From contig JAFRZE010000052.1 of the NCBI GenBank assembly GCA_017442735.1, positions 1 through 64,000 on the forward strand: a stretch of DNA of 64,000 bases. Reading direction: 5' to 3'. Below the pieces are notes generated by a model, which was not told the DNA's origin, did not search any database, and saw only the letters and a list, made by a program, of their open reading frames with translations. The translations under genes were made by a program, and so were the position numbers. Origin of the DNA: Bacillota bacterium (GTDB lineage: Bacteria; Bacillota; Clostridia; Lachnospirales; Bianqueaceae). Every line of letters starts with the position of its first letter. Position 1 is the first letter of the stretch. Positions 1 through 64,000 of the stretch are shown piece after piece.

Positions 1-1
1 A

Positions 2-268
2 ACAGGAAAGCCAATAATCCCAAAAGTTACAACCTTGATGAGTATAGCAAAAGTTATGGGGATAACTTTTGATGAGCTTATATCAATGGTAGATCCGGAC
101 ACTGAAATAACCTGGGAAAAAGAGACTCCTATCGATTTCTCTGACGAAGAGATAAAACATATACTTAAGTATAGAAAACTTGATGATCCAGGGAAAGAGG
201 CCGTGGACGTTATCCTGGATCTGCAATACAAGAGGATCTATGGCCAGGAAAAAGAATCTGCAGGATGA
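2..268 (+). CDS. C-terminal part of an XRE-type (Cro/CI-like) transcriptional regulator, cut by the window edge
   Basis: The frame is open from base 2 to the stop at 266-268, so the true start lies left of the window. The first visible residues read TGKPIIPKVTTLMSIAKVMG, which fits the last helices of a Cro/CI helix-turn-helix domain (pattern: xxPxxxTLxxIAKxxGIxxDEL). A charged tail of about 60 residues follows and ends in KESAG. Such proteins usually repress lysogeny or conjugation genes of mobile elements. The gene points towards the integrase 107 bases downstream, consistent with one regulatory-integration module. The TTG/ATG codons at 35-40 are internal and should not be taken as the start. 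The family assignment rests on a partial domain. Confidence 0.7.
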   Translation, partial: TGKPIIPKVTTLMSIAKVMGITFDELISMVDPDTEITWEKETPIDFSDEEIKHILKYRKLDDPGKEAVDVILDLQYKRIYGQEKESAG

Positions 269-288
269 TTGATTTTTACAAAGAAAGA

Positions 289-310
289 AGCCGCCGGATA
301 TCCGACGGCT
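289..310. repeat. Imperfect inverted repeat between regulator and integrase
   Basis: The arms AGCCGCCGGA and TCCGACGGCT (one mismatch) are separated by TA. There is no T-run after it on the plus strand. On the minus strand a T/C-rich stretch follows, so it could stop transcription entering from the right. It could equally be a recombinase or repressor site. The role is unknown. Confidence 0.4.
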
Positions 311-375
311 AAAGGGAATATGAATATGAAAATAACATATACTTATTATACCACATCTTAAGGGAGATTGCAATC

Positions 376-1395
376 ATGGCCAAAGCAACTAAACTCCCTT
401 CCGGATCATGGCGCGTTAAAGTATATATGGGGAAAAAGGATGGAAAGAACGTCTATGCGTCTGTTACAGCTGCAACGAAGAAAGAGGCCGAATACAAGGC
501 GGCACGGTTGTCGCTTACAAAGCGACATGGCGAGGATCCATCTTTCCTCAATGCGGCTGAACGATACATTGACGCAAAATCAAAGACCTTATCGCCAAAC
601 ACTTTGCGAGGATTTAATGTTTGCCTCAAAAGATTAGAAGATCTCTATAATGTCAGGCTTTCCCGTATCTCAACCGAAATGGTCCAGCGCATTATAAACA
701 GAATGGATCTTTCCCCTAAGACGATCAAAAACACTTACGGATTCTTCACGGCGGTCATTGAGATGTTTGATCCGGATCTCAAGTATCATGTTACGCTACC
801 GGAAAGACTGCCAAAACAATCCAGGACCCCGACAGACGATGAGGTTGTCACCCTGGTAAACGAGGCGAACGAAGAATTGTCTGTTGCGATCCAGCTGGCC
901 GCTTATGGATCATTAAGATCCGGAGAAGTATGCGCCCTATTCCCGGATTGTGTTTTTGACGATCATATCACGATAAAAAGAGTCTATGTGAAACTGGATA
1001 AAGAATGGATCCTTAAAGATTCGCCAAAGACAAAGGCTGGATACAGAGATATCCCCCTTCCTGGGCCCGTAATCGCCCGAATAAGGGCCCTTAAGACCAA
1101 AGATGGACAATTATTCCATTATCGCCCTCAAAGCCTCTATGACGCGTTTAGACGGCTTACACGAAGGCTTGATATGTATCCCTATCGGTTCCATGATCTG
1201 AGGCATTATTTTGCTACCATGTGTCACGCCAAAAATATTCCTGACAAATACATTGCCAAATTAGGCGGATGGGAAGATATTGGGACATTACAGAGGATCT
1301 ATCAGCATACAATGCCTGAGAAAATGGATGATGTTATTGATATCCTAAATAGTAGTTTTATGGAGAAATATTCCACGAAATATTCCACGAATTAA
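376..1395 (+). CDS. int: Tyrosine recombinase / integrase of a mobile element
   Basis: This 339-residue site-specific recombinase would integrate and excise the element. An N-terminal AP2-like arm-binding segment (about 1-50) with the pattern GSWRVKV..GKKDGKNVYASV is followed by a SAM-like core-binding domain (about 55-145) and a catalytic domain (about 150-320). The catalytic residues are all present: Arg181 in SLRSGEV, Lys220, His273 and Arg276 in HDLRH, Trp299 in GGWED at the second His/Trp position, and the nucleophile Tyr309 in RIYQH. It should therefore be active. GGGAG sits 8 bases before the ATG. The gene lies directly next to a tRNA-like 3' fragment, the usual place for an integrase at the end of a tRNA-targeting element. 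Its AT-richer codon use differs from rarA next door, which fits acquisition. Confidence 0.95.
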   Translation: MAKATKLPSGSWRVKVYMGKKDGKNVYASVTAATKKEAEYKAARLSLTKRHGEDPSFLNAAERYIDAKSKTLSPNTLRGFNVCLKRLEDLYNVRLSRISTEMVQRIINRMDLSPKTIKNTYGFFTAVIEMFDPDLKYHVTLPERLPKQSRTPTDDEVVTLVNEANEELSVAIQLAAYGSLRSGEVCALFPDCVFDDHITIKRVYVKLDKEWILKDSPKTKAGYRDIPLPGPVIARIRALKTKDGQLFHYRPQSLYDAFRRLTRRLDMYPYRFHDLRHYFATMCHAKNIPDKYIAKLGGWEDIGTLQRIYQHTMPEKMDDVIDILNSSFMEKYSTKYSTN

Positions 1396-1398
1396 CAG

Positions 1399-1423
1399 AA
1401 AGCCTTTATTCATGCGGCTTTTA
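1399..1423 (+). terminator. Weak terminator-like hairpin after the integrase
   Basis: AAAGCC and GGCTTT pair across an 11-base loop, followed by TTTATA. The stem is only 6 bp, so termination is tentative. Confidence 0.35.
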
Positions 1424-1433
1424 TATGCATATA

Positions 1434-1460
1434 TGACGGGTTCGAGTCCCTTCAGCTGCA
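1434..1460 (+). other. Candidate attachment site: 3' end of a tRNA or tmRNA gene (T-arm plus acceptor strand)
   Basis: The sequence holds a T-loop core GGGTTCGAGTCCC followed by TTCAGCTGCA, which reads as the 3' acceptor strand CAGCTGC with discriminator A. No upstream tRNA body exists: the bases before it are the integrase tail and its hairpin. The fragment thus looks like the duplicated 3' end left by integration into a tRNA or tmRNA gene, whose intact copy would be at the other end of the element, left of the window. The matching 5' acceptor strand would be near GCAGCTG. I cannot tell which RNA it comes from. One T-stem pair (C-T) is mismatched. Confidence 0.6.
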
Positions 1461-1472
1461 TAGGTGTTCCTT

Positions 1473-1500
1473 AGCCGCCCCGGGCGGCTTTTATCTTATC
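1473..1500 (+). terminator. Rho-independent terminator right of the attachment site
   Basis: AGCCGCC and GGCGGCT form a 7-bp GC-rich stem with a 3-base loop, followed by TTTTATCTTATC and more T. It is probably the original terminator of the RNA gene whose 3' end is copied at 1434-1460, and now also insulates rarA from the element. Confidence 0.75.
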
Positions 1501-1525
1501 TTTTTTCTCAAAAAAGGAGCTTTAG

Positions 1526-2845
1526 ATGAGTCAGATCAATCTATTCGAGGATCATCCTGTATCCACGCCTCTTCCCAGCCGTCTTCGTCCGACGACGCTC
1601 GATGAGTTTGTCGGACAGAAGCATCTTGTCGGGGAAGGCATGATTCTTCGTCAGATGATCCAGCGGGATGATATTTCATCCATGATCTTCTGGGGACCTC
1701 CCGGCGTCGGAAAGACCACACTAGCCCGCATCATCGCCAATCAGACCAAATCGGAATTCGTGGATTTCAGTGCCGTGACAAGCGGGATCAAGGAAATCAA
1801 GGAAGTGATGGCCCACGCGGATCAGAGCCGTCTTCTGGGCGTTAGGACCGTTTTGTTCGTCGATGAGATCCATCGCTTCAATAAAGCCCAGCAGGACGCT
1901 TTTCTTCCGTACGTGGAAAAAGGAAGTATTATTCTGATCGGAGCGACGACCGAAAACCCTTCATTTGAGGTCAACAGCGCTCTTTTGTCCCGCTGCCGCG
2001 TTTTTGTTTTGAAACAGCTGACGGAAGATGATCTGGCCGAGCTGCTTAACCGGGCCATTGTCCATCCGCAGGGATATAAGGATCAGAATGTTACCATTAC
2101 GGACGATCAGATCCGGGTCATTGCCCGCTTCGCCAACGGCGATGCCCGTACCGCGCTGAATACGCTGGAAATGGCCGTTCTGAACGGTCAGATCTCCAGC
2201 CAGGGGATCCTGGTGACGGATGAGATCATCAGCCAGTGTACGAATCGCCGCTCCCTGCTCTACGACAAGTCGGGAGAAGAACATTACAATCTTATATCCG
2301 CACTTCATAAATCCATGCGCAATTCCGATCCCGACGCGGCTGTTTATTATATGCATCGTATGCTGCAGGGAGGCGAAGAACCACTGTACATCGCGAGGCG
2401 TCTGATCCGCTTTGCCAGTGAGGATGTGGGTCTTGCCGACCCGCAGGCACTGCCGCTTTGTGTTGCCGCCTATCAGGCCTGCCATTTTATCGGCATGCCG
2501 GAATGTGACGTCAATCTGGCGGAAGCCGTTGTATATCTGAGCATGACGGCCAAATCGAACGCCCTGTATGTCGCGAGTGAGGAAGCAAAACGGGATATCC
2601 GCGAAAAACCGCTGGAACCGGTACCCCTCCAGATCCGGAATGCCCCTACCAAACTTATGGAAGATCTTCACTACGGCGAAGGGTACGAATACGCCCACAA
2701 TACGGAAGAAAAGCTCACCAAAATGGTATGCCTGCCGGATTCTTTGAAGGATCGACGCTACTACCGGCCAGCCGGTCAGGGACGCGAGAAAGCCATCAAA
2801 GAACGGCTCGAAGCCATCCTCGCCTGGAAAAAACAGGAAGAATAA
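1526..2845 (+). CDS. rarA: Replication-associated recombination protein RarA (MgsA), AAA+ ATPase
   Basis: This 439-residue protein is of normal length for the family. It is a clamp-loader-like AAA+ ATPase that acts at stalled or blocked replication forks with SSB. Visible motifs are Walker A GPPGVGKT (57-64), Walker B VLFVDEIHRFNK (Asp113, Glu114), sensor 1 ATTENPSFEVN (140-150) and the arginine finger in LLSRC (Arg156). The C-terminal half carries the family's RarA tetramerisation region with RRLIRFASEDVG and a final KDRRYYRP segment. AGGAG lies 6 bases before the ATG. The gene stands alone between the element end and a strong terminator. Confidence 0.95.
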   Translation: MSQINLFEDHPVSTPLPSRLRPTTLDEFVGQKHLVGEGMILRQMIQRDDISSMIFWGPPGVGKTTLARIIANQTKSEFVDFSAVTSGIKEIKEVMAHADQSRLLGVRTVLFVDEIHRFNKAQQDAFLPYVEKGSIILIGATTENPSFEVNSALLSRCRVFVLKQLTEDDLAELLNRAIVHPQGYKDQNVTITDDQIRVIARFANGDARTALNTLEMAVLNGQISSQGILVTDEIISQCTNRRSLLYDKSGEEHYNLISALHKSMRNSDPDAAVYYMHRMLQGGEEPLYIARRLIRFASEDVGLADPQALPLCVAAYQACHFIGMPECDVNLAEAVVYLSMTAKSNALYVASEEAKRDIREKPLEPVPLQIRNAPTKLMEDLHYGEGYEYAHNTEEKLTKMVCLPDSLKDRRYYRPAGQGREKAIKERLEAILAWKKQEE

Positions 2846-2850
2846 GCAAA

Positions 2851-2897
2851 AGAACCCAGGACAAAAACTTTCGTCCTGGGTTCTTAGCGTTTTTTTA
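2851..2897. terminator. Bidirectional terminator between rarA and the oad operon
   Basis: A perfect 12-bp stem (AGAACCCAGGAC at 2851-2862, GTCCTGGGTTCT at 2873-2884) with a 10-base loop is followed by GCGTTTTTTT on the plus strand. TTTGCTTATT follows on the minus strand. It serves two convergent transcripts. Confidence 0.9.
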
Positions 2898-2907
2898 ATA
2901 ATAGTTC

Positions 2908-4341
2908 TTACTTCCCGGAATCCTGCACATACAGTCTTCTGACTTCCGGTTCTTTCTTCTCTTCTTTCTTCGGCGCCGCGGCTTCTTCTGCCTTGCCGTC
3001 ACGCCAGTCAAAGAATTTCAGCGCGACCTGCGGGAACAGCGCGTAGGAAAGAACATCTTCTTCCTTGTGCGCTTTATCTCCAAGCTCTTCTTTGTATTTC
3101 TCATACTCGGGACCGATCAGGTCTGCCGGACGGCAGGTAATGATCTCTTCCGGCTTGATGCCCGCTTTCGCGCGGACTTCTTCATTGATCTCACCGGGAA
3201 CCTTACCGTATTCGCCCTTCAGAACGCCTTTGGCTTCCTTGGTGACCATCTTGTAGCGTTCACCGGTCAGTACGTTCAGCACGGCCTGAGAACCGACGAT
3301 CTGGGAGGTCGGCGTAACGAGCGGCAGATAACCGAAATCTTTTCTGACTCTCGGAACTTCCGCCAGCACATCGTAGTATTTATCTTCCTGCTTTGCCTGA
3401 GCCAGCTGGGAGATCAGGTTGGAAAGCATACCGCCGGGAACCTGATACAGAAGCGTATTCGTATCTACGCGAAGCACTTTCGTATTCAGGGATCCTTCAT
3501 CCTGCAGTCTCTGCGCGACTTTACGGAAATGGACAGCCGCTTTGGAAAGCTGCTTGAGATCCAGTCCGGTATCACGCTCGGTGCCCTGCAGTGTCGCGAC
3601 CAGAGATTCGGTGGTCGGCTGCGCTGTACCGTTGGCCATGGGAGACAGGGCGGTATCAACGATATCGACACCGGCTTCCGCGGCTTTCAGATAGACCATG
3701 TCGCCCGTACCGGTCGTATTGTGGGTATGCAGGTGAAGCGGGATGGAGAGTTCGCTCTTCAGTCTCTTGACCAGGCTGTATGCCGCGTAAGGAAGCAGCA
3801 GGTTCGCCATATCCTTGATCGCGATAGTGTCGGCGCCCATATCCTGCAGCTGGCAGGCAAGGCGTACGAAATAATCCTCATCGTGAACAGGGCTGATGGT
3901 ATAGCTGATACAGGCTTCTACCGTACCGCCATAGTATTTGGTATATTTCATGGCCGCTTCCATGTTGCGCGGGTCGTTCAGCGCGTCAAAGATACGGACC
4001 ACCTGGATACCGTTTTCGATCGATTTTTTACAAAACTGCTCTACGACGTCATCCGCGTAGTGCTTATAGCCCAGAAGGTTCTGGCCGCGCAGCAGCATCT
4101 GCAGCGGGGTCTTCGGCATGGCCTTTTTCAGGGCTCTTAATCTCTCCCACGGATCCTCGTTGAGGAAACGCATGCAGGAATCAAAGGTAGCGCCGCCCCA
4201 GCACTCCAGAGACCAGTAGCCAATGTTGTCCAGGATCTCGCAGGCAGGGAGCATATCTTCCGTACGCATACGGGTCGCCGCCTGGGACTGATGTGCGTCA
4301 CGCAGGATAGTATCGGTAATTCTTAATGGATTGTTTGCCAT
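2908..4341 (-). CDS. oadA: Oxaloacetate decarboxylase alpha chain, carboxyltransferase domain without its own biotin domain (or pyruvate carboxylase B-like subunit)
   Basis: It transfers the carboxyl group of oxaloacetate to the biotin carrier, giving pyruvate. The DRE-TIM fold motif ITDTILRDAHQS is at the N-terminus, the lysine to be carboxylated sits in AIKDM, and the metal ligands are in HLHTHNTTG. A conserved C-terminal carboxylase domain follows, then a Lys/Glu/Ala-rich tail ending at VQDSGK. The usual C-terminal biotinyl domain is absent and is encoded two genes upstream (5661-6008). AGGAGG lies 9 bases before this ATG but only 3 before an ATG two codons earlier, so I use the later start. 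It is the last gene of a four-gene operon with the membrane pump, which favours oxaloacetate decarboxylase over pyruvate carboxylase. Confidence 0.9.
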   Translation of the reverse strand: MANNPLRITDTILRDAHQSQAATRMRTEDMLPACEILDNIGYWSLECWGGATFDSCMRFLNEDPWERLRALKKAMPKTPLQMLLRGQNLLGYKHYADDVVEQFCKKSIENGIQVVRIFDALNDPRNMEAAMKYTKYYGGTVEACISYTISPVHDEDYFVRLACQLQDMGADTIAIKDMANLLLPYAAYSLVKRLKSELSIPLHLHTHNTTGTGDMVYLKAAEAGVDIVDTALSPMANGTAQPTTESLVATLQGTERDTGLDLKQLSKAAVHFRKVAQRLQDEGSLNTKVLRVDTNTLLYQVPGGMLSNLISQLAQAKQEDKYYDVLAEVPRVRKDFGYLPLVTPTSQIVGSQAVLNVLTGERYKMVTKEAKGVLKGEYGKVPGEINEEVRAKAGIKPEEIITCRPADLIGPEYEKYKEELGDKAHKEEDVLSYALFPQVALKFFDWRDGKAEEAAAPKKEEKKEPEVRRLYVQDSGK

Positions 4342-4362
4342 ATTCATAAGCCTCCTCGAACC

Positions 4363-5619
4363 TTATCCGAACAGTGCCATCAGCACACCGGCAGCGATCG
4401 CGGAACCGATAACGCCGGCCACGTTGGGACCCATGGCGTGCATCAGCAGGAAGTTGCCGGGTTTCGCTTTCTGACCGACGGTATTGGAAACACGTGCGGC
4501 CATCGGAACGGCCGAAACACCGGCGGAACCGATCAGCGGGTTGATCTTTTCTTTCAGGAACAGGTTCATAAATTTCGCGAGAAGCACACCACCGGCAGAG
4601 CCGCAACCGAACGCGACGATACCCATCGCCATGATGCCAAGGGTACGAAGGGAGAGGAAGGTGTTGGCAGTCGCTGTCGCACCGACAGAAATACCGAGAA
4701 AGATGGTAACGATGTTCATCATCTCGTTCTGCGCGGTCTTGGAAAGACGCTCGGTCACACCGCTCTCCTTCAGGAGGTTACCGAACATCAGACAGCCGAT
4801 CAGAGGTGCGGCGGAAGGTACCAGGAAGGAAACGAAAACAGTAACGACGATCGGGAAAATGATCTTCTCGACTTTGCGTACGGGACGCAGCTGTTTCATC
4901 GTGATCTCGCGTTCTTCCTTGGTCGTCAGCGCTTTCATGATAGGCGGCTGAATGACCGGGACCAGTGCCATGTAGGAATAAGCCGCGACAGCGATCGGAC
5001 CCAGCAGATCCGGTGCCAGCCTTGAAGTAACGTAGATGGCCGTAGGACCATCCGCGCCGCCGATGATACCGATGGAAGCTGCCTCATTGGGCAGGAATCC
5101 CAGCAGTGAGGACGCAGCGATAAAGGTAAGGAAAATACCAAGCTGCGCTGCGGCACCGAGCAGAAGGCTCTTCGGGTTGGCGATCAGCGGACCGAAATCG
5201 GTCATCGCGCCGACGCCCATAAAGATCAAACAGGGATAGATGCCAAGCTTAACGCCAAGATAAAGAATATCGATCAGGCCTGCCGATACGCTCTGTCCGA
5301 CAGGGATCTGAGAATAGACACTCTGCGCGACACCGACGGCTGCCATATGGTCGGCCAGTTCCTGTGTCATTTCCGCACCGTGAAGAATGTCCCAGTTTAC
5401 GTGTCCGCCGGCAAAGAAGATCTCATGAAACATCTCCGCGCCGGGAAGGTTGGTGAGCAGCATACCGAAGGAGATCGGTAAAAGCAAGAGCGGCTCAAAC
5501 TGCTTTTTGATAGCCAGATACATCAGAATGAAAGCGATCACGATCATGATCAGCTGTCTGGGATCACTGCCTACCAAATAGAATCCTGTTTGTTTCAGGA
5601 AATTAAGGATATATTCCAT
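4363..5619 (-). CDS. oadB: Sodium-pumping decarboxylase beta subunit (OadB/MmdB family)
   Basis: This 418-residue membrane protein decarboxylates carboxybiotin and couples the step to sodium export. It is hydrophobic throughout, with about ten predicted membrane segments. The family signature IGGADGPTAIYVTSRLAP is at 187-203, with Asp190 at the place of the sodium-binding and proton-supplying aspartate of the family. The C-terminal NTVGQK...AMGPNVAGVIGSA block is also typical. OadB and MmdB cannot be separated by this subunit alone. The neighbouring 5S-type carboxyltransferase decides for oxaloacetate as substrate. It lies 21 bases upstream of oadA and 41 bases downstream of the biotin carrier. 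Confidence 0.93.
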   Translation of the reverse strand: MEYILNFLKQTGFYLVGSDPRQLIMIVIAFILMYLAIKKQFEPLLLLPISFGMLLTNLPGAEMFHEIFFAGGHVNWDILHGAEMTQELADHMAAVGVAQSVYSQIPVGQSVSAGLIDILYLGVKLGIYPCLIFMGVGAMTDFGPLIANPKSLLLGAAAQLGIFLTFIAASSLLGFLPNEAASIGIIGGADGPTAIYVTSRLAPDLLGPIAVAAYSYMALVPVIQPPIMKALTTKEEREITMKQLRPVRKVEKIIFPIVVTVFVSFLVPSAAPLIGCLMFGNLLKESGVTERLSKTAQNEMMNIVTIFLGISVGATATANTFLSLRTLGIMAMGIVAFGCGSAGGVLLAKFMNLFLKEKINPLIGSAGVSAVPMAARVSNTVGQKAKPGNFLLMHAMGPNVAGVIGSAIAAGVLMALFG

Positions 5620-5660
5620 TTGACAAGCTCCTTTTCAAGTTATCGGAAAAAGGGCTCTGC

Positions 5661-6008
5661 TCAGGAAAGAACGACCAGAACAGCGCCTGATTCGACGGTG
5701 GATCCCTTGGTAACATTGATCGAGGCGACGGTTCCGTCGACCGGAGCCTGGATCTCATTTTCCATCTTCATGGCTTCCAGAATCACCAGCGTCTGACCGG
5801 CAGCGACCATCTGGCCCTGCGCGACCTTCACGTCCAGGATATTGCCGGGCATGGGAGCAGTAACAGAAGTTCCGCCGGCAGGAGCAGCCGCCTTAGGTGC
5901 TTCTTCTTTCGCGGGTGCAGCCTTGGGGGCGAAATCCTCGCCTTCTTTCAAGGCCTCTAACGTAATCTCGTAATCCGTACCGTTGACATTGACCAGATAC
6001 TTTTTCAT
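5661..6008 (-). CDS. Biotin carrier protein of the decarboxylase (free-standing biotinyl subunit)
   Basis: A 115-residue protein. It starts with a short segment typical of OadA/MmdC carriers ([18 protein letters not shown]), followed by an Ala/Pro/Lys-rich hinge (about 24-46) and a biotinyl domain (about 48-115). The biotin attachment motif EAMKM puts the modified lysine at 81. It shuttles the carboxyl group from the cytosolic transferase (oadA) to the membrane subunit (oadB). A separate carrier gene is the arrangement known from methylmalonyl-CoA decarboxylase (MmdC), whereas classical Klebsiella OadA has it fused. The position between the OadG-like and OadB genes supports one complex. Confidence 0.92.
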
Positions 6009-6028
6009 GGTTGATTTCCTCTCTGCAA

Positions 6029-6334
6029 TCAGATTTTTTTGATTGAAATGATTTGGATTTTGTTGATATCGGTCCCCAGTTCCTCCGCGATAGCTGCTGA
6101 AACAGCCGCGACGAATTCAGGACGATTCGGAATTTCCCCGGAAGAAGCACGAGCTGCAGGCGCTGCAGGCGCAGCAGGAAGCGGCGGTGTGATCGACTCA
6201 CCCGGTTTATCCTTGACCAGAACACCGATGATCTTTCCCAGAAGCCAGATCAGAAAAATGATACAGATCAGACCAAAGAAAACGACCCCGAGTCCCATGG
6301 CTATAACAAGACCGTTGGAGATGCTTAGAAGCAC
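6029..6334 (-). CDS. oadG: OadG-family small membrane subunit of the decarboxylase
   Basis: A 101-residue protein with one N-terminal membrane helix (about 5-35), then a Pro/Ala linker (about 48-62) and a cytosolic C-terminal segment. That segment ([16 protein letters not shown]) resembles the C-terminus of clostridial OadG and MmdD proteins. In this family the small subunit anchors and assembles the complex. The start is GTG, with AGGAGG 7 bases upstream. An internal ATG at codon 13 would remove part of the helix and is unlikely. It is the first gene of the operon. I see no convincing promoter in the 64 bases before it. Confidence 0.8.
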
Positions 6335-6398
6335 GATAGATCCTCCTTTCCCTATCTTAGCATACTTGAATTAATTCTATCATGAACCAACGTAAATA

Positions 6399-7139
6399 TC
6401 AACTAAAAATCTGCCTCATCCGGTCGACTTTTGATTTGGACAGACCGCTTGCCCGGCTCAGCTGACGGACACTGATCCTCCTGTCCTGAAGAAGTGATCT
6501 GACCGCGCCCATAAGACATTCTTCTTCCCCGATCAGAGGATCTTTTTCTCTTATTTTTTCGCGCGCTCTTTCCAGCTTCTGCCTGACTTCCTCATCCGAA
6601 AAAGCGCCTCTTTCCGGCTTTTCCCGGAGTATCCCATCTTCCGATGATGGAAACAGCGCTCCGGAAAAACCAAACCGGGTCTCATCCAGGATCGTTTTCG
6701 TATCGATCTGCGGATCCAGCCGAAAGTATTCGCGGTAAGAACTGAATCGGCGAAAATGTCCTTTCCTGTCCCGATGCAGCATTTGTACAAGTCGGATCAG
6801 CTTTCTTCGGTCCGTGATCTTTTCGCTGATATACCGGTCACGAAAGATCCGGATACGGTCCACCGCGTAATGGTTTCTGAAGTAACGGCTGTAACTGATC
6901 CCAAGCCTTTTCATAAAGTCCGCCATCTGACCTTTGGATGTCGTCTCCAGGACCAGATGTGCTGTGTTATCCTCGATCAGGTATGCGTAGACCAGGATCT
7001 GTGTCTCCTTTCGATAAGACCAGATCCTGCTGATATAGGCTGTTTTGTCTGTGTCTTTTAAAAAAACCGGGCAGTTTTGATAACCGGAGACCACGATATG
7101 ATAGATCCCTGCTGAATCGTTTCTGGCTGTTTTTGGCAT
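6399..7139 (-). CDS. REP-associated tyrosine transposase (Y1/RAYT-like) with altered HUH motif and C-terminal helix-turn-helix
   Basis: The start MPKTARNDSAGIYHIVVSGYQN is the family's N-terminus, and AGGGAGGAG lies 8 bases before this ATG, so longer frames are rejected. The family is a single-strand-specific transposase related to IS200/IS605 TnpA. The usual metal-binding NHVHLL is here NTAHLV (Thr59, His61), so the first His of the HxH pair is missing. The Tyr region ISYSRYFRNHY (Tyr83/Tyr86) remains. From about 205 the protein has a DnaA-C/HTH-like end, ISVRQLSRASGLSKSKVDR. I infer a non-transposing, perhaps regulatory derivative. No matching REP palindromes or terminal hairpins are visible on either side. 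Confidence 0.75.
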   Translation of the reverse strand: MPKTARNDSAGIYHIVVSGYQNCPVFLKDTDKTAYISRIWSYRKETQILVYAYLIEDNTAHLVLETTSKGQMADFMKRLGISYSRYFRNHYAVDRIRIFRDRYISEKITDRRKLIRLVQMLHRDRKGHFRRFSSYREYFRLDPQIDTKTILDETRFGFSGALFPSSEDGILREKPERGAFSDEEVRQKLERAREKIREKDPLIGEEECLMGAVRSLLQDRRISVRQLSRASGLSKSKVDRMRQIFS

Positions 7140-7216
7140 GATCCTGACTCCTCCCTGGTAGAGATAACATCCAATCATAGCAGAAGTATCCGCAAATGCC
7201 ATAAACAGCGCGTTCA

Positions 7217-7248
7217 GAAAAAAAGAAAACCTGAACGATCCGTTCAGG
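7217..7248 (-). terminator. Terminator of the MFS-polA-...-ftsY operon
   Basis: CCTGAACG and CGTTCAGG form a perfect 8-bp stem with loop ATC. On the minus strand it runs into TTTTCTTTTTTTC. It lies 30 bases after the ftsY stop. Confidence 0.88.
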
Positions 7249-7277
7249 TCCACTCATCTTTTTTAGGTTTTTAAAGG

Positions 7278-8222
7278 TCAGGATTCTTCATTTTCGGCCG
7301 GTTGTCTTTCATCTAATGAGAAAAGCGCTGTCGCGAACTCATCCGGATCGAACGGACGCAGATCATCGATCCCCTCACCGATCCCGATATATTTGACCGG
7401 GATCTGAAGTTCATTGACGATCCCGATGACCACACCGCCCTTGGCCGTTCCGTCAAGCTTCGTCAGAACGATACCGCTGATCGGCGCCACCTCTTTGAAC
7501 AGCCTTGCCTGCGACAAAGCGTTTTGTCCGGTCGTGGCATCCAGTACCAGCAGGACTTCCCTGTGAGCGGTAGGAAACTCTCTTTCCAGGATCTTGTTGA
7601 TCTTTCGCAGTTCTTCCATCAGGTTTTTCTTGTTCTGCAGCCTGCCGGCCGTGTCCACAAGAAGAATATCCGCCCAGCGGGAGTGTGTGATATCGGCAGC
7701 GTCGTACACGACCGCGCCGGGATCCGATCCTTCGGCATGAGAAACAAACGTCACCCCTGCCCGCTCCGCCCAGACACGCAGCTGGTCGATCGCTGCCGCG
7801 CGGAACGTATCCGCCGCCGCGATCACGACATCATGGCCGCCTTGCTTCAGCTGATAGGCCAGCTTTCCGATGGTCGTTGTTTTACCGGCACCATTGACGC
7901 CGATCACCAGAAGAACGTTTGTCATCCTGTCGATCACAGCCTTCGGTTTGCTGGTATAGAGGATCCGCTTGATCTCATCGATGAAAACATCATAGACCTG
8001 TTTCGTATACTGAAGTTTTTTCTCTTCTGCCTTGGCCCGGACACGGCTGACGATATCCGATGCCGTTGTCATACCCATATCCGCAAGGATCAGCGATTCT
8101 TCCAGTTCATCATAGAAATCATCTTCTATCTCGCCGTACTGCAGAAAAAGTTCATCCACGACTCCCATCGAACCTTCTCTGGTCTTTCTAAGGCCTCTTT
8201 TCAGCGCGTCAAACAGCCCCAT
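7278..8222 (-). CDS. ftsY: Signal recognition particle receptor FtsY
   Basis: This GTPase docks ribosome-SRP complexes at the membrane. The short N-terminus (MGLFDALKRGLRKTREG) replaces the long acidic A domain of proteobacteria, as is usual in Firmicutes. The N domain is followed by the G domain with G1 GVNGAGKTTT (108-117), G3 DTAGR (190-194) and G4 TKLDG (254-258). GGGGAGG lies just before this ATG, which overlaps the smc end by 14 bases. An upstream in-frame ATG would add eight residues without a good ribosome site. It is the last gene of the operon, as expected for the rnc-smc-ftsY order. Confidence 0.97.
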   Translation of the reverse strand: MGLFDALKRGLRKTREGSMGVVDELFLQYGEIEDDFYDELEESLILADMGMTTASDIVSRVRAKAEEKKLQYTKQVYDVFIDEIKRILYTSKPKAVIDRMTNVLLVIGVNGAGKTTTIGKLAYQLKQGGHDVVIAAADTFRAAAIDQLRVWAERAGVTFVSHAEGSDPGAVVYDAADITHSRWADILLVDTAGRLQNKKNLMEELRKINKILEREFPTAHREVLLVLDATTGQNALSQARLFKEVAPISGIVLTKLDGTAKGGVVIGIVNELQIPVKYIGIGEGIDDLRPFDPDEFATALFSLDERQPAENEES

Positions 8223-11200
8223 ATATATCCTCCCCGGATGTGTCAAAGTTTACGGAAATACACTTGGACACACCCTTTTCTTCCATTGTTACGCCATACA
8301 GCGTATCCGCGGCGACCATCGTTCCCTTACGATGAGTGATAACGATAAACTGCGTCTCTGAGCACATCTGGCGCAGATATCCGGCGAAACGCTCCACATT
8401 GGCGTCGTCCAGCGCCGCTTCGATCTCATCAAGAATGCAGAACGGTGCCGGATTCAGCTGCTGGATCGCGAACAAAAGCGCGATCGCGGTAAGCGCTCTT
8501 TCACCGCCTGACAAAAGCAGCATATTCTGCAGCTTCTTTCCCGGCGGCTGTGCGATGATCTCGATGCCGGCTTCCAGCGACTCTTCTTCTTCACTGAGTC
8601 TCAGGATCCCTCGTCCGCCTCCGAACATCAGTTTGAAGACCTGATCAAAGGATTCGGCGATCGCCGCGAATCCGCTCTTGAACTGCTCTTCCATTTTCGT
8701 TGTCATCTGACGGATGATATCCGTGAGATTCTGTTCGGATTTCAGAATATCGTCTCTTTGTCCGGAAAGGAAAGCGCACCGTTCGGTCAACGATTTATAC
8801 TCGGTGATCGCGCCGACGTTCACGGGACCAAGCGCCCGGATCTGTTCCTTGAGACGAGAGATCATCTGCCGGCGTTTCGTCTTGGACAATTCCGAGGCTG
8901 CCAGCATCTGCTCATCGTCGTTGAACTTTCTGGCTGCCAGTTCTTTCGCGGCTCCGTATGTGATTTCGTAATCTTCCCACATCCGGTCCTGCAGTTCCTC
9001 CAGTTCTTTTCTGGCTCTGGCGGACTGAGCGTCCAGTCGGACCTGTTCTTTTTCCAGCACGGAGAAACTGCGAAGGATATCCTCTGTTTCCCTGAGTGCC
9101 TGTTCACGTTCATCATCCACGGTTTGAAAAACACTTTCCTGATCCTTGATACTGTTTTGCATCTGTTCGATCAGATCTCTGGTTTTTTCCTGTTCTTTCT
9201 CCAGGGATTCCACCTTATTCATTGTGTTTTTCAACGCTTCAGAAGAAAGATTGGATTCATCGATCAGTGATTCCGCCTCCTGACTCAGATGATCGATCTC
9301 TGTCGTCTCCCATACTTTCTGCTGGGTGAGGAACTGCTTTTCCTGTCTGGTCCCGGCCAGACGAATCATCAGATTCTGCTTTTCTTCTTTTCCTGCGGCA
9401 AGTTCTTCTTCCAGAAGTGTCCGCGCGTTTTGTTCCTGATCAAGCTTCTCGGCGGCTTCCTTTCGAAGAGATTCCGCTTTCTGAAGCCTGGCTTCGCTTT
9501 CCTTCAGCGCCTTTTCATGTTCCTGACGGATCTTATCGGCGTCTTCGTCCTGAAGTCTTGCCTCGGTAAGTCGGCTTTCCACTTCCTCCATCTGGCCCCG
9601 GTATTTTTCAAGCTGAGCGCGAAGATCGGTTTCTTCTGTCCGTTTTTTGCTCAGTTCCAGCCGGATCTTTCTCGTCTCTTCTCCGCTGAGGCGGAGAGCT
9701 TCTGATATTTCCCGGGTCTTTTTGTAGATCTGATCCGCTTCCTGACGTTTTTCCTTCAGGGTTCCCTTAAGCTCGTCCATTTCCGCCTTTCGGCCGAGGA
9801 TCCCGCTCTTCTGCTGATGATTGCTGCCGCCTGTGATCGATCCGCCGATATTGAAGATATCGCCGTCCAGCGTAACGACCCGCAGACTGTTTCCGAATCG
9901 TCTGGAAACAGCGGACGCACTGTCAAAGTTTTCACATACGACGACTCCGCCCAGCTGTCTGGAAATGACCTTTCGGTAGATCTCCTTCACGCCGACCAGC
10001 GAATCGGCAAATCCGATCACTCCCGGCATGGAGAGAACTTCCGCTTCTTTCTGAAACGGATTTCTTGCCGTTACCTGGTCGAGCGGCATAAATGTCGCCC
10101 TTCCGATCCGTTTTTCACGGAGATAGTCGATCAGACTCCGGACTCCGGAAGTATTGTCAACGATCACATTCTGCAGTCCGGCCCCCAGCGCGACATCCAT
10201 CGCGACCGTATAGCGTTTGTCCACTTCGATGATATCGGCGATCGTTCCATGGATCGCGGATCCCAGTCTGGCCTCTCTCGATCCTGCCGTCCCACGCTTC
10301 AGCTTCATGAGCGCTTTAACACTTCCGCTGAAACCTTCATAATCCTGATCGAGGCCGCTTAACCATCCGATCCTGCCCTGAAGGTCCTTCAGTTCCAGCA
10401 TCAGCGATTCCTGACTTCTTACCAGTTCCTCAGACCTGGTTTTATTCTCCTGATACTGTGTATCCGCTTTCTTTTCTTCCGAGAGAAGGTTTTCTATCTC
10501 ATGCGCGATTTCTTCTGTTTGACGGGAGAGGATCCCGATCTGTTTCTCTCCCTCTTCTTTTCTTATACGGAGGGCAGCGGTCTCTTCCACCCGGCTCTTC
10601 ATTTGCTCCCGGTCCTGGCTGGCAAGCAAAACAAACCGTTCTCTGGAAGCTGTAGCAAATTGAAGTTCCTCTTCCGCTTCATTCAGTTTCCTGGCGGCTT
10701 CTTTTTCTTTCTTAGATTGTTCTTCCAGCTTCCCGCTTAGCTGAACAAACGATTCTTCCTTTGTTTTCAGACTGTTTTCCTGTTCTTCGATCGTCTGATC
10801 CAGGCTGCGGATCCTGGCTTCTTCCTTTTCCAGCGTATGGGTCCTGTCGGCGATCCTCTCTTTCAGATCCAGGATACGGATCTGATACGAATCCATATCT
10901 TCCTGATAATGATTGATCTGCTCTTTCAGAACACGTTTATCGCCTTCGGAAGTCTCCAGCGACAATTTCAGTTCACCGAGTTCCTGGTTCAGTCTGAGAA
11001 GCTTTTTTCTGTTTTCGTCCACATCCTGCGCCAGCTGATCCGCTTTTTCTTTCGCTTCGGCTTCTTTCTCCCGTGAAGCCGAGATCTGTTCTTCCAGCGC
11101 GGACAGAGACTGATCCAGTTTTTCCGACTGTGTTTTCAGCAGTTCATATTCTCCGATAAAGGAAGAAACTTCATACAGTTTCAGCTCTTCTTTCAAAGAC

Positions 11201-11847
11201 AGATACTGCTGTGCCGTCTCGGACTGCTTTTTCAGCGGCTCGATCCTGGCATTCAGTTCATTCAGAATATCACTGACTCTCTCCAGTTTGGACGCTTCAT
11301 CCGCGAGCTGTTTTTGTGCCTGATCGCGCCTTGTCTTAAACTTTGTGATACCCGCAGCCTCTTCAAAGATCGCTCTGCGGTCCTGAGGTTTGGAACTGAG
11401 CAGCTGGTCGATCTGTCCCTGACCGATCAGACTGTAGCCTTCCTTTCCTATCCCGGTATCCATGAGCATTTCCTGCACATCTCTCAGGCGGCATCTGCCT
11501 CCGTTGATGGCGTACTCACTCTCACCGGATCGGAATATCCGGCGGCTGATCGAAACTTCATTGTAGTCGACGGGCATCTTTCTGTCACTGTTGTCCAGTA
11601 CCAGCGTTACCTCCGCATAGCCGAGAGGTTTACGCCTTTCGGTCCCGGCGAAAATAACATCATCCATCCGGGCGCCGCGAAGCGTTTTGGCGCTTTGCTC
11701 ACCCAGGACCCACCGGACCGCGTCAGCGATATTGCTCTTTCCGCTTCCGTTCGGTCCGACGATCGCAGTCACGCCTTCTCCGAATTCCACCCTGATTTTT
11801 TCGGGAAAAGATTTAAACCCGACGATCTCTACTCTTTTTAGTTCCAT
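8209..11847 (-). CDS. smc: Chromosome segregation ATPase SMC
   Basis: This 1212-residue protein has the full SMC layout: Walker A GPNGSGKS (31-38), two long coiled coils (about 170-510 and 680-1010), a hinge (about 520-670), the ABC signature LSGGER (1112-1117) and Walker B CILDEIE (about 1137-1143). It dimerises through the hinge and, with ScpA and ScpB (not in this window), loads at parS sites to compact and separate sister chromosomes. Length matches the family. It sits between rnc and ftsY and overlaps ftsY. The coiled-coil part is rich in Glu, Lys and Gln, which produces long spurious open frames on the opposite strand. Confidence 0.98.
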   Translation of the reverse strand: MELKRVEIVGFKSFPEKIRVEFGEGVTAIVGPNGSGKSNIADAVRWVLGEQSAKTLRGARMDDVIFAGTERRKPLGYAEVTLVLDNSDRKMPVDYNEVSISRRIFRSGESEYAINGGRCRLRDVQEMLMDTGIGKEGYSLIGQGQIDQLLSSKPQDRRAIFEEAAGITKFKTRRDQAQKQLADEASKLERVSDILNELNARIEPLKKQSETAQQYLSLKEELKLYEVSSFIGEYELLKTQSEKLDQSLSALEEQISASREKEAEAKEKADQLAQDVDENRKKLLRLNQELGELKLSLETSEGDKRVLKEQINHYQEDMDSYQIRILDLKERIADRTHTLEKEEARIRSLDQTIEEQENSLKTKEESFVQLSGKLEEQSKKEKEAARKLNEAEEELQFATASRERFVLLASQDREQMKSRVEETAALRIRKEEGEKQIGILSRQTEEIAHEIENLLSEEKKADTQYQENKTRSEELVRSQESLMLELKDLQGRIGWLSGLDQDYEGFSGSVKALMKLKRGTAGSREARLGSAIHGTIADIIEVDKRYTVAMDVALGAGLQNVIVDNTSGVRSLIDYLREKRIGRATFMPLDQVTARNPFQKEAEVLSMPGVIGFADSLVGVKEIYRKVISRQLGGVVVCENFDSASAVSRRFGNSLRVVTLDGDIFNIGGSITGGSNHQQKSGILGRKAEMDELKGTLKEKRQEADQIYKKTREISEALRLSGEETRKIRLELSKKRTEETDLRAQLEKYRGQMEEVESRLTEARLQDEDADKIRQEHEKALKESEARLQKAESLRKEAAEKLDQEQNARTLLEEELAAGKEEKQNLMIRLAGTRQEKQFLTQQKVWETTEIDHLSQEAESLIDESNLSSEALKNTMNKVESLEKEQEKTRDLIEQMQNSIKDQESVFQTVDDEREQALRETEDILRSFSVLEKEQVRLDAQSARARKELEELQDRMWEDYEITYGAAKELAARKFNDDEQMLAASELSKTKRRQMISRLKEQIRALGPVNVGAITEYKSLTERCAFLSGQRDDILKSEQNLTDIIRQMTTKMEEQFKSGFAAIAESFDQVFKLMFGGGRGILRLSEEEESLEAGIEIIAQPPGKKLQNMLLLSGGERALTAIALLFAIQQLNPAPFCILDEIEAALDDANVERFAGYLRQMCSETQFIVITHRKGTMVAADTLYGVTMEEKGVSKCISVNFDTSGEDIYGAV

Positions 11848-11867
11848 GGTGCTCCCGATTGTATGTT

Positions 11868-12590
11868 TTATCGGCTGTAAAGCAGACGAAGCGCTTCTTC
11901 GGCGGCTGCCTGCTGAGCCTGTTTTTTACTGCTTCCCGTGCCTTCTGCCACGGCTTTGCCGCTGATCAGAAGTTCGACCGTAAAGATCCTTTTATGAGGA
12001 GGACCTTCCTCCGAAATGACCCTGTAATAAGGCGCTTCTCCGCCTTCCGCCTGGATCTTCTCCTGCAGAACGGTTTTATAGTCTTTTCCCGATACGGCCG
12101 GGTTGTCCTTAAGATGAGAAAAGACCATACGGCCGATCAGATCTTTCGCTTCCTTCATCCCTCCGTCCAGATAGACAGCGCCGATCAGTGCCTCTACCAG
12201 ATCACAGAGGATCGAAGACCGTTTTCTTCCGCCCGTTTTCTCTTCTCCGGTACTCAGAATGAGATAATCTCCGAGGCCCAGCTTGGCCGCGATATATGAG
12301 AGGGATTCCTCACAGACGATCGCCGCCCGCTTTTTTGTCAGCTTCCCTTCGTCCCAGTCGAACTGATGAAACAGCATTTCCGAAGTGACTACTTCCAGCA
12401 CGGCATCTCCCAGAAATTCCAGTCTTTCATAGTGCTCTGCCTGGATGCCCTTTTGTTTCATTTCCTTACTGTAGGACGAATGGGTCAGTGCCTGAACGAG
12501 AAGCGCGGTATCCGTAAAGTGGTATGAGAGGATCTCTTCCACTTCCCTCAGCTTCGATTCAAATAAAGGTGTTTTCATTATCCTTACCAT
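11868..12590 (-). CDS. rnc: Ribonuclease III
   Basis: A 240-residue double-stranded RNA endonuclease for rRNA processing and mRNA decay. The signature ERLEFLGDAVL (55-65) carries the catalytic acidic residues, and a second metal site lies in DLVEALIGAVYLD. A double-stranded RNA-binding domain fills the last 75 residues (KTVLQEKIQ...GSSKKQAQQAAAEEAL). The first ATG overlaps the acpP stop (ATGGTAA). A second in-frame ATG four codons later has AAGG close before it. Either is possible and both imply translational coupling to acpP. Confidence 0.97.
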   Translation of the reverse strand: MVRIMKTPLFESKLREVEEILSYHFTDTALLVQALTHSSYSKEMKQKGIQAEHYERLEFLGDAVLEVVTSEMLFHQFDWDEGKLTKKRAAIVCEESLSYIAAKLGLGDYLILSTGEEKTGGRKRSSILCDLVEALIGAVYLDGGMKEAKDLIGRMVFSHLKDNPAVSGKDYKTVLQEKIQAEGGEAPYYRVISEEGPPHKRIFTVELLISGKAVAEGTGSSKKQAQQAAAEEALRLLYSR

Positions 12591-12826
12591 TCTTCCAGGC
12601 TTCTTAAGATATCGGCCACGCTGCGGATATCTTCGAAGTCGGCCTGTTCATATTCGATCCCGAATTCGACTTCACAAGCCACCAGGATCTGCATGATCGA
12701 ATTTTTGTCCAGTTCCAGATCGTCATCCAGCGATGTCTCTTCTGTAACATCCGCGGGGTTGATATCGGCTTCTTCCGCGATGATCTCGCTGATGATCGCC
12801 AGCGGGCTTCTTTCCTGTTCTTTCAT
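12584..12826 (-). CDS. acpP: Acyl carrier protein with an atypical phosphopantetheine site
   Basis: An 80-residue acyl carrier protein in the usual place between plsX and rnc. The start has AGGAG 7 bases upstream, overlapping the plsX stop. A frame reaching further upstream is not supported. The conserved helix II reads LELDKNSIMQIL, so the modified serine is Ser43 in NSI instead of the usual DSL. The preceding acidic run TSLDDDLELD is normal. It presumably carries fatty-acyl chains for PlsX and the fatty acid synthase. The altered motif leaves open whether it is the main ACP or a specialised one. Confidence 0.85.
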   Translation of the reverse strand: MKEQERSPLAIISEIIAEEADINPADVTEETSLDDDLELDKNSIMQILVACEVEFGIEYEQADFEDIRSVADILRSLEEW

Positions 12827-12837
12827 TCTTTTTCTCC

Positions 12838-13866
12838 TTAGCCTTCGGCGCGTTTGGCCGCGGCCATTTCTTCTTCTATCTTCTGAATAACATCGGTATC
12901 GATAAATTTGAGGCACTGTCTGATCGCGGACGCGAAGGCCTCCGCGCGGGAATTCCCGTGTGCCTTGATCACCGCTCCGTTGGTCCCGAGCAGCGGCGTT
13001 CCGCCGACCGTTCTCGGATCCAGTGAATCCTTCAGTCCCATGAGCGCGGGCTTGATCAGCAGTGCGCCAATCTTCGTCCTAAGTGAGCTCATCAGGCTTT
13101 TCTTGATCGAGCCGAACATGTACTGAGCCAGTCCTTCCGACCCTTTCAGGAGGATATTGCCGGCGAATCCTTCTGTTACGATGATCTCAGCGGCGTTGTT
13201 GAAATACTCTCTGGCTTCGATATTACCCACAAAGCGGATGCTTCTTTCTTCCTTCAGAAGATCGTAAGCTTCTTTGGCCAGCTGATTGCCTTTGCCCTCT
13301 TCCACCCCGACATTAAGCAGGGCTACCCTGGGCTCTTCCATGCCGTAAAGATTCCGGTAATAGATCGTTGCCATCTGGGCAAACTGTACCAGATACTGGG
13401 GTTTGGAATCCATGTTGGCACCAACGTCCAGCAATAGCGTCGGACGGTTCCCTGTCGGAAGGATCAGAGTCAGTGCCGGGCGGAAAACACCCTTGATCCG
13501 GCCGGTGATCAGTGTCGCGCCGGAAAGCAGCGCGCCGGTATTGCCAGCAGACACGATGCCGTCCGCTTCTTTTTTGCGGATCATGCCAAGGCCGACCGCC
13601 ATGGAAGAATCCTTCTTGGTACGGATCGCGTCCACCGGAGAATGCTCTTCGTTCTCAATAACCTGTGTTGTATAGACTATTTCCAGCCGTTCTTTATCAT
13701 AGGTTTTCCCGGAGAGATTCGCATCCAGTGCTTCCTTGCTTCCTACCAGGGTGATCTTAAGAGACGAGTGGTTATCCAGTGCCAGGAGCGCTCCCTGAAT
13801 CGGTGCCTCGGGAGCGTAATCCCCTCCCATCGCGTCTACGATGATATGTCTTGTTTTGTTTTCCAT
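12838..13866 (-). CDS. plsX: Phosphate acyltransferase PlsX
   Basis: A 342-residue soluble enzyme that turns acyl-ACP and phosphate into acyl phosphate, the acyl donor for PlsY in phospholipid synthesis. The N-terminus IIVDAMGGDYAPEAPIQGA is the family hallmark. GNTGALLSGA, LLDVGANMDSKPQYLVQFA and VGGTPLLGTNGAVIKAHGNS are further conserved blocks. It is followed at once by acpP. The canonical fapR or rpmF gene is not upstream. recU is, separated by 58 bases. Confidence 0.97.
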   Translation of the reverse strand: MENKTRHIIVDAMGGDYAPEAPIQGALLALDNHSSLKITLVGSKEALDANLSGKTYDKERLEIVYTTQVIENEEHSPVDAIRTKKDSSMAVGLGMIRKKEADGIVSAGNTGALLSGATLITGRIKGVFRPALTLILPTGNRPTLLLDVGANMDSKPQYLVQFAQMATIYYRNLYGMEEPRVALLNVGVEEGKGNQLAKEAYDLLKEERSIRFVGNIEAREYFNNAAEIIVTEGFAGNILLKGSEGLAQYMFGSIKKSLMSSLRTKIGALLIKPALMGLKDSLDPRTVGGTPLLGTNGAVIKAHGNSRAEAFASAIRQCLKFIDTDVIQKIEEEMAAAKRAEG

Positions 13867-13924
13867 GGTTTCTCCTCTGTCCGTTTCCTGATTTCCAGCG
13901 CTATCCTATCTACTATACACTTTT

Positions 13925-14479
13925 TTATTCTTCTTTGCAAGAGAAAAGGCCCTGGGATTTCATTTTCGCGTATTTGAAAGCCGTTACCAGATAATTCAGA
14001 TACGTGCCCTGATCATCCGGTACCAGGAGTTCTTTGGAGAACGCCTGATAGGGAATGGAGGAACGTCCGTTCTCTTTCCCGTAATACTCTTTCAATGTCT
14101 CGATGGGAAGGATATAAGTCTCTCCGTAATCCGTAAAATGAACCAGCAGAAACGCGATCCCTCCCTGCTGATCAAAGTCCGACATGAAGCTGACCTGATG
14201 CGGGTGGATATTGGAGAAAGGAAGGGACTTTTTCCCGCACTCCTTCGCGTCAAAGCAGATCGGGATCCCTCCCATGACGCCGATATAGTCCACGGTACTT
14301 TTCTGTTCAAAATACGCCAGAGAGATGGTATGCCGTTCCTGATCGATCTCGATCGGTTTGATCGGCGTAGGGATCTTCTGAATCAGCGCAAGACCGTCTT
14401 TCCTGTATTTTTCATTCGTGATATTCAGCACTTCCTCAAAAGCGCTCCCGCGAAGGCCTCGTGTATTCCAGTAACTCAT
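13925..14479 (-). CDS. recU: Holliday junction resolvase RecU
   Basis: A 184-residue structure-specific endonuclease that resolves four-way junctions in Gram-positive bacteria. Family blocks are NTRGLRGSAFEEVLNITNEKY, IQKIPTPIKPIEI, STVDYIGVMGGIPICFDAKEC with the catalytic Asp and DAK(E) residues, HPHQVSFM and GGIAFLLVHF. Bacillus recU is usually next to ponA. Here it lies 11 bases after a binding-protein gene and upstream of plsX, so the partner gene is different. Confidence 0.95.
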   Translation of the reverse strand: MSYWNTRGLRGSAFEEVLNITNEKYRKDGLALIQKIPTPIKPIEIDQERHTISLAYFEQKSTVDYIGVMGGIPICFDAKECGKKSLPFSNIHPHQVSFMSDFDQQGGIAFLLVHFTDYGETYILPIETLKEYYGKENGRSSIPYQAFSKELLVPDDQGTYLNYLVTAFKYAKMKSQGLFSCKEE

Positions 14480-14490
14480 CTTTACCTCGA

Positions 14491-15960
14491 TTATTTCAGA
14501 TATTCCGCTCCAAGATAGACAAATCCTTCATGAGGCTGAAGCCTTCCTGAAAGATGAGAGCTTACGATCACGCCTTTATCCAGATAGCACAGAAAGTAGA
14601 TCGGGACTTTGACCTGCGCGTAGACGGCCATATTCATGACCTCTTCCTTCAGTTCTTCTTCATCGGCGAGATCTTCCAGCCTTTCCGGATCCCCCAGCAG
14701 GGTAAACGCCCGGAATAGATCGACGTTTTCATGTACGATCCGAAGATCATACAGATCGTCTTCCTGATTTGTGATCTGCACTTTCATTCCGGCCTTTTCC
14801 AGCTGGCGTCTGACCGAATCCGCTGCCCTCACGGCCACCGTGTCCGATGGGTTGACATAGATTCTGATCTCAGAAACGGATATCCCGCTGATCGCGATCG
14901 ATTCCGCCTTGGCCGTATCCTGCGGATAACGTTCTTCCAGTCCGGGATCATACCAGTAACCCGGGTGGAACGGGATATCGCAGGCTGTTCCGTATCCCCA
15001 GGCAGCATCCTTCAATACTTCCGCTGTATCGATCGCAAAAGCGATTTTCTGACGATTGGACAGAACGCTGGTGAATCCGTTCTCATAAAAAGCGATATAC
15101 AGCGCTTCAAAGGACGGATAGGAATAAACCGTATATTTCTCCTGAAACTGATACTGGTCCCACGCGAGCGGTTCTTCATGAAAAAGATCCGAACGTCCGG
15201 AGGAAAACGCCGTCAGCACCGCCGCCGGATCCTTGACGAACAGGCAGCGCACACTGGCGATCCCCGGCGTCTGACCATGAAAATCTTCATAAGGTACCAG
15301 ACGCATTTCGTGCTTCTCTTCGATCTCTTCCAGCTTAAACGGACCGGTGCCTACCGGGTCCAGCTTGGAATAGGAATCCTCACATCCGATCGGAAAGACG
15401 AGCCCCTCGATAGAAGCCAGCGAATCCTTTTTCAGATACAGCCGGATCGTATAGAAATCCACGATCGTCGTCCGGCTGATGATACTGATCTCTTCTGAAT
15501 ACGCGTTCTTTTGCCTGCGCAGCTGGTCGATCGAAAAGGAAACATCCCCGGCATCGAGCAAAGAGCCGTCGTGAAAATAAATGTCCCGCTTGAGTTCGAC
15601 GTCGATATAGCTTGCGTCGTCAGCAATGGTCACGGTTTGCGCGAGGACCGGCTGGATCCTTCCTTCGTCCGAGAAAACAAAGAGTGGTTCATAGATCAGG
15701 CTCAGCAGGTCTTTCGTCGTCTCGTCCATCACTTCCCATGGCAGCAGAGAAACCGGTGTGGGAATGGCAAGCGTCAGTTCCTCAGCCTCCCCTTCCTTCT
15801 GGGAAGTCTTGGCGGTCGGAGCGATCGTATGCTCGCTGGTTTCAGAAGGCCGTTTGTTCTGCTGTATCCCGGAAGAGGCCTTTTCGCCTTCCGCATTGCC
15901 GCATCCTGTCAGCATGATCATCAGGACGAACAAGAGCAGAATAGAAATCATTCGCTTCAT
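14491..15960 (-). CDS. Family 5 (peptide/nickel-type) solute-binding lipoprotein without transporter partners
   Basis: This 489-residue protein starts with a lipoprotein signal ending in the lipobox LTGC (Cys20), so it should be anchored outside the cell membrane. A Ser/Thr-rich linker (about 22-60) leads to an SBP_bac_5 domain with the typical LTLAIPTPVSLLPWEVMDET and SLIYEPLFVFSDEGRIQPVLA openings and FHDGSLLDAGDVSFSIDQL. No permease or ATPase gene of an Opp/Dpp system lies anywhere in the window. Its ATG overlaps the coaE stop (ATGA), so it is translated from the polA-coaE transcript. Substrate unknown. It may feed a transporter encoded elsewhere or have a sensing role. Confidence 0.85.
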   Translation of the reverse strand: MKRMISILLLFVLMIMLTGCGNAEGEKASSGIQQNKRPSETSEHTIAPTAKTSQKEGEAEELTLAIPTPVSLLPWEVMDETTKDLLSLIYEPLFVFSDEGRIQPVLAQTVTIADDASYIDVELKRDIYFHDGSLLDAGDVSFSIDQLRRQKNAYSEEISIISRTTIVDFYTIRLYLKKDSLASIEGLVFPIGCEDSYSKLDPVGTGPFKLEEIEEKHEMRLVPYEDFHGQTPGIASVRCLFVKDPAAVLTAFSSGRSDLFHEEPLAWDQYQFQEKYTVYSYPSFEALYIAFYENGFTSVLSNRQKIAFAIDTAEVLKDAAWGYGTACDIPFHPGYWYDPGLEERYPQDTAKAESIAISGISVSEIRIYVNPSDTVAVRAADSVRRQLEKAGMKVQITNQEDDLYDLRIVHENVDLFRAFTLLGDPERLEDLADEEELKEEVMNMAVYAQVKVPIYFLCYLDKGVIVSSHLSGRLQPHEGFVYLGAEYLK

Positions 15961-16583
15961 AGACAGGACCTCAGGGCCTGATCGACCTGATCGTACAAAA
16001 GCCTGACATCACCGCCGGTACTCTCGATGACCCTATCGGCCCGGGCACGATAGGTCTCATCGTCCCACTGGCTCGCGATACGGTCTTCCGCTTCCTGCTC
16101 GGAAAGCCGGCGGTCCTGCATCATACGGGCTTTCCGGATCTGCGGATCCGCGTAAACGACCCAGACCGTATCAATGATATCCTTCAGGCCGCTTCTTAAA
16201 AGCTCAATGGCTTCTACGACCACGACTTTGGTTTCACCGTGTTTTTCACGGGAATCGTTTTCACGGATATGCCTAATGGTTTTTGCGATCCGTTCCACCG
16301 TCTCCGGATGGACCATCTGATTTAATTTCTCCAGTGCTTCCGGACTGTTAAAGACGATCTGCCCAAGGGCTTTACGATCGATCAATCCGTCTTCCGCAAG
16401 GATCTCCTTGCCGAAAACTTCCGAGAGCCTCTCTGCCTCGTCCTGAACGACTTCCCGCGCGACGAGGTCGGCGTCGATATGGACAGCCTGATACTTTCGG
16501 GACAAATACCGGGAAACGGTACTTTTCCCGGACGCGATCGTCCCTGTCAGACCGATCACCAGTACTTTATTATTTTGCTTCAT
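15957..16583 (-). CDS. coaE: Dephospho-CoA kinase
   Basis: A 208-residue kinase for the last step of coenzyme A synthesis. The P-loop GTIASGKST is at 14-22. VSRYLSRKYQAVHIDADLVAREV and FGKEILAEDGLIDRKALGQIVF are family blocks. The LLRSGLKDIIDTVWVVYA and RMMQDRRLSEQEAEDRIASQ segments form the lid and CoA domain. It overlaps polA by 14 bases and the downstream lipoprotein by ATGA. polA-coaE adjacency is common in Firmicutes. Confidence 0.96.
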   Translation of the reverse strand: MKQNNKVLVIGLTGTIASGKSTVSRYLSRKYQAVHIDADLVAREVVQDEAERLSEVFGKEILAEDGLIDRKALGQIVFNSPEALEKLNQMVHPETVERIAKTIRHIRENDSREKHGETKVVVVEAIELLRSGLKDIIDTVWVVYADPQIRKARMMQDRRLSEQEAEDRIASQWDDETYRARADRVIESTGGDVRLLYDQVDQALRSCL

Positions 16584-19266
16584 ACCAGTTTTCTCCCGTA
16601 TGAATATCCACGATCAGCGGAACCAGAAGCTTCGCGGCGCCGGTCATTTCTTCTTCCAGAATACGCGCGACCAGGTCCTTTTCCGGCCGGAAGACTTCGA
16701 TCAGCAGTTCATCGTGTACCTGAACGATCAGGCGGCTTCTCAGACCTTCCTTTTTCATCCTGGTGTATACACGGTTCATCGCGATCTTGATAATGTCCGC
16801 CGCCGTTCCCTGGATAGGCATGTTTTTCGCGACACGTTCTCCGAAAGAACGCTGGACAAAATTCTTGGCCTTCAGTTCCTCGATCAGGCGGATCCGGCCG
16901 AATTTTGTTCTTCCGTAACCCGTTTCTTTCGCGCTGCGGACGCACTCGTCCAGGAATTTTTTGACCTTCGGGAAACGGATGAAGTAGTGATCGATATACG
17001 CCTGTGCCTCCTGTACGCTGATCCCCAGATCGGCAGAAAGTGAGAAAGCGCTGATCCCATAGATGATCCCGAAGTTGACAGCTTTCGCGCTGCTTCTTTG
17101 CTGCGGCGTGATCTCATCATACGGGATATGCAGGACCTGTGACGCGGTCAGACGATGAATATCGTCTCCTCTCACATAGGCGGCGATCAGGTTTTCATCC
17201 TCAGACATATCCGCGAGAAGCCGAAGCTCGATCTGTGAATAGTCCGCGTCCATAAAGAAGTATTCCTCACCGGACGGAAGGAATGCTCTTCGAAGTGTTC
17301 TTCCCAGATCTTCCCGGATAGGTATATTCTGCAGGTTCGGATCCGTACAGGAAAGCCGGCCTGTCGCCGTGACCGCCTGCTGAAAACGGGGATGAATATG
17401 TCCGTCCGCGCCTATAAAGGGCTTCAGCCCTTCCACATAAGTCGATTCCAGCTTGGAAAGCTGCCGGTACATCAGGATCTCCCCGATGATCGGATGGACG
17501 GCTTTCAGGGATTCCAGTACATCCGCGGAGGTGGAATAACCGGATTTTGTTTTCTTTCCTGTCGGAAGTCCGAGTTTTTCAAAAAGAACGGTTCCAAGTT
17601 GTTTCGTCGAATTGATATTGAAGGGACCATCCGCCATTTCATAGATGCTTTTCTGCAGTTCTTCGATCTTTGAACGAAGAAAAGCGCCGATCTCTTCCAG
17701 GATACTGATCTCACAGCGGATCCCGTTTACTTCCATGGATGCCAGAACCTCGGTCAGAGGGATCTCGATCTCTTCATAGACACCGGTAAGTCCCATCTTT
17801 TCAAGGTCTGTCCTGATCTTATCGTACGCGCTTAGAAGCACTTTCGCGTACTGCCGGTGATACGCGCTTCGTTCCTTCCCCGAGATCTCCTCCCATGCTT
17901 TCTTTCTGACTCCCTGTCCCAAAAGGTCGGATTCGGTCGGAATAAACTGATCCAGATAGGCTACCGATACCTCATCCACGCTATAACTGCCTTTTGTCGC
18001 GTTCAGCAGGTAGGAGGCCAGCATCAGATCATCCAACGGACCTTGGATCGCTTCGCTGCCGGTCTCCAGCAGCCACCGCTGGATCTTCTTCGCGTCAAAA
18101 GTGATCTTTTGGATATCCGGGTCATGAAGCACTTTCAGGATCTCTTTTTGGCTCGCTTCAGAAAGATCTTCCGTATAGACCTGTTTATCCGCTGCGGCAA
18201 AAGCCAGGCCAAGGATCTTCCCATCCTCTTTCTGTGCGGGATAAAGGGCAAGCTTCTTCTCTCCCGTCCCGCCGAGCAGTCCAAACAGTTCCCGGACCGC
18301 GGACAGATCATCCGGTCCCTTTTCGCCTTCTTCTGTTTTGACAGGAATCGCTTCATCCAGGCCCAGCTGACCTTCCGGCTCTTCCTTTTCCACTTCTCTG
18401 GTACCGATCCTGCTAAGAAGGCTTTTGAGCTCAAAGCTGCGCAGTCCTTCGATAAACGTACGGGTATGAAAGATCTCCGGCGTAAGCGGCGTCACTTCTC
18501 CCGGATCCGGACAATCGGTACGGATCGTCGCGAGGATCAGGGAAAGCCTCGCCTGCTCCTGGTATTCCTGAAGATTCTGTCCCGCCTTCGGCGGTTTGAT
18601 CTCCGACGCGTGGGCGATCGCGTTTTCCAGATCACCGTATGTACTGACGATTTTGGACGCGGTCTTCTCACCGATCGAAGGAACGCCGGGAATATTATCC
18701 GATGAGTCGCCCATCAGGGATTTCATCACCAGATACCCTTCCGGTCCGACCCCGTATTTTTCGATCACTTCCGCCGCGTGATAGACTTCTGTCTCGCTCC
18801 CGCCTTTTTTCGTCTTGGGAATGAGCAGCGTGATCCTGTCATCCACGAGCTGCAGAAGATCCCTGTCGCCGCTGAGGATCATGACCTCATCTCCCTCGGC
18901 CCCATGCTTTTTGGAGATGGTCCCCAGCACATCATCCGCTTCAAAGCCTTCTTTCGTAAGAAGCGTCAGACCTGCCTCTTTTAAGAGATCCTGCACATAA
19001 GGGATCTGTTCTCTGAGTTCGTCGGGAAAACCGGCGCGGTTTCCCTTATACTCAGGATACATTTCATGCCGGAAGGTAGGTGTTTTCAGGTCGAAAGCGA
19101 TCCCGACCGCATCCGGTTTCACATCATCGATGGTCCGGAAAAGAATGTTGAAAAAGCCCAGTACCGCGTTGGTATGGAGCCCTTTGGTATTGGTCAGAAG
19201 AGGAAGTCCGTAAAAGGCTCTGTTCGCTATGGAATGTCCGTCTACCAGTAATATTTTTTGACTCAT
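16570..19266 (-). CDS. polA: DNA polymerase I
   Basis: This 898-residue enzyme fills gaps in repair and removes RNA primers. Order of domains: 5'-3' exonuclease (about 1-295), a 3'-5' exonuclease-like domain (about 310-480), polymerase (about 500-898). Polymerase motif A DYSQIELR contains Asp675, motif B is RSSAKAVNFGIIYG (about 724-737), and motif C QVHDE contains Asp852. The middle domain lacks the DxE metal ligands (the corresponding stretch reads ILGLAFAAADKQVY), so proofreading is probably absent, as in Bacillus Pol I. Its ATG overlaps the stop of the upstream MFS gene (ATGA). Confidence 0.97.
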   Translation of the reverse strand: MSQKILLVDGHSIANRAFYGLPLLTNTKGLHTNAVLGFFNILFRTIDDVKPDAVGIAFDLKTPTFRHEMYPEYKGNRAGFPDELREQIPYVQDLLKEAGLTLLTKEGFEADDVLGTISKKHGAEGDEVMILSGDRDLLQLVDDRITLLIPKTKKGGSETEVYHAAEVIEKYGVGPEGYLVMKSLMGDSSDNIPGVPSIGEKTASKIVSTYGDLENAIAHASEIKPPKAGQNLQEYQEQARLSLILATIRTDCPDPGEVTPLTPEIFHTRTFIEGLRSFELKSLLSRIGTREVEKEEPEGQLGLDEAIPVKTEEGEKGPDDLSAVRELFGLLGGTGEKKLALYPAQKEDGKILGLAFAAADKQVYTEDLSEASQKEILKVLHDPDIQKITFDAKKIQRWLLETGSEAIQGPLDDLMLASYLLNATKGSYSVDEVSVAYLDQFIPTESDLLGQGVRKKAWEEISGKERSAYHRQYAKVLLSAYDKIRTDLEKMGLTGVYEEIEIPLTEVLASMEVNGIRCEISILEEIGAFLRSKIEELQKSIYEMADGPFNINSTKQLGTVLFEKLGLPTGKKTKSGYSTSADVLESLKAVHPIIGEILMYRQLSKLESTYVEGLKPFIGADGHIHPRFQQAVTATGRLSCTDPNLQNIPIREDLGRTLRRAFLPSGEEYFFMDADYSQIELRLLADMSEDENLIAAYVRGDDIHRLTASQVLHIPYDEITPQQRSSAKAVNFGIIYGISAFSLSADLGISVQEAQAYIDHYFIRFPKVKKFLDECVRSAKETGYGRTKFGRIRLIEELKAKNFVQRSFGERVAKNMPIQGTAADIIKIAMNRVYTRMKKEGLRSRLIVQVHDELLIEVFRPEKDLVARILEEEMTGAAKLLVPLIVDIHTGENWYEAK

Positions 19267-20489
19267 GCTTCACTACTCTCTTTCTTTTTCAGCCGCGCAA
19301 CGAACAGGAACAGTGTCAGCGGGAAGATGATCGTTACCGCAAGGCCGCAGCGAAGTGCCAGCTGGTCCGCCAGCAGCCCCATCCCGCCCTGGGGATAAGC
19401 GTCTACAACGATATTGGAAACGATACCTGTCAGCCAAGGTCCCAGGGAACAGCCGACATCTCCGCCCAGCGCCAGCATAGCGAACAGTTTGGTCCCGCCT
19501 TCCGGGACCGCCTGGCTGGACAGTACCAGCGTACCCGGCCACATCATGGAAACGGAAAGGCCGCAAAGGCCTACTCCCACAAGCGAAAGGACCGGCCAGG
19601 GAGAAAAGATCGTCACAAGATAGCTTACAATGCAAAGGACCGAAAGGATCCTCAGCGCGTGTCTTAAGTCGATCTTCTCACCGCGAACGCCGTAATATAT
19701 ACGCCCCACTCCCATCATAAAGGCAAAGAAGCAGGGACCCGCGATATCGCCGAGCGTCTTGCTGATCCCCAGGCCTTTCTGCGCGAAGAGGGAAGCCCAT
19801 TGCGCGAGGGCCAGTTCCGAAGCGCCGGAAGCGATCATCACGATCATGGCGATCCAGAAAAGGCTCATCCCGGCAAGGCGTACGCCTCCATTTTCATTAC
19901 CACTGATCATCGGAGGGAACGGACAGATGGTATACAGGATCAAGTTCGCGATCGGAACGATCATCCAGAAGACCATGATCCACTGCCAGTGATCCTGTCC
20001 GAACAATCTCAGCAGCAGCGTGCTGATCAGGACGGAACCGAGAACGCCCCAGCAGTAGAATGAATGCAGGAAAGCCATGGACGAACCCCTGTTGTCCGAA
20101 GGGATCGCGTCGTTGACCGGGGATACCATCACTTCGATGATCCCCGAGGAAGAAGAATAGAACAGGCATCCGAGTACCAGGCCGGCAAATACATGCCGGG
20201 AAAACAGGACCGGCGACAATGACAGAAGTCCGTATCCGGCGACGGATAAAATGCCGCAGGATCGAAGTAGCGCGCGGATATTCAGTTTGTGGGAGATCCT
20301 GGCCAGCAGGAAATCCACTCCGATCTGAATAACAAACGTCATCAGTACCAGAAAACCCAGTTCGGCATAGGTGATCCCGAAGCGCTCCTGGAAAATGATG
20401 AAAAGCACAGGCGGAACATTGGCCGTGATCGCCTGCATGATCGAGCCGGTATAACCGGCCAGACGGGTGATCTGATAGTTTTTTGTCAT
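19263..20489 (-). CDS. Major facilitator superfamily transporter
   Basis: A 408-residue membrane protein with about 12 predicted helices. I use the ATG at 20489 (MTKNYQITRLAGYTGSIMQAI), because the longer frame would run through the tRNA-Leu gene. AAGGA is 11 bases upstream, slightly far. The layout of two six-helix halves with a central loop after PFPPMISGNENGG resembles FucP-like or NarK-unrelated sugar-type permeases, but the substrate cannot be read from the sequence. It is the first gene of the operon and is translationally coupled to polA, so its expression sets the context for a core replication gene. Confidence 0.85.
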   Translation of the reverse strand: MTKNYQITRLAGYTGSIMQAITANVPPVLFIIFQERFGITYAELGFLVLMTFVIQIGVDFLLARISHKLNIRALLRSCGILSVAGYGLLSLSPVLFSRHVFAGLVLGCLFYSSSSGIIEVMVSPVNDAIPSDNRGSSMAFLHSFYCWGVLGSVLISTLLLRLFGQDHWQWIMVFWMIVPIANLILYTICPFPPMISGNENGGVRLAGMSLFWIAMIVMIASGASELALAQWASLFAQKGLGISKTLGDIAGPCFFAFMMGVGRIYYGVRGEKIDLRHALRILSVLCIVSYLVTIFSPWPVLSLVGVGLCGLSVSMMWPGTLVLSSQAVPEGGTKLFAMLALGGDVGCSLGPWLTGIVSNIVVDAYPQGGMGLLADQLALRCGLAVTIIFPLTLFLFVARLKKKESSEA

Positions 20490-20552
20490 CTGCTCTGTCT
20501 TCCTTAAATGAAAAAACCGCAGGCTGCAGACGAGTCGCAGGCTGCGGGGTAA

Positions 20553-20636
20553 TGCCGGTGGTGGGACTCGAACCCACACGATGTCGCCATCAACGGATTT
20601 TGAGTCCGTCACGTCTGCCAATTCCATCACACCGAC
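20553..20636 (-). tRNA. tRNA-Leu(CAA)
   Basis: An 84-base class II tRNA. The acceptor GTCGGTG pairs with CACCGGC (one G-U), discriminator A. The anticodon stem ACGGA/TCCGT encloses CTCAAAA, giving anticodon CAA for UUG codons. The T-arm GTGGGTTCGAGTCCCAC is perfect. CCA is not encoded. It lies directly upstream of the MFS-polA operon, on the same strand, and may share its promoter. Confidence 0.95.
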
Positions 20637-20713
20637 ATACTACAGCTTCATATTTTAACATAATTCATAAGAAAGTGTCAACTGTTTTTGCCGTTTTTCA
20701 CCATGTTTCCCTC

Positions 20714-20742
20714 TTGCCTGAGCCGTCTGTTTGTGATATAAT
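20714..20742 (+). promoter_or_regulatory. Sigma-A type promoter of the S1-domain gene
   Basis: TTGCCT and TATAAT are separated by exactly 17 bases. The start codon of the S1 protein lies about 128 bases downstream of the expected transcription start, so the mRNA has a long leader. Confidence 0.7.
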
Positions 20743-20755
20743 AGTCAGGATTTTT

Positions 20756-20851
20756 ATGTCGGCTGCCGTCTTGTTTCTTACACATAAGGATAGATGGCCG
20801 GAAGAACTGATAAAGAGCTCTTCCCGCTGTTCCCGCTGTGCCTGGAACTGA
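20756..20851 (+). CDS. Possible 31-residue leader peptide in the S1-gene 5' region
   Basis: A short frame starts with ATG five bases after AGGA and ends at TGA, 25 bases before the S1 gene. It begins MSAAVLFLTHK and ends SSRCSRCAWN. Bases 20821-20838 contain the 9-base sequence TTCCCGCTG twice in tandem, which encodes the SRC repeat. The AGGA lies nearly at the expected transcription start, so translation is uncertain. No homolog is recognised. This may be noncoding leader. Confidence 0.25.
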   Translation: MSAAVLFLTHKDRWPEELIKSSSRCSRCAWN

Positions 20852-20876
20852 TCGGAAGCCAGATGGAGGTACTGTT

Positions 20877-21302
20877 ATGAGTGTAGAAGTCGGACAGGTT
20901 TGTAAAGGTAAAGTCACAGGTATTCAGTCCTTTGGTGCTTTTGTCGCGTTAGAAGGCGAAGCAGGAACTCAGGGTCTGGTTCATATTTCCGAAGTATCCA
21001 ACACTTATGTCAAAGATATCAACGAATTCCTTACCGTTGGTCAGGAAGTTGAAGTTAAGGTCATTAAGCTTGATGAAGCCAGCAAAAAGATCTCTCTTTC
21101 CATCCGTGCGCTGATGCCCAACCCGGAAGGAAACAAAGCTCCCCGCCGCGAGAAAAACTCCGGTGAAGGCGCTCCCCGCCGCAGAAGAGACGGAAAGAAA
21201 GGTGGTTCCCGTCAGAATCCCGGCATGTCCTACAAATCCGATCCCGAGCTTGACGGCGGCTACGCGCTGATGGCCGACAAGTTCAAAGATCTGGGCCTTT
21301 AA
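20877..21302 (+). CDS. S1 RNA-binding domain protein (YugI / general stress protein 13-like)
   Basis: A 141-residue protein with GGAGG 7 bases before this ATG; upstream extension is not supported. Residues 1-78 form one S1 domain (VGQVCKGKVTGIQSFGAFVAL, GLVHISEVSNTYVKDINEFL, VGQEVEVKVIKLDEASKKISLSI). The tail (about 85-125) is basic, rich in Arg/Lys/Gly (PRREKNSGEGAPRRRRDGKK), and would add nonspecific RNA binding. The C-terminus ends in MADKFKDLGL, which many clostridial members share. Such proteins bind ribosomes or structured RNA and modulate translation. The exact role here is inferred. Confidence 0.88.
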   Translation: MSVEVGQVCKGKVTGIQSFGAFVALEGEAGTQGLVHISEVSNTYVKDINEFLTVGQEVEVKVIKLDEASKKISLSIRALMPNPEGNKAPRREKNSGEGAPRRRRDGKKGGSRQNPGMSYKSDPELDGGYALMADKFKDLGL

Positions 21303-21316
21303 TCTATTCTTCGAAC

Positions 21317-21350
21317 AAAAATCCTCCCTTTTTCGGGGAGGATTTTTTTA
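21317..21350. terminator. Bidirectional terminator between the S1 gene and the HD hydrolase gene
   Basis: AAAAATCCTCCC and GGGAGGATTTTT pair around a 7-base loop. T-runs follow on both strands, and the stop codon of the minus-strand gene lies in the plus-strand T-run. Confidence 0.9.
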
Positions 21351-21986
21351 TGCTTCCTTGCTTTCTGTCGGGACCGCACTGACACGGTCGGGTCCGAAGA
21401 TCTTTTCTATGAGGTCAGAATATTCTTTCCAGGCATCCGTTCCCTTCAGACCGATATACTGATCTCTCATGGAACGATAGTACCATCCGTGGTCCTTTTT
21501 CTCCCGGATATTGAACCGGTCAAACACTTCATCGCCGATCGTCTGATAATCAGCCCAGATCGAACGAAGGTTGGAAAGCTTGTCCGCCAGCGAGATCACT
21601 TTCGCTTCCTTCCCTGCTCCCGCGATCTTTTCGATCGCTTCTTCCTTCCTGAGACGCCAGGTATCCGAAGCAGGTTTTTCACGTCGTTTATTCTCGCTCT
21701 CGTCGCTGACCAGGTCAGCGACATAAACGCCAAACATGCGGGCGATATCATTCAGCTTTACATACGTATCTTCCACTACGTCATGCAGCAGGGCCGCGAC
21801 GATCACACTGGGGACCGTACTCATGCTGGAGACGATCTCCGCGACTTCGATGGGGTGCTGGATATAAGGAGTGATACCGTCTTTTCGTTTCTGTCCACGG
21901 TGAGCACGAATCGCGAACCAATAAGCTCGATCAACTTCCGGGTACATTTGACGAAGCTCGTTGATATTCTTTCCCTGCACGTTCAT
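21348..21986 (-). CDS. HD-domain hydrolase, MESH1/SpoT-like
   Basis: This 212-residue protein has the layout of single-domain (p)ppGpp hydrolases: His29 in AIRAHRGQKR, His44 in YIQHPIEVAEIV, the HD pair 68-69 in LLHDVVEDT with Glu72-Asp73, and a later Asp in SLADKLSNLRSI. No synthetase or ACT/TGS domain is present. It could hydrolyse alarmones or another nucleotide. The family is not tested enough to decide. It is a single gene. Upstream on the minus strand there is a TATAAT at 22046-22051 and a separate TTGACA nearer the gene, but I cannot assign a clean -35/-10 pair. Confidence 0.82.
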   Translation of the reverse strand: MNVQGKNINELRQMYPEVDRAYWFAIRAHRGQKRKDGITPYIQHPIEVAEIVSSMSTVPSVIVAALLHDVVEDTYVKLNDIARMFGVYVADLVSDESENKRREKPASDTWRLRKEEAIEKIAGAGKEAKVISLADKLSNLRSIWADYQTIGDEVFDRFNIREKKDHGWYYRSMRDQYIGLKGTDAWKEYSDLIEKIFGPDRVSAVPTESKEA

Positions 21987-22091
21987 CTCCTTCCCGACAA
22001 AGAAACACTTCTTTGATAATTACCAACCATGTCAACTTTGTCATGATTATATCATATTTCTCGTCAGGAAGAAACCGGTTTTTTATTATTT

Positions 22092-23300
22092 TTACAGTGT
22101 TTTCTCGAGCTCTCCGCGAATCTCTGACAGAAATTCATCTGTCAGGACTTCTTTGCTGACTTTCGCCGGATCAGCCAGAAGTACGAGATCTTTCGTCATG
22201 ATGCCTTTGTCCAGAACACGCAGACAGGCCTCTTCAAGCTTGTCGCCAAACAACATAAGTTCACGGTTGCCATCCATCTCTCCGCGCTTTCTGAGAGCGC
22301 CGGTCCAGGCAAAGATCGTAGCCATGGGATTGGTCGAGGTCGCTTCTCCTTTCAGATAGCGGTAATAATGCCGGGTGACCGTTCCGTGAGATGCTTCGTA
22401 TTCATAGACACCATCCGGTGAAACCAGAACGGAAGTCATCATCGCCAGCGAGCCGAAGGCGGTCGCGACCATATCGCTCATTACATCTCCGTCATAATTC
22501 TTACATGCCCAGATAAAACCGCCTCTGGAACGCATGACTCTCGCCACCGCGTCGTCGATCAGCGTATAGAAGTACGTGATCCCCGCCTGCTCGAACCTGT
22601 CCCGGTATTCCTCAAATACGTCTGCGATGATCTCGCGGAAAGCGCCGTCATATGTCTTGGAGATCGTATCCTTGGCGCCGAACCAGACATCCTGTCCCAC
22701 CGAAAGGGCGTAGGTAAAGACAGCGTGCGCGTAGGACCGGATGGATGACTCTTTGTTATGTACGCCCTGAAAAACGCCCGGACCGTCCAGCTCGGCGACG
22801 GTCTTCCTGATCACCTGTCCGCTTTCACCGGTGAAGGTCAGTTCACAGACGCCGGCTTCCTGCGTTCGGATCTCCACGTTCTTATAGACATCCCCGTAAG
22901 CATGACGCGCGATGGTGATCGGTTTTTCCCAGCTTCTCACCGCCGGTTTGATCGCGTCGATCACGATAGGCGTGCGGAAGACGGTGCCGTCCAGCATGGC
23001 GCGGATCGTACCATTGGGACTTTTCCACATCTGATGGAGACTATATTCCTCTACCCGCTGCTGATTGGGCGTGATCGTCGCGCACTTCACGGCGACACCA
23101 TACTTCTTCGTGGCGTTCGCCGCGTCCACGGTGACCTGGTCTTCTGTCTCATCTCGATGAACAAGGCCGAGATCATAATACTCTGTTTTCAGATCGACAA
23201 ACGGAAGGATCAGTTCCTCCTTGATCTTCTTCCAGAGGATGCGTGTCATCTCGTCTCCGTCCATCTCTACGAGCGGCGTCATCATGTTGATCTTATGCAT
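22092..23300 (-). CDS. icd: NADP-dependent isocitrate dehydrogenase, eukaryotic-type subfamily
   Basis: A 402-residue enzyme that oxidises isocitrate to 2-oxoglutarate. The opening PLVEMDGDEMTRILWKKIKE and the C-terminal YEASHGTVTRHYYRYLKGEATSTNP belong to the subfamily of mitochondrial and cytosolic eukaryotic enzymes, not to the E. coli type. SPNGTIRAMLDGTVFR and the RGGFIWACKNYDGDV segment are conserved. The ATG overlaps the aconitase stop by 8 bases. It is the last gene of the 2-oxoglutarate-forming operon. Confidence 0.95.
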   Translation of the reverse strand: MHKINMMTPLVEMDGDEMTRILWKKIKEELILPFVDLKTEYYDLGLVHRDETEDQVTVDAANATKKYGVAVKCATITPNQQRVEEYSLHQMWKSPNGTIRAMLDGTVFRTPIVIDAIKPAVRSWEKPITIARHAYGDVYKNVEIRTQEAGVCELTFTGESGQVIRKTVAELDGPGVFQGVHNKESSIRSYAHAVFTYALSVGQDVWFGAKDTISKTYDGAFREIIADVFEEYRDRFEQAGITYFYTLIDDAVARVMRSRGGFIWACKNYDGDVMSDMVATAFGSLAMMTSVLVSPDGVYEYEASHGTVTRHYYRYLKGEATSTNPMATIFAWTGALRKRGEMDGNRELMLFGDKLEEACLRVLDKGIMTKDLVLLADPAKVSKEVLTDEFLSEIRGELEKTL

Positions 23301-25434
23301 TTTCTTTTCCTCGTTTCGCGTAGTAATTCATCAGACAGCCAAGCAGCAGGATCTCCCGCTCTGTATCGGTCAGTCCTTTCATCTGAAGCGTCAGCGTTTT
23401 GTCCGGATCCTGATCGATATAACCGGTGATCTCTTCTTTTCCCTCAGCCAGCGCTTTTCTGATCCCCGGAATATAGATCGTCTGACCGGTCTCGGCCGGG
23501 AAGTCGGATACGGTAAAGGGGATCATGCCCCAGTTGATACAATTCGAGCGATACCGTTTGGTCGCGTACTCGATCGCGAAATTACAGCTGCCGCCCAGTA
23601 CCCGCTGACAGGAGGCTGCCTGTTCTCTCGCGGAGCCATCGCCGGGTTTGTTGGCAAAGATCGCGGAACCGATGCTCGTTTTTTCACTTGAAAGGCCGAA
23701 GTCTTCCGGCAGTTCTTTGGCCGCCGCTTTAGCACGGCTGACATAGAGGGGCTCTCTTCTGGAAAGCGTAAACTCCGAAAGCCTCAGCGGATTGGAACGG
23801 TAGGAAGATGTTTCTCCGGACGGAATCAGTTCATCCGTTGTCGTGACGGGATCACGGATCACCGCGCACAGTTTTACCAGAAGATCATCTTTCAGCGCTT
23901 CCATTTTCGGCCAGTCCGTGATATTCGGTCCCAGGATCAGGGGTTCTTCCTCATGGGGATCGCCATATCCCTGGTAGACCCGTTTTTCATATATGCCCGG
24001 ATAAAAATGATAAGGCTTCTTCTCTACGGTATAATCCAGTTCATCCGCTCCGGTCAGGACTCCTCCTCTTGCGGCGGTCGCCGCGATGGATCGTGCATCC
24101 ATCAGCGCGACATAGGCTTTCTGCCTTTCGCCCGGCTTGGAACCTTCGCGGTTCGGGAAGTTCCGGGTCGTATGACGGATCGAGAAGCCTTCATTGGAGG
24201 GGACATCTCCGGCGCCAAAGCAGGGACCGCAGAAACACGGTTTGACCACCGCTCCGGATTCCAGTAAGGAAGTCAGGATTCCGTTTTCCGCCAGCGCGTG
24301 CTGGACAGGCGTCGACGCGGGATAGACTGAAAGGGAGAAGATCCCCTGTCCAATTGTTCCCTTCTGCAGGATTTCATTCGCTTCTTCCAGGTTTTCGTAA
24401 AGGCCGCCGGCACATCCGGCGATCACTCCCTGTGTGACATGGATCTTTCCGTCCCTGATCATGTCCGCCAGACCGATCGGGTCCAGATACCGGTGCGGAT
24501 CCTCTTTCAGTTCGCGGATCGGGATCGCGTTGGAGGGATGGAACGGAAGGGCGATCATCGGTTCGATCTCAGACAGATCGAGTTCGATGAAATGATCGTA
24601 GCAGGCTCCCTCCAGCGGCTGTACCCGATGATAATCCACTTCCCTGCCATGGTTACGATAGAATGCGCGGATGACCTCATCGGTCTCCCAGATGGAAGAA
24701 AGACAGGCGGTTTCCGTTGTCATCACATCGATGCCGATCCGCTGATCGGCGGACAGGTTATGGATCCCTTCACCGGCAAATTCCAGGATATGGTTTTTGA
24801 CGGTACCGAATACGTCCCGGCAAAGGGTCAGGGCTACATCATGCGGACCGACGCCTCTCTTCAAAGAACCGGTCACATGGATCAGCGTCACTTCCGGAAG
24901 CGGGATATCATAGGTCTGGTCCAGCAGCTGTTTCACGAGTTCCGGACCGCCTTCTCCGATCCCCATCGTCCCATACGCGCCGTACCTTGTATGAGAGTCG
25001 GATCCCAGGATCATCCGGCCGCATCCTGTCATCTTTTCTCTCGCGTACTGATGGATGACCGCCTGATTGGCCGGCACATAGATCCCACCGTATTTACGAG
25101 CCGCGGAAAGTCCGAATACATGATCGTCCTCATTGATGGTCCCGCCTACTGCGCACAGGCTGTTATGGCAGTTCGTCAGTGCGTAGGGAAGATGGAATGA
25201 CTTCATTCCGCTCGCTCTGGCCGTCTGGATAATGCCGACATAGGTGATATCATGAGAGATCAGGGCGTCAAACCGAAGATGCAGCATCCCTTCTTCTTTT
25301 GGTACTTCCGCACTTTCATGGGCGCGCAGGATCCGGTACGCCATCGTTTTCTCACGGCCTTCCCCGAGCATTTCGGAAGAGATCATTTTTACCGTACCGT
25401 TTGAATACATACACGGTTCTTGATAGTACTTCAT
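23293..25434 (-). CDS. Aconitase-family hydratase (YbhJ-like)
   Basis: This 713-residue aconitase-superfamily protein probably isomerises citrate to isocitrate. Iron-sulfur ligands can be placed at Cys341 (VIAGCAGGL, in the place of the usual GSCTN) and at Cys402 and Cys405 (CFCGPCFGAGD). NCHNSLCAVGGT and GSDSHTRYGAYGTMGIGEGG are substrate-side motifs. The swivel domain is at the C-terminus (GGSCNFAIEYATKRYRSNCINWGM). The order of domains and wording of the motifs resemble the poorly characterised YbhJ branch rather than AcnA. Its place between citrate synthase and isocitrate dehydrogenase makes the aconitase function likely, though it is not shown by sequence alone. Confidence 0.88.
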   Translation of the reverse strand: MKYYQEPCMYSNGTVKMISSEMLGEGREKTMAYRILRAHESAEVPKEEGMLHLRFDALISHDITYVGIIQTARASGMKSFHLPYALTNCHNSLCAVGGTINEDDHVFGLSAARKYGGIYVPANQAVIHQYAREKMTGCGRMILGSDSHTRYGAYGTMGIGEGGPELVKQLLDQTYDIPLPEVTLIHVTGSLKRGVGPHDVALTLCRDVFGTVKNHILEFAGEGIHNLSADQRIGIDVMTTETACLSSIWETDEVIRAFYRNHGREVDYHRVQPLEGACYDHFIELDLSEIEPMIALPFHPSNAIPIRELKEDPHRYLDPIGLADMIRDGKIHVTQGVIAGCAGGLYENLEEANEILQKGTIGQGIFSLSVYPASTPVQHALAENGILTSLLESGAVVKPCFCGPCFGAGDVPSNEGFSIRHTTRNFPNREGSKPGERQKAYVALMDARSIAATAARGGVLTGADELDYTVEKKPYHFYPGIYEKRVYQGYGDPHEEEPLILGPNITDWPKMEALKDDLLVKLCAVIRDPVTTTDELIPSGETSSYRSNPLRLSEFTLSRREPLYVSRAKAAAKELPEDFGLSSEKTSIGSAIFANKPGDGSAREQAASCQRVLGGSCNFAIEYATKRYRSNCINWGMIPFTVSDFPAETGQTIYIPGIRKALAEGKEEITGYIDQDPDKTLTLQMKGLTDTEREILLLGCLMNYYAKRGKENA

Positions 25435-25445
25435 CTCTATACCTC

Positions 25446-26123
25446 TCAGTTTTCCATCAGGTGGTTTTTTTCCATATTGGCGGCTGAAGCGCGCACATGT
25501 TCGATCATCAGAGAGCCGGCGTTTTCCGGATCTTTCCTTTTCATCGCTTCCAGGATCGCCCGGTGTTCTTTCAGCATCTGCTCGGCTCTTCCGGGTTCTC
25601 TGATCGATCTTTCCCGAATGTTCTCCGCGTAGGCATGCAATTCTTTCAGGATCTTCTGAAGCATCCGGCTTCCCGTTAATTCATAGATGGTCCTGTGGAA
25701 ACGATCATCCATCGCGGTCACCCTGTCATAATCGCCCCGCTCGATATAGAACTCTGTAAGGTCAACGATCTCACTGAGCTGTTCCATCGAAGCTTCATCC
25801 GCTTTCGTTGCCGCCCTTTCGGCCGCCCGTCCTTCCAGAAGGGAGCGGATCTCATAGATGTCCTCGATATCGGACCGTCCGATCCCCACGACGAGGGCTC
25901 CGCGATTGGGACGAAGTTCCAGAAGTCCTTCGGATTCCAGTTGTTTGAAGGCTTCTCTTACCGGGGTCCGGCTGACCCCGAGTTCCTTCGCTACCTCTCC
26001 TTCTGTCACCGCTTCTCCCGGTGTATACTTGCCGGAGAGGATCTTCCGTCGTATCTGATAATAAACGGATTCCGCCAGGTTCACAGGCTGACGGAGGATC
26101 TCCTGATTCAGATCATTCTTCAT
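25446..26123 (-). CDS. GntR-family transcriptional regulator with FCD ligand domain
   Basis: A 225-residue regulator. An upstream frame would begin with TTG; this ATG has GAAGG 8 bases before it and is preferred. The winged helix is N-terminal (about 15-80: YYQIRRKILSGKYTPGEAVTEGEVAKELGVSRTPVREAF), and an FCD domain follows (about 85-215) with the metal/ligand pattern RSLLEGRAAERAA, DDRFHRTIYELTG and EHRAILEAMKRKD. FCD proteins commonly sense carboxylates such as citrate or lactate. It overlaps the citrate synthase gene and is co-transcribed with it. The 22-bp palindrome at 27568-27589 has the TTGTATACAA core expected for this family, so autoregulation by a citrate-cycle intermediate is a fair inference. 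Confidence 0.92.
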   Translation of the reverse strand: MKNDLNQEILRQPVNLAESVYYQIRRKILSGKYTPGEAVTEGEVAKELGVSRTPVREAFKQLESEGLLELRPNRGALVVGIGRSDIEDIYEIRSLLEGRAAERAATKADEASMEQLSEIVDLTEFYIERGDYDRVTAMDDRFHRTIYELTGSRMLQKILKELHAYAENIRERSIREPGRAEQMLKEHRAILEAMKRKDPENAGSLMIEHVRASAANMEKNHLMEN

Positions 26124-27543
26124 TTCCGTTACCTTCGGCAAGTTTTTCCGCTACGATTGTCAGCTGCGCTTTCAGTTCATCATCCGTGATCGCGGTAACC
26201 CTTCCTTCCGCGTACTGCTTGTCGACCCAGGCTTTCAGCTCGGTCACCAGCGGATCCTTCTTATCGATCGCTGCTTCTCCGGTCAGTTTCAGATGGGTAT
26301 TGATCCAGATCGCGATACCGGAAGCCCCGGAGGTATTGCTGATCATCACTTTCGGCGGACGGTTCAGCAGTTTTCCTGTATCGAAGATATTGTATACCTC
26401 TTCGTTTTTCAGAAGGCCATCGGCATGCACGCCGGCTCTCGTCACGTTGAAATCCGCGCCAACGAAAGGCGTTCTCGGAGGGATCTTATATCCGATCTCT
26501 TTTTCGTAATATTCCGCGATCTCGGTAATGACCGTGGGATCCATTCCGTCCAGTGTTCCTTTGAGCTGGGCGTATTCCATGACCATCGCCTCCAGCGGGC
26601 AGTTGCCGGTCCTCTCTCCGATACCCAGCAATGAACAGTTGACACCGGATGCGCCATAGAGCCAGGCGGTGGTGGAATTGGATACGGCCTTGTAAAAATC
26701 ATTGTGCCCGTGAAACTCCAGCAGAGAAGAAGGCATGTGGGCATAATGGCGAAGACCGTAAATGATACCGGGAATGCTTCTCGGAAGCGCCACACCGGGA
26801 GTTCCGACTCCGTATCCCAGTGTATCGCAGGCGCGGATCTTGATGGGGACACCGGTCTCTACCATCAGCTTGTGCAGCTCCGTAACGAACGGAACGACAA
26901 ATCCGTAGAAATCCGCGCGGGTAATATCTTCAAAGTGGCAGCGCGGCTTAATACCGGCGTCGATACAATCCTTGACAACGCCAAGATAATGATCGATGGC
27001 CTGACGGCGGTTCATTTTCAGTTTATAGAAGATATGATAATCCGAACAGCTGACCAGGATACCGGTCTCTTTCAGACCGATCTCCCGCACTAACTTGAAA
27101 TCATCTTTGCTCGCACGGATCCAGCTCGTGATCTCGGGAAACTCATATCCTTTCTCCAGACACTGATAGACCGCCGCTCTGTCCTTGCGGCTGTAAAGGA
27201 AGAATTCACTCTGCCGGATGATCCCTTTCGGGCCTCCCAGGCGGTGAAGCATATCAAACAGGTGGACGATCTGCTCCGTGGTATAGGGTTCTCTGGACTG
27301 CTGTCCGTCCCGGAACGTGGTATCGGTGATCCAGATATCCTTCGGCATATGCATGGGAACAAGCCGCTGGTTGAACATCATTTTCGGTACCTCTTCGTAG
27401 TTGAAGAGCATCCGATAGAGATTGGGCTGTTCCACATTCTGCAGCGCATATTCAAAACTCATGAGCTCCAGAAGATTCGTCTGCGGGTTGAGTTTCAGCT
27501 CATCCTTACGGTCGGAGACATAAATATCATTCTGAAAATCCAT
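26113..27543 (-). CDS. Re-type citrate synthase (homocitrate/isopropylmalate synthase-like)
   Basis: This 476-residue protein of the DRE-TIM family condenses oxaloacetate with acetyl-CoA to citrate. WITDTTFRDGQQSREPYTTEQIVHLFDML is the active-site opening, LLEFHGHNDFYKAVSNS holds the metal-binding HxH, and GERTGNCPLEAMVMEY is conserved. The N-terminal extension of about 65 residues before the barrel is typical of the Clostridium kluyveri type enzyme. No ordinary Si-citrate synthase is present in the window, and the operon partners support this assignment over homocitrate or isopropylmalate synthase. GGAGG lies 6 bases before the ATG. Confidence 0.88.
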   Translation of the reverse strand: MDFQNDIYVSDRKDELKLNPQTNLLELMSFEYALQNVEQPNLYRMLFNYEEVPKMMFNQRLVPMHMPKDIWITDTTFRDGQQSREPYTTEQIVHLFDMLHRLGGPKGIIRQSEFFLYSRKDRAAVYQCLEKGYEFPEITSWIRASKDDFKLVREIGLKETGILVSCSDYHIFYKLKMNRRQAIDHYLGVVKDCIDAGIKPRCHFEDITRADFYGFVVPFVTELHKLMVETGVPIKIRACDTLGYGVGTPGVALPRSIPGIIYGLRHYAHMPSSLLEFHGHNDFYKAVSNSTTAWLYGASGVNCSLLGIGERTGNCPLEAMVMEYAQLKGTLDGMDPTVITEIAEYYEKEIGYKIPPRTPFVGADFNVTRAGVHADGLLKNEEVYNIFDTGKLLNRPPKVMISNTSGASGIAIWINTHLKLTGEAAIDKKDPLVTELKAWVDKQYAEGRVTAITDDELKAQLTIVAEKLAEGNGNEE

Positions 27544-27567
27544 ACGAAACCTCCAAAATAGAACTTT

Positions 27568-27589
27568 GTATAATTGTATACAATTATAC
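27568..27589. promoter_or_regulatory. Perfect 22-bp palindrome, probable operator of the GntR-type regulator
   Basis: The half site GTATAATTGTA is followed directly by its reverse complement TACAATTATAC. The centre TTGTATACAA fits the TnGTnnnACnA pattern known for FadR/FCD-type GntR regulators. It covers the -10 box of the operon promoter, so binding would block RNA polymerase. Confidence 0.75.
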
Positions 27590-27601
27590 TTGTATGGTCA
27601 A
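27573..27601 (-). promoter_or_regulatory. Promoter of the citrate synthase-gntR-aconitase-icd operon
   Basis: On the minus strand TTGACC and TACAAT are spaced by 17 bases. The -10 box lies inside the palindrome at 27568-27589. The leader to the ATG is about 25 bases and carries GGAGG. Confidence 0.75.
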
Positions 27602-27624
27602 TTGTGCAAGTTAGACGAAAGAAT

Positions 27625-27667
27625 AAACCTCTGTGCTTTAATTTTCGTAAAACACAGAGGTTTTTAT
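27625..27667. terminator. Terminator at the end of the GH18-hflX-...-GH3 run
   Basis: AAACCTCTGTG and CACAGAGGTTT form an 11-bp stem with a 17-base A/T-rich loop. TTTTT follows on the plus strand and TTTATTCTTT on the minus strand. It lies just past the GH3 stop and insulates the citrate operon promoter. Confidence 0.8.
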
Positions 27668-27672
27668 ATGGA

Positions 27673-29751
27673 TCAACAGATTATTTCGATAAATCCGGTG
27701 CCCGCCAGCCGGCAGCTTCTCGGATCCGGCGCGTGATCGCTGATCTTCAGCCGGATCGTTCCTTCATGTGGTATCCTGGCACCATCTTCACGAACGATCA
27801 TGAGCCAGTAGGGATCGATCTTTGTCTGTATGATCTTCCTCTCACCGGGCTCAAGGGTAATTCTCTCCGCAAAGACCAGCTGACGGATCGGCGTCTTTTC
27901 TTTTTCTCCCTCCCATTCAGCGAATACCATGACGGGCATCGAAATAGGCTTTTCATGGGGATTGGAGATCGTAATTTTCAGTATATCCTTCTCCAGGGCT
28001 GCATCTTCAATGGACAGCTTCCGGAAGCTAAGTCCGAATCCGAAGGGATACTTGGGTTCTTCCCGAAAGAACCGGTAAGTCTTGCCCTCCATCCGGTAAT
28101 CTTCGAAGTCCCAGCTGACCTGTTCGTTATAATAGAACGTTTCCGGCAGTCTTCCGGTAGGATCGACCCGTCCGGACAGCACGCCGGCGATCGCCCGGCC
28201 GCCGTACGCACCAGGGTACCAGGCCTGGATCAGCGCGCCGGCATAGCGTTCATCGTCTCCCAGGTCCAGCGCTCCGCCGGAAAGAAGGATCACGACCAGT
28301 TTTTTCGCAGCCGGAGCGACGGCTGCAAGCAATCTTCGCTGTGAGGCGGGAAGCAGCAGGTTCGGTTTGTCCCCTGCTCCATATTCGTTGGACGCGTCAC
28401 CCTGTTCGCCTTCGATGGAAGGATCCAGACCAAGACACAGGACCGTCACATCTGCCGCTTTCGCGAACGCGACCGCTTCCGGCACCTGATCGTCCGGTAC
28501 ACGGCTCATGGCCTCGATCTGATCTTTATAAAGATGCGCGCCGTCCGCGCCGAGGATCGCGGCGCCAGGGAATTCTTCCCGGATCCCCTGAAGAACGGTC
28601 ACGGTTTCATCCGCGGTCCCATGATAATTGCCTTCCAGTACCGTCACGCTCCGGGCATTCGGCCCGATGACGGCGATCGTCTTCGGATCTGTCAGCGGCA
28701 GGAGTCCGTCATTCTTGAGAAGAACGAGCGCTTCTTCCGAAGCAAGCTCTGACAGCCGGTTCCATTCCGGTTTTTTCCTGATCCACCTTCCGATCGCTTC
28801 TTCTCCCCGGAAAGGTCCGTCCATATCCAGCCGGAAACGGATGGTCAGAAGATCCTCCACGGCCTGATCGATCATTTCTTCCCTGACATAACCTTTATGT
28901 ACGGCTTCATTCAGATATCCGTACAAACTGCCGCAATTGAGTTCACAGCCCGCTTCGGCGGCCTTGCCGGCGGCTTCGGCTTTTGTATCGGTATAATGAT
29001 GGTATTCATAGATGTCCTGGATCGCGCCGCAGTCGGAGACGATATATCCGTCAAATCTCCATTCCTTACGAATGATTTCCTGCAGAAGTTCTCTGTGGGC
29101 ACTGGCGGGGATGCCGTTGATCGCGTTATAGGCCGTCATGATGCCACTGACATCTGCGTCTTTAACGACCCTCTCAAATGCCGGCAGATAGGTCTCAAAA
29201 AGGTCCTTTCTGGAAACAGCCGCGTTAAACCCGTGTCTGGTCCCTTCCGGTCCGGAATGCGCCGCCAGGTGTTTACAGCAGGCTGAGGCCGTCAGATGAT
29301 CCGGGTCTTCTCCCTGAAGGCCCCGGACGAACTCTGTGCCCATCCGCGAAGTCAGATAGGGATCTTCCCCATAGGTCTCATGGGCTCTTCCCCACCGGGG
29401 ATCGCGCACGATATTGATATTGGGCGACCAGTATGTCAGTCCCTGGTAGATCCCGCTCTTCCCTTCACTTTTGTAGATCTCATGAATGATCCTTCCTTCT
29501 TCGGCGATGACCTCCCCGATCTTCCGGACCAGCGCCGGATCAAAAGACGCGGCCAGGCCGATCGACTGCGGAAACACCGTCGCGCGTCCGGATCTCGCGA
29601 CGCCATGAAGCGCTTCGTTCCACCAGTTATAGGCCGGAATGCCAAGTTCAGGCAGTCCCGGCGCTTCATAGAGCATCTGCGCGGTTTTTTCTTCCAGCGT
29701 CATCCGCCGGACCAGTTCTCTCGCTTTCGCGCGGGCAGTTATTTTATCCAT
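27673..29751 (-). CDS. Glycoside hydrolase family 3, beta-xylosidase or beta-glucosidase type
   Basis: A 692-residue cytosolic enzyme (no signal peptide) that would remove terminal sugars from imported oligosaccharides. The N-terminal TIM barrel carries YNWWNEALHGVARSG, PNINIVRDPRWGRAHETYGEDP, KHLAAHSGPEG and the nucleophile Asp240 in GYIVSDCGAI. A middle alpha/beta sandwich (about 340-560) and a C-terminal fibronectin-III-like domain (about 590-692) follow. The NWWNEALHG wording is frequent in bacterial and plant beta-xylosidases of the family, which favours xylose or arabinose over glucose. No sugar transporter is beside it. It ends the leftward run and starts 2 bases after the ATPase stop. 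Confidence 0.9.
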   Translation of the reverse strand: MDKITARAKARELVRRMTLEEKTAQMLYEAPGLPELGIPAYNWWNEALHGVARSGRATVFPQSIGLAASFDPALVRKIGEVIAEEGRIIHEIYKSEGKSGIYQGLTYWSPNINIVRDPRWGRAHETYGEDPYLTSRMGTEFVRGLQGEDPDHLTASACCKHLAAHSGPEGTRHGFNAAVSRKDLFETYLPAFERVVKDADVSGIMTAYNAINGIPASAHRELLQEIIRKEWRFDGYIVSDCGAIQDIYEYHHYTDTKAEAAGKAAEAGCELNCGSLYGYLNEAVHKGYVREEMIDQAVEDLLTIRFRLDMDGPFRGEEAIGRWIRKKPEWNRLSELASEEALVLLKNDGLLPLTDPKTIAVIGPNARSVTVLEGNYHGTADETVTVLQGIREEFPGAAILGADGAHLYKDQIEAMSRVPDDQVPEAVAFAKAADVTVLCLGLDPSIEGEQGDASNEYGAGDKPNLLLPASQRRLLAAVAPAAKKLVVILLSGGALDLGDDERYAGALIQAWYPGAYGGRAIAGVLSGRVDPTGRLPETFYYNEQVSWDFEDYRMEGKTYRFFREEPKYPFGFGLSFRKLSIEDAALEKDILKITISNPHEKPISMPVMVFAEWEGEKEKTPIRQLVFAERITLEPGERKIIQTKIDPYWLMIVREDGARIPHEGTIRLKISDHAPDPRSCRLAGTGFIEIIC

Positions 29752-29753
29752 AC

Positions 29754-32264
29754 TTATTCCTTTGTCTGCTTGCTGGCTACATGATGGACCATTCGTGAGA
29801 TCAGAGAGATCGGATAAGCGATCACCTTGACGATCCCTTTATACGCTTTGGGCTGATCCTCCCACTCATCGATCCGGCGGTTTCTTCTTTCCGCCTTGAT
29901 CTCCTGCTTTCTTCTGGCTTTCTCGGCCGAGATCGCCATCATTTCCGGTGAAAGCATCTTTAACCGGACCTTCTCCATCACAGAGAACAGGAAGAAGAAG
30001 ATCGTCCCGTTGATAGCGCCGATCACCAGGATACAAAGTCCCATTTTCCAGGTCAGGGCCGGGAAATTGAAGAACCAGCCAAAGAATACGACGCCCAATA
30101 CGATACTTGAAATAACAAAGATGAACAGCGCGAGTCTGACTTTATTGAATGGAATGGAGATCCGGTACAGCAAAAAGACGCCGGTCATCGACGTAACCAG
30201 TACCGCCAGCATGGAGATCTCTTCATATTCCAGGCGGAAGATCGCGCCGGCCGCGTAGACCAGCAGCACGCCGATCGCCATTGTCACGCCGCCGGAAAGA
30301 GCACGCGTGATGATATTATAGAAGAAGTTACCGCTGATCCGTTCCCGGTTGGGTTCCAGCGCCAGGATCAGAGACGGGATCCCGATGGTAAGTGTACTGA
30401 TAAACGACATCTGGACAGGCTGGAACGGATATTGCCAGCTGACGATCGTGAACAGGATACCGATCAGCATCGCGAAGATCGTTTTCGTCAGGAACATGGA
30501 AGCGCTTCGCTGGATATTGTTGATAGACCGGCGCCCTTCCGCCACGACTTCCGGCATGGAACTGAAATCGTCCGTTGTCAGAACCAGCTGCGCTGTATTT
30601 CTGGCCGCCTCCGAACCGGAAGCCATTGCCACGGAACAGTCGGATTCTTTCATGGCGAGCACATCGTTGACGCCATCACCGGTCATCGCGACCGTATGCC
30701 CCTGTTTCTGCAGAGCACGGATCAGCTGCCGTTTCTGGGATGGGGTCACACGTCCGAATATCGTATAGGCGGCGACCGCGTGTTCCATATCCTGATCCGT
30801 GACCAGGGTCCTGGCGTCCACACATTTTCCGTTGACCGGGATCCCCGCTTTTTCGGCGATCTGAGCGACTGTCGCGACGCCGTCACCGGAAATCACTTTC
30901 AGGTCCACGCCCTGTTCCTGGAAGTATCGGATCGTATCCGGTGCTTCCTTCCGGATCTCATCCTGGATCAGCAGGACGCCGATCGGCGTGATCTGTGACG
31001 GCAGATTTCCTTCTTCATCGAAGGTTTCCGTTGAAGTGGCCAGCAGGAGCACACGATTCGTACCGATCCTGGAACGAAACGCTTTTTCGATCTCGGCATA
31101 GCGGTCTTTCAGGATCATTTCCCCGGCGCCCATAATATAGGTCGTGCCGTTTTCCAGCGTGACGCCGGACCATTTTTTCTCAGAAGAAAAACTTACGATC
31201 CGGCTGGCTGCCGGCGGGTTTGTCATAGGAAACGCCTCACGGATAGCCGTCAGCGTAGGGCTCTCATCCCTGGAACAGGCAGCCAGTGCGGCGAATCCAT
31301 AGGTAAGCTCCTCTTTTCCGGTCTGACCGAATCCCAGAAGACCGCTGACTTTCATAGCGCCGCTGGTGATCGTACCGGTCTTATCCAGACACAGAACATC
31401 CACTCTGGCCAGCGTTTCGATACAATATAGCTGCTGTACCAGTACCTGCCGCTGAGACAGACGAATGACAGCCACTGCCAGTACGGAACTGGTCAGCAGC
31501 ATCAGTCCTTCGGGGATCATGCTGATCAGACCGGCTACCGTTCCGACCACCGCGCTCTGGGTAGTCGCCTCGGCAAGTGAAAGCTGGTTGATAAAAAGCA
31601 GTGCTCCGAGAGGGACCAGCAAACACGAAATGATCGTAATGATCTTTTTCAGCGTCCGCATGATCTCGGACTCGGCCTTTTTCACTCGTTTGGCTTCCTG
31701 AGAGATCTTGGCGGCAAATGATTCTTTTCCTACCCGGATCAGCTTTGCGTAGCAGTCACCGGCGGAGAGGAAACTGCCCGAAAACAGTTCATCTCCTACG
31801 GTTTTGGAAATCAGATCCGGTTCACCGGTCAGAAGACTTTCATTTACATCGGCATTGCCGTAGACGATCCGCGCGTCCGCGGGCACCTGCGCGCCTCTTT
31901 TCAGATGGATCAGATCATCCTTGACCAGTTCATCCGATAAGATCAGCTGACGCTGCCCGTCACGGATCGCTTCGATCTTCGCAGATACCATGATCGATAG
32001 CTTATCGACCATCCGTTTGGACCGGATCTCCTGGATCACGCCAATGGCGGTATTGGAGAACACGATCCCCATAAAAAGCATGTTTTTGAAGCTTCCTACC
32101 GCCGCGACCGCGATGGCCAGGATCAGGTTGACGATATTGAAAAGGGTCATCGAATGTTCCCAGATAATACGGCCGATACTTTTGGTACCGCCGCCTGTCC
32201 GGTTCGACTGTCCTGTCGCGATTCTCTCTTCGACCTCCGCGCTGGTCAATCCTCGTAATTCCAT
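29754..32264 (-). CDS. P-type ATPase, CtpE-like cation (possibly calcium) transporter
   Basis: An 836-residue membrane pump. I start at the ATG with AGGAAG 8 bases upstream; a GTG three codons earlier touches that site. Motifs are SLLTGEPD in the actuator domain, SMIPEGLMLLTSSV in helix 4, the phosphorylated Asp in LCLDKTGTIT, KVISGDGVATV, and TGDGVNDVLAMKESD in the hinge. About ten membrane helices are predicted. The PEGL helix and the lack of N-terminal metal-binding CxxC sites set it apart from copper/zinc pumps and match the CtpE group, which has been linked to calcium uptake in mycobacteria. The C-terminal 60 residues are basic and cytosolic. The link to tsaC, 12 bases upstream, looks positional only. 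Confidence 0.88.
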   Translation of the reverse strand: MELRGLTSAEVEERIATGQSNRTGGGTKSIGRIIWEHSMTLFNIVNLILAIAVAAVGSFKNMLFMGIVFSNTAIGVIQEIRSKRMVDKLSIMVSAKIEAIRDGQRQLILSDELVKDDLIHLKRGAQVPADARIVYGNADVNESLLTGEPDLISKTVGDELFSGSFLSAGDCYAKLIRVGKESFAAKISQEAKRVKKAESEIMRTLKKIITIISCLLVPLGALLFINQLSLAEATTQSAVVGTVAGLISMIPEGLMLLTSSVLAVAVIRLSQRQVLVQQLYCIETLARVDVLCLDKTGTITSGAMKVSGLLGFGQTGKEELTYGFAALAACSRDESPTLTAIREAFPMTNPPAASRIVSFSSEKKWSGVTLENGTTYIMGAGEMILKDRYAEIEKAFRSRIGTNRVLLLATSTETFDEEGNLPSQITPIGVLLIQDEIRKEAPDTIRYFQEQGVDLKVISGDGVATVAQIAEKAGIPVNGKCVDARTLVTDQDMEHAVAAYTIFGRVTPSQKRQLIRALQKQGHTVAMTGDGVNDVLAMKESDCSVAMASGSEAARNTAQLVLTTDDFSSMPEVVAEGRRSINNIQRSASMFLTKTIFAMLIGILFTIVSWQYPFQPVQMSFISTLTIGIPSLILALEPNRERISGNFFYNIITRALSGGVTMAIGVLLVYAAGAIFRLEYEEISMLAVLVTSMTGVFLLYRISIPFNKVRLALFIFVISSIVLGVVFFGWFFNFPALTWKMGLCILVIGAINGTIFFFLFSVMEKVRLKMLSPEMMAISAEKARRKQEIKAERRNRRIDEWEDQPKAYKGIVKVIAYPISLISRMVHHVASKQTKE

Positions 32265-32276
32265 TTGGACCACTTC

Positions 32277-33341
32277 CTATTGCTTAGTTTGTTCGCTGAT
32301 ACGCCTTTCGCTGGCGGCTTTAAGAAACCGGTTCATGATGGCCTCTCCCAGATCTTTTCTCTGAAAAGCTTCTCCGTAGATCCTCTCCAGTCCTTCTTCA
32401 TCTGTTTTGCGAAGGCCGTCAAAAAGTTTTCTCGCGATCTCATCCATCGCGGATCCTGTTCCCAGGGAAACAGCCGTGACCCGCACCGGATCCAGCGCGT
32501 TCTCTACCTTTCGGATCCACTCATCCGATCCGATCAGTCCGATCTTCTGCTCTTTTTCAGCCAGATCCTGCCGGATAAAGTCCGCTACCTGTTCCGGTTC
32601 CCTGTCTGTCAGGATCAAATATCCCTTTGGCGCGTAGTGCCGGTATTTCATTCCCGGCGCTTTGGGAACAAGATCGCTGTTAAGCCCTGCGGCTGCACGT
32701 ACAGCCGGATCCACATCCACTTCACCCACAGCCTCTTCCAGCATGGCCAGTGTGATCGCGCCGGGACGAAGGATCATGGGGATCTTTTCTGTCAGATCTA
32801 CGATGGTCGACTCAAGTCCTACCTGACAGTCTCCTCCATCCAGGATCAGCGGTATCTTTCCCTGAAGATCTTCCAGTACATGCTGCGCGCTCGTCGGGCT
32901 TGGTCTGCCGGAGGTGTTCGCGCTTGGCGCGACGATCGGAAGGCCGGTCCTGCCGATCAGCTTCATGGCAGCGGGATGGGAAGGCATTCTTACAGCTACC
33001 GTGGACAGTCCTCCGGTCACCCGCAGCGGTACATGCTCGGTTTTCGGAAGAATGAGCGTCAGCGGCCCGGGCCAGTATCGTTCCATCAAAATCCGGCCTT
33101 TTTCCGGAATTTCCGTGACGATCTTACTAAGATCCATTCCCGGCGCTACATGAACGATCAGAGGGTTGTCCGACGGACGACCCTTGGCTTCGTATACACG
33201 ATCGATCCCTTCCACAGAAAAAGCCCATGCCCCGAGACCATAAACGGTCTCCGTAGGAAACGCGACGACCTGTCCTGATCGAAGCAATGCTTCCGCTTTT
33301 TTCAGGGAAAAGTCATCAACCGCTAACAGTTCTGTTTTCAT
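32277..33341 (-). CDS. tsaC: Threonylcarbamoyl-AMP synthase (Sua5/YwlC type)
   Basis: This 354-residue long form makes the activated threonylcarbamoyl donor for the t6A modification at position 37 of ANN-decoding tRNAs. The YrdC domain (about 10-200) shows VVAFPTETVYGLG, KGRPSDNPLIVHV, YWPGPLTLIL, VAVRMPSHP and PIVAPSANTSGRPSPTSA. The C-terminal Sua5 domain (about 230-354) distinguishes it from short TsaC proteins. It lies one base after the hflX stop. tsaD, tsaB and tsaE are not in the window. Confidence 0.95.
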   Translation of the reverse strand: MKTELLAVDDFSLKKAEALLRSGQVVAFPTETVYGLGAWAFSVEGIDRVYEAKGRPSDNPLIVHVAPGMDLSKIVTEIPEKGRILMERYWPGPLTLILPKTEHVPLRVTGGLSTVAVRMPSHPAAMKLIGRTGLPIVAPSANTSGRPSPTSAQHVLEDLQGKIPLILDGGDCQVGLESTIVDLTEKIPMILRPGAITLAMLEEAVGEVDVDPAVRAAAGLNSDLVPKAPGMKYRHYAPKGYLILTDREPEQVADFIRQDLAEKEQKIGLIGSDEWIRKVENALDPVRVTAVSLGTGSAMDEIARKLFDGLRKTDEEGLERIYGEAFQRKDLGEAIMNRFLKAASERRISEQTKQ

Positions 33342-33342
33342 G

Positions 33343-34620
33343 TTATTCTTTCACCTGAAACTTCTTTACTTTTCCAAGCAGCGGCTCTTTGATCCGGGCT
33401 CTGATCCGTATACCCTGTTCGGTATATTCTTCACTCAGAATGACCGCATCCTGATGGACCTTTTCACACAGTCCCGCGTTCTGATAGGGGATCAGCAACA
33501 GCATTTCCTGATCCCACTGATCCAGCAGCCGGTCGATCGATTCCAGTACCTTCCGGATCCCGTCTTCTTCCAGCGCGCTGATCCTGAGTACCTCTTCCGC
33601 ATGATAAGAAGGCGCAAGTATCTGGGTATCCTCTCCCATCAGATCCTTCTTGTTGAGGATGGTGATGATCGGCTTATCCGCCGCTTTCAGCTCCACCAGC
33701 GTATCATAGGTCACTTTCATCTGCATCACGGCTTTGGGGTCCGAACTGTCTACGACATGCAGAAGGATATCGGCTTCACATGCTTCTTCCAGCGTAGCCC
33801 GAAAAGCATCGATGAGCTGATGGGGAAGTTTATGAATAAATCCGACGGTATCCGTAAACAGCACACTTCGTCCGGAAGGAAGATCCTTCCGGCGCACCGT
33901 TGTGTCCAGTGTCGCGAAAAGCTGATCCTCTTCCAGTACGCCCGCGCCGGTCACACGATTGAATATGGTAGATTTTCCCGCGTTGGTGTAGCCGACCAGC
34001 GCGATGATCGGAAGATGACCTTTTTTCCGCTGACTTCTCTCCATGCCGCGGCGTTCGGCCACTTCCTTCAGCTGGCCTTTCAGCATATCGATCCTTTCCC
34101 GGATATGCCGTCTGTCCATTTCCAGCTTTGTTTCGCCGGCACCTCTGGTATGAGTGCCCACCGCCGCTCCCTGCCGGGATAATTCTTTGCCAAGTCCGGT
34201 CAGCCGGGTCAGCCGGTAATTCAGCTGAGCAAGCTCGATCTGCATCTGACCTTCCCTGGTGGTCGCCCGCTTGGTAAAAATATCCAGGATAAGCAGTGTA
34301 CGGTCGATCACCTTGACCCCCAGCTCATCCGTCAGGTTTTTGAGCTGCGCGGGAGACAGCTCATCATCGCAAATAATGCCGTCCGCTCCGGTATCTTCCA
34401 GGATCTGACGGATCTCTTCCACTTTTCCGCTGCCCACATAGGTGCGGCTGCTGGGCGTCTGCAGATTCTGGATCACACGCCCGACCGCTTCCCCGCCGTC
34501 GGTTTCCAGCAATTCTTCCAGTTCATCCAGGGATTTCTCCATGCTGATCTCAAACCGGCCGGTATCCACACCTACCAGGATGAACCGTTCTTTCTTTTCT
34601 TCTGTATCGTATAGTCTCAT
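33343..34620 (-). CDS. hflX: Ribosome-associated GTPase HflX
   Basis: A 425-residue GTPase that splits stalled or heat-damaged 70S ribosomes. The HflX domain contains DELSPAQLKNL and the family stretch RGAGETKLEMDRR (159-171). The G domain has G1 GYTNAGKST (210-218), G2 around FATLDTTVRR, G3 DTVGF and NKKD. The C-terminal 60 residues form the small domain that touches the ribosomal tunnel side. The ATG overlaps the stop of the upstream GH18 gene (ATGA). Confidence 0.96.
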   Translation of the reverse strand: MRLYDTEEKKERFILVGVDTGRFEISMEKSLDELEELLETDGGEAVGRVIQNLQTPSSRTYVGSGKVEEIRQILEDTGADGIICDDELSPAQLKNLTDELGVKVIDRTLLILDIFTKRATTREGQMQIELAQLNYRLTRLTGLGKELSRQGAAVGTHTRGAGETKLEMDRRHIRERIDMLKGQLKEVAERRGMERSQRKKGHLPIIALVGYTNAGKSTIFNRVTGAGVLEEDQLFATLDTTVRRKDLPSGRSVLFTDTVGFIHKLPHQLIDAFRATLEEACEADILLHVVDSSDPKAVMQMKVTYDTLVELKAADKPIITILNKKDLMGEDTQILAPSYHAEEVLRISALEEDGIRKVLESIDRLLDQWDQEMLLLIPYQNAGLCEKVHQDAVILSEEYTEQGIRIRARIKEPLLGKVKKFQVKE

Positions 34621-36284
34621 TCGTCCTTGTCAAAGAAAGCTGCGTCGTACGCGTCCCAGACCTGCCAGTTTTCAAAACCGTAGCTCCAGGCGGCAACGCC
34701 TTTCAAATCATATGTCTTGACCGCTTCCAGGCGATAGGCAAGCGAAGTTTCATCTTCGATCCAGATCCGGTACAGCAGATCGCCGTTATACCCTTCCGCG
34801 TAATTCTGCCCTGTTTCCGGATCAAATCGTACCGTCATATCATAATCATAGATCAGATCGATCACTTCATCCATGCTGAGCGCTTCGGTATCCAGGTTTT
34901 CTCCTTCACCGATCCACAGGCGGGTATACCACGGGATCCCAAGGATGATCTTCCGGCAGGGAACGCCCTCATCCTCCACCATCGCCTTCACAGCGTCCCA
35001 GACAAAGTCACGGGAAGAAGTACTGCCCGCGTCAGAACCGGGATAATGTTCGTCATAGGCCATCAGGATCAAATAATCACAGACGTCCGAGTAGCGAAGC
35101 CGTTGATAATAATCACTCCAGGGCGAGGGAACAGGCACATCCACGGAAAGCTGATATCCGGCCGGCCGGATCGTCATGGAAAGTTCCCGGAGGAACTGCA
35201 TGAAATATCGCTCCGTGCGCTCGGACATGCTTTCAAAGTCAACATTGATGCCGTGAATATTGTACTGCTTGCAGTATTTCAGCAGTTGATCGCATATGCG
35301 GTCGCGCATCTCCGTATGCTTCAGCAGTTCATAGGTCATATCATCGTCGAACTGATTGTTGAAAAGTGCCCAGATCTGGTCGCCCTCTTCCCGTACATCC
35401 TCGACATAATCGGTGTTGCCGTTCGACGAAATACTGCCGTCCGCGTTGAGCGTGAACCATGTGGGAGAAACGACGTTGGTATAGGCCCAGCTTTCCTGGA
35501 TGGGATCCAGGATCTCCTGCGAATACCGGTTGGAATAGATCTGATGGAACACCATGAAGATATGATCGGTCTTGACCAGGTAATCGCTCATATCGATCTG
35601 CTGCGATTCCTTACGGGAAAGGTTCGCTTTGGATGTCTTCAGGCCTTCAGCTTCCAGATAACCCATATGCCCGTTCATATCCGACGCGAAATAATACCCT
35701 TCGGTATCGCACGGATAGATCTCGATCGTTTCACCTTTTTTCAGTTTTGCCGTATAGGTCTGTGTTTCGGGTGACGGATCCGTGAGCAGATAAACACCGG
35801 ACGTCATGACTTCCGCGGTCCGTCCCTGCGGGTCACGGATCATGACCAGCTGCTCATCATAATTGATCTTATACTGAAGACCGCACCGGTCTTCACATTC
35901 GGAAGCGCGGACAAAGATATGCCCGTTCCGCTGTTTATAGAATTCACTGCCGATCTCATAGCTGATCCGCTCGGTCGAAGTCGTGAAGAATACGACATTC
36001 TCCACATCGGAATAAAAATACCGGCCCATAGCCCAGTCTTCGTTGACGACATCCATATCAAAATACAGATACCCGTCTTCAACAAAAGCGATCCCGTTAA
36101 ACTGGCCTTTAAAAACGATATTATATTCATCTTCTCCCACTTCCGGTGAGACCTGCTGGCTCCTGATATGTTTCATTCCGTAATAATGGTTGTATATACT
36201 GACAGCGATAAACATCAGGAGACCGACGATCACCAGCCCCAGGATCACGATCGGAAAAAAGAGTTTTTTATTATGTAGGTCCAT
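34617..36284 (-). CDS. Membrane-anchored glycoside hydrolase family 18 protein with SH3-like domain
   Basis: This 555-residue protein (start chosen where GGGAGG stands 4 bases before the ATG) has an uncleaved-type N-terminal helix (about 8-32) and should face outward. A beta-rich region with a copper-amine-oxidase-like look (about 50-160) and an SH3b segment (about 165-215) precede the GH18 barrel (about 235-550). The catalytic motif is GINVDFESM with Glu351; SVDVPVPSPWS, LILMAYDEHY and GIPWYTR are other barrel motifs. GH18 proteins of this build act on peptidoglycan or chitin-like glycans, often in spore or wall remodelling. The substrate is not known. It opens the leftward operon with hflX. 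Confidence 0.88.
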   Translation of the reverse strand: MDLHNKKLFFPIVILGLVIVGLLMFIAVSIYNHYYGMKHIRSQQVSPEVGEDEYNIVFKGQFNGIAFVEDGYLYFDMDVVNEDWAMGRYFYSDVENVVFFTTSTERISYEIGSEFYKQRNGHIFVRASECEDRCGLQYKINYDEQLVMIRDPQGRTAEVMTSGVYLLTDPSPETQTYTAKLKKGETIEIYPCDTEGYYFASDMNGHMGYLEAEGLKTSKANLSRKESQQIDMSDYLVKTDHIFMVFHQIYSNRYSQEILDPIQESWAYTNVVSPTWFTLNADGSISSNGNTDYVEDVREEGDQIWALFNNQFDDDMTYELLKHTEMRDRICDQLLKYCKQYNIHGINVDFESMSERTERYFMQFLRELSMTIRPAGYQLSVDVPVPSPWSDYYQRLRYSDVCDYLILMAYDEHYPGSDAGSTSSRDFVWDAVKAMVEDEGVPCRKIILGIPWYTRLWIGEGENLDTEALSMDEVIDLIYDYDMTVRFDPETGQNYAEGYNGDLLYRIWIEDETSLAYRLEAVKTYDLKGVAAWSYGFENWQVWDAYDAAFFDKDE

Positions 36285-36318
36285 GAATCCTCCCATATCG
36301 ATAATAATCCAATTGATA

Positions 36319-36347
36319 AGTTTACCATTCTTTGTCCATATCGTCAA
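36319..36347 (-). promoter_or_regulatory. Promoter of the GH18-hflX-tsaC-ATPase-GH3 run
   Basis: TTGACG and TAAACT on the minus strand, spaced by 17 bases, lie about 35 bases before the GH18 start. Confidence 0.6.
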
Positions 36348-36353
36348 GAAAGA

Positions 36354-36382
36354 TTGATTTCATCCGTTATTTCAGCTATACT
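36354..36382 (+). promoter_or_regulatory. uvrC promoter
   Basis: TTGATT and TATACT are spaced by 17 bases. Transcription would start near 36389, with a leader of about 19 bases that holds AGGAGG. It is back to back with the GH18 promoter. Confidence 0.7.
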
Positions 36383-36407
36383 GGTTCTGTCAAGGAGGAC
36401 GTATGCC

Positions 36408-38282
36408 ATGTTTGATATCAAGGAAGAGCTGAAAAAGATCCCGCATAAAAGCGGCGTGTATATCATGCACGAAGGAGATCTGATCCTTTATGTAGGGAAA
36501 GCGGTCGATCTTCACAACCGCGTCCGTCAGTATTTCCAGAGTCCGCGCGGAAAAACGACCAAGATCCTGCAGATGGTCTCCCGTGTCGAATACTTCGAAT
36601 ATATCGTCACGGATTCCGAAATGGAAGCGCTCATTCTTGAAAACAACCTGATCAAAAAACACAGGCCGCCCTATAATACCCTCCTCAAAGACGATAAACA
36701 GTATCCCTATATCAAAGTCACGGTCCAGGAAGATTTTCCCCGGATCATCAAAACACGCAAGATCCTCCGGGACAAAGCCCGTTACTTTGGTCCCTATACC
36801 AGTGTCGGCGCGGTCAATGAGACCATGGAACTGATGGAAAAACTCTGGCCTCTTCGGACCTGCAGCCGCGTTTTGCCACGCGATATCGGTAAGGAAAGGC
36901 CCTGTCTGAACCTGCATATCGGCAAATGCTGCGGACCCTGCACCGGCCAAGTCTCCAAAGAAACCTATCAGGCGATGGTCGACCAGGCGATCAGTCTTCT
37001 CTCGGGACATCATCAGGAAGTGATCCAGTCACTGAAAAAACAGATGAATGAGGCGTCAGAGAAGCTGGAATTTGAAAAAGCGGCGGTATTCCGTGACCGC
37101 ATCAAAGCGGTGGAGTTTCTTTCCCAGTCTCAGAAGATCGAGCACGCGGCGGCCGATGAGGACCGCGATATCATAGGGATCGCCAAGGATGAAGACAATG
37201 CCCTGATCCAGGTATTCTTCATCCGCGGAGGCAAACTGATCGGCCGGGAACATTTCCTGCTTGAGAACACGAGCCTCCTGCCGGAAAACCAGCTGATCGG
37301 AGTCTTTATCCAGCAGTTTTACAGCGGGACCGCCTTTATTCCCAAGGAGCTTCTGGTCGCCGCTCTTCCGGATGAATTGCCTCTTTTGCAGGAGTTTCTT
37401 TCTTCCAAACGAGGCTCCATGGTTCAGATCCTTCAGCCTCAGAGAGGCGAAAAAGTCCGTCTGGTCGATCTGGCATCCAAAAACGCCGAGCTGATTCTTT
37501 CTCAGTTCGGGCAGCGCATGAAGAGTGAGGAAAAAAGGACAAAAGGCGCGGTCCGCCAGCTGGAGGAACTTCTTGGCTTCGATGAGTATCCTTTCTCCAG
37601 GATAGAAGCCTACGATATCTCCAATACGTTCGGATCCCTCTCCGTAGGTTCCATGGTCGTCTTCGAGGACGGAAAACCCCGAACCAGTGACTACCGGAAG
37701 TTTCGCATCGAATCCGTGGAAGGCGCGGATGATTACGCGTCCATGGCGGAGGTGCTCACCAGAAGGTTTACTCACGCGATCCGGGAAATGAAAGAACTGG
37801 CGGACGAAGGAAAAGATCCTTCTCTCGGAAGCTTCACCAAGCTGCCGGATCTGCTCCTCATGGATGGCGGCCGCGGTCAGGTAAATATCGCACTGGGTGT
37901 TCTGGAAAGCCTCGGGCTGGATATCCCGGTCGCCGGAATGGTCAAGGATGATCATCACCGGACCCGCGGGCTCTATTTCCAGGGAAAGGAAGTGGAATTC
38001 GGGCAAAACCGCGAAGCCTTTCTGCTGATCACACGGATCCAGGATGAAGCACACCGGTTTGCCATTACCTATCACAGAAAGCTTCGGGGACAGGCACAGA
38101 TCAAATCTCAGCTGGAGTCGATCCCCGGGATAGGCGCGGCAAGGCGAAAAGCCCTGCTCACACATTTCTCCAGTCTGGACGCCATCCGGGACGCTTCTAT
38201 AGAAGCGCTGAAGGAAGTCCCTTCCATGACGGAACAAGCGGCACGATCTGTCTATGATTTCTTCCATCAAAAAGCCACCTGA
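36408..38282 (+). CDS. uvrC: Excinuclease ABC subunit C
   Basis: A 624-residue nuclease that makes both incisions in nucleotide excision repair with UvrA and UvrB. The start MFDIKEELKKIPHKSGVYIM has AGGAGG 9 bases upstream. Domains in order: GIY-YIG nuclease (about 10-95, GVYIM at 16-20 and YVG at 28-30), a Cys cluster CLNLHIGKCCGPC, UVR motif (EKLEFEKAAVFRDRI, about 205-240), RNase H-like nuclease (about 385-540), and tandem helix-hairpin-helix motifs (ESIPGIGAARRKALLTHF, KEVPSMTEQAARSVYDF). It is transcribed alone. The stop codon lies inside its terminator hairpin. Confidence 0.97.
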   Translation: MFDIKEELKKIPHKSGVYIMHEGDLILYVGKAVDLHNRVRQYFQSPRGKTTKILQMVSRVEYFEYIVTDSEMEALILENNLIKKHRPPYNTLLKDDKQYPYIKVTVQEDFPRIIKTRKILRDKARYFGPYTSVGAVNETMELMEKLWPLRTCSRVLPRDIGKERPCLNLHIGKCCGPCTGQVSKETYQAMVDQAISLLSGHHQEVIQSLKKQMNEASEKLEFEKAAVFRDRIKAVEFLSQSQKIEHAAADEDRDIIGIAKDEDNALIQVFFIRGGKLIGREHFLLENTSLLPENQLIGVFIQQFYSGTAFIPKELLVAALPDELPLLQEFLSSKRGSMVQILQPQRGEKVRLVDLASKNAELILSQFGQRMKSEEKRTKGAVRQLEELLGFDEYPFSRIEAYDISNTFGSLSVGSMVVFEDGKPRTSDYRKFRIESVEGADDYASMAEVLTRRFTHAIREMKELADEGKDPSLGSFTKLPDLLLMDGGRGQVNIALGVLESLGLDIPVAGMVKDDHHRTRGLYFQGKEVEFGQNREAFLLITRIQDEAHRFAITYHRKLRGQAQIKSQLESIPGIGAARRKALLTHFSSLDAIRDASIEALKEVPSMTEQAARSVYDFFHQKAT

Positions 38283-38300
38283 ATCCAGGTGGCTCTTTTT
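38266..38300. terminator. Terminator between uvrC and plsC, overlapping the uvrC stop codon
   Basis: AGCCACCTG (38273-38281) and CAGGTGGCT (38286-38294) form a 9-bp stem with loop AATC, followed by CTTTTTCTC. The reverse strand also reads into TTTTTGATGG, so it can serve both convergent genes. Confidence 0.88.
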
Positions 38301-38301
38301 C

Positions 38302-39018
38302 TCAGTTCAGTTCACTGACGATCTGCTGTACCTTTTCCGCCAGCTCTTTCTGCTCTTTCTTATCCATTGACTTCACGTCGATCGGATCTCCGAAATAAAC
38401 ATGTACCTCCTGCGGAATGATATGCAGGCCTTTATTGTTTTCCAGAATATCCCGGATCTCCCGGCTGATGCGGATCGGAACGATCGGCGCGCCGATATTC
38501 GTCGCGGCTTTGAAAGAACCTTTCTTAAACTCAGCGATCGTACCGTCCTTGCTGCGGGTCCCTTCCGGGAAGATCACCATATTCAGGCCGTTTCTCATCC
38601 GGTCGGATGTCGTTCTGATCGCGGTCACCGACTGTCTGAGGTCACCACGGTCGATATACATACATCCCAGCAGCCTGGCCAGTCCGCCGACAAGCGGAAC
38701 TTTCTCCAGTTCCTTCTTGTTCAGGAAAGCGGTGGGATATTCCATCACGGAAAGGATCACCACGATATCAAACAGACTCTGGTGGTTGCCCACATACAGA
38801 ACACCCGACTGTTCCGGCAGTTTTTCCAGACCATGGTAGATGATCCTTGAACCCGTCCTTTCCATCAGTTTCGGACAGTATTCTCTGACATATTTATATC
38901 CGGCTTCCCATCTTTCCTTGTCGGGAAGATCCTTGGCCTGTTTCAGTACTTTGCGGTAAACCAGATAGGCTTTGATCATAAACCATAAGGTTCGAAACGT
39001 ATATTTTATCGCCCTCAC
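38302..39018 (-). CDS. plsC: 1-acyl-sn-glycerol-3-phosphate acyltransferase
   Basis: This enzyme adds the second acyl chain in phosphatidic acid synthesis at the membrane. Motifs: GNHQSLFD with His79 and Asp84 (the catalytic HX4D), MYIDRGDLRQS, and FPEGTRS (150-156). An amphipathic N-terminal helix (about 12-25) may bind the membrane. The start is uncertain. A frame starting with TTG at 39072 would lie on the promoter, so I use GTG at 39018 just after GAGGAG, although its spacing is short. The next ATG would remove 13 more residues. Confidence 0.88.
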   Translation of the reverse strand: MRAIKYTFRTLWFMIKAYLVYRKVLKQAKDLPDKERWEAGYKYVREYCPKLMERTGSRIIYHGLEKLPEQSGVLYVGNHQSLFDIVVILSVMEYPTAFLNKKELEKVPLVGGLARLLGCMYIDRGDLRQSVTAIRTTSDRMRNGLNMVIFPEGTRSKDGTIAEFKKGSFKAATNIGAPIVPIRISREIRDILENNKGLHIIPQEVHVYFGDPIDVKSMDKKEQKELAEKVQQIVSELN

Positions 39019-39043
39019 CTCCTCTGTTATCCTAGTTGATTCT

Positions 39044-39072
39044 ATTATACCTTTTTTATTCTCCGCGCGCAA
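39044..39072 (-). promoter_or_regulatory. Promoter of plsC, directly after polC
   Basis: TTGCGC and TATAAT on the minus strand are spaced by 17 bases, immediately after the polC stop. plsC can thus be expressed apart from the long upstream cluster. Confidence 0.65.
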
Positions 39073-39074
39073 TA

Positions 39075-42000
39075 TCAGAACAGACTCATCTGGTCGGTCT
39101 GAGGCATGTCGCCGAAGACTCCCAGGTCCTTCATGGTATCGGTGATCGTACGGCTGACTTTTGTCCGTTCCAGAAAATCATCGATCGTCGTAAACGCCCC
39201 GTTTTCCCTTGCTTCAGTAATCGATCTAGCCGCTGTCTGACCCATGCCCGAGATCGTATCAAAGGGAGGCAGGAGCATTCCGTCGATCACCTGGAATTTG
39301 TGATGATCCGACCGATAAAGATCCATGGGAAGGAATTTCAGTCCCCGCGCGTAGAATTCGATCACCAGTTCCAGCAATGTATGGATCTCTTTGTCCTTGG
39401 CCGTCTGATCTTTTTGCGCCTTCGCGTCGATCGCGGCCTTGGCGTCCCGCGCTTTCTGCATGCCCATCGCCATCGTCTCATAATCAAAGCTGTCCGCCCG
39501 GATCGTAAAGAACGCCGCGTAGTAGTATTCTTTATAATGAACTTTATAGTACGCGATCCGAAGAGACATCGTTACATACGCGACCGCGTGACCCTTCGGG
39601 AACAGATACTGGATCTTCTTGCAGGAGTCCAGATACCACGGTTCGATCCCGTGCGCGACCATATGTTCGATATCCGTCGGTGAAAGTCCTCCGCTCTTTT
39701 TCCCTTTCCGGACCTTCTCCATGATTTTGAATGATTCCAGCTTATCCATCCCCAGATGGATCAGGCCGATCATGATATCTTCTCTGGTACAGATACATTC
39801 CGAGATCGGAGCGATCCCCTGAGAAACGATATCCTTGGCGTTGTTATTCCATACATCCGTTCCGTGGGACAGTCCCGAGATCCGGACCAGGTCCGAGAAG
39901 CTTTTCGGTTTGGTATCAACCAGCATCTGGCGGACAAAATGCGTACCGAATTCACTGACTCCATATGTACCGACCGGAGAATCGATCTCCTCCGGCGTCA
40001 CGCCGAGGGATTCCGTTCCCAGGAACAGCGCCATAACGCCCGGATCATCGACCGGAACGTCTGTAGCGACCGTATGCGTCATATCTTCCAGCATCCGGAT
40101 CATGGTCGGATCGTCATGTCCGAGAATATCCAGCTTCAGCAGCCTTCCGTGCAGCTGATCATAATCATAGTGAGAAGTAATGATCGGGGTCGTCATATCA
40201 TTGGCGGGGTGCTGGATCGGGGTAAAATCGTAGACATCATGATCCGTCGGCACGACCAGAATACCGCCGGGGTGCTGTCCGGTCGTTCGCTTGACCTCCA
40301 GACAGCCCGAGATCAGATAATTGATCTGCGCGTTGGAACAGACTCTTCCGTGCTCTTCCAGATAATGACGAACCATTCCGTAGGCCGTCTTTTCGGCGAG
40401 GCCGCCCATGGTACCGGCCCGGTATACATGGTCTTCCCCGAACATCTCGCCCACATAGGCGTGGGCTTTGGCCTGGTATTCACCGGAGAAATTCAGATCG
40501 ATATCCGGTTCCTTGTCGCCGTCAAATCCCAGGAAGACCTCAAAGGGGATCTCCTGCCCGTCTTTCTTCAGCTTTGTCCCGCAGACCGGGCAGTTCCTGT
40601 CCGGAAGGTCAAAACCGCTCATGCCCGCGACGCCCCGGGCTTCTTCCGGATCAAAGTCCGTAAAATGACATTTCGGACAGTAGTAATGTGCTTTCAGCGG
40701 GTTGACTTCCGTGATCCCGGCCATCGTCGCCGCAAAGGAAGAACCGACGGACCCACGGGATCCGACATAGTAACCGTCCGCGATCGAATGCTGTACCAGT
40801 CGTCTGGCCAGAATATACAGTGTTGAAAAACCGTTCCTGATAATACAGCCAAGTTCATGGTCGAGTCTCGCCTGAACGATCTCCGGCAGGGGATCTCCGT
40901 AAAGGGAGCGCGCGTTTTCATAACAAACCTTTTTCAGCTCCTCTTCCGCGCCTTCGATCACCGGAGAGAACTGTCCGTTCGGAATAGGCAGGATCTCGTC
41001 GATCTGATCGGCGATGAGGTTCGGATTATCGATCACGACTTCCTCACATGTTTCCTGACCGAGATAGGCGAATTCATCCAGCATTTCATTGGTCGTTCGG
41101 AAATACAGGGGCATGGGCCGGTCCGCGTCCGCGTATTTCATGGACGAGAGAAGGATCCTTCTGAATTCTTCATCTTCCGGGTCCTTGAAATGGACATCAC
41201 AGGTCGCTGCTACCGGTTTATTGTAGGTACGTCCCAGCCGGACGATGGTCCGGTTGATCTCTTTCAGATCCTCGACGGAACGTATATTTTCGTGTTTCTC
41301 ATCTTCCAGCAGATACAGATTGTTGGCAAGGGGCTGTACCTCCAGATAATCGTAAAAGCTGACGATCCCCTCGATCGTTTCCGCGCTTTCATTTTCCAGT
41401 ACCGCCTCATACAGTTCTCCGCTGCTGCAGGCGGATCCCAGGATCAGCCCTTCACGATACTCTTCGATAATGCTTTTGGGCATTCTTGGCTGACGGTAGA
41501 AATAATCCAGATGCGAGCGGGAGATCAGCTTATAGAGATTCTTCAGCCCGACCTGGTTCTTCACCAGCAGGATCGCGTGATGCGCGCGCAGCTTCTTTAC
41601 GTCTATATGCTCATGAATGTACTGGTTGACCTGCGAAAGCACGGTGATCTTCTTCTCGCGAAGGTCCTCCAGCATACGAAGGAAGATCTCCGCCGTACAC
41701 TCGGCATCGTCGACCGCCCGGTGATGGCTCTTCAGTTCCACGCCCAGATGGCGGGCAACAGAATCCAGGGTATAGCGTTTCAGTTCATAAAGCCCTCTGG
41801 CCAGTTCCAGCGTATCGACGATGGTCAGATCCATCGGGGCTCTTCCCAGTTTGGCGTTTTTATTCGCGATAAACCCCGTATCAAAGGACGCGTTATGCGC
41901 GACCAGAACACTGTCACAGACCCAGTCAAGAAACGCGGGAAGGACTTCCCTGATCGTTCCCTGCCCCCTGACATCCTCATCCGTGATGGATGTCAGTTTG

Positions 42001-43853
42001 GTAATATGCTCCGGGATCGGCCTTTCCGGATCCACGAAATGACTGAATCGGTCGATGATCCTTTCATCCCGGATCTTTACGGCACCGATCTCTATGATAC
42101 TGTCTGTTTCCTTGTTGAATCCGGTCGTCTCGATATCGAATACGACATAGGTATCCCTGAAATCCTGCCCGTGATCGCCCGTGATCGCTTTTTTGGTATC
42201 ATCCACGATATAGGCTTCCACACCGTAAATGACCTTGATCCCGATCTTCTTGGCGGCATCCATTGCCTCCGGGAATCCCTGTACAACGCCGTGATCGGTG
42301 ATGGCGACAGCCTTATGTCCCCAGCGATAGGCCTGATTAACCAGGTCCTTGGGACTCGTGACCGCGTCCATCTCGGAGATCTTGGTATGCATGTGCAGTT
42401 CGACCCGTTTTCTTTCAGCCGTATCCTTCCGCTCCGGTTTGAGCGGATCGGAAGATGGCTCGATCGATTCGGCGCTCATCTGGAATTCATGCGCAAACTG
42501 ATCCTCATAGATCACTTTTCCCTGAACACGGATCTGTTTGCCTTTCTTCATGAGCGATGATTTTTTGTCCAGTTCCTCGTTATCGAAATAAGCTTTGACA
42601 GAGATCGAATCCGTATAGTCTGTAATATCGATCGTCATCATCGTCCGGCCATTCTTCAGTTCCTTGGATTCCGTCGTAATGATGTCGCCCTGCAGAATGG
42701 TCTTCCTGTTCTGTTCATGATCCACATACTGCTGGGAAAGGACCGATTTGATATCCTGCCGTTTCCCTTCGAAGGGACGTCCGAGGATCATAGCCTCCGC
42801 GGCCGCTTTTTTCTGCTCGTCTACATGAAGCGGCTCCGCACAGAGCGTGATATGATTGACGGTCAGTACCAGATCCTGCAGATAACTATCCATCGCGAGG
42901 GAGCCTTTACACAGGATCGTCTCTCCCTTGACAAGCGCCTTTTCCAGTTTTTCATTCCAGGTCTTCATAACGACAAAGGCTTTGACGTTGACTGTCTGGC
43001 TATAGTCCGTGATCCGAAGACTGACGATCCCTTTGCCGCCGGATATTTCGCGAATACTGACGGAACTGATGATCCCTCGTGTTGTGACCTGACGTCTTTC
43101 TACATCACAAGAAGACAGGGGGATCTCATCCTTGGTCTGGATCGGTTTCCCTGTCAGAACATGATTCGTTTTCTTCTTTTTCTTCTCTGACGGCTCTTCT
43201 TCCGCAGGCTCAGTCTCTGCAGGCTTAATCTCTACGGGCTCAGCCTCAGTAGACTCATTCTCCTTTATGTCACTTTCGACAGCGACCTGTTCTTCCGGTT
43301 CCGGATCGCTGACGGCAGCGACCGTATCCTCTTGCTTTGGCTCTTCTTTTTTCTCTCCGACCACGACCAGGACTTCTTCCGGTCCGCCCAGGGATGATAC
43401 GATCTGTCCGATCTGTCCGGCCATACCCCTGGTTTCGATCAGCCGGACGACTGCTTCGGAGGCGTAGATCGTTGTCTTTGCCTTTTCAAAAGAGAAATCT
43501 CCGGCGGAAAGCACCGACGCCAGAACCGGCATTTTCTTCTTCATCTCCTGCAGGATCCGCGCTGTCTTTTTTTCATCGGAAAGATGAAAAAACCGCTCCG
43601 AAAGCTCATCCTCTGTCGGGGCAATTCTCAGGCGGATCGCAGCCTGTCCCCGGATCGCGAGATCCAGAGACGCGATCAGATAATCCCGTACTTCTTCCTT
43701 CAGCGGCTCCGGCGGCAGGATCCATATATCCATCTCTTTCCTGGCGATGGAAACATCGATTTTCTGAACCAGGATCTTTTCAGCGATGCTTCGGATCTCT
43801 CCGTCAAAAGCTTCCGGGAAAAACTCGGTCAGTGTTTTATACTTCTCTTTCAT
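39075..43853 (-). CDS. polC: DNA polymerase III PolC, Gram-positive type replicative polymerase
   Basis: This 1592-residue enzyme is about 150 residues longer than Bacillus PolC. Order: N-terminal domains (1-165), a low-complexity acidic linker (about 166-228), OB-fold region (about 235-480), split PHP domain starting ELHMHTKISEMDAVTSP, inserted 3'-5' exonuclease (YVVFDIETTGFN, HNASFDTGF, HHRAVDDAECTA), PHP rest, zinc-binding CPKCHFTDFDP...CPVCG, palm with the catalytic FDGDKEPDIDLNFSGEYQ, and fingers plus a final helix-hairpin-helix region (ISGMGQTAARSI). GGAG stands 4 bases before the ATG, which overlaps ispG by 17 bases. It ends DQMSLF, consistent with a beta-clamp-binding tail. Confidence 0.98.
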   Translation of the reverse strand: MKEKYKTLTEFFPEAFDGEIRSIAEKILVQKIDVSIARKEMDIWILPPEPLKEEVRDYLIASLDLAIRGQAAIRLRIAPTEDELSERFFHLSDEKKTARILQEMKKKMPVLASVLSAGDFSFEKAKTTIYASEAVVRLIETRGMAGQIGQIVSSLGGPEEVLVVVGEKKEEPKQEDTVAAVSDPEPEEQVAVESDIKENESTEAEPVEIKPAETEPAEEEPSEKKKKKTNHVLTGKPIQTKDEIPLSSCDVERRQVTTRGIISSVSIREISGGKGIVSLRITDYSQTVNVKAFVVMKTWNEKLEKALVKGETILCKGSLAMDSYLQDLVLTVNHITLCAEPLHVDEQKKAAAEAMILGRPFEGKRQDIKSVLSQQYVDHEQNRKTILQGDIITTESKELKNGRTMMTIDITDYTDSISVKAYFDNEELDKKSSLMKKGKQIRVQGKVIYEDQFAHEFQMSAESIEPSSDPLKPERKDTAERKRVELHMHTKISEMDAVTSPKDLVNQAYRWGHKAVAITDHGVVQGFPEAMDAAKKIGIKVIYGVEAYIVDDTKKAITGDHGQDFRDTYVVFDIETTGFNKETDSIIEIGAVKIRDERIIDRFSHFVDPERPIPEHITKLTSITDEDVRGQGTIREVLPAFLDWVCDSVLVAHNASFDTGFIANKNAKLGRAPMDLTIVDTLELARGLYELKRYTLDSVARHLGVELKSHHRAVDDAECTAEIFLRMLEDLREKKITVLSQVNQYIHEHIDVKKLRAHHAILLVKNQVGLKNLYKLISRSHLDYFYRQPRMPKSIIEEYREGLILGSACSSGELYEAVLENESAETIEGIVSFYDYLEVQPLANNLYLLEDEKHENIRSVEDLKEINRTIVRLGRTYNKPVAATCDVHFKDPEDEEFRRILLSSMKYADADRPMPLYFRTTNEMLDEFAYLGQETCEEVVIDNPNLIADQIDEILPIPNGQFSPVIEGAEEELKKVCYENARSLYGDPLPEIVQARLDHELGCIIRNGFSTLYILARRLVQHSIADGYYVGSRGSVGSSFAATMAGITEVNPLKAHYYCPKCHFTDFDPEEARGVAGMSGFDLPDRNCPVCGTKLKKDGQEIPFEVFLGFDGDKEPDIDLNFSGEYQAKAHAYVGEMFGEDHVYRAGTMGGLAEKTAYGMVRHYLEEHGRVCSNAQINYLISGCLEVKRTTGQHPGGILVVPTDHDVYDFTPIQHPANDMTTPIITSHYDYDQLHGRLLKLDILGHDDPTMIRMLEDMTHTVATDVPVDDPGVMALFLGTESLGVTPEEIDSPVGTYGVSEFGTHFVRQMLVDTKPKSFSDLVRISGLSHGTDVWNNNAKDIVSQGIAPISECICTREDIMIGLIHLGMDKLESFKIMEKVRKGKKSGGLSPTDIEHMVAHGIEPWYLDSCKKIQYLFPKGHAVAYVTMSLRIAYYKVHYKEYYYAAFFTIRADSFDYETMAMGMQKARDAKAAIDAKAQKDQTAKDKEIHTLLELVIEFYARGLKFLPMDLYRSDHHKFQVIDGMLLPPFDTISGMGQTAARSITEARENGAFTTIDDFLERTKVSRTITDTMKDLGVFGDMPQTDQMSLF
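43188..43247 (-). repeat. polC: Degenerate 15-bp tandem repeat coding for pentapeptides in the PolC linker
   Basis: Residues 203-222 are four in-register pentapeptides: EAEPV, EIKPA, ETEPA, EEEPS. A Lys run (KKKKK, 224-228) follows. The unit is 15 bases, so its number can change by replication slippage without breaking the frame. The linker separates the N-terminal domains from the OB fold. Confidence 0.8.
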
Positions 43854-44895
43854 ATCGCTCCGCTTCTTCGATCAGGGCAGAAAGCAGTTCCTGTTCCGGG
43901 ACTTTACGGATGATCTGTCCTTTCCGGATCAGCAGTCCCTCTCCTTTGCCGCCGCAGATCCCGAAATCCGCGTCTTTCGCTTCTCCCGGTCCGTTGACTA
44001 CACACCCCATGACCGCTACTTTCATAGGAGTCCTGAATCGTTTCATCGCCTCGGATACCTGCTCTGCCAGTGTGATCAGATCGATCTCGGTCCGCCCACA
44101 GGTTGGGCAGGAAACGATCTCCGGTCCGAATTTCCGAATATCCAAGAAGCTGAGGATCTTCTTTGCCGTTTCGACCTCCAGTACAGGATCTCCCGTCAGA
44201 GAAACGCGGATCGTATCCCCGATCCCCTCAGAAAGAAGCTGTCCCAGAGCCAGCGCAGATTTGATCATTCCGTCCGTCCCTCCGCCGGCTTCTGTAAGTC
44301 CGACATGCAGCGGATACGGGCAATCTTTCGCGAACTCCCGGAAACTCTCCACACAGAGGCCTACGTTGGAGGCCTTGATGGCAACCACGATCTGGTCAAA
44401 GCCGGTATTCTCCAATATCCTGACGCTTCGCCAGGCGCTTTCCGAAAGAGCCTTGGCGCTTCTGCCGTATTTCTCTTCCATCTCCTTCTCCAGGGAACCG
44501 GCATTCACACCGACCCGGATCGGGACATGATACTCCCTGCAGCATTCCACTACTTTGCGAAGACGGTCTTCTCCTCCGATATTTCCCGGATTGATACGGA
44601 TCTTGTCCGCGCCGTTCTTTACGGCCTCGATCGCGAGCCGATAATCAAAGTGGATATCCGCGACCAGCGGAATATGGATCTGACTTTTTATGGCTTTGAT
44701 GGCCTCAGCGCTTTCCCGGTCCGGAACTGTCGAGCGAATGATCTCGCAACCGGCTTCTTCCAGCCGCAAGATCTGAGAGACCGTCTTCTTCACATCGGCC
44801 GTCCGGGTATTGGTCATCGACTGGATCGCGATGGGATGTCCCCCTCCGATGGGCACATTTCCGATCCAGATCTCTTTCGTATTTCTTCTCTGCAA
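43837..44895 (-). CDS. ispG: 4-hydroxy-3-methylbut-2-enyl diphosphate synthase (flavodoxin type)
   Basis: A 352-residue iron-sulfur enzyme of the MEP isoprenoid route. It converts the cyclic diphosphate made by IspF into HMBPP. The barrel carries IQSMTNT, VADIHFDYRLA and KIRINPGNIG. The [4Fe-4S] ligands are Cys263 and Cys266 (SCPTCGR), Cys298 (MGCVVNGPGE) and Glu305. The start codon is TTG with GAGGG 5 bases upstream. The next ATG falls within the conserved QSMTNT, so TTG is very likely real. It overlaps polC and follows rseP and dxr. Confidence 0.96.
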   Translation of the reverse strand: MQRRNTKEIWIGNVPIGGGHPIAIQSMTNTRTADVKKTVSQILRLEEAGCEIIRSTVPDRESAEAIKAIKSQIHIPLVADIHFDYRLAIEAVKNGADKIRINPGNIGGEDRLRKVVECCREYHVPIRVGVNAGSLEKEMEEKYGRSAKALSESAWRSVRILENTGFDQIVVAIKASNVGLCVESFREFAKDCPYPLHVGLTEAGGGTDGMIKSALALGQLLSEGIGDTIRVSLTGDPVLEVETAKKILSFLDIRKFGPEIVSCPTCGRTEIDLITLAEQVSEAMKRFRTPMKVAVMGCVVNGPGEAKDADFGICGGKGEGLLIRKGQIIRKVPEQELLSALIEEAERYEREV

Positions 44896-44913
44896 AGTGT
44901 CCCTCTTTTCTCC

Positions 44914-46005
44914 TTATCGGATCAGCCGCAGGATATCATTGAACGCAACAGCAATCATCAGTCCGAACAAAAGAACGAAACCCGCGATATAGATCGCGTT
45001 TTCGATCCTCGGATTCATGGGTTTCTTTCGGATCTTTTCGACCAGCAGGAAAATCAGCCTGCTTCCGTCAAGGCCAGGGATCAGAAACAAATTCAGAATG
45101 CCCAGATTGGCACTGATCAGGATGATGATGCTTCCGATACTGGCCAGTACCGTCAAAAATCCGTACTGGACCGCTTCGTGATAGGTCTCCCCGACCACAG
45201 AAACGATCCCGATCGGTCCGGTCAGCGCGTCGATCCCTACTTTGCCGGTCAGCAGCATTCCCAGAGACCGGATCGTGATCTCGATCTCATACCCGGTATA
45301 CCAGAAGCTTTCGGCGATTGTATCGAAAAGCGCCGGGAAGAACCCTCTTTCCCTGGTCTCCTCCGCGATACTGCCTCTGCCGCTCACGGAGAATCCCATC
45401 CGGTAACGCTGCAGTTCTTCATCATATTTCAGTGGAAACTGAAGAGTTCTTTTTTCACCGTCCGCACCGCGAACGACCAGCGTCACCTCTTCCCCCTCCT
45501 GATAATTCATGAGCAGAAAGCTGATCTTGCCAAAAACATGGATCCTCTCTCCGTTCAGACCGATGACCGTATCACCGGGGACCAGGCCTTGTTCATAAGC
45601 CGGATAATCCTCATCGACCGTCTCGATCTGCCGGCTGGTATAGCCGAGCGAGAGATTAAACACAAGTAGTAAAACAAAGGCCAGAATGAAGTTCATTACC
45701 GGACCCGCCGCGACGACCAGCGCGCGCTTCCAGATCGGCGCGCCGTTAAATGAATCCGGTTCCGGTTTTGCGTCCGGATGATCCGGATCCGGTTCCTCAC
45801 CCTTCATTCGGCAGAAACCGCCGATCGGAAAAAGACGAAGACTCACGATCAGGTCTTTCTTCGTCTTTCGCTTCAGAAGAACCGGCCCCATCCCGATGGA
45901 AAACTCTTCCACAAAGATGCCGCATTTTCTGGCCATCAGGAAATGTCCGCCCTCGTGGATCACCACGATCAGCGTAAACACTAATATCGTCAGTACAATA
46001 CTCAT
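44914..46005 (-). CDS. rseP: Site-2 metalloprotease RseP/RasP (M50)
   Basis: A 363-residue integral membrane protease that cuts substrates within the membrane, such as anti-sigma factors and leftover signal peptides. The zinc-binding HEGGH is at 17-21 in the first helix, a PDZ domain lies at about 125-205 (AYEQGLVPGDTVIGLNGERIHVFG), and the third ligand region NLFLIPGLDGSR is near the C-terminus. Four membrane helices are predicted. Its ATG overlaps the dxr stop. Confidence 0.96.
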   Translation of the reverse strand: MSIVLTILVFTLIVVIHEGGHFLMARKCGIFVEEFSIGMGPVLLKRKTKKDLIVSLRLFPIGGFCRMKGEEPDPDHPDAKPEPDSFNGAPIWKRALVVAAGPVMNFILAFVLLLVFNLSLGYTSRQIETVDEDYPAYEQGLVPGDTVIGLNGERIHVFGKISFLLMNYQEGEEVTLVVRGADGEKRTLQFPLKYDEELQRYRMGFSVSGRGSIAEETRERGFFPALFDTIAESFWYTGYEIEITIRSLGMLLTGKVGIDALTGPIGIVSVVGETYHEAVQYGFLTVLASIGSIIILISANLGILNLFLIPGLDGSRLIFLLVEKIRKKPMNPRIENAIYIAGFVLLFGLMIAVAFNDILRLIR

Positions 46006-47180
46006 ACAATATCCTTACAATAAGCTTTCACCCGTTCAGGCATACGGATGACTTCTTCGATCTCATAACTGGTGCCATGACCTGCCTCACGGCCAAGCCT
46101 ATTCAGTGCGTGATCCACCAGACGGAAGATATCCGTAAATCCTATCTTCCCCTGACGGAACTGTTCAACTGCCAGTTCATTCGCCGCCGTATAGCAGGCA
46201 GGGAAAAGGCCATCCATCTGCATGCTTTCCCGGGCCATCCGGATCGAAGGAAAGACATCTTCATCGATCGCTTCAAAGGTGAGAGGTCCCAGTTTCGTAA
46301 AATCCAGCGGCTCCATAAGCGCCCGGCCTCTTTCGGGATACATCAGCATCACTTCGATGGGAAGCCGCATATCCACCGGCCCGAGCTGCGCGAGGACCGA
46401 TCCGTCTTTCATCTCGATCATCGAATGAATGATACTTTGCGGATGAATGACGGGACAGACATTTTCCGGTTCCATTCCGTAAAGCCACTTGGCCTCGATC
46501 ATTTCTGTCCCTTTGTTCATCAGTGTCGCGCTGTCGATCGTGATTTTGGCTCCCATCCCCCAATTGGGATGCTTCAGCGCCTGTGCAAGCGTGACCGTTT
46601 TCAGCTGCTCTTTTGAATAGCCGCGGAACGGACCGCCGGAAGCGGTGAGCCAGATCTTTCTGACATCTTTTCTTCTGACGCCTTCCATGCACTGGAAAAT
46701 GGCACCATGTTCAGAATCCACCGGAAGGATCTTTATTTGATTCTCTTCGGCGATCTTCATGATATAACGGCCGGCGCAGGCCAGCGTTTCCTTATTGGCA
46801 AGCGCGATATCCTTGTGCGCCTTGATCGCCTCCACCGTCGGAACGATACCGATCATACCGACCAGCGAGGTCACGATCAGATCCGCTTCCGGAAGTGTCG
46901 CCAGTTCGATCAGTCCCGGCATCCCGACCGTCCATTGATACTGGTCCGGGGATCCCGCGAGAGAAGATAAAGCATCCTGTACCAACGGCAGATTCTTCTC
47001 ATCATAAACACAGATGACCGACGGAGAAAACTCCAGGATCTGCTCAGCAAAAAGCTGCGGCCTGTTTCCATAGGCCGCCAGCGCGATCAGTTCCAGGTTT
47101 TCTTTTTCTTTCCGGATCACATCAAGACTTTGTGTCCCGATAGAGCCGGTACTGCCAAGGACAACGATCCTTTTCTTCAT
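46002..47180 (-). CDS. dxr: 1-deoxy-D-xylulose 5-phosphate reductoisomerase
   Basis: A 392-residue enzyme for the committed step of the MEP route, using NADPH and a divalent metal. KKRIVVLGSTGSIGTQSLDVI is the nucleotide-binding start. LANKETLACAG, PVDSEHGAIFQCM and LTASGGPFRG form the active site, and HPNWGMGAKITIDSATLMNKGTEMIEA is strongly conserved. It overlaps cdsA by four bases and rseP by four, as in many Firmicutes. Confidence 0.98.
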   Translation of the reverse strand: MKKRIVVLGSTGSIGTQSLDVIRKEKENLELIALAAYGNRPQLFAEQILEFSPSVICVYDEKNLPLVQDALSSLAGSPDQYQWTVGMPGLIELATLPEADLIVTSLVGMIGIVPTVEAIKAHKDIALANKETLACAGRYIMKIAEENQIKILPVDSEHGAIFQCMEGVRRKDVRKIWLTASGGPFRGYSKEQLKTVTLAQALKHPNWGMGAKITIDSATLMNKGTEMIEAKWLYGMEPENVCPVIHPQSIIHSMIEMKDGSVLAQLGPVDMRLPIEVMLMYPERGRALMEPLDFTKLGPLTFEAIDEDVFPSIRMARESMQMDGLFPACYTAANELAVEQFRQGKIGFTDIFRLVDHALNRLGREAGHGTSYEIEEVIRMPERVKAYCKDIV

Positions 47181-48034
47181 AGGATCACCTCAAACAGCTC
47201 CAATACGAAGACAACGATCGGAGCCACAAAAAGCATCGAATCAAACCGGTCCAGAATACCGCCGTGGCCCGGGATCAGATTACTGTAGTCCTTGATCCGC
47301 ATCACACGCTTGATGGAGGAAGCGAACAGATCTCCGCCGATAGAAGCCAGCGATCCGAGAAAACCGATCAGCATGGAAAGTTTCAGCATCACGCCGCTTT
47401 CCACCTCTACTGTCCTGGCAATAATAAGTCCGTACAGAGTACAAAGGATCACAGAGCCAAGGACGCCGCCAACAGCTCCCTCGATCGTTTTCTTGGGGCT
47501 GAGTCGCGGACTCAGCTTATGCTTGCCAAACACCATTCCGGTAAAGTAAGCCAGTGTATCGCTGCCCCATGCGGCGGCAACCACATACCAGACATAAAAC
47601 TGTCCGTTATCCGCGTCTCTCAGGATATAGACAAAAGAGAAAAGCATCGGGATATACAGCACCGCAAACGCGGTAGCCGCCGCATCCGCGAATTTTCTTT
47701 TCGGGTACATGGTGACACAAAGAACCATCAGAACCATGACAAGGCAGGTGAAATAATAAAGCGTCACATGTCCGTTCCAGATCTGCCTCTTGAAGAAAAA
47801 CAGCAGGATGTACCATACGACAGCGGCGATCATGCTGGTATATACGAAAGGTCGGTACATCACTTGTTTGATACCGTCAGGCTGAGGGATCGCCTTGGAG
47901 AGCGCCGACCCAAGTTCAAACAGGCCTCCCAGAGACAGCAGCATAAGCGCTGCCAGAAGCACATTGCCGCCTAAAAAAAGAATGGCAGTCAGCAGGATGA
48001 TCAGTACGATGCCACTGATGATTCTTGTCTTCAT
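47177..48034 (-). CDS. cdsA: Phosphatidate cytidylyltransferase
   Basis: A 285-residue membrane enzyme that forms CDP-diacylglycerol from phosphatidate and CTP. About seven membrane helices are visible. The signature is AWGSDTLAYFTGMVFGKHKLSPRLSPKKTIEGAVGG followed near the end by SNLIPGHGGILDRFDSMLF. It is the phospholipid counterpart of uppS within this cluster and overlaps both neighbours by four bases. Confidence 0.97.
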   Translation of the reverse strand: MKTRIISGIVLIILLTAILFLGGNVLLAALMLLSLGGLFELGSALSKAIPQPDGIKQVMYRPFVYTSMIAAVVWYILLFFFKRQIWNGHVTLYYFTCLVMVLMVLCVTMYPKRKFADAAATAFAVLYIPMLFSFVYILRDADNGQFYVWYVVAAAWGSDTLAYFTGMVFGKHKLSPRLSPKKTIEGAVGGVLGSVILCTLYGLIIARTVEVESGVMLKLSMLIGFLGSLASIGGDLFASSIKRVMRIKDYSNLIPGHGGILDRFDSMLFVAPIVVFVLELFEVIL

Positions 48035-48735
48035 TCTTCTTCTCTCCCTCCGAATCTTCTCTGCCGTGAGCTATAGCTTTCAAGGGCTTTTTCCAGTTCG
48101 CTTTCGTCAAATTCAGGCCAGTAACAGTCGGTGAAATACAGCTCTGAATAGGCGATCTGCCAAAGCAGGAAATTGCTGATCCTCTCCTCGCCGGAAGTAC
48201 GGATCACCAGATCGGGATCCGGAATATCCGCGGTATCCAGATAGGAGGAAACCAGCGCTTCGTCTATCTTCTCAGGCGGGATCCGCTCTTCCCTCATGCG
48301 TCGGCAAGCCCGGATCAGTTCATCCCTCCCGCCGTAATTGAGGGCGACTGTCAGGTTGAGATTCTTCATCTCCCTGGTATCTTCTTCCATCTCTCTGATC
48401 AGTTCCCTAAGTTCCGGACTTAATCTCTGCCGGTCTCCGATCACGCGGATCCGGATCCCTTTACGCATCGCGTCGACTTTGTTTTTTGTCAGGTACCGTT
48501 TCAGAAGCGCCATCAGATAGGAGACTTCTTCCTCGGAACGTTTCCAGTTTTCCGTAGAAAACGCGTAGACCGTCAGATACGGGATCCCCCGCTCGATCAA
48601 CAAATCTCCGACTTTTTCTACATTATCGGCACCGGCTTTATGCCCCTGCTGACGTAAAAGTCCATATTTTTTCGCATACCGTCCATTCCCGTCAAGAATA
48701 ATGGCAATATGGCGGGGCAGCTTTTCTGTATTCAT
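48031..48735 (-). CDS. uppS: Undecaprenyl diphosphate synthase
   Basis: A 234-residue cis-prenyltransferase that makes the C55 lipid carrier for cell-wall synthesis. The start is at MNTEKLPRHIAI (GGTGG 5 bases upstream); a longer frame would read through the upstream hairpin. Motifs: IAIILDGNGRYAKKYG with catalytic Asp15, LTVYAFSTENWKRSEEEV, and PDLVIRTSGEERISNFLLWQIAYSELYF near the C-terminus. It uses the isoprenoid units made by dxr, ispG and ispF. Confidence 0.97.
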   Translation of the reverse strand: MNTEKLPRHIAIILDGNGRYAKKYGLLRQQGHKAGADNVEKVGDLLIERGIPYLTVYAFSTENWKRSEEEVSYLMALLKRYLTKNKVDAMRKGIRIRVIGDRQRLSPELRELIREMEEDTREMKNLNLTVALNYGGRDELIRACRRMREERIPPEKIDEALVSSYLDTADIPDPDLVIRTSGEERISNFLLWQIAYSELYFTDCYWPEFDESELEKALESYSSRQRRFGGREEE

Positions 48736-48771
48736 TTGAACCACCGTTTCATTTTTTATCAAACTGATGAA

Positions 48772-48820
48772 ATGCCCCGATCCTTCTCCTGAAAGGATCC
48801 AGGCGGAAGGACCGGGGCAT
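48772..48820 (-). terminator. Long hairpin between frr and uppS, possible terminator or attenuator
   Basis: ATGCCCCGATCCTTC (48772-48786) and GAAGGACCGGGGCAT (48806-48820) pair over 15 bases with one mismatch. A competing inner hairpin GATCC...GGATC overlaps it. T-rich but interrupted sequence follows on the minus strand before uppS. It may partly stop transcription between the translation genes and the lipid genes. Confidence 0.5.
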
Positions 48821-48842
48821 GCCTGATCCGTTCTGATCAATA

Positions 48843-49403
48843 TCAGACAGCCATGACCTCTTTCGTTTTGATGTCGACCATCTGATCTACTTTCTTGATA
48901 TAATCGTCAGTCAGTTTCTGGAGCTTTTCTTCCAGATCCTTCTGATCATCTTCCGTGATAATGCTTTCTTTCTTTTCTTTCTTGATCAGTTCCATGACAT
49001 CACGGCGGATATTGCGAAGGGCGACTTTCGCGCCCTCTCCGCGCTTTCTGACATCCTTGCTGGTCTCTTTACGTTTTTCCTCGGTCAGCTCCGGGAAAAC
49101 AAGACGAATGACTTTACCGTCGTTGTTCGGGTGGATACCCAGATCCGAGACCATGATCGCCTTTTCGACTGTTTTCAGCATATTGGATTCCCAGGGCTGA
49201 ATGACGATCATTCTTGGTTCAGGTACACTGACATTACCGACCTGCTGGATCGGGGTCGGCGTTCCGTAATAATCAACCATAATACGGTCCAGCACATGCG
49301 GATTCGCACGTCCGACACGAATCGTATTATATTCGCTTTCGAGATTGGCGATCGCCTTCTCCATCCTGACTTTGCAGTCCTCGATCTCCTGTTGTTTTAC
49401 CAT
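48843..49403 (-). CDS. frr: Ribosome recycling factor
   Basis: A 186-residue factor that, with EF-G, splits ribosomes after termination. Family blocks are ANLESEYNTIRVGRANPHVLDRIMVDYYGTPTPI, QPWESNMLKTVEKAI, SDLGIHPNNDGKVIRL and EERRKE-like EEKRKETSKDVRKRGEGAKVALRNIRRD. It has the normal length and lies 19 bases after pyrH. Confidence 0.98.
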   Translation of the reverse strand: MVKQQEIEDCKVRMEKAIANLESEYNTIRVGRANPHVLDRIMVDYYGTPTPIQQVGNVSVPEPRMIVIQPWESNMLKTVEKAIMVSDLGIHPNNDGKVIRLVFPELTEEKRKETSKDVRKRGEGAKVALRNIRRDVMELIKKEKKESIITEDDQKDLEEKLQKLTDDYIKKVDQMVDIKTKEVMAV

Positions 49404-49422
49404 GGTTTTGCCTCCTTATAAA

Positions 49423-50118
49423 TCAGATAATATCTGTACCGATCTTTTCACCTTTGATCGCTCTGCAAATGCTTCCCTCCTCAGAGAGCGCGAACAGTTT
49501 GCAGGGCATATGATTATCCATCAGGAACGCCGCGGCCGTCAGATCGATGACCCGAAGTGTCTTGGCCAGCATTTCCTGATAGGTCAGACAGTCATATTTC
49601 TTCGCATTTGGGTTGATATTCGGATCCGAATCATATACACCGTCCACGTTTTTCGCCATCAGGATAAGGTCCGCTTCTATCTCTACGGCACGCAGCGCGA
49701 CACCCATATCTGTTGAGAAGAACGGATGTCCGGTGCCTCCCGCAAAGAAGACAACTTTTCCTTCTTTCAGGTCTTTCAGCGCTTTATCTTTATTGAAGAC
49801 TTCAGTATAAAGACCGATCGGATATGGCGTATAAACGGATGTATCCATTCCTTCCGTCCGAAAGACTTCGGAGACATAAAGACAGTTCATGACTGTCGCC
49901 AGCATGCCGATCTGATCCGCTTTTACACGGTCGATCCCTTCACTGCTGCGCCCTCTCCAGAAATTGCCTCCTCCGATCACGATACCGATCTGGCATCCGA
50001 GTTCTTTTGCTTCTCTGACCTGAGCGGCTACCTTTTTCGCTTCGGCGAGATTCAGGCTGAAACCCGCTTCTCCCGACAGCGCCTCTCCGCTCAGTTTCAA
50101 TATGATCCTCTGAACCAT
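49423..50118 (-). CDS. pyrH: UMP kinase
   Basis: A 231-residue bacterial UMP kinase of the amino-acid kinase fold, forming UDP for pyrimidine supply. Motifs: RIILKLSGEALSG, IGIVIGGGNFWRG, VFFAGGTGHPFFSTDMGVALRAVEIEADLILMAKNVDGVYDSDP. Its place before frr is canonical, but dut now separates it from tsf. Confidence 0.98.
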   Translation of the reverse strand: MVQRIILKLSGEALSGEAGFSLNLAEAKKVAAQVREAKELGCQIGIVIGGGNFWRGRSSEGIDRVKADQIGMLATVMNCLYVSEVFRTEGMDTSVYTPYPIGLYTEVFNKDKALKDLKEGKVVFFAGGTGHPFFSTDMGVALRAVEIEADLILMAKNVDGVYDSDPNINPNAKKYDCLTYQEMLAKTLRVIDLTAAAFLMDNHMPCKLFALSEEGSICRAIKGEKIGTDII

Positions 50119-50196
50119 TGTAAGATACCTTTCCTTCAGGATAGAATTGGTCTCCTGATATCATATCATATCCGGCGTGGAATTTCAATCTTTCAT

Positions 50197-50718
50197 CTAT
50201 ACTTTAGCGTTCGTCGAGCCGAATCCTCCGTCCCGAAGCTCGTGTGCCTGTGTAAAGAAATCACGGTCCGGAATATACAGTTCGAAGATCCCCTGGCAGA
50301 AAGCCTCTCCCCGTTCGATATGAAGACTTTTGTTTCCTTCATTGCGGATCTTGATAAAGATACACCCGTCGTTCTGAGAGTTTCCATAGTAGTCTTCGTC
50401 AATAATACCGATCGTGTTGGCCAGACGGGTATAATACTTGAACCCCAGCCCTGACTTGGGGACGATAGAAAGACGGGTATAACGATGGCAGTGGGCTTTG
50501 ATCCCGGTAGGCACCCGGATCTCCTCGCCCGGTTCAAGATCAAATGAAAATGGTGCGAAGAAATCCGCGCCGGCCGATCCTCCGGTCGCGATCTTTGGGA
50601 GAAAGACATCCTCCTCTTTTAATCCCACCGATTCCCTGACATCATCACGGACAGGTTCGTAATAACACTCCGAAGAAAGTTCTTCGATCAGAAGATCCAG
50701 CAGTTTTTTCCCTTCCAT
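50197..50718 (-). CDS. dut: dUTP diphosphatase (trimeric type)
   Basis: A 173-residue enzyme that removes dUTP and supplies dUMP. All five motifs are visible: AGADFFAP (49-56), PKSGLGFK (87-94, with Lys where Arg is common), GIIDEDYYGN with catalytic Asp107 (104-113), RGEAFCQGIF (136-145) and RDGGFGST (162-169). The N-terminus has about 40 extra residues (LLDLLIEELSSECYYEPVRDD) before the beta core. It sits between the tsf terminator and pyrH, an unusual insertion in the rpsB-tsf-pyrH-frr order, and links two pyrimidine nucleotide enzymes. Confidence 0.93.
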   Translation of the reverse strand: MEGKKLLDLLIEELSSECYYEPVRDDVRESVGLKEEDVFLPKIATGGSAGADFFAPFSFDLEPGEEIRVPTGIKAHCHRYTRLSIVPKSGLGFKYYTRLANTIGIIDEDYYGNSQNDGCIFIKIRNEGNKSLHIERGEAFCQGIFELYIPDRDFFTQAHELRDGGFGSTNAKV

Positions 50719-50761
50719 CTCCTCTTCCCCCTGACAGAATAGCTTGATCCATTATAATCCA

Positions 50762-50801
50762 TGCAATAGAAAAAGGGAAGATGCAAAATACATCTTCCCT
50801 T
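50762..50801 (-). terminator. Terminator of rpsB-tsf
   Basis: AAGGGAAGATG and CATCTTCCCTT form an 11-bp stem with a 7-base A/T loop. On the minus strand TTTTTCTATTG follows. It separates rpsB-tsf from dut-pyrH-frr. Confidence 0.88.
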
Positions 50802-50832
50802 CTTGTTCACGAACCGGATTTTCTGTAACCGA

Positions 50833-51765
50833 TTACTTATTCATCTGTTTGGCAACTTCCGCAGCGAAATCTTCCTGCTTCTTTTCGATACCTTCACCTG
50901 TCTCGAAACGGATGAACCGCTCGACTTTGATCTCGGTACCGTTTTCCTTGCCGACAGCTGCCAGATACTGGCCGACAGTCTTCTCGGTGTCAAGGAAGAA
51001 TTCCTGGTTCATGAGGCAAACCTCGGTCAGACGTTTCTTCATCTTACCGATCGCCATCTTTTCCTGGACCTGCTGAGGTTTGTTCGCGTTCTTGGGATCC
51101 TGGGCGATCTGGCCGAGAATGATCTCATTCTCTTTAGCCGTCCATTCAGCCGGAATGCTGGCCTCGTCAAGGAACAGAGGATTCAGCGCGGCGACCTGCA
51201 TCGCAACATTCTTAACAGCCTTTTTGACATTGTCATTGACGTTGTCGCAGGTAACGCTCACCAGAACGGCGATCCTTCCGCCGCCATGCAGATAGGAACC
51301 AATATAGGATTCAGAGACAAGCTGCTCAAAACGACGAATCTGCAGATTCTCGTGGATAACGGCAACTTTTTCCACCAGCGCGTCACCGACGGTCTTGGAA
51401 GCATCTTCGATCCAGGGCTCAGCTTTGAACTCGTCCATATTCTTCGCGGTAGTAGCAAGTGCCTGAGCACTGACATTCGCGACGAAATCCTTGAACAGAT
51501 CGTTCTTGGCAACGAAATCAGTTTCGGAGTTGACTTCGACAACGACCGCTTTCTTGAAATCATCAGCAACTTTGAAAGCAACCAGACCTTCTGCGGCGAT
51601 ACGGCCGGCCTTCTTGGCAGCCATAGCCAGACCGGCTTTGCGAAGCACTTCAACAGCGCTCTGGACATTGCCGTCGGTCTCGATCAGGGCTCTCTTGCAG
51701 TCCATAATTCCTGCGCCGGTCAGATCGCGCAGTTCTTTTACCATCTGTGCGGTTACGTTAGCCAT
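50833..51765 (-). CDS. tsf: Elongation factor Ts
   Basis: A 310-residue nucleotide exchange factor for EF-Tu. The N-terminal UBA-like domain AQMVKELRDLTGAGIMDCKRALIETDGNVQSAVEVLRKAG is typical, and EVNSETDFVAKNDLFKDF and the LLEQPFV-equivalent LMNQEFFLDTEKTVGQYL are further markers. Its ATG shares a base with the rpsB stop (TAATG). Length and order are normal. Confidence 0.98.
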   Translation of the reverse strand: MANVTAQMVKELRDLTGAGIMDCKRALIETDGNVQSAVEVLRKAGLAMAAKKAGRIAAEGLVAFKVADDFKKAVVVEVNSETDFVAKNDLFKDFVANVSAQALATTAKNMDEFKAEPWIEDASKTVGDALVEKVAVIHENLQIRRFEQLVSESYIGSYLHGGGRIAVLVSVTCDNVNDNVKKAVKNVAMQVAALNPLFLDEASIPAEWTAKENEIILGQIAQDPKNANKPQQVQEKMAIGKMKKRLTEVCLMNQEFFLDTEKTVGQYLAAVGKENGTEIKVERFIRFETGEGIEKKQEDFAAEVAKQMNK

Positions 51766-52523
51766 TATTCATTCTCCTCTTCGGTTTCGACAACTTCTTC
51801 CTCGGGCTCTTCTTCACTCTCGGGAGCGGGCGTATTCTGTTCGCCCTGGTTCGCTTCGATGACAGCGTCCGCGATCATACCGGCGATCAGTTTGACGGCA
51901 CGGATAGCATCATCGTTTCCGGGGATCACGTAGGTGATCTCTTCGGGATCGCAGTTGGTATCAACGATCGCAACGGTAGGAATACCAAGAATGTGGGATT
52001 CCTGAACCGCGATCTGTTCCTTGTGCGGGTCAACGATGAAGATCAGGTCAGGCAGACGATCCATCTTACGGATACCGTCCAGGTTTCTCTGCAGCTTTTC
52101 AAGCTCTTTGCGAAGGTTCATGACTTCCTTCTTCGGAAGGGCCTCAAACATGCCTTCATCTTCCATCTTTTCAAGCTCTTCCATGCGAGCGACACGGCTG
52201 CGGATCGTCTTGAAATTGGTGAGCATTCCGCCCAGCCAGCGGCTGTTGACATAGTACATTCCGCAGCGCTCAGCTTCGACTTTCATGGTCTCCTGCGCCT
52301 GCTTCTTGGTACCGACAAACAGAACTGTTCCGCCGTCAGCGACGATGTTCTTGACTGCGGCATAAGCCTCGTCGACCTTGCGGCTGGTCTTCTGCAGATC
52401 GATAATGTAGATCCCGTTTCTTTCAGTGAAGATATACGGAGCCATCTTCGGGTTCCATCTTCTGGTCTGGTGACCGAAATGAACACCGGCCTCCAGGAGC
52501 TGTTTCATAGAAATCACGCTCAT
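51765..52523 (-). CDS. rpsB: 30S ribosomal protein S2
   Basis: A 252-residue protein of the small subunit. The start [27 protein letters not shown] has GGAGG 8 bases upstream; an earlier ATG is less well placed. [46 protein letters not shown] and [23 protein letters not shown] are conserved. The C-terminal 35 residues are acidic ([16 protein letters not shown]), a common clostridial extension. The leader contains a hairpin that could serve autoregulation. Confidence 0.98.
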
Positions 52524-52572
52524 GTTACATTCCTCCATAGATTGGTTTTTTTCCTCCTCCGATCCGATATCT

Positions 52573-52600
52573 GCCGGATACCCATATGGGAACCGCCGGC
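52573..52600 (-). promoter_or_regulatory. Structured leader of rpsB-tsf mRNA
   Basis: GCCGG and CCGGC enclose an inner palindrome CCCATATGGG (52581-52590). The leader from the promoter to the rpsB ATG is about 105 bases. Autogenous control of rpsB by S2 through its leader is established in E. coli; here it is only suggested by the structure. Confidence 0.4.
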
Positions 52601-52634
52601 ACGGACCCGGAGTGTGGACTATTCACAAAATGGC

Positions 52635-52663
52635 ATTTTACCATATTTGCAGCATAAAGTAAA
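52635..52663 (-). promoter_or_regulatory. rpsB-tsf promoter
   Basis: TTTACT and TAAAAT on the minus strand are spaced by 17 bases. The -35 box lies just past the stop of the sigma factor gene. Confidence 0.6.
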
Positions 52664-52675
52664 GAGTTTTTTGCG

Positions 52676-53236
52676 CTAATTCAGGCGATTTTTCAGCTTA
52701 AGGATCGCACTGGCATGAAAAGAACGAACAATATAGTAATTCATCTGTTTCATCCTGGCGATTTCGGTCAATGACTGATCTTCGAAATAGTGTTCTCTGA
52801 TCATCGCGCGTTCCATCGGTTCCAGATGATCCATCGCGTCATACAGGTTCAGCTGTTCATCCGTGATCTCCATGATAGTCTGATCCGGAAACGCCTCTTC
52901 CTCCGACTGCGTCGCAGCGCTGATGATTTCCGGGATGAGTCCTACTACGACCGGATTTTCACTTTGGATATTCCGGGCATCCCGTCTTTTTATCATCCAC
53001 TGATATCGAAGCGTCCCGTCCAGTATGGCTCCCCGGATCCGGTGGCAGGCATAGGTCGCGAACGGCCCCTTATCTTCACTGTAATGATCGACTGCGTGGA
53101 TCAGTCCGATACAACCTTCCTGATATACATCTTCCTCGGTCATACCTTCAGGTAAACCGCCTTTGATCCGGCTCATCACAAACCGGACCAGCAGAATATT
53201 CTCTTCGATCAGTCGTTTTCTGTCTTTTTCATCCAC
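52676..53236 (-). CDS. Short sigma-70 family factor at the sigD position
   Basis: A 186-residue protein. Residues 10-80 form region 2 (ENILLVRFVMSRI, EEDVYQEGCIGLIHAVDHYSEDKGPFATYACHRIRGAILDGTLRYQW), close in wording to FliA/WhiG/SigD-type factors. Residues 136-184 form region 4 with a DNA-binding helix pair (LEPMERAMIREHYFEDQSLTEIARMKQMN). A short acidic linker replaces region 3, so it is about 70 residues shorter than Bacillus SigD. In Bacillus sigD also lies just upstream of rpsB. I see no motility or chemotaxis genes, so its regulon is unknown. Confidence 0.8.
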   Translation of the reverse strand: MDEKDRKRLIEENILLVRFVMSRIKGGLPEGMTEEDVYQEGCIGLIHAVDHYSEDKGPFATYACHRIRGAILDGTLRYQWMIKRRDARNIQSENPVVVGLIPEIISAATQSEEEAFPDQTIMEITDEQLNLYDAMDHLEPMERAMIREHYFEDQSLTEIARMKQMNYYIVRSFHASAILKLKNRLN

Positions 53237-53272
53237 TGTCAGCTCCTCTCGGCTGAAAGTGGGTACAGGTCT

Positions 53273-55369
53273 TTATTCTTCTGTCTCTTCTATCTCTTTT
53301 TTGTATCCGCAGCCTTCCTCCAGGCAGACCAGCTTATGGATCCTTCCCTGTCTTTCATAAAGGATATGGCCGCAGTTCGGACAAAGCTTAGCTGTCGGTT
53401 TGTCCCAGGACATAAAGCTGCAGGTCGGATTGTCTTCACAGCCGTAATAGGTTCTTCCCTTCCGGCTTCTTCGGACCAGAATATCCTTCCCGCAGAGCGG
53501 ACACTGAACACCGATCTTCTCCAGATACGGTTTGGTGTTCCGGCACTCGGGGAATCCCGGACAGGCATAAAACTTGCCGAACCGTCCCATCTTCAGGACC
53601 ATCCGCCTGCCGCAGACGTCACAGATCTCATCTGTAACCTCATCCTGAATCGTGACTTTTTCGATCTCTTTCTCCGCGCTTTTCAGCTGAGGTTCAAAGG
53701 TATCATAAAACTCACGGATCACATCTTTCCAGGCACGCTGTCCGTCTTCCACCTGATCCAGCTCGTCCTCCATCTGCGCCGTAAAGCCGATATCGTTGAT
53801 CGATTTGAAATAGTCCGCGCTCATCTGATGAACGATGGATCCAAGCTCTGTCACATACAGGGCTTTCTTTTCTTTGGACACATAGCCGCGGCTGATCAGC
53901 GTGGTGATCGTCGGAGCGTAGGTACTGGGACGTCCCACACCGTTCTCCTCCATGGCGCGCACCAGAAGACCTTCCGTATATCTTGCCGGAGGCTGGGTAA
54001 AGTGCTGTTCCGGAAGGATCTTTTTCACTTTCAGCACATCCCCTTCCTTCATATCCTTGAAGCCCTTCAGGACATCATCGGTTTTTTCCTCATCCTGATA
54101 AACTTTCAAAAATCCCGGGAAACGAAGTACGGATCCGGAAGCTTCCAGTCGGATCTTATTCTTTCCCGTTTTGTCTTCAGCTGTGATATGCTGGGTCTCA
54201 TATTCACAGGGAGCCATCCGGCTGGCAAGGAAGCGATAATAGATCAGCTGATAAAGCCGCATCTGGTCTTTCGAGAGAGAGCCTTCAATACTCTTCGGAT
54301 CCAGCAGCAGATTGGTCGGACGGATCGCTTCATGCGCGTCCTGGATCCGTCTTCCTTTTCCCTGCCGCACGGAAGAGGCGACATACTCTTCACCGATCTT
54401 CGTTTTGATATATTCCGCGGCCTGCTGCTGCATTTCTTCCGCAATACGCGTGCTGTCCGTACGCAGATACGTGATCAGGCCTGTCTGCCCCATACCGGAC
54501 AGTTCCACACCTTCATAAAGCATCTGGGCGATACTCATCGTCTTCTGCGGTGAAAAACCGAGCTTCCGGCTGGCTTCCTGCTGCAGTGTACTCGTTGTAA
54601 ATGCTTCCGGCGCCTTCCGGCTGCGTTTGCCCGTCCGGATAGACTGGATGGAAAAATCGCCCGCTTTCCTGATCTTCTCACAGACTTCCTCTGTCTGTAC
54701 CTGGTCGACGAGTTCAGCCTTCTCTTCACCGACAGTTGTCAGCTGCATTTTCAGCATCCCTGCATGCGTTTGGTTTTCCAGGGATAAATCAACGGTCCAG
54801 AACTCTTTCTGCTCGAAATCCGCGATGTCCTTTTCCCTGTCGCACAGAAGAGAAAGGCAGGCTGCCTGCACGCGTCCCGCGCTGAGTCCTTTTTTGATTT
54901 TTTTCCAAAGAAGCGGGCTCATCTGATAGCCGACGATCCTGTCCAGTACACGGCGTGCCTGCTGCGCGTCGACCAGATCCTGATCGATCGCCCTCGAATG
55001 CTTCATCGCTTCTCGTACAGCCTGTTTGGTGATCTCGTTAAACGTGATCCGGCTGGCTTTTTCGGGATCGATCCCAAGCGCGATCGCCAGATGCCAGGAG
55101 ATCGCTTCTCCCTCACGGTCAGGGTCTGTAGCCAGATAAACGACATCCGCCTTTTTAGCCGCGGTTTTGAGTTCGCTGAGTACGTCTCCCTTGCCGCGGA
55201 TCGTGATATAATGCGGTTCAAAATCGTTCTCTATATCAACGCCCATCTGGCTCTTCGGCAGATCTCTCACATGTCCTTCCGAAGCAATGACCTGATAGGT
55301 GCTTCCCAGGAACTTTCGGATCGTTTTTGCCTTTGTCGGTGATTCTACGATCACTAATTTTTTCGCCAT
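53273..55369 (-). CDS. topA: DNA topoisomerase I
   Basis: A 698-residue type IA topoisomerase that relaxes negative supercoils. The start MAKKLVIVESPTKAKTI has GAGGAG 4 bases upstream, and earlier in-frame codons run back into dprA. The Toprim acidic triad is in ATDPDREGEA; the nucleophile Tyr301 is in GLITYLRTDSTR. Three C-terminal zinc ribbons are visible (CDVCGRRM, CPLCGKDI, CPNCGHIL), ending in CLEEGCGYKK. It follows dprA by 20 bases. Confidence 0.98.
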   Translation of the reverse strand: MAKKLVIVESPTKAKTIRKFLGSTYQVIASEGHVRDLPKSQMGVDIENDFEPHYITIRGKGDVLSELKTAAKKADVVYLATDPDREGEAISWHLAIALGIDPEKASRITFNEITKQAVREAMKHSRAIDQDLVDAQQARRVLDRIVGYQMSPLLWKKIKKGLSAGRVQAACLSLLCDREKDIADFEQKEFWTVDLSLENQTHAGMLKMQLTTVGEEKAELVDQVQTEEVCEKIRKAGDFSIQSIRTGKRSRKAPEAFTTSTLQQEASRKLGFSPQKTMSIAQMLYEGVELSGMGQTGLITYLRTDSTRIAEEMQQQAAEYIKTKIGEEYVASSVRQGKGRRIQDAHEAIRPTNLLLDPKSIEGSLSKDQMRLYQLIYYRFLASRMAPCEYETQHITAEDKTGKNKIRLEASGSVLRFPGFLKVYQDEEKTDDVLKGFKDMKEGDVLKVKKILPEQHFTQPPARYTEGLLVRAMEENGVGRPSTYAPTITTLISRGYVSKEKKALYVTELGSIVHQMSADYFKSINDIGFTAQMEDELDQVEDGQRAWKDVIREFYDTFEPQLKSAEKEIEKVTIQDEVTDEICDVCGRRMVLKMGRFGKFYACPGFPECRNTKPYLEKIGVQCPLCGKDILVRRSRKGRTYYGCEDNPTCSFMSWDKPTAKLCPNCGHILYERQGRIHKLVCLEEGCGYKKEIEETEE

Positions 55370-55389
55370 ACTTCTCCTCAATTCATGAA

Positions 55390-56379
55390 TTACTTTCGAT
55401 AGATTTTCAGTCCGTCCCGTCTTTCGATCCATCCACCCATCTCTAGCATCGTCAGTCCCGTCTGGATTTTCGAGGGGCTTTCTCCTGTAGCGGAGCAAAG
55501 CTCCTCGGGCGATGAACCGAAATCATCGATCTTATCGTACAACCATTTCCACCCATCGTAGGCGGATCTGCCTGTCTTGCTCTTTTCATCTTCAACTTCT
55601 TCGATGGAAATCTGCCTTTGTTTATACCTCTCCGCGACCATATCAGCAGAAGTGACCACTTCCGCCCCGTCTGTCAGCAACCGATGAACGCCTACGGAAT
55701 TCATCTCAAAGATGCTTCCCGGTACCGCGAACAGATCCTTGCCCTGCTCGATCGCGTACTGGGCTGTATTGATCGCGCCGCTTCTTCCCGCTGCCTGAAC
55801 TACAACGACCGCAAGCGAGATCCCGCTGATCAGACGGTTCCTTTCCAGGAAATTCCATTTTTCTGTGTGCGTCCCCGGCGGATACTCAGAGAGAACAAGT
55901 CCTTTCGAAGCTGTCCGTTCAAACAGCCAGGTGTTGGACGGCGGATAACATTTATCGAGTCCTCCGGGGAGAAAAGCGATCGTACAACCGGAAACATCCA
56001 GCGCGCCTTTATGCGCGCAGCTGTCGATCCCTCGTGCCATACCGCTGACAACTACCAGTCCTTCTTTTGCACATGAGCGGGCTATTTCATAGGCGGCTTT
56101 TTCTCCATAAGCGGAGCTGTTTCTCGTTCCCACGATCGCGATCGAGTCCTTTTGTGCCAGGGACAGATCCCCCCGGTAAAACAATGCTTTCGGAGGATTC
56201 TCTATGTTTCTTAGCATCGCGGGATATGTTTCTTCTTCAGAAAAAACCAAACCGATTCCCTTGCGGTCACACTCCTCACGAAGCGCAGCCAGATAATCAG
56301 TTCGGTCCTTTGCGTTGAGAAACTTCTGGCCAAGCGACCATAAGTAATCATTTTGTTCTTTTGTAGTAGTCTGTATCAT
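55390..56379 (-). CDS. dprA: DNA processing protein DprA
   Basis: A 329-residue protein that loads RecA on incoming single strands during transformation. The Rossmann fold contains SIAIVGTRNSSAYGEKAAYEIA, VVSGMARGIDSCAHKGAL and SGAINTAQYAIEQGKDLFAVPGS. The N-terminal 45 residues form a short SAM-like domain, and the C-terminal 60 residues a winged helix (DFGSSPEELCSATGESPSKIQTGLTMLEMGGWIERRDGLKIYRK). Paired back to back with comM, it suggests natural competence genes are kept, though DprA occurs in many noncompetent species. Confidence 0.96.
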   Translation of the reverse strand: MIQTTTKEQNDYLWSLGQKFLNAKDRTDYLAALREECDRKGIGLVFSEEETYPAMLRNIENPPKALFYRGDLSLAQKDSIAIVGTRNSSAYGEKAAYEIARSCAKEGLVVVSGMARGIDSCAHKGALDVSGCTIAFLPGGLDKCYPPSNTWLFERTASKGLVLSEYPPGTHTEKWNFLERNRLISGISLAVVVVQAAGRSGAINTAQYAIEQGKDLFAVPGSIFEMNSVGVHRLLTDGAEVVTSADMVAERYKQRQISIEEVEDEKSKTGRSAYDGWKWLYDKIDDFGSSPEELCSATGESPSKIQTGLTMLEMGGWIERRDGLKIYRK

Positions 56380-56412
56380 ATAAATCCTTTCTACAGACTC
56401 TTAGACCAAAAC

Positions 56413-56441
56413 ATTATAAGCGATTTCCTCCTTCTTGTACA
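56413..56441 (-). promoter_or_regulatory. dprA-topA promoter
   Basis: TGTACA and TATAAT on the minus strand are spaced by 17 bases; the dprA ATG is about 35 bases after the -10 box. Confidence 0.55.
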
Positions 56442-56452
56442 GCCCTTTTTCA

Positions 56453-56476
56453 AATTTTCAAAAAAAAGTGAAAATT
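56453..56476. repeat. A/T-rich inverted repeat between dprA and comM
   Basis: AATTTTCA and TGAAAATT are separated by the 8 bases AAAAAAAG. It lies between the two divergent promoters and could be an operator or just curved DNA. No regulator is identified. Confidence 0.45.
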
Positions 56477-56569
56477 GTCTGAAAAACTGCCGATAATAAT
56501 AATAGGGGGGTATATCTTAATTTAGAAAAGCTGTCTTTTCTCTGACAAAGACCGCTAAAGGAGGATTCT

Positions 56570-58087
56570 ATGTTTTATCGTATTCACAGTGCCGCGATCA
56601 GTGGTCTGACAGGCGTTCTTCTGGAGATCGAATGCTACGTGTCCGGAGGACTGCCAAACTTTACCGTTGTCGGGATCCCGCCGTCTCACGGCGCGGCCTG
56701 CCGGGAAAGGATCCGCAGTGCGCTTAAAAACGCGGGGTTTACTCTTCCGCCATCCAGGATCACGATCAATATTCGTTCCAAAGATCAGCTTTTGACACCC
56801 GACACATCATCCCTTTCGGCTCTGGATCTTCCCGTCGCGCTTACGATCCTTGCCTGCGAAAGACAGATCCCGACCGATCTGCTGGACCAGGCCGTCTGGT
56901 TAGGTGAGTTTGGCCTCGACGGCAGTATCAAGCCTTTATACGGCGCGCTCTGTATGACCCGGACAGCCAAAAGAGATCTTCCTTCCGCGGGCAGCATCTT
57001 TCTGCCTCTTGACAACGCTCCGGAAGCCGCGTTATTCCCGGGTCTGCCTGTCTACGGCATTTCCAGTCTTCAGGAAACGGTAGACCTGCTCCGTTCCCAT
57101 CATCTTCCGAAACCGGCCGTCCCTGTTCAAAAACCGGCCGCGGTCCATGTATCCGGATTCGATCTGATCAAAGGTCAGCAGTTAGCCAAACGGGTCATGA
57201 CGATCGCCGCTGCCGGAATGCACAACATGCTGATGATCGGTCCTCCCGGATGCGGAAAGACCATGCTGGCCCACGAACTGCCTGCCCTGCTTCCTCCGCT
57301 TACATATGAAGAGAAGCTGGAACTGACTGAAATATACAGCAATTCTCAGCTTCTTTCCGTGAGTGAGGGGATGATCCATGATCGTCCCTTCCGGCAGCCT
57401 CATCATTCGACCACGTCGATCGCACTGATCGGCGGCGGTAATATTCCGAAACCGGGAGAGATCACACTCTCTCACCATGGTGTTTTGTTCCTCGATGAAC
57501 TCCCTGAATTTGCCAGAAGCGCCATTGAAAGTATGCGGGAGCCCCTGGAAGAACACCGGGTGCGGATCAGCCGCATATCCGGCACCTTCACCTATCCGGC
57601 GGACTTTCTGCTGGCAGCTGCCATGAATCCCTGTCCCTGCGGGCATTATCCCGACAGAGATCTTTGCCACTGCAGCGAGACCCGGATCAAGGCGTATTAC
57701 GAAAAAATCAAAAGTCCTCTCTTTGACAGGATCGATCTCATCGTAACATTGAAACCTGTTACCACAGCCGATATTCGGACACAGACAGAGTTTACCTATC
57801 AGAAAGCCCTGGAGCTCGTTTCAACCGCGCATCAGGCACAGGAAAAGCGTTTTGGGCAAAAAGGCTGTTACAATTCCCGCATGAGCACGGAAGAACTTGA
57901 AAAATACGCGGCACTGGATGAAGAATGTCATCTCTTCACCGAACAGGCAATGTCACGCTACCATCTGTCCATGCGTGGTTATCATAAGATCCTGAAAGTG
58001 GCCCGGACACTGGCCGACATGGAAGGATCAGAAAAGATCCGTCTATGTGATCTCGCGGAAGCGATCCAGTACCGCAGTATTCTCTGA
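56570..58087 (+). CDS. comM: ComM/YifB-family magnesium chelatase-like ATPase
   Basis: A 505-residue AAA+ helicase-like protein. ComM of naturally competent bacteria promotes branch migration during integration of transformed DNA. The N-terminal ChlI-like domain (1-180) has GLPNFTVVGIPPSHGAACRERIRSALKNAGF. The ATPase has Walker A GPPGCGKT (224-231), Walker B GVLFLDELPEF, and FRQPHHSTTSIALIGGG. The C-terminus carries NPCPCGHYPDRDLCHCS and RYHLSMRGYHKILKVARTLADMEG. AAAGGAGG lies 5 bases before the ATG. It ends 10 bases from the convergent acetyltransferase gene. Confidence 0.96.
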   Translation: MFYRIHSAAISGLTGVLLEIECYVSGGLPNFTVVGIPPSHGAACRERIRSALKNAGFTLPPSRITINIRSKDQLLTPDTSSLSALDLPVALTILACERQIPTDLLDQAVWLGEFGLDGSIKPLYGALCMTRTAKRDLPSAGSIFLPLDNAPEAALFPGLPVYGISSLQETVDLLRSHHLPKPAVPVQKPAAVHVSGFDLIKGQQLAKRVMTIAAAGMHNMLMIGPPGCGKTMLAHELPALLPPLTYEEKLELTEIYSNSQLLSVSEGMIHDRPFRQPHHSTTSIALIGGGNIPKPGEITLSHHGVLFLDELPEFARSAIESMREPLEEHRVRISRISGTFTYPADFLLAAAMNPCPCGHYPDRDLCHCSETRIKAYYEKIKSPLFDRIDLIVTLKPVTTADIRTQTEFTYQKALELVSTAHQAQEKRFGQKGCYNSRMSTEELEKYAALDEECHLFTEQAMSRYHLSMRGYHKILKVARTLADMEGSEKIRLCDLAEAIQYRSIL

Positions 58088-58097
58088 GATCATCTTT

Positions 58098-58562
58098 TTA
58101 CGGCAGCCAGGTCATATTATGGTATTTTTCGTGATCATCCATAAAACCGACGGCCCGGTACAGGGGATAACCATCTTCCGTCGCCTTGAGTTCCATACGG
58201 GATAATCCCATGGTTCTCGCGTCCTCGATCATTGTGTTCATGATCTTTCTTGCATACCCTTTCCTCCGGGCGTAAGGCCTGGTGTAGACATTCAGGACTG
58301 TCCCTGTTTTGCCGTTGATAAAGGAAGGACTCATGGGTTTGATCACCACAAGCAGGAAGGCACAGGAAACGACTTCTTCCTTTTCTCTGATCAGATAAAC
58401 GAAAAGATTTTTGTTCAGTGTTTCACGGTAATAATCAGGCAGGCTCTGCCTGATCTTCCGCACGGTCTCTTCTTCCAGGGTTCCGTTATCTTCCTGGAGA
58501 TAGGCCAGCCGAAGTTCGACCAGAGTGCTGATATCTTCCGGACAAGCTTTTTCTACGATCAT
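58098..58562 (-). CDS. GNAT-family N-acetyltransferase
   Basis: A 154-residue single-domain protein. The acetyl-CoA binding motif is ARRKGYARKIM (98-108), preceded by the strand GTVLNVYTRPY and followed by the ELKATEDGYPLYRAVGF motif B. The opening ACPEDISTLVELRLAYLQED is typical of the group. The acceptor (amino acid, peptide, antibiotic or protein) cannot be told. It stands alone, converging on comM and separated from the tRNA operon by a terminator. Confidence 0.88.
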   Translation of the reverse strand: MIVEKACPEDISTLVELRLAYLQEDNGTLEEETVRKIRQSLPDYYRETLNKNLFVYLIREKEEVVSCAFLLVVIKPMSPSFINGKTGTVLNVYTRPYARRKGYARKIMNTMIEDARTMGLSRMELKATEDGYPLYRAVGFMDDHEKYHNMTWLP

Positions 58563-58596
58563 GCTTCTTCCTCCATTCGCGTTCCATCATACGGAC

Positions 58597-58623
58597 ATGA
58601 AAAAACCACCTCAAGGGTGGTTT
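58597..58623 (-). terminator. Terminator of the Leu-Phe-Gly-Arg tRNA operon
   Basis: AAACCACC and GGTGGTTT pair with a 5-base loop; on the minus strand TTTTTT follows. It is 4 bases after tRNA-Arg. Confidence 0.9.
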
Positions 58624-58627
58624 CAGA

Positions 58628-58701
58628 TGCGTGCAGTAGGATTCGAACCCGCGGCCTTCTGGTCCGTAGCCAGACGCTCTATCCAGCTGAGCTATGCACG
58701 C
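58628..58701 (-). tRNA. tRNA-Arg(ACG)
   Basis: A 74-base tRNA. Acceptor GCGTGCA pairs with TGCACGC, discriminator A. The anticodon loop CTACGGA in stem TCTGG/CCAGA gives ACG, which is read as ICG for CGN codons after deamination. CCA is not encoded. Last gene of the operon. Confidence 0.96.
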
Positions 58702-58705
58702 ACAA

Positions 58706-58776
58706 AGCGGGTGAAGGGAATCGGACCCTCGTATCTAGCTTGGAAGGCTAGTGTTCTACCATTGAACTACACCCGC
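58706..58776 (-). tRNA. tRNA-Gly(TCC)
   Basis: A 71-base tRNA. Acceptor GCGGGTG pairs with CACCCGC, discriminator T. The anticodon loop CTTCCAA in stem CTAGC/GCTAG gives TCC for GGA/GGG codons. CCA is not encoded. Confidence 0.96.
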
Positions 58777-58787
58777 AAAAGGGAAAA

Positions 58788-58860
58788 TGCCCAGAACCGG
58801 AATCGAACCAGTGACACGTGGATTTTCAGTCCACTGCTCTACCATCTGAGCTATCTGGGC
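58788..58860 (-). tRNA. tRNA-Phe(GAA)
   Basis: A 73-base tRNA. Acceptor GCCCAGA pairs with TCTGGGC, discriminator A. The anticodon loop CTGAAAA in stem GTGGA/TCCAC gives GAA. The T-arm ACTGGTTCGATTCCGGT is good. CCA is not encoded. Confidence 0.97.
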
Positions 58861-58876
58861 TTATATAATACTGAGA

Positions 58877-58960
58877 TGCCGGAGACCGGGATCGAACCGG
58901 TACGGGTTTGACCCCGCAGGATTTTAAGTCCTGTGCGTCTGCCAATTCCGCCACTCCGGC
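58877..58960 (-). tRNA. tRNA-Leu(TAA)
   Basis: An 84-base class II tRNA with a long variable arm. Acceptor GCCGGAG pairs with CTCCGGC, discriminator A. The anticodon loop CTTAAAA in stem CAGGA/TCCTG gives TAA for UUA/UUG. First gene of the operon. Confidence 0.97.
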
Positions 58961-59013
58961 AATCGGGACTGGCCGACGTGACCGCACTAAGCCAGTCATT
59001 CGCGACAAATGGT

Positions 59014-59042
59014 ATAATATCACAGTCCCCTATCAAAGTCAA
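59014..59042 (-). promoter_or_regulatory. Promoter of the tRNA operon
   Basis: TTGACT and TATTAT on the minus strand are spaced by 17 bases, just after the ispF stop and about 50 bases before tRNA-Leu. Confidence 0.7.
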
Positions 59043-59052
59043 CTATAATTTT

Positions 59053-59529
59053 TTAAAGTTTTTCTTCCAACAGACATACCGCCTGCGCGGCCATTCCCTC
59101 TTCTCTGCCGGTAAAGCCCAGCTTTTCTTCCGTGGTCGCTTTGACATTTATGCAGGCTGTGTCCGTACCAAGCGCCGCCGCGATATTCCTTCTCATCTCT
59201 TCCGTATAGGGAGCGATCTTCGGCTTCTGCGCGATCAGAAGCGCGTCCACATTGCCGATCCGGTAGCCCTTCTGATCCATCAGGCCGGCTACTTCTTTCA
59301 AAAGGACCATACTGGATACACCAAGGTAAGCCGGATCCGTATCCGGGAAAAGCTTTCCTATATCTCCCAATGCCAAAGCGCCGAGGATCGCGTCCATGAC
59401 CGCGTGGACCAGCACATCCGCGTCCGAATGCCCGTCCAGACCAAAGGGATAAGGTATTTTTACACCGCCAAGGATCAGGTCTCTGCCTTCCTTCAGCCGA
59501 TGTACATCATAACCGATACCGATTTTCAT
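59053..59529 (-). CDS. ispF: 2-C-methyl-D-erythritol 2,4-cyclodiphosphate synthase
   Basis: A 158-residue trimeric enzyme of the MEP route. The metal ligands are Asp8, His10 (GIGYDVHRL) and His42 ([18 protein letters not shown]). [12 protein letters not shown] and the C-terminal [28 protein letters not shown] are conserved. It stands apart from dxr and ispG of the same route, and the ispD partner that often precedes it is not present. Confidence 0.97.
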
Positions 59530-59574
59530 GATAAAACCTCAAATGATAAGATGGTAGGATTATACCACACTTCA

Positions 59575-59625
59575 AATCTTCAAAAAAGCCCCTTCGGGAA
59601 AGCGGGCTTTCCAAAAGGGGCTTTT
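59575..59625 (-). terminator. groESL terminator
   Basis: AAAAGCCCCTT (59584-59594) and AAGGGGCTTTT (59615-59625) pair, with a second hairpin GGAAAG/CTTTCC nested in the loop. On the minus strand CTTTTTTGAAG follows. It lies 27 bases after the groEL stop. Confidence 0.9.
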
Positions 59626-59651
59626 CTCGATCTTTACATGGCTTTGCTTGA

Positions 59652-61295
<1,644 letters not shown>

Positions 61296-61583
61296 TTAAT
61301 CTTCTACGATCGCCAGAATATCGCTCTGCTTCAGGATCATATATTCATTGCCTTCCAGCTTGACTTCTGTGCCGGCATACTTGGCATAGATGACTTTCTG
61401 GCCGACCTTAACTTCCATCTTCACTTCCTTGCCATCGATCACTCCGCCGGGACCTACAGCAATCACTTCCGCTTCCTGCGGTTTTTCCTTCGCGTTACCG
61501 GTGAGCACGATGCCGGATTTGGTCGTTTCGATCGCTTCCAGCTGTTTCACAACAACTTTATCGCCCAAAGGAACTAACTTCAT
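61296..61583 (-). CDS. groS: Co-chaperonin GroES
   Basis: A 95-residue lid of the GroEL chamber. KLVPLGDKVVVKQLEAIETTKSGIVL, the mobile loop GNAKEKPQEAEVIAVGPG and KVIYAKYAGTEVKLEGNEYMIL are typical. It is the first gene of the operon, with CIRCE in its leader. Confidence 0.98.
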   Translation of the reverse strand: MKLVPLGDKVVVKQLEAIETTKSGIVLTGNAKEKPQEAEVIAVGPGGVIDGKEVKMEVKVGQKVIYAKYAGTEVKLEGNEYMILKQSDILAIVED

Positions 61584-61620
61584 GGATACTACCTCCTGAT
61601 ATTACCTTGTTTCCAAATTG

Positions 61621-61647
61621 TTAGCACTCTTGTTTATCGAGTGCTAA
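61621..61647. promoter_or_regulatory. CIRCE operator for HrcA
   Basis: TTAGCACTC, nine spacer bases, then GAGTGCTAA: a perfect match to the CIRCE consensus. It lies between the groES promoter and gene. HrcA binding would repress groESL at normal temperature. hrcA is not in this window. Confidence 0.97.
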
Positions 61648-61659
61648 ACCACAACTGCT

Positions 61660-61688
61660 ATCATATTCGAAACCCCGAATGATATCAA
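61660..61688 (-). promoter_or_regulatory. groESL promoter
   Basis: TTGATA and TATGAT on the minus strand are spaced by 17 bases. The expected start of transcription is 5-10 bases before CIRCE, which would be in the leader. Confidence 0.78.
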
Positions 61689-61780
61689 CCTGACGCATTC
61701 GATAATAATCCGAATTATTTCTATTTTCCTTTATTATTCTCTGTTTATCTCCGTTTTCCTCTGTTTTTGATTTTCTTCCC

Positions 61781-61809
61781 TTGACTGGTTTTTGCGGGCA
61801 GGCTATAAT
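61781..61809 (+). promoter_or_regulatory. tmcAL promoter
   Basis: TTGACT and TATAAT are spaced by 17 bases, a near-consensus vegetative promoter ending 35 bases before the ATG. A T/C-rich tract (about 61710-61780) lies before it. Confidence 0.8.
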
Positions 61810-61844
61810 TCTACTCATATCAACCAGACGAGGTGTCTTTTGTC

Positions 61845-63026
61845 ATGATCGGTATCATCTGCGAATTCAATCCTTTTCACTATGGTCACCGCTATCTGAT
61901 CCGCGAAGCCAGAAAGGCTTTCCCGGACCAGCCGGTCATCTGTGTCATGAGCGGTAACTATGTTCAGCGTGGGGAACCGGCTTTTTATGATAAAATGTCC
62001 CGGACCGAAATGGCGCTTTTGGGCGGCGCGGATATGGTGCTGGAACTGCCCACCTACTACGCAGCCGCTACCGCGGAAAAATTCGCGCTTGGCGCCTGCA
62101 GGATCCTGGCTTCGACCGGCCTTGTCTCTTCTCTGGTTTTCGGCATGGAAGACCCGGAAAATCTTCCTCTTCTTGACAAAGCGGCTGCATTTCTCACCGC
62201 CAATGATTCTCCCTATCCTGAACTTTTGAAAGACAGACTGCGGGAAGCTCCCTCCTACGCGGCCGCGCGCGGCGAAGTTCTGTCATTCCTTTTAGACTCT
62301 CCCCTTCCCACAGGACCGAACGAGATCCTTGCTCTTGAATATCTGAGCGCTCTGAAGCGGCTTTCTTTCAGCCCCGAAATTCTTCCGATCCGGCGCACCG
62401 CGCCTCACACAGACGACGTGGATCCCTCCGGTCGGTTTTTGTCATCTTCCGCGATCCGGAAAAAAGCCATGGAAGGACTGGATATTTCCGGCGTTCTTCC
62501 CGTATCCGGATCGGGTCTGCCGGTCTTTTCTTCTTCTATGTTTCAGCCACTTCTGTATCGTCTTTGCTTCCATGACGCTCCGTCCCTCGCCGGGATCGAC
62601 GAGATCGAAGAAGGTCTGGAAAACCGTATTCTCCGAGCCGCGAGTGAAGCCTCTTCCTATGATGATCTGCTTGCCCGGCTGACGACCAAAAGGTATCCCA
62701 CCGCCCGTCTTCGCCGTATCCTCCTGAATATCCTGCTGGATATTACGAAAGAACGGAAAAAGGAGCTTGCGTTTTCAGAGGGACCCGGCTACATTCGTGT
62801 ACTGGGCATCAAAAAAGAGCACCTGTCGCTTTTAGGTGCTCTCTCTGAAAAAAGTTCACTTCCCGTGGTCACGAACCTTGCCCGTGACCTGGATCTTCTT
62901 CCTGCGAAGGCAAAGGCCATGCTGCAGGATGAGCTGATCTTTACAAAGATCTACCGGACACTCCTTCCCGACCCTTCAGCCTTGACATCCAGCGAAAAAA
63001 GCGTCCCGCTGATGATCCTGTCCTGA
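61845..63026 (+). CDS. tmcAL: tRNA(Met) cytidine acetate ligase TmcAL (YlbM)
   Basis: A 393-residue enzyme that uses acetate and ATP to acetylate C34 of elongator tRNA-Met. The nucleotidyltransferase HxGH motif is in IICEFNPFHYGHRYLI (His12, His15). MSGNYVQRGEPAFYDK, GADMVLELPTYYAAA and RFLSSSAIRKK (the KMSKS-like site) follow. I use the ATG four codons after an in-frame GTG, because family members begin MIGIICEFNP. It converges on a lipoprotein gene with only three bases between the stops. Confidence 0.94.
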   Translation: MIGIICEFNPFHYGHRYLIREARKAFPDQPVICVMSGNYVQRGEPAFYDKMSRTEMALLGGADMVLELPTYYAAATAEKFALGACRILASTGLVSSLVFGMEDPENLPLLDKAAAFLTANDSPYPELLKDRLREAPSYAAARGEVLSFLLDSPLPTGPNEILALEYLSALKRLSFSPEILPIRRTAPHTDDVDPSGRFLSSSAIRKKAMEGLDISGVLPVSGSGLPVFSSSMFQPLLYRLCFHDAPSLAGIDEIEEGLENRILRAASEASSYDDLLARLTTKRYPTARLRRILLNILLDITKERKKELAFSEGPGYIRVLGIKKEHLSLLGALSEKSSLPVVTNLARDLDLLPAKAKAMLQDELIFTKIYRTLLPDPSALTSSEKSVPLMILS

Positions 63027-63029
63027 CGA

Positions 63030-63458
63030 TCACTCGTTCGGATACACGATCCCTTCGTAAGTCTTGATTTTTCCTTCGGTATCCTTGACCTTCAGATATA
63101 CTGTATCCCCTTCGGCATTGCCTGTCGAAGACATCTCCAGCTCATAACCATCCGCCAGGTAAACCTCATACGCGTCATAGTTCATGTTGTTATGACAGAT
63201 CACACCGATATCAAACACTCCGGGAGCGCTCTCCTCGGAGAATTTGCTCATGGAGATCGTGACCGTATGGCCGGGATCCACCTGAGTCAGAAGGACCGAT
63301 TCTCCCCAATCATCCGATGTTGAGAGACTGATGTACATATTGTCCCAGGTCTGATCCAGATTGTTCGTAAACTTGATGCTGGGCACCGGTTCCGAATTGC
63401 AGCCCGAGAGAACGAGGATCATCATCAGACTCAGCAAAACACAAAACAGTTTTTTCAT
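63030..63458 (-). CDS. Small lipoprotein of unknown function
   Basis: A 142-residue protein with a signal peptide and lipobox VLSGC (Cys20). The mature part is a single beta-rich domain (IKFTNNLDQTWDNMYISLSTSDDWGESVLL, DPGHTVTISMSKF, VFDIGVICHNNMNYDAYEVYLADGYELEM). The pattern resembles domains that bind to the cell surface in Clostridia, but I do not recognise a named family. GGAG lies 8 bases before the ATG. It follows a foldase gene after a terminator, so it may have its own promoter, which I cannot see clearly. Confidence 0.75.
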   Translation of the reverse strand: MKKLFCVLLSLMMILVLSGCNSEPVPSIKFTNNLDQTWDNMYISLSTSDDWGESVLLTQVDPGHTVTISMSKFSEESAPGVFDIGVICHNNMNYDAYEVYLADGYELEMSSTGNAEGDTVYLKVKDTEGKIKTYEGIVYPNE

Positions 63459-63481
63459 TTCCGTTTCTCCTTTGAATAATT

Positions 63482-63512
63482 GAAAAACGCGGCGAGCCTT
63501 AAATAGGCTCGC
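63482..63512 (-). terminator. Terminator of the foldase gene, overlapping its stop codon
   Basis: GCGAGCCT and AGGCTCGC form an 8-bp stem with loop TAAAT. On the minus strand TTTTTCAATT follows after a few bases. The stop codon (63499-63501) is at the loop edge. Confidence 0.85.
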
Positions 63513-64000
63513 TGCGGTATTTCATGGCAAATTTGTGTTCGGTCACCGGGTACTGTTCGGCAGCCGCCAGATACCATTCATTATAGGCGTTCGTCTGAAG
63601 GGTCGACTGTACATCGATCTGCCAGCGCGGCAGATTATCCCCTACAAAGTACATGATATGATATCCGTATTCCGTCTCAATGATTCCGGAGTCTCCCGGG
63701 AAACGCGCTTCATCAAAACACCAGTCGTTGAACGCTCCTACCATCTGCGTCTCATATACGCCGGTATACAGACCGCCGTTCGTATTGGAACCGGTATCTC
63801 CGCTGTACTCTTCAGCCAGCGCAGCGAAGCTCTCTTCCGTCAGACCCTGACTTAAAAACATTTTGTAGATCCCTTCCGCTGAAGCCTGGGCTTTTTCCTT
63901 TGCTTCTTCCGTATCATCCTCGAAAGCGATCAGAATATGACGGACATCCACGGTCTTCGAGTCATTGCGGTAAGGCGCTTTGATCATATATACGGCATAG
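63499..64000 (-). CDS. C-terminal part of a parvulin-type peptidyl-prolyl isomerase (foldase), cut by the window edge
   Basis: The frame is open to the last bases of the window, so the N-terminus lies right of it. The visible 167 residues hold a PpiC domain: VDVRHILIAFEDDTEEAKEKAQ, SFAALAEEYSGDTGSNTNGGLYTGV and FPGDSGIIETEYGYHIMYFVG are strands and helices of the fold. A tail of about 40 residues (TLQTNAYNEWYLAAAEQYPVTEHKFAMKY) follows. Proteins of this group are usually secreted or membrane-anchored like PrsA and help exported proteins to fold. The anchor is not visible here. The ATG at 63987 is internal. Confidence 0.85.
   Translation of the reverse strand, partial: YAVYMIKAPYRNDSKTVDVRHILIAFEDDTEEAKEKAQASAEGIYKMFLSQGLTEESFAALAEEYSGDTGSNTNGGLYTGVYETQMVGAFNDWCFDEARFPGDSGIIETEYGYHIMYFVGDNLPRWQIDVQSTLQTNAYNEWYLAAAEQYPVTEHKFAMKYRSEPI

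Follow-up and report, generated by a model that had tools for sequence, protein, structure and literature searches.

A conserved 22-bp palindrome over the -10 box of a putative 2-oxoglutarate synthesis operon, and its predicted role as the operator of the operon's FCD/GntR regulator

Introduction

PmiR of Pseudomonas aeruginosa governs the methylcitrate pathway and, by the title of its paper, is said to sense 2-methylisocitrate. Its structures (7xp0, 7xp1) gave the second-best sequence match of the regulator described here among solved structures, with 35% identity in the fold match. Another close system is Atu1419 (VanR) of Agrobacterium fabrum, an FCD/GntR repressor of the same FCD fold (27-28% identical in the fold match), whose operator ATGTATACAT has TGTATACA in common with the site reported below and for which a palindrome overlapping a -10 box is likewise described (PMC7797058). 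In its crystal structure Arg45 is described as reading a guanine of ATGTATACAT, and changing that guanine abolishes the Atu1419 shift (PMC7797058). The Atu1419 pocket has an Asn/His3 zinc site and a fortuitous citrate that is reported to have no effect on its DNA binding; the protein differs from the present case in that it governs hydroxycinnamic acid degradation, responds to a folate and is a tetramer (PMC7797058). NanR of E. coli, a GntR repressor, acts on short repeated half-sites, and several dimers bind cooperatively on three GGTATA repeats; these are, however, direct repeats, (GGTATA)3, and not a palindrome, the system serves sialic acid, and the cooperativity comes through an N-terminal extension of NanR itself (PMC8012715). 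CitO of Enterococcus faecalis is a GntR regulator of citrate genes as well, but it activates citrate uptake and breakdown and not 2-oxoglutarate synthesis (PMC3198936).

The FadR-subfamily motifs collected by Suvorova et al. (2015, PMC4494728) show a GT-N2-AC core in several groups and, in 13 groups, additional half-sites of lower strength at a distance of 7-12 nt from the centre. One of the 634 FadR-subfamily regulators of that set comes from Clostridia, and the word “citrate” is absent from the main text, as it is from the main text of the Clostridium phytofermentans transcription-start paper (PMC5171806). The DAP-seq report on Clostridium thermocellum names unrelated targets for GntR_1482 and places isocitrate dehydrogenase under Rex (PMC8457756). 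Among the matches listed, no title or abstract opening named a GntR regulator of an operon like the present one. Here, a 64,000-nt stretch of a Bianqueaceae contig (JAFRZE010000052.1), hereafter the window, was analysed together with its relatives.

Results

Operon and regulator

The operon lies on the minus strand of the window, in the order HMGL synthase, FCD/GntR regulator, aconitase-family hydratase and NADP-isocitrate dehydrogenase.

26113..27543, minus strand: HMGL-family synthase, 476 aa (PF00682, 122.7 bits)
25446..26141, minus strand: FCD/GntR regulator, 231 aa (PF00392, PF07729), with its start at TTG 26141 or at ATG 26123
23293..25434, minus strand: aconitase-family hydratase (NF008503 type), 713 aa (profile match)
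22092..23300, minus strand: NADP-dependent isocitrate dehydrogenase, 402 aa (NF006156, 626.9 bits, cut-off 335)

The synthase matched 18 NCBIfam models, every one below its cut-off, and its 10 solved relatives are isopropylmalate, homocitrate and citramalate synthases. It has the trait of the Re-citrate synthases, which are HMGL-like (PF00682) and unrelated to the common citrate synthase. The latter (Si type, PF00285) gave no match in the own assembly, which is 88.84% complete, whereas 13 of 14 control genomes gave one. Because of its operon neighbours and because no PF00285 citrate synthase was found in the assembly, the protein is taken here as a putative Re-type citrate synthase, a name given by context and not by a family-model match.

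The second gene of the operon had been described as coding for an FCD/GntR regulator, and this assignment was borne out by matches to PF00392 (73.1 bits) and PF07729 (107.4 bits), both above cut-off and arranged as a GntR winged helix followed by the FCD domain. The AlphaFold model of the regulator had a mean pLDDT of 90.4, and the best matches in a fold search with this model were Brucella GntR (7u5q), Atu1419 and PmiR. The same search included DhdR with its inducer L2HG. The regulator residue R58, within SRTPVRE, is invariant in 47 orthologs and is aligned with the guanine-reading Arg45 of Atu1419. Equally invariant in the 47 orthologs are D145, H149, H193 and H215, which align with Asn137, His141, His192 and His214 of the Atu1419 zinc site, and by these residues the regulator is predicted to possess the Asp/Asn plus three-His metal site of the FCD pocket. 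The ligands of these fold relatives are acids that resemble citrate, isocitrate and 2-oxoglutarate, and by analogy the regulator may have a ligand of this kind.

Palindrome and promoter

The region upstream of the synthase gene contains a palindrome and a promoter that overlap each other. The features are as follows, and the fractions refer to 74 upstream regions of relatives whose selection is described below.

27568..27589, no strand: putative operator, perfect 22-bp palindrome GTATAATTGTATACAATTATAC (from sequence and conservation in relatives)
27573..27584, no strand: core ATTGTATACAAT with central GTATAC (GTATAC in 72/74 regions)
27568..27571: outer half-site box, ATAC at +8..+11 of the transcribed strand (68/74 regions)
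27586..27589: outer half-site box, GTAT at -11..-8 of the transcribed strand (61/74 regions)
27596..27601, minus strand: -35 box TTGACC, from sequence (in relatives exact TTGACA at this place in 66/74 regions)
27573..27578, minus strand: -10 box TACAAT, within the operator (TACAAT in 72/74 regions)
27625..27663, minus strand: terminator-like hairpin separating the upstream glycosidase gene from the promoter
27550..27554, minus strand: Shine-Dalgarno-like GGAGG of the first gene, from sequence

The preliminary description had placed a perfect 22-bp palindrome exactly over TACAAT of a 17-spaced promoter, with a core like those of known FCD/GntR sites. We found that the two 11-base halves of GTATAATTGTATACAATTATAC are exact reverse complements, and that the minus strand carries TTGACC (27601-27596) and TACAAT (27578-27573) with 17 nt between them, as claimed. 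Read on this strand, TACAAT makes up the initial six bases of the right half of the palindrome, and 6 nt separate the end of the -35 box from the left edge of the operator. The likeness of the core was also upheld, in agreement with ATGTATACAT of Atu1419 (PMC7797058); GTATAC is the portion of the core that matches FadR-type GntR sites.

The possibility that a chance palindrome fell on an AT-rich promoter was evaluated by simulation. The 22-bp palindrome is the longest spacerless perfect one in the window, where only two others have arms of at least 8, both of 8. When the 64-kb window was simulated with a first-order Markov model, 16 of 300 runs contained an arm of at least 11 somewhere; shuffling the 129-bp intergenic stretch gave such an arm in 2 of 20,000 trials. 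The palindrome by itself is thus only mildly improbable within 64 kb, though rare for the intergenic stretch. The promoter match by itself is at chance level (one found against 0.9 expected in 400 bases). The strong evidence for the site is its place and its conservation; since the palindrome is conserved in relatives and co-occurs with the regulator, as given below, a chance origin deserves next to no credence, even with 16 simulated windows holding such an arm.

A perfect inverted repeat might also act as RNA, in the form of a hairpin, attenuator or terminator. Transcription is, however, expected to start some 6-7 nt downstream of 27573, which would leave nearly all of the palindrome untranscribed; moreover it has no loop, and the terminator-like hairpin of this region sits elsewhere, at 27625-27663. 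An RNA role is therefore highly implausible, and the hairpin was rejected with the -10 box lying inside the palindrome.

The layout of promoter and palindrome was next compared across relatives, starting from 115 distinct upstream regions, from which re-fetched duplicates were removed; 11 loci with a short upstream flank were dropped. A core with at most 2 mismatches and enough flank left 88 rows, at least 15 of 22 palindrome matches left 82, and an 80% identity filter left 74. As these 74 regions were picked by their likeness to the palindrome, part of the conservation seen within it follows from the selection; the -35 box and the boxes at +16 and +24 played no part in the choice. In 71 of the 74 regions the best TTGACA match was located at -23 relative to the centre. 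TACAAT followed 17 nt after the -35 place in 72, and both hexamers were exact in 65. The exceptions were L010 of a same-genus genome (G005), where TTGACA is one base nearer and the spacer is 16, and L127 (G095) and L130 (G001), where the best -35 match is elsewhere. The palindromic GT/AC site with a 2-3-nt separation, a trait given for FadR/FCD regulators (PMC4494728), was represented by GTATAC in nearly all of the chosen regions. The right half of the palindrome was conserved at 98, 98 and 100% (+4 to +6) and the left half at 94, 79 and 79% (-4 to -6), as expected because operator and -10 constraints overlap in the right half. A similar promoter, for example TTGACT-17-TATGAT in L016 and L019, is present in same-family relatives that lack both regulator and site, and therefore promoter and operator are separable.

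With the -10 box and a large part of the spacer lying inside the operator, binding of the regulator and of RNA polymerase should be mutually exclusive; judged by this position the regulator probably acts as a repressor, which is the natural interpretation. An activator like Enterococcus CitO, with the palindrome as activation site, has as its precedent that CitO is a citrate-responsive GntR activator of citrate genes (PMC3198936). Against it, polymerase should be shut out by a dimer occupying the -10 box together with some of the spacer, and relatives have a near-consensus -35 box; activation is therefore very unlikely.

Outside the core, 61 of the 74 regions had GTAT at -11, 68 had ATAC at +8, and 59 had both. 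ATAC recurred at +16 in 19 regions and at +24 in 6, and 26 of the 35 ATAC words from +13 to +60 fell in an 8-bp register (binomial 7e-17, relatedness ignored). The window has its own boxes at -11, the centre and +8 only. By analogy, the 8-bp ladder may be a trace of cooperative binding like that of NanR.

Conservation in relatives

The co-occurrence of site and regulator was examined in 96 genomes, 52 of which (own included) contain the synthase at E 1e-60 or better. We tabulated 51 of these and omitted G083, where the synthase is cut and a core lies just upstream of the cut gene. A regulator ortholog was defined by 150 bits or more, and a site by the 12-bp core with at most one mismatch within 135 bp upstream; G094 offered a short upstream stretch only. 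The site was found in 23 of 23 genomes with a regulator ortholog as against 3 of 28 without one. The Fisher value for this co-occurrence is 1.5e-11, with relatedness ignored and few independent lineages behind it. On the synthase tree the site changes 4 times and the regulator 3 times, which gives 2-3 independent pairs, too few for a contrast test, and the independent evolutionary evidence for the pairing is thin. Absence of the motif in close relatives had been named beforehand as the result that would speak against the site, and it was instead present in all tabulated relatives with a regulator ortholog. The exception to this check is G001 of the same genus, in which the synthase (67%) and the regulator (36%) are divergent and lie side by side, and where only a 2-mismatch core, differently arranged, is present; it was counted among the 28 genomes without ortholog.

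A contig scan gave a similar picture at 65 distinct named loci, counted out of 80; the other 15 were set aside because their flank was too short or their upstream region duplicated a counted one. A GntR homologue (over 35%) was in the locus in 56, and the core at up to 2 mismatches was found in 56/56; among the remaining nine, which had no GntR homologue in the locus, the core was found in 4. At L106 the site is perfect, and its earlier apparent absence came from a start placed too far upstream. In five genomes (G012, G015, G019, G043 and G065) the regulator is away from the synthase and the site is retained at the synthase. In G052, G091 and G086 the search gave no synthase, yet all three have the core before other pathway genes, with one mismatch in G091. 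In these genomes the site precedes an isocitrate-dehydrogenase-like gene (below the cut-offs of the named models) followed by gntR at L160; aconitase, a dehydrogenase-like gene and gntR at L161; and gntR with NADP-isocitrate dehydrogenase at L162, each time with TTGACA, 17 nt and TACAAT. Because these three promoters precede different genes, function is favoured over mere shared descent of one upstream region.

Near regulator genes that lie apart from pathway genes, no core was found in six genomes (G008, G012, G015, G018, G043 and G093), and the distant regulator genes of G019 and G065 have a 1-mismatch core without TTGACA at -23. Autoregulation is therefore not universal, as these distant regulator genes have no full site nearby.

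In the own 2.8-Mb assembly TTGTATACAA occurs at a single place, and the next-best matches to the GTATNNTTGTATACAANNATAC pattern have 3 mismatches, at two places as against one for the reversed control. A wider regulon was therefore not seen in this assembly, the full site having no second copy. The operon's GntR protein is also its only FCD match. The same-genus genomes G003 and G005 have one FCD match each, and in both of them the synthase is the sole location of TTGTATACAAT. Of the same-family genomes that have no site, G009 and G013 gave zero FCD matches; G010, also without the site, gave one weaker FCD match (58.5 bits). From this distribution and the invariant residue aligned with Arg45 of Atu1419, the palindrome is very probably bound by the operon's own regulator.

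Another protein might read the site, either Rex or an FCD paralog linked to ispE, with the operon's GntR acting elsewhere or not at all. The three genomes having the site and no ortholog, G064 (perfect core), G024 and G046 (cores with one mismatch), possess FCD matches that include another type adjoining an apparent ispE, and this paralog may also read the site there. Against it as the general reader, the own assembly contains no second FCD match. Rex (NF003990) adjoins the regulator in L165 and in such operons elsewhere, but Rex-like proteins are near full-site loci (L160, L161, L162 and L167) and near loci without the site (L195 and L197) alike, and the Rex motif differs from the palindrome. 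Rex as the main reader was rejected on this distribution and on its motif only, and a different reader of either kind is on the whole unlikely.

Related sites elsewhere

Several further arrangements were noticed in the surveyed genomes. A second FCD/GntR type directly follows an apparent ispE in four genomes (L194, L198, L199 and L200), and at L198 a TTGACT-17-TACAAT promoter with a AGTGTATACAAT core is present at the start of ispE. ABC-F-like and Rex-like proteins recur beside the regulator or operon in several families (L160, L161, L162, L163, L165, L166 and L167) and are also found at L195 and L197 without the regulator; Rex was confirmed for L165. The G025 synthase (G025:C25:16888-18240) is reported with one internal TGA.

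In six genomes of two other families (G038, G051, G092, G083, G054 and G073) a ATTGTATACAAT palindrome lies beside pta-ackA, at L180, L183, L187, L188, L189 and L191; the pta-ackA family was checked for L180 only. It is positioned about the middle of L180-L191 and near the start of L187, has neither TTGACA at -23 nor outer boxes, and seems to overlap a -35 region instead. G038 also has ATTGTATACAAT before rnfC and before pyruvate/2-oxoacid:ferredoxin oxidoreductase (por) genes (L179:2374, L181:2172; gene families checked at both loci), which suggests, from sequence, a wider central-metabolism regulon in its family. The ATTGTATACAAT sites of other families were rejected as the same operator, TTGACA at -23 being found in 0 of the 15 laid out.

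Discussion

The results point to the palindrome as the operator of the operon's own FCD regulator, which would block RNA polymerase; we put the probability of this reading at roughly 0.8. A dimer would read the central GTATAC, and the outer GTAT and ATAC boxes, 8 bp off on either side, would strengthen the binding of this dimer or of additional ones. The -10 box coincides with the right half of the operator, and only 6 nt lie between the -35 box and the left edge, so the bound protein would deny RNA polymerase access to the promoter. Since the operon's second gene encodes the regulator, this would amount to negative autoregulation here: the regulator would repress its own operon and with it the provision of 2-oxoglutarate as the precursor of glutamate. 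Repression would end when a small carboxylic acid entered the FCD pocket and altered the grip of the regulator. The conserved overlap of operator and promoter is tied to the regulator about as closely as sequence permits, and it is new as a case, the principle being already known.

The ligand is inferred to be an acid of the pathway, with citrate, isocitrate and 2-oxoglutarate as candidates in no settled order. Release of the repressor by citrate or isocitrate would make this an induced pathway; stronger binding in the presence of 2-oxoglutarate would amount to end-product feedback, the form that the preliminary description had proposed. The feedback form looks rather doubtful, and citrate or isocitrate as inducer, or another acid, fits as well.

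A tentative extension of the operator reading concerns the half-site ladder around and downstream of the fixed promoter, on which several FCD dimers could possibly assemble cooperatively, species tuning the steepness of repression by the number of rungs. Rungs would be gained and lost only on the side not occupied by the -35 box. If this is true, natural operators differing in box number make cooperative FCD binding testable.

The predicted arrangement is a switch of one regulator and one operator for entry into 2-oxoglutarate and glutamate synthesis. The clean pairing of site and regulator makes a search for the ligand by direct binding feasible. The bacteria concerned would be those that use the HMGL-type citrate synthase, many of which are gut Lachnospiraceae.
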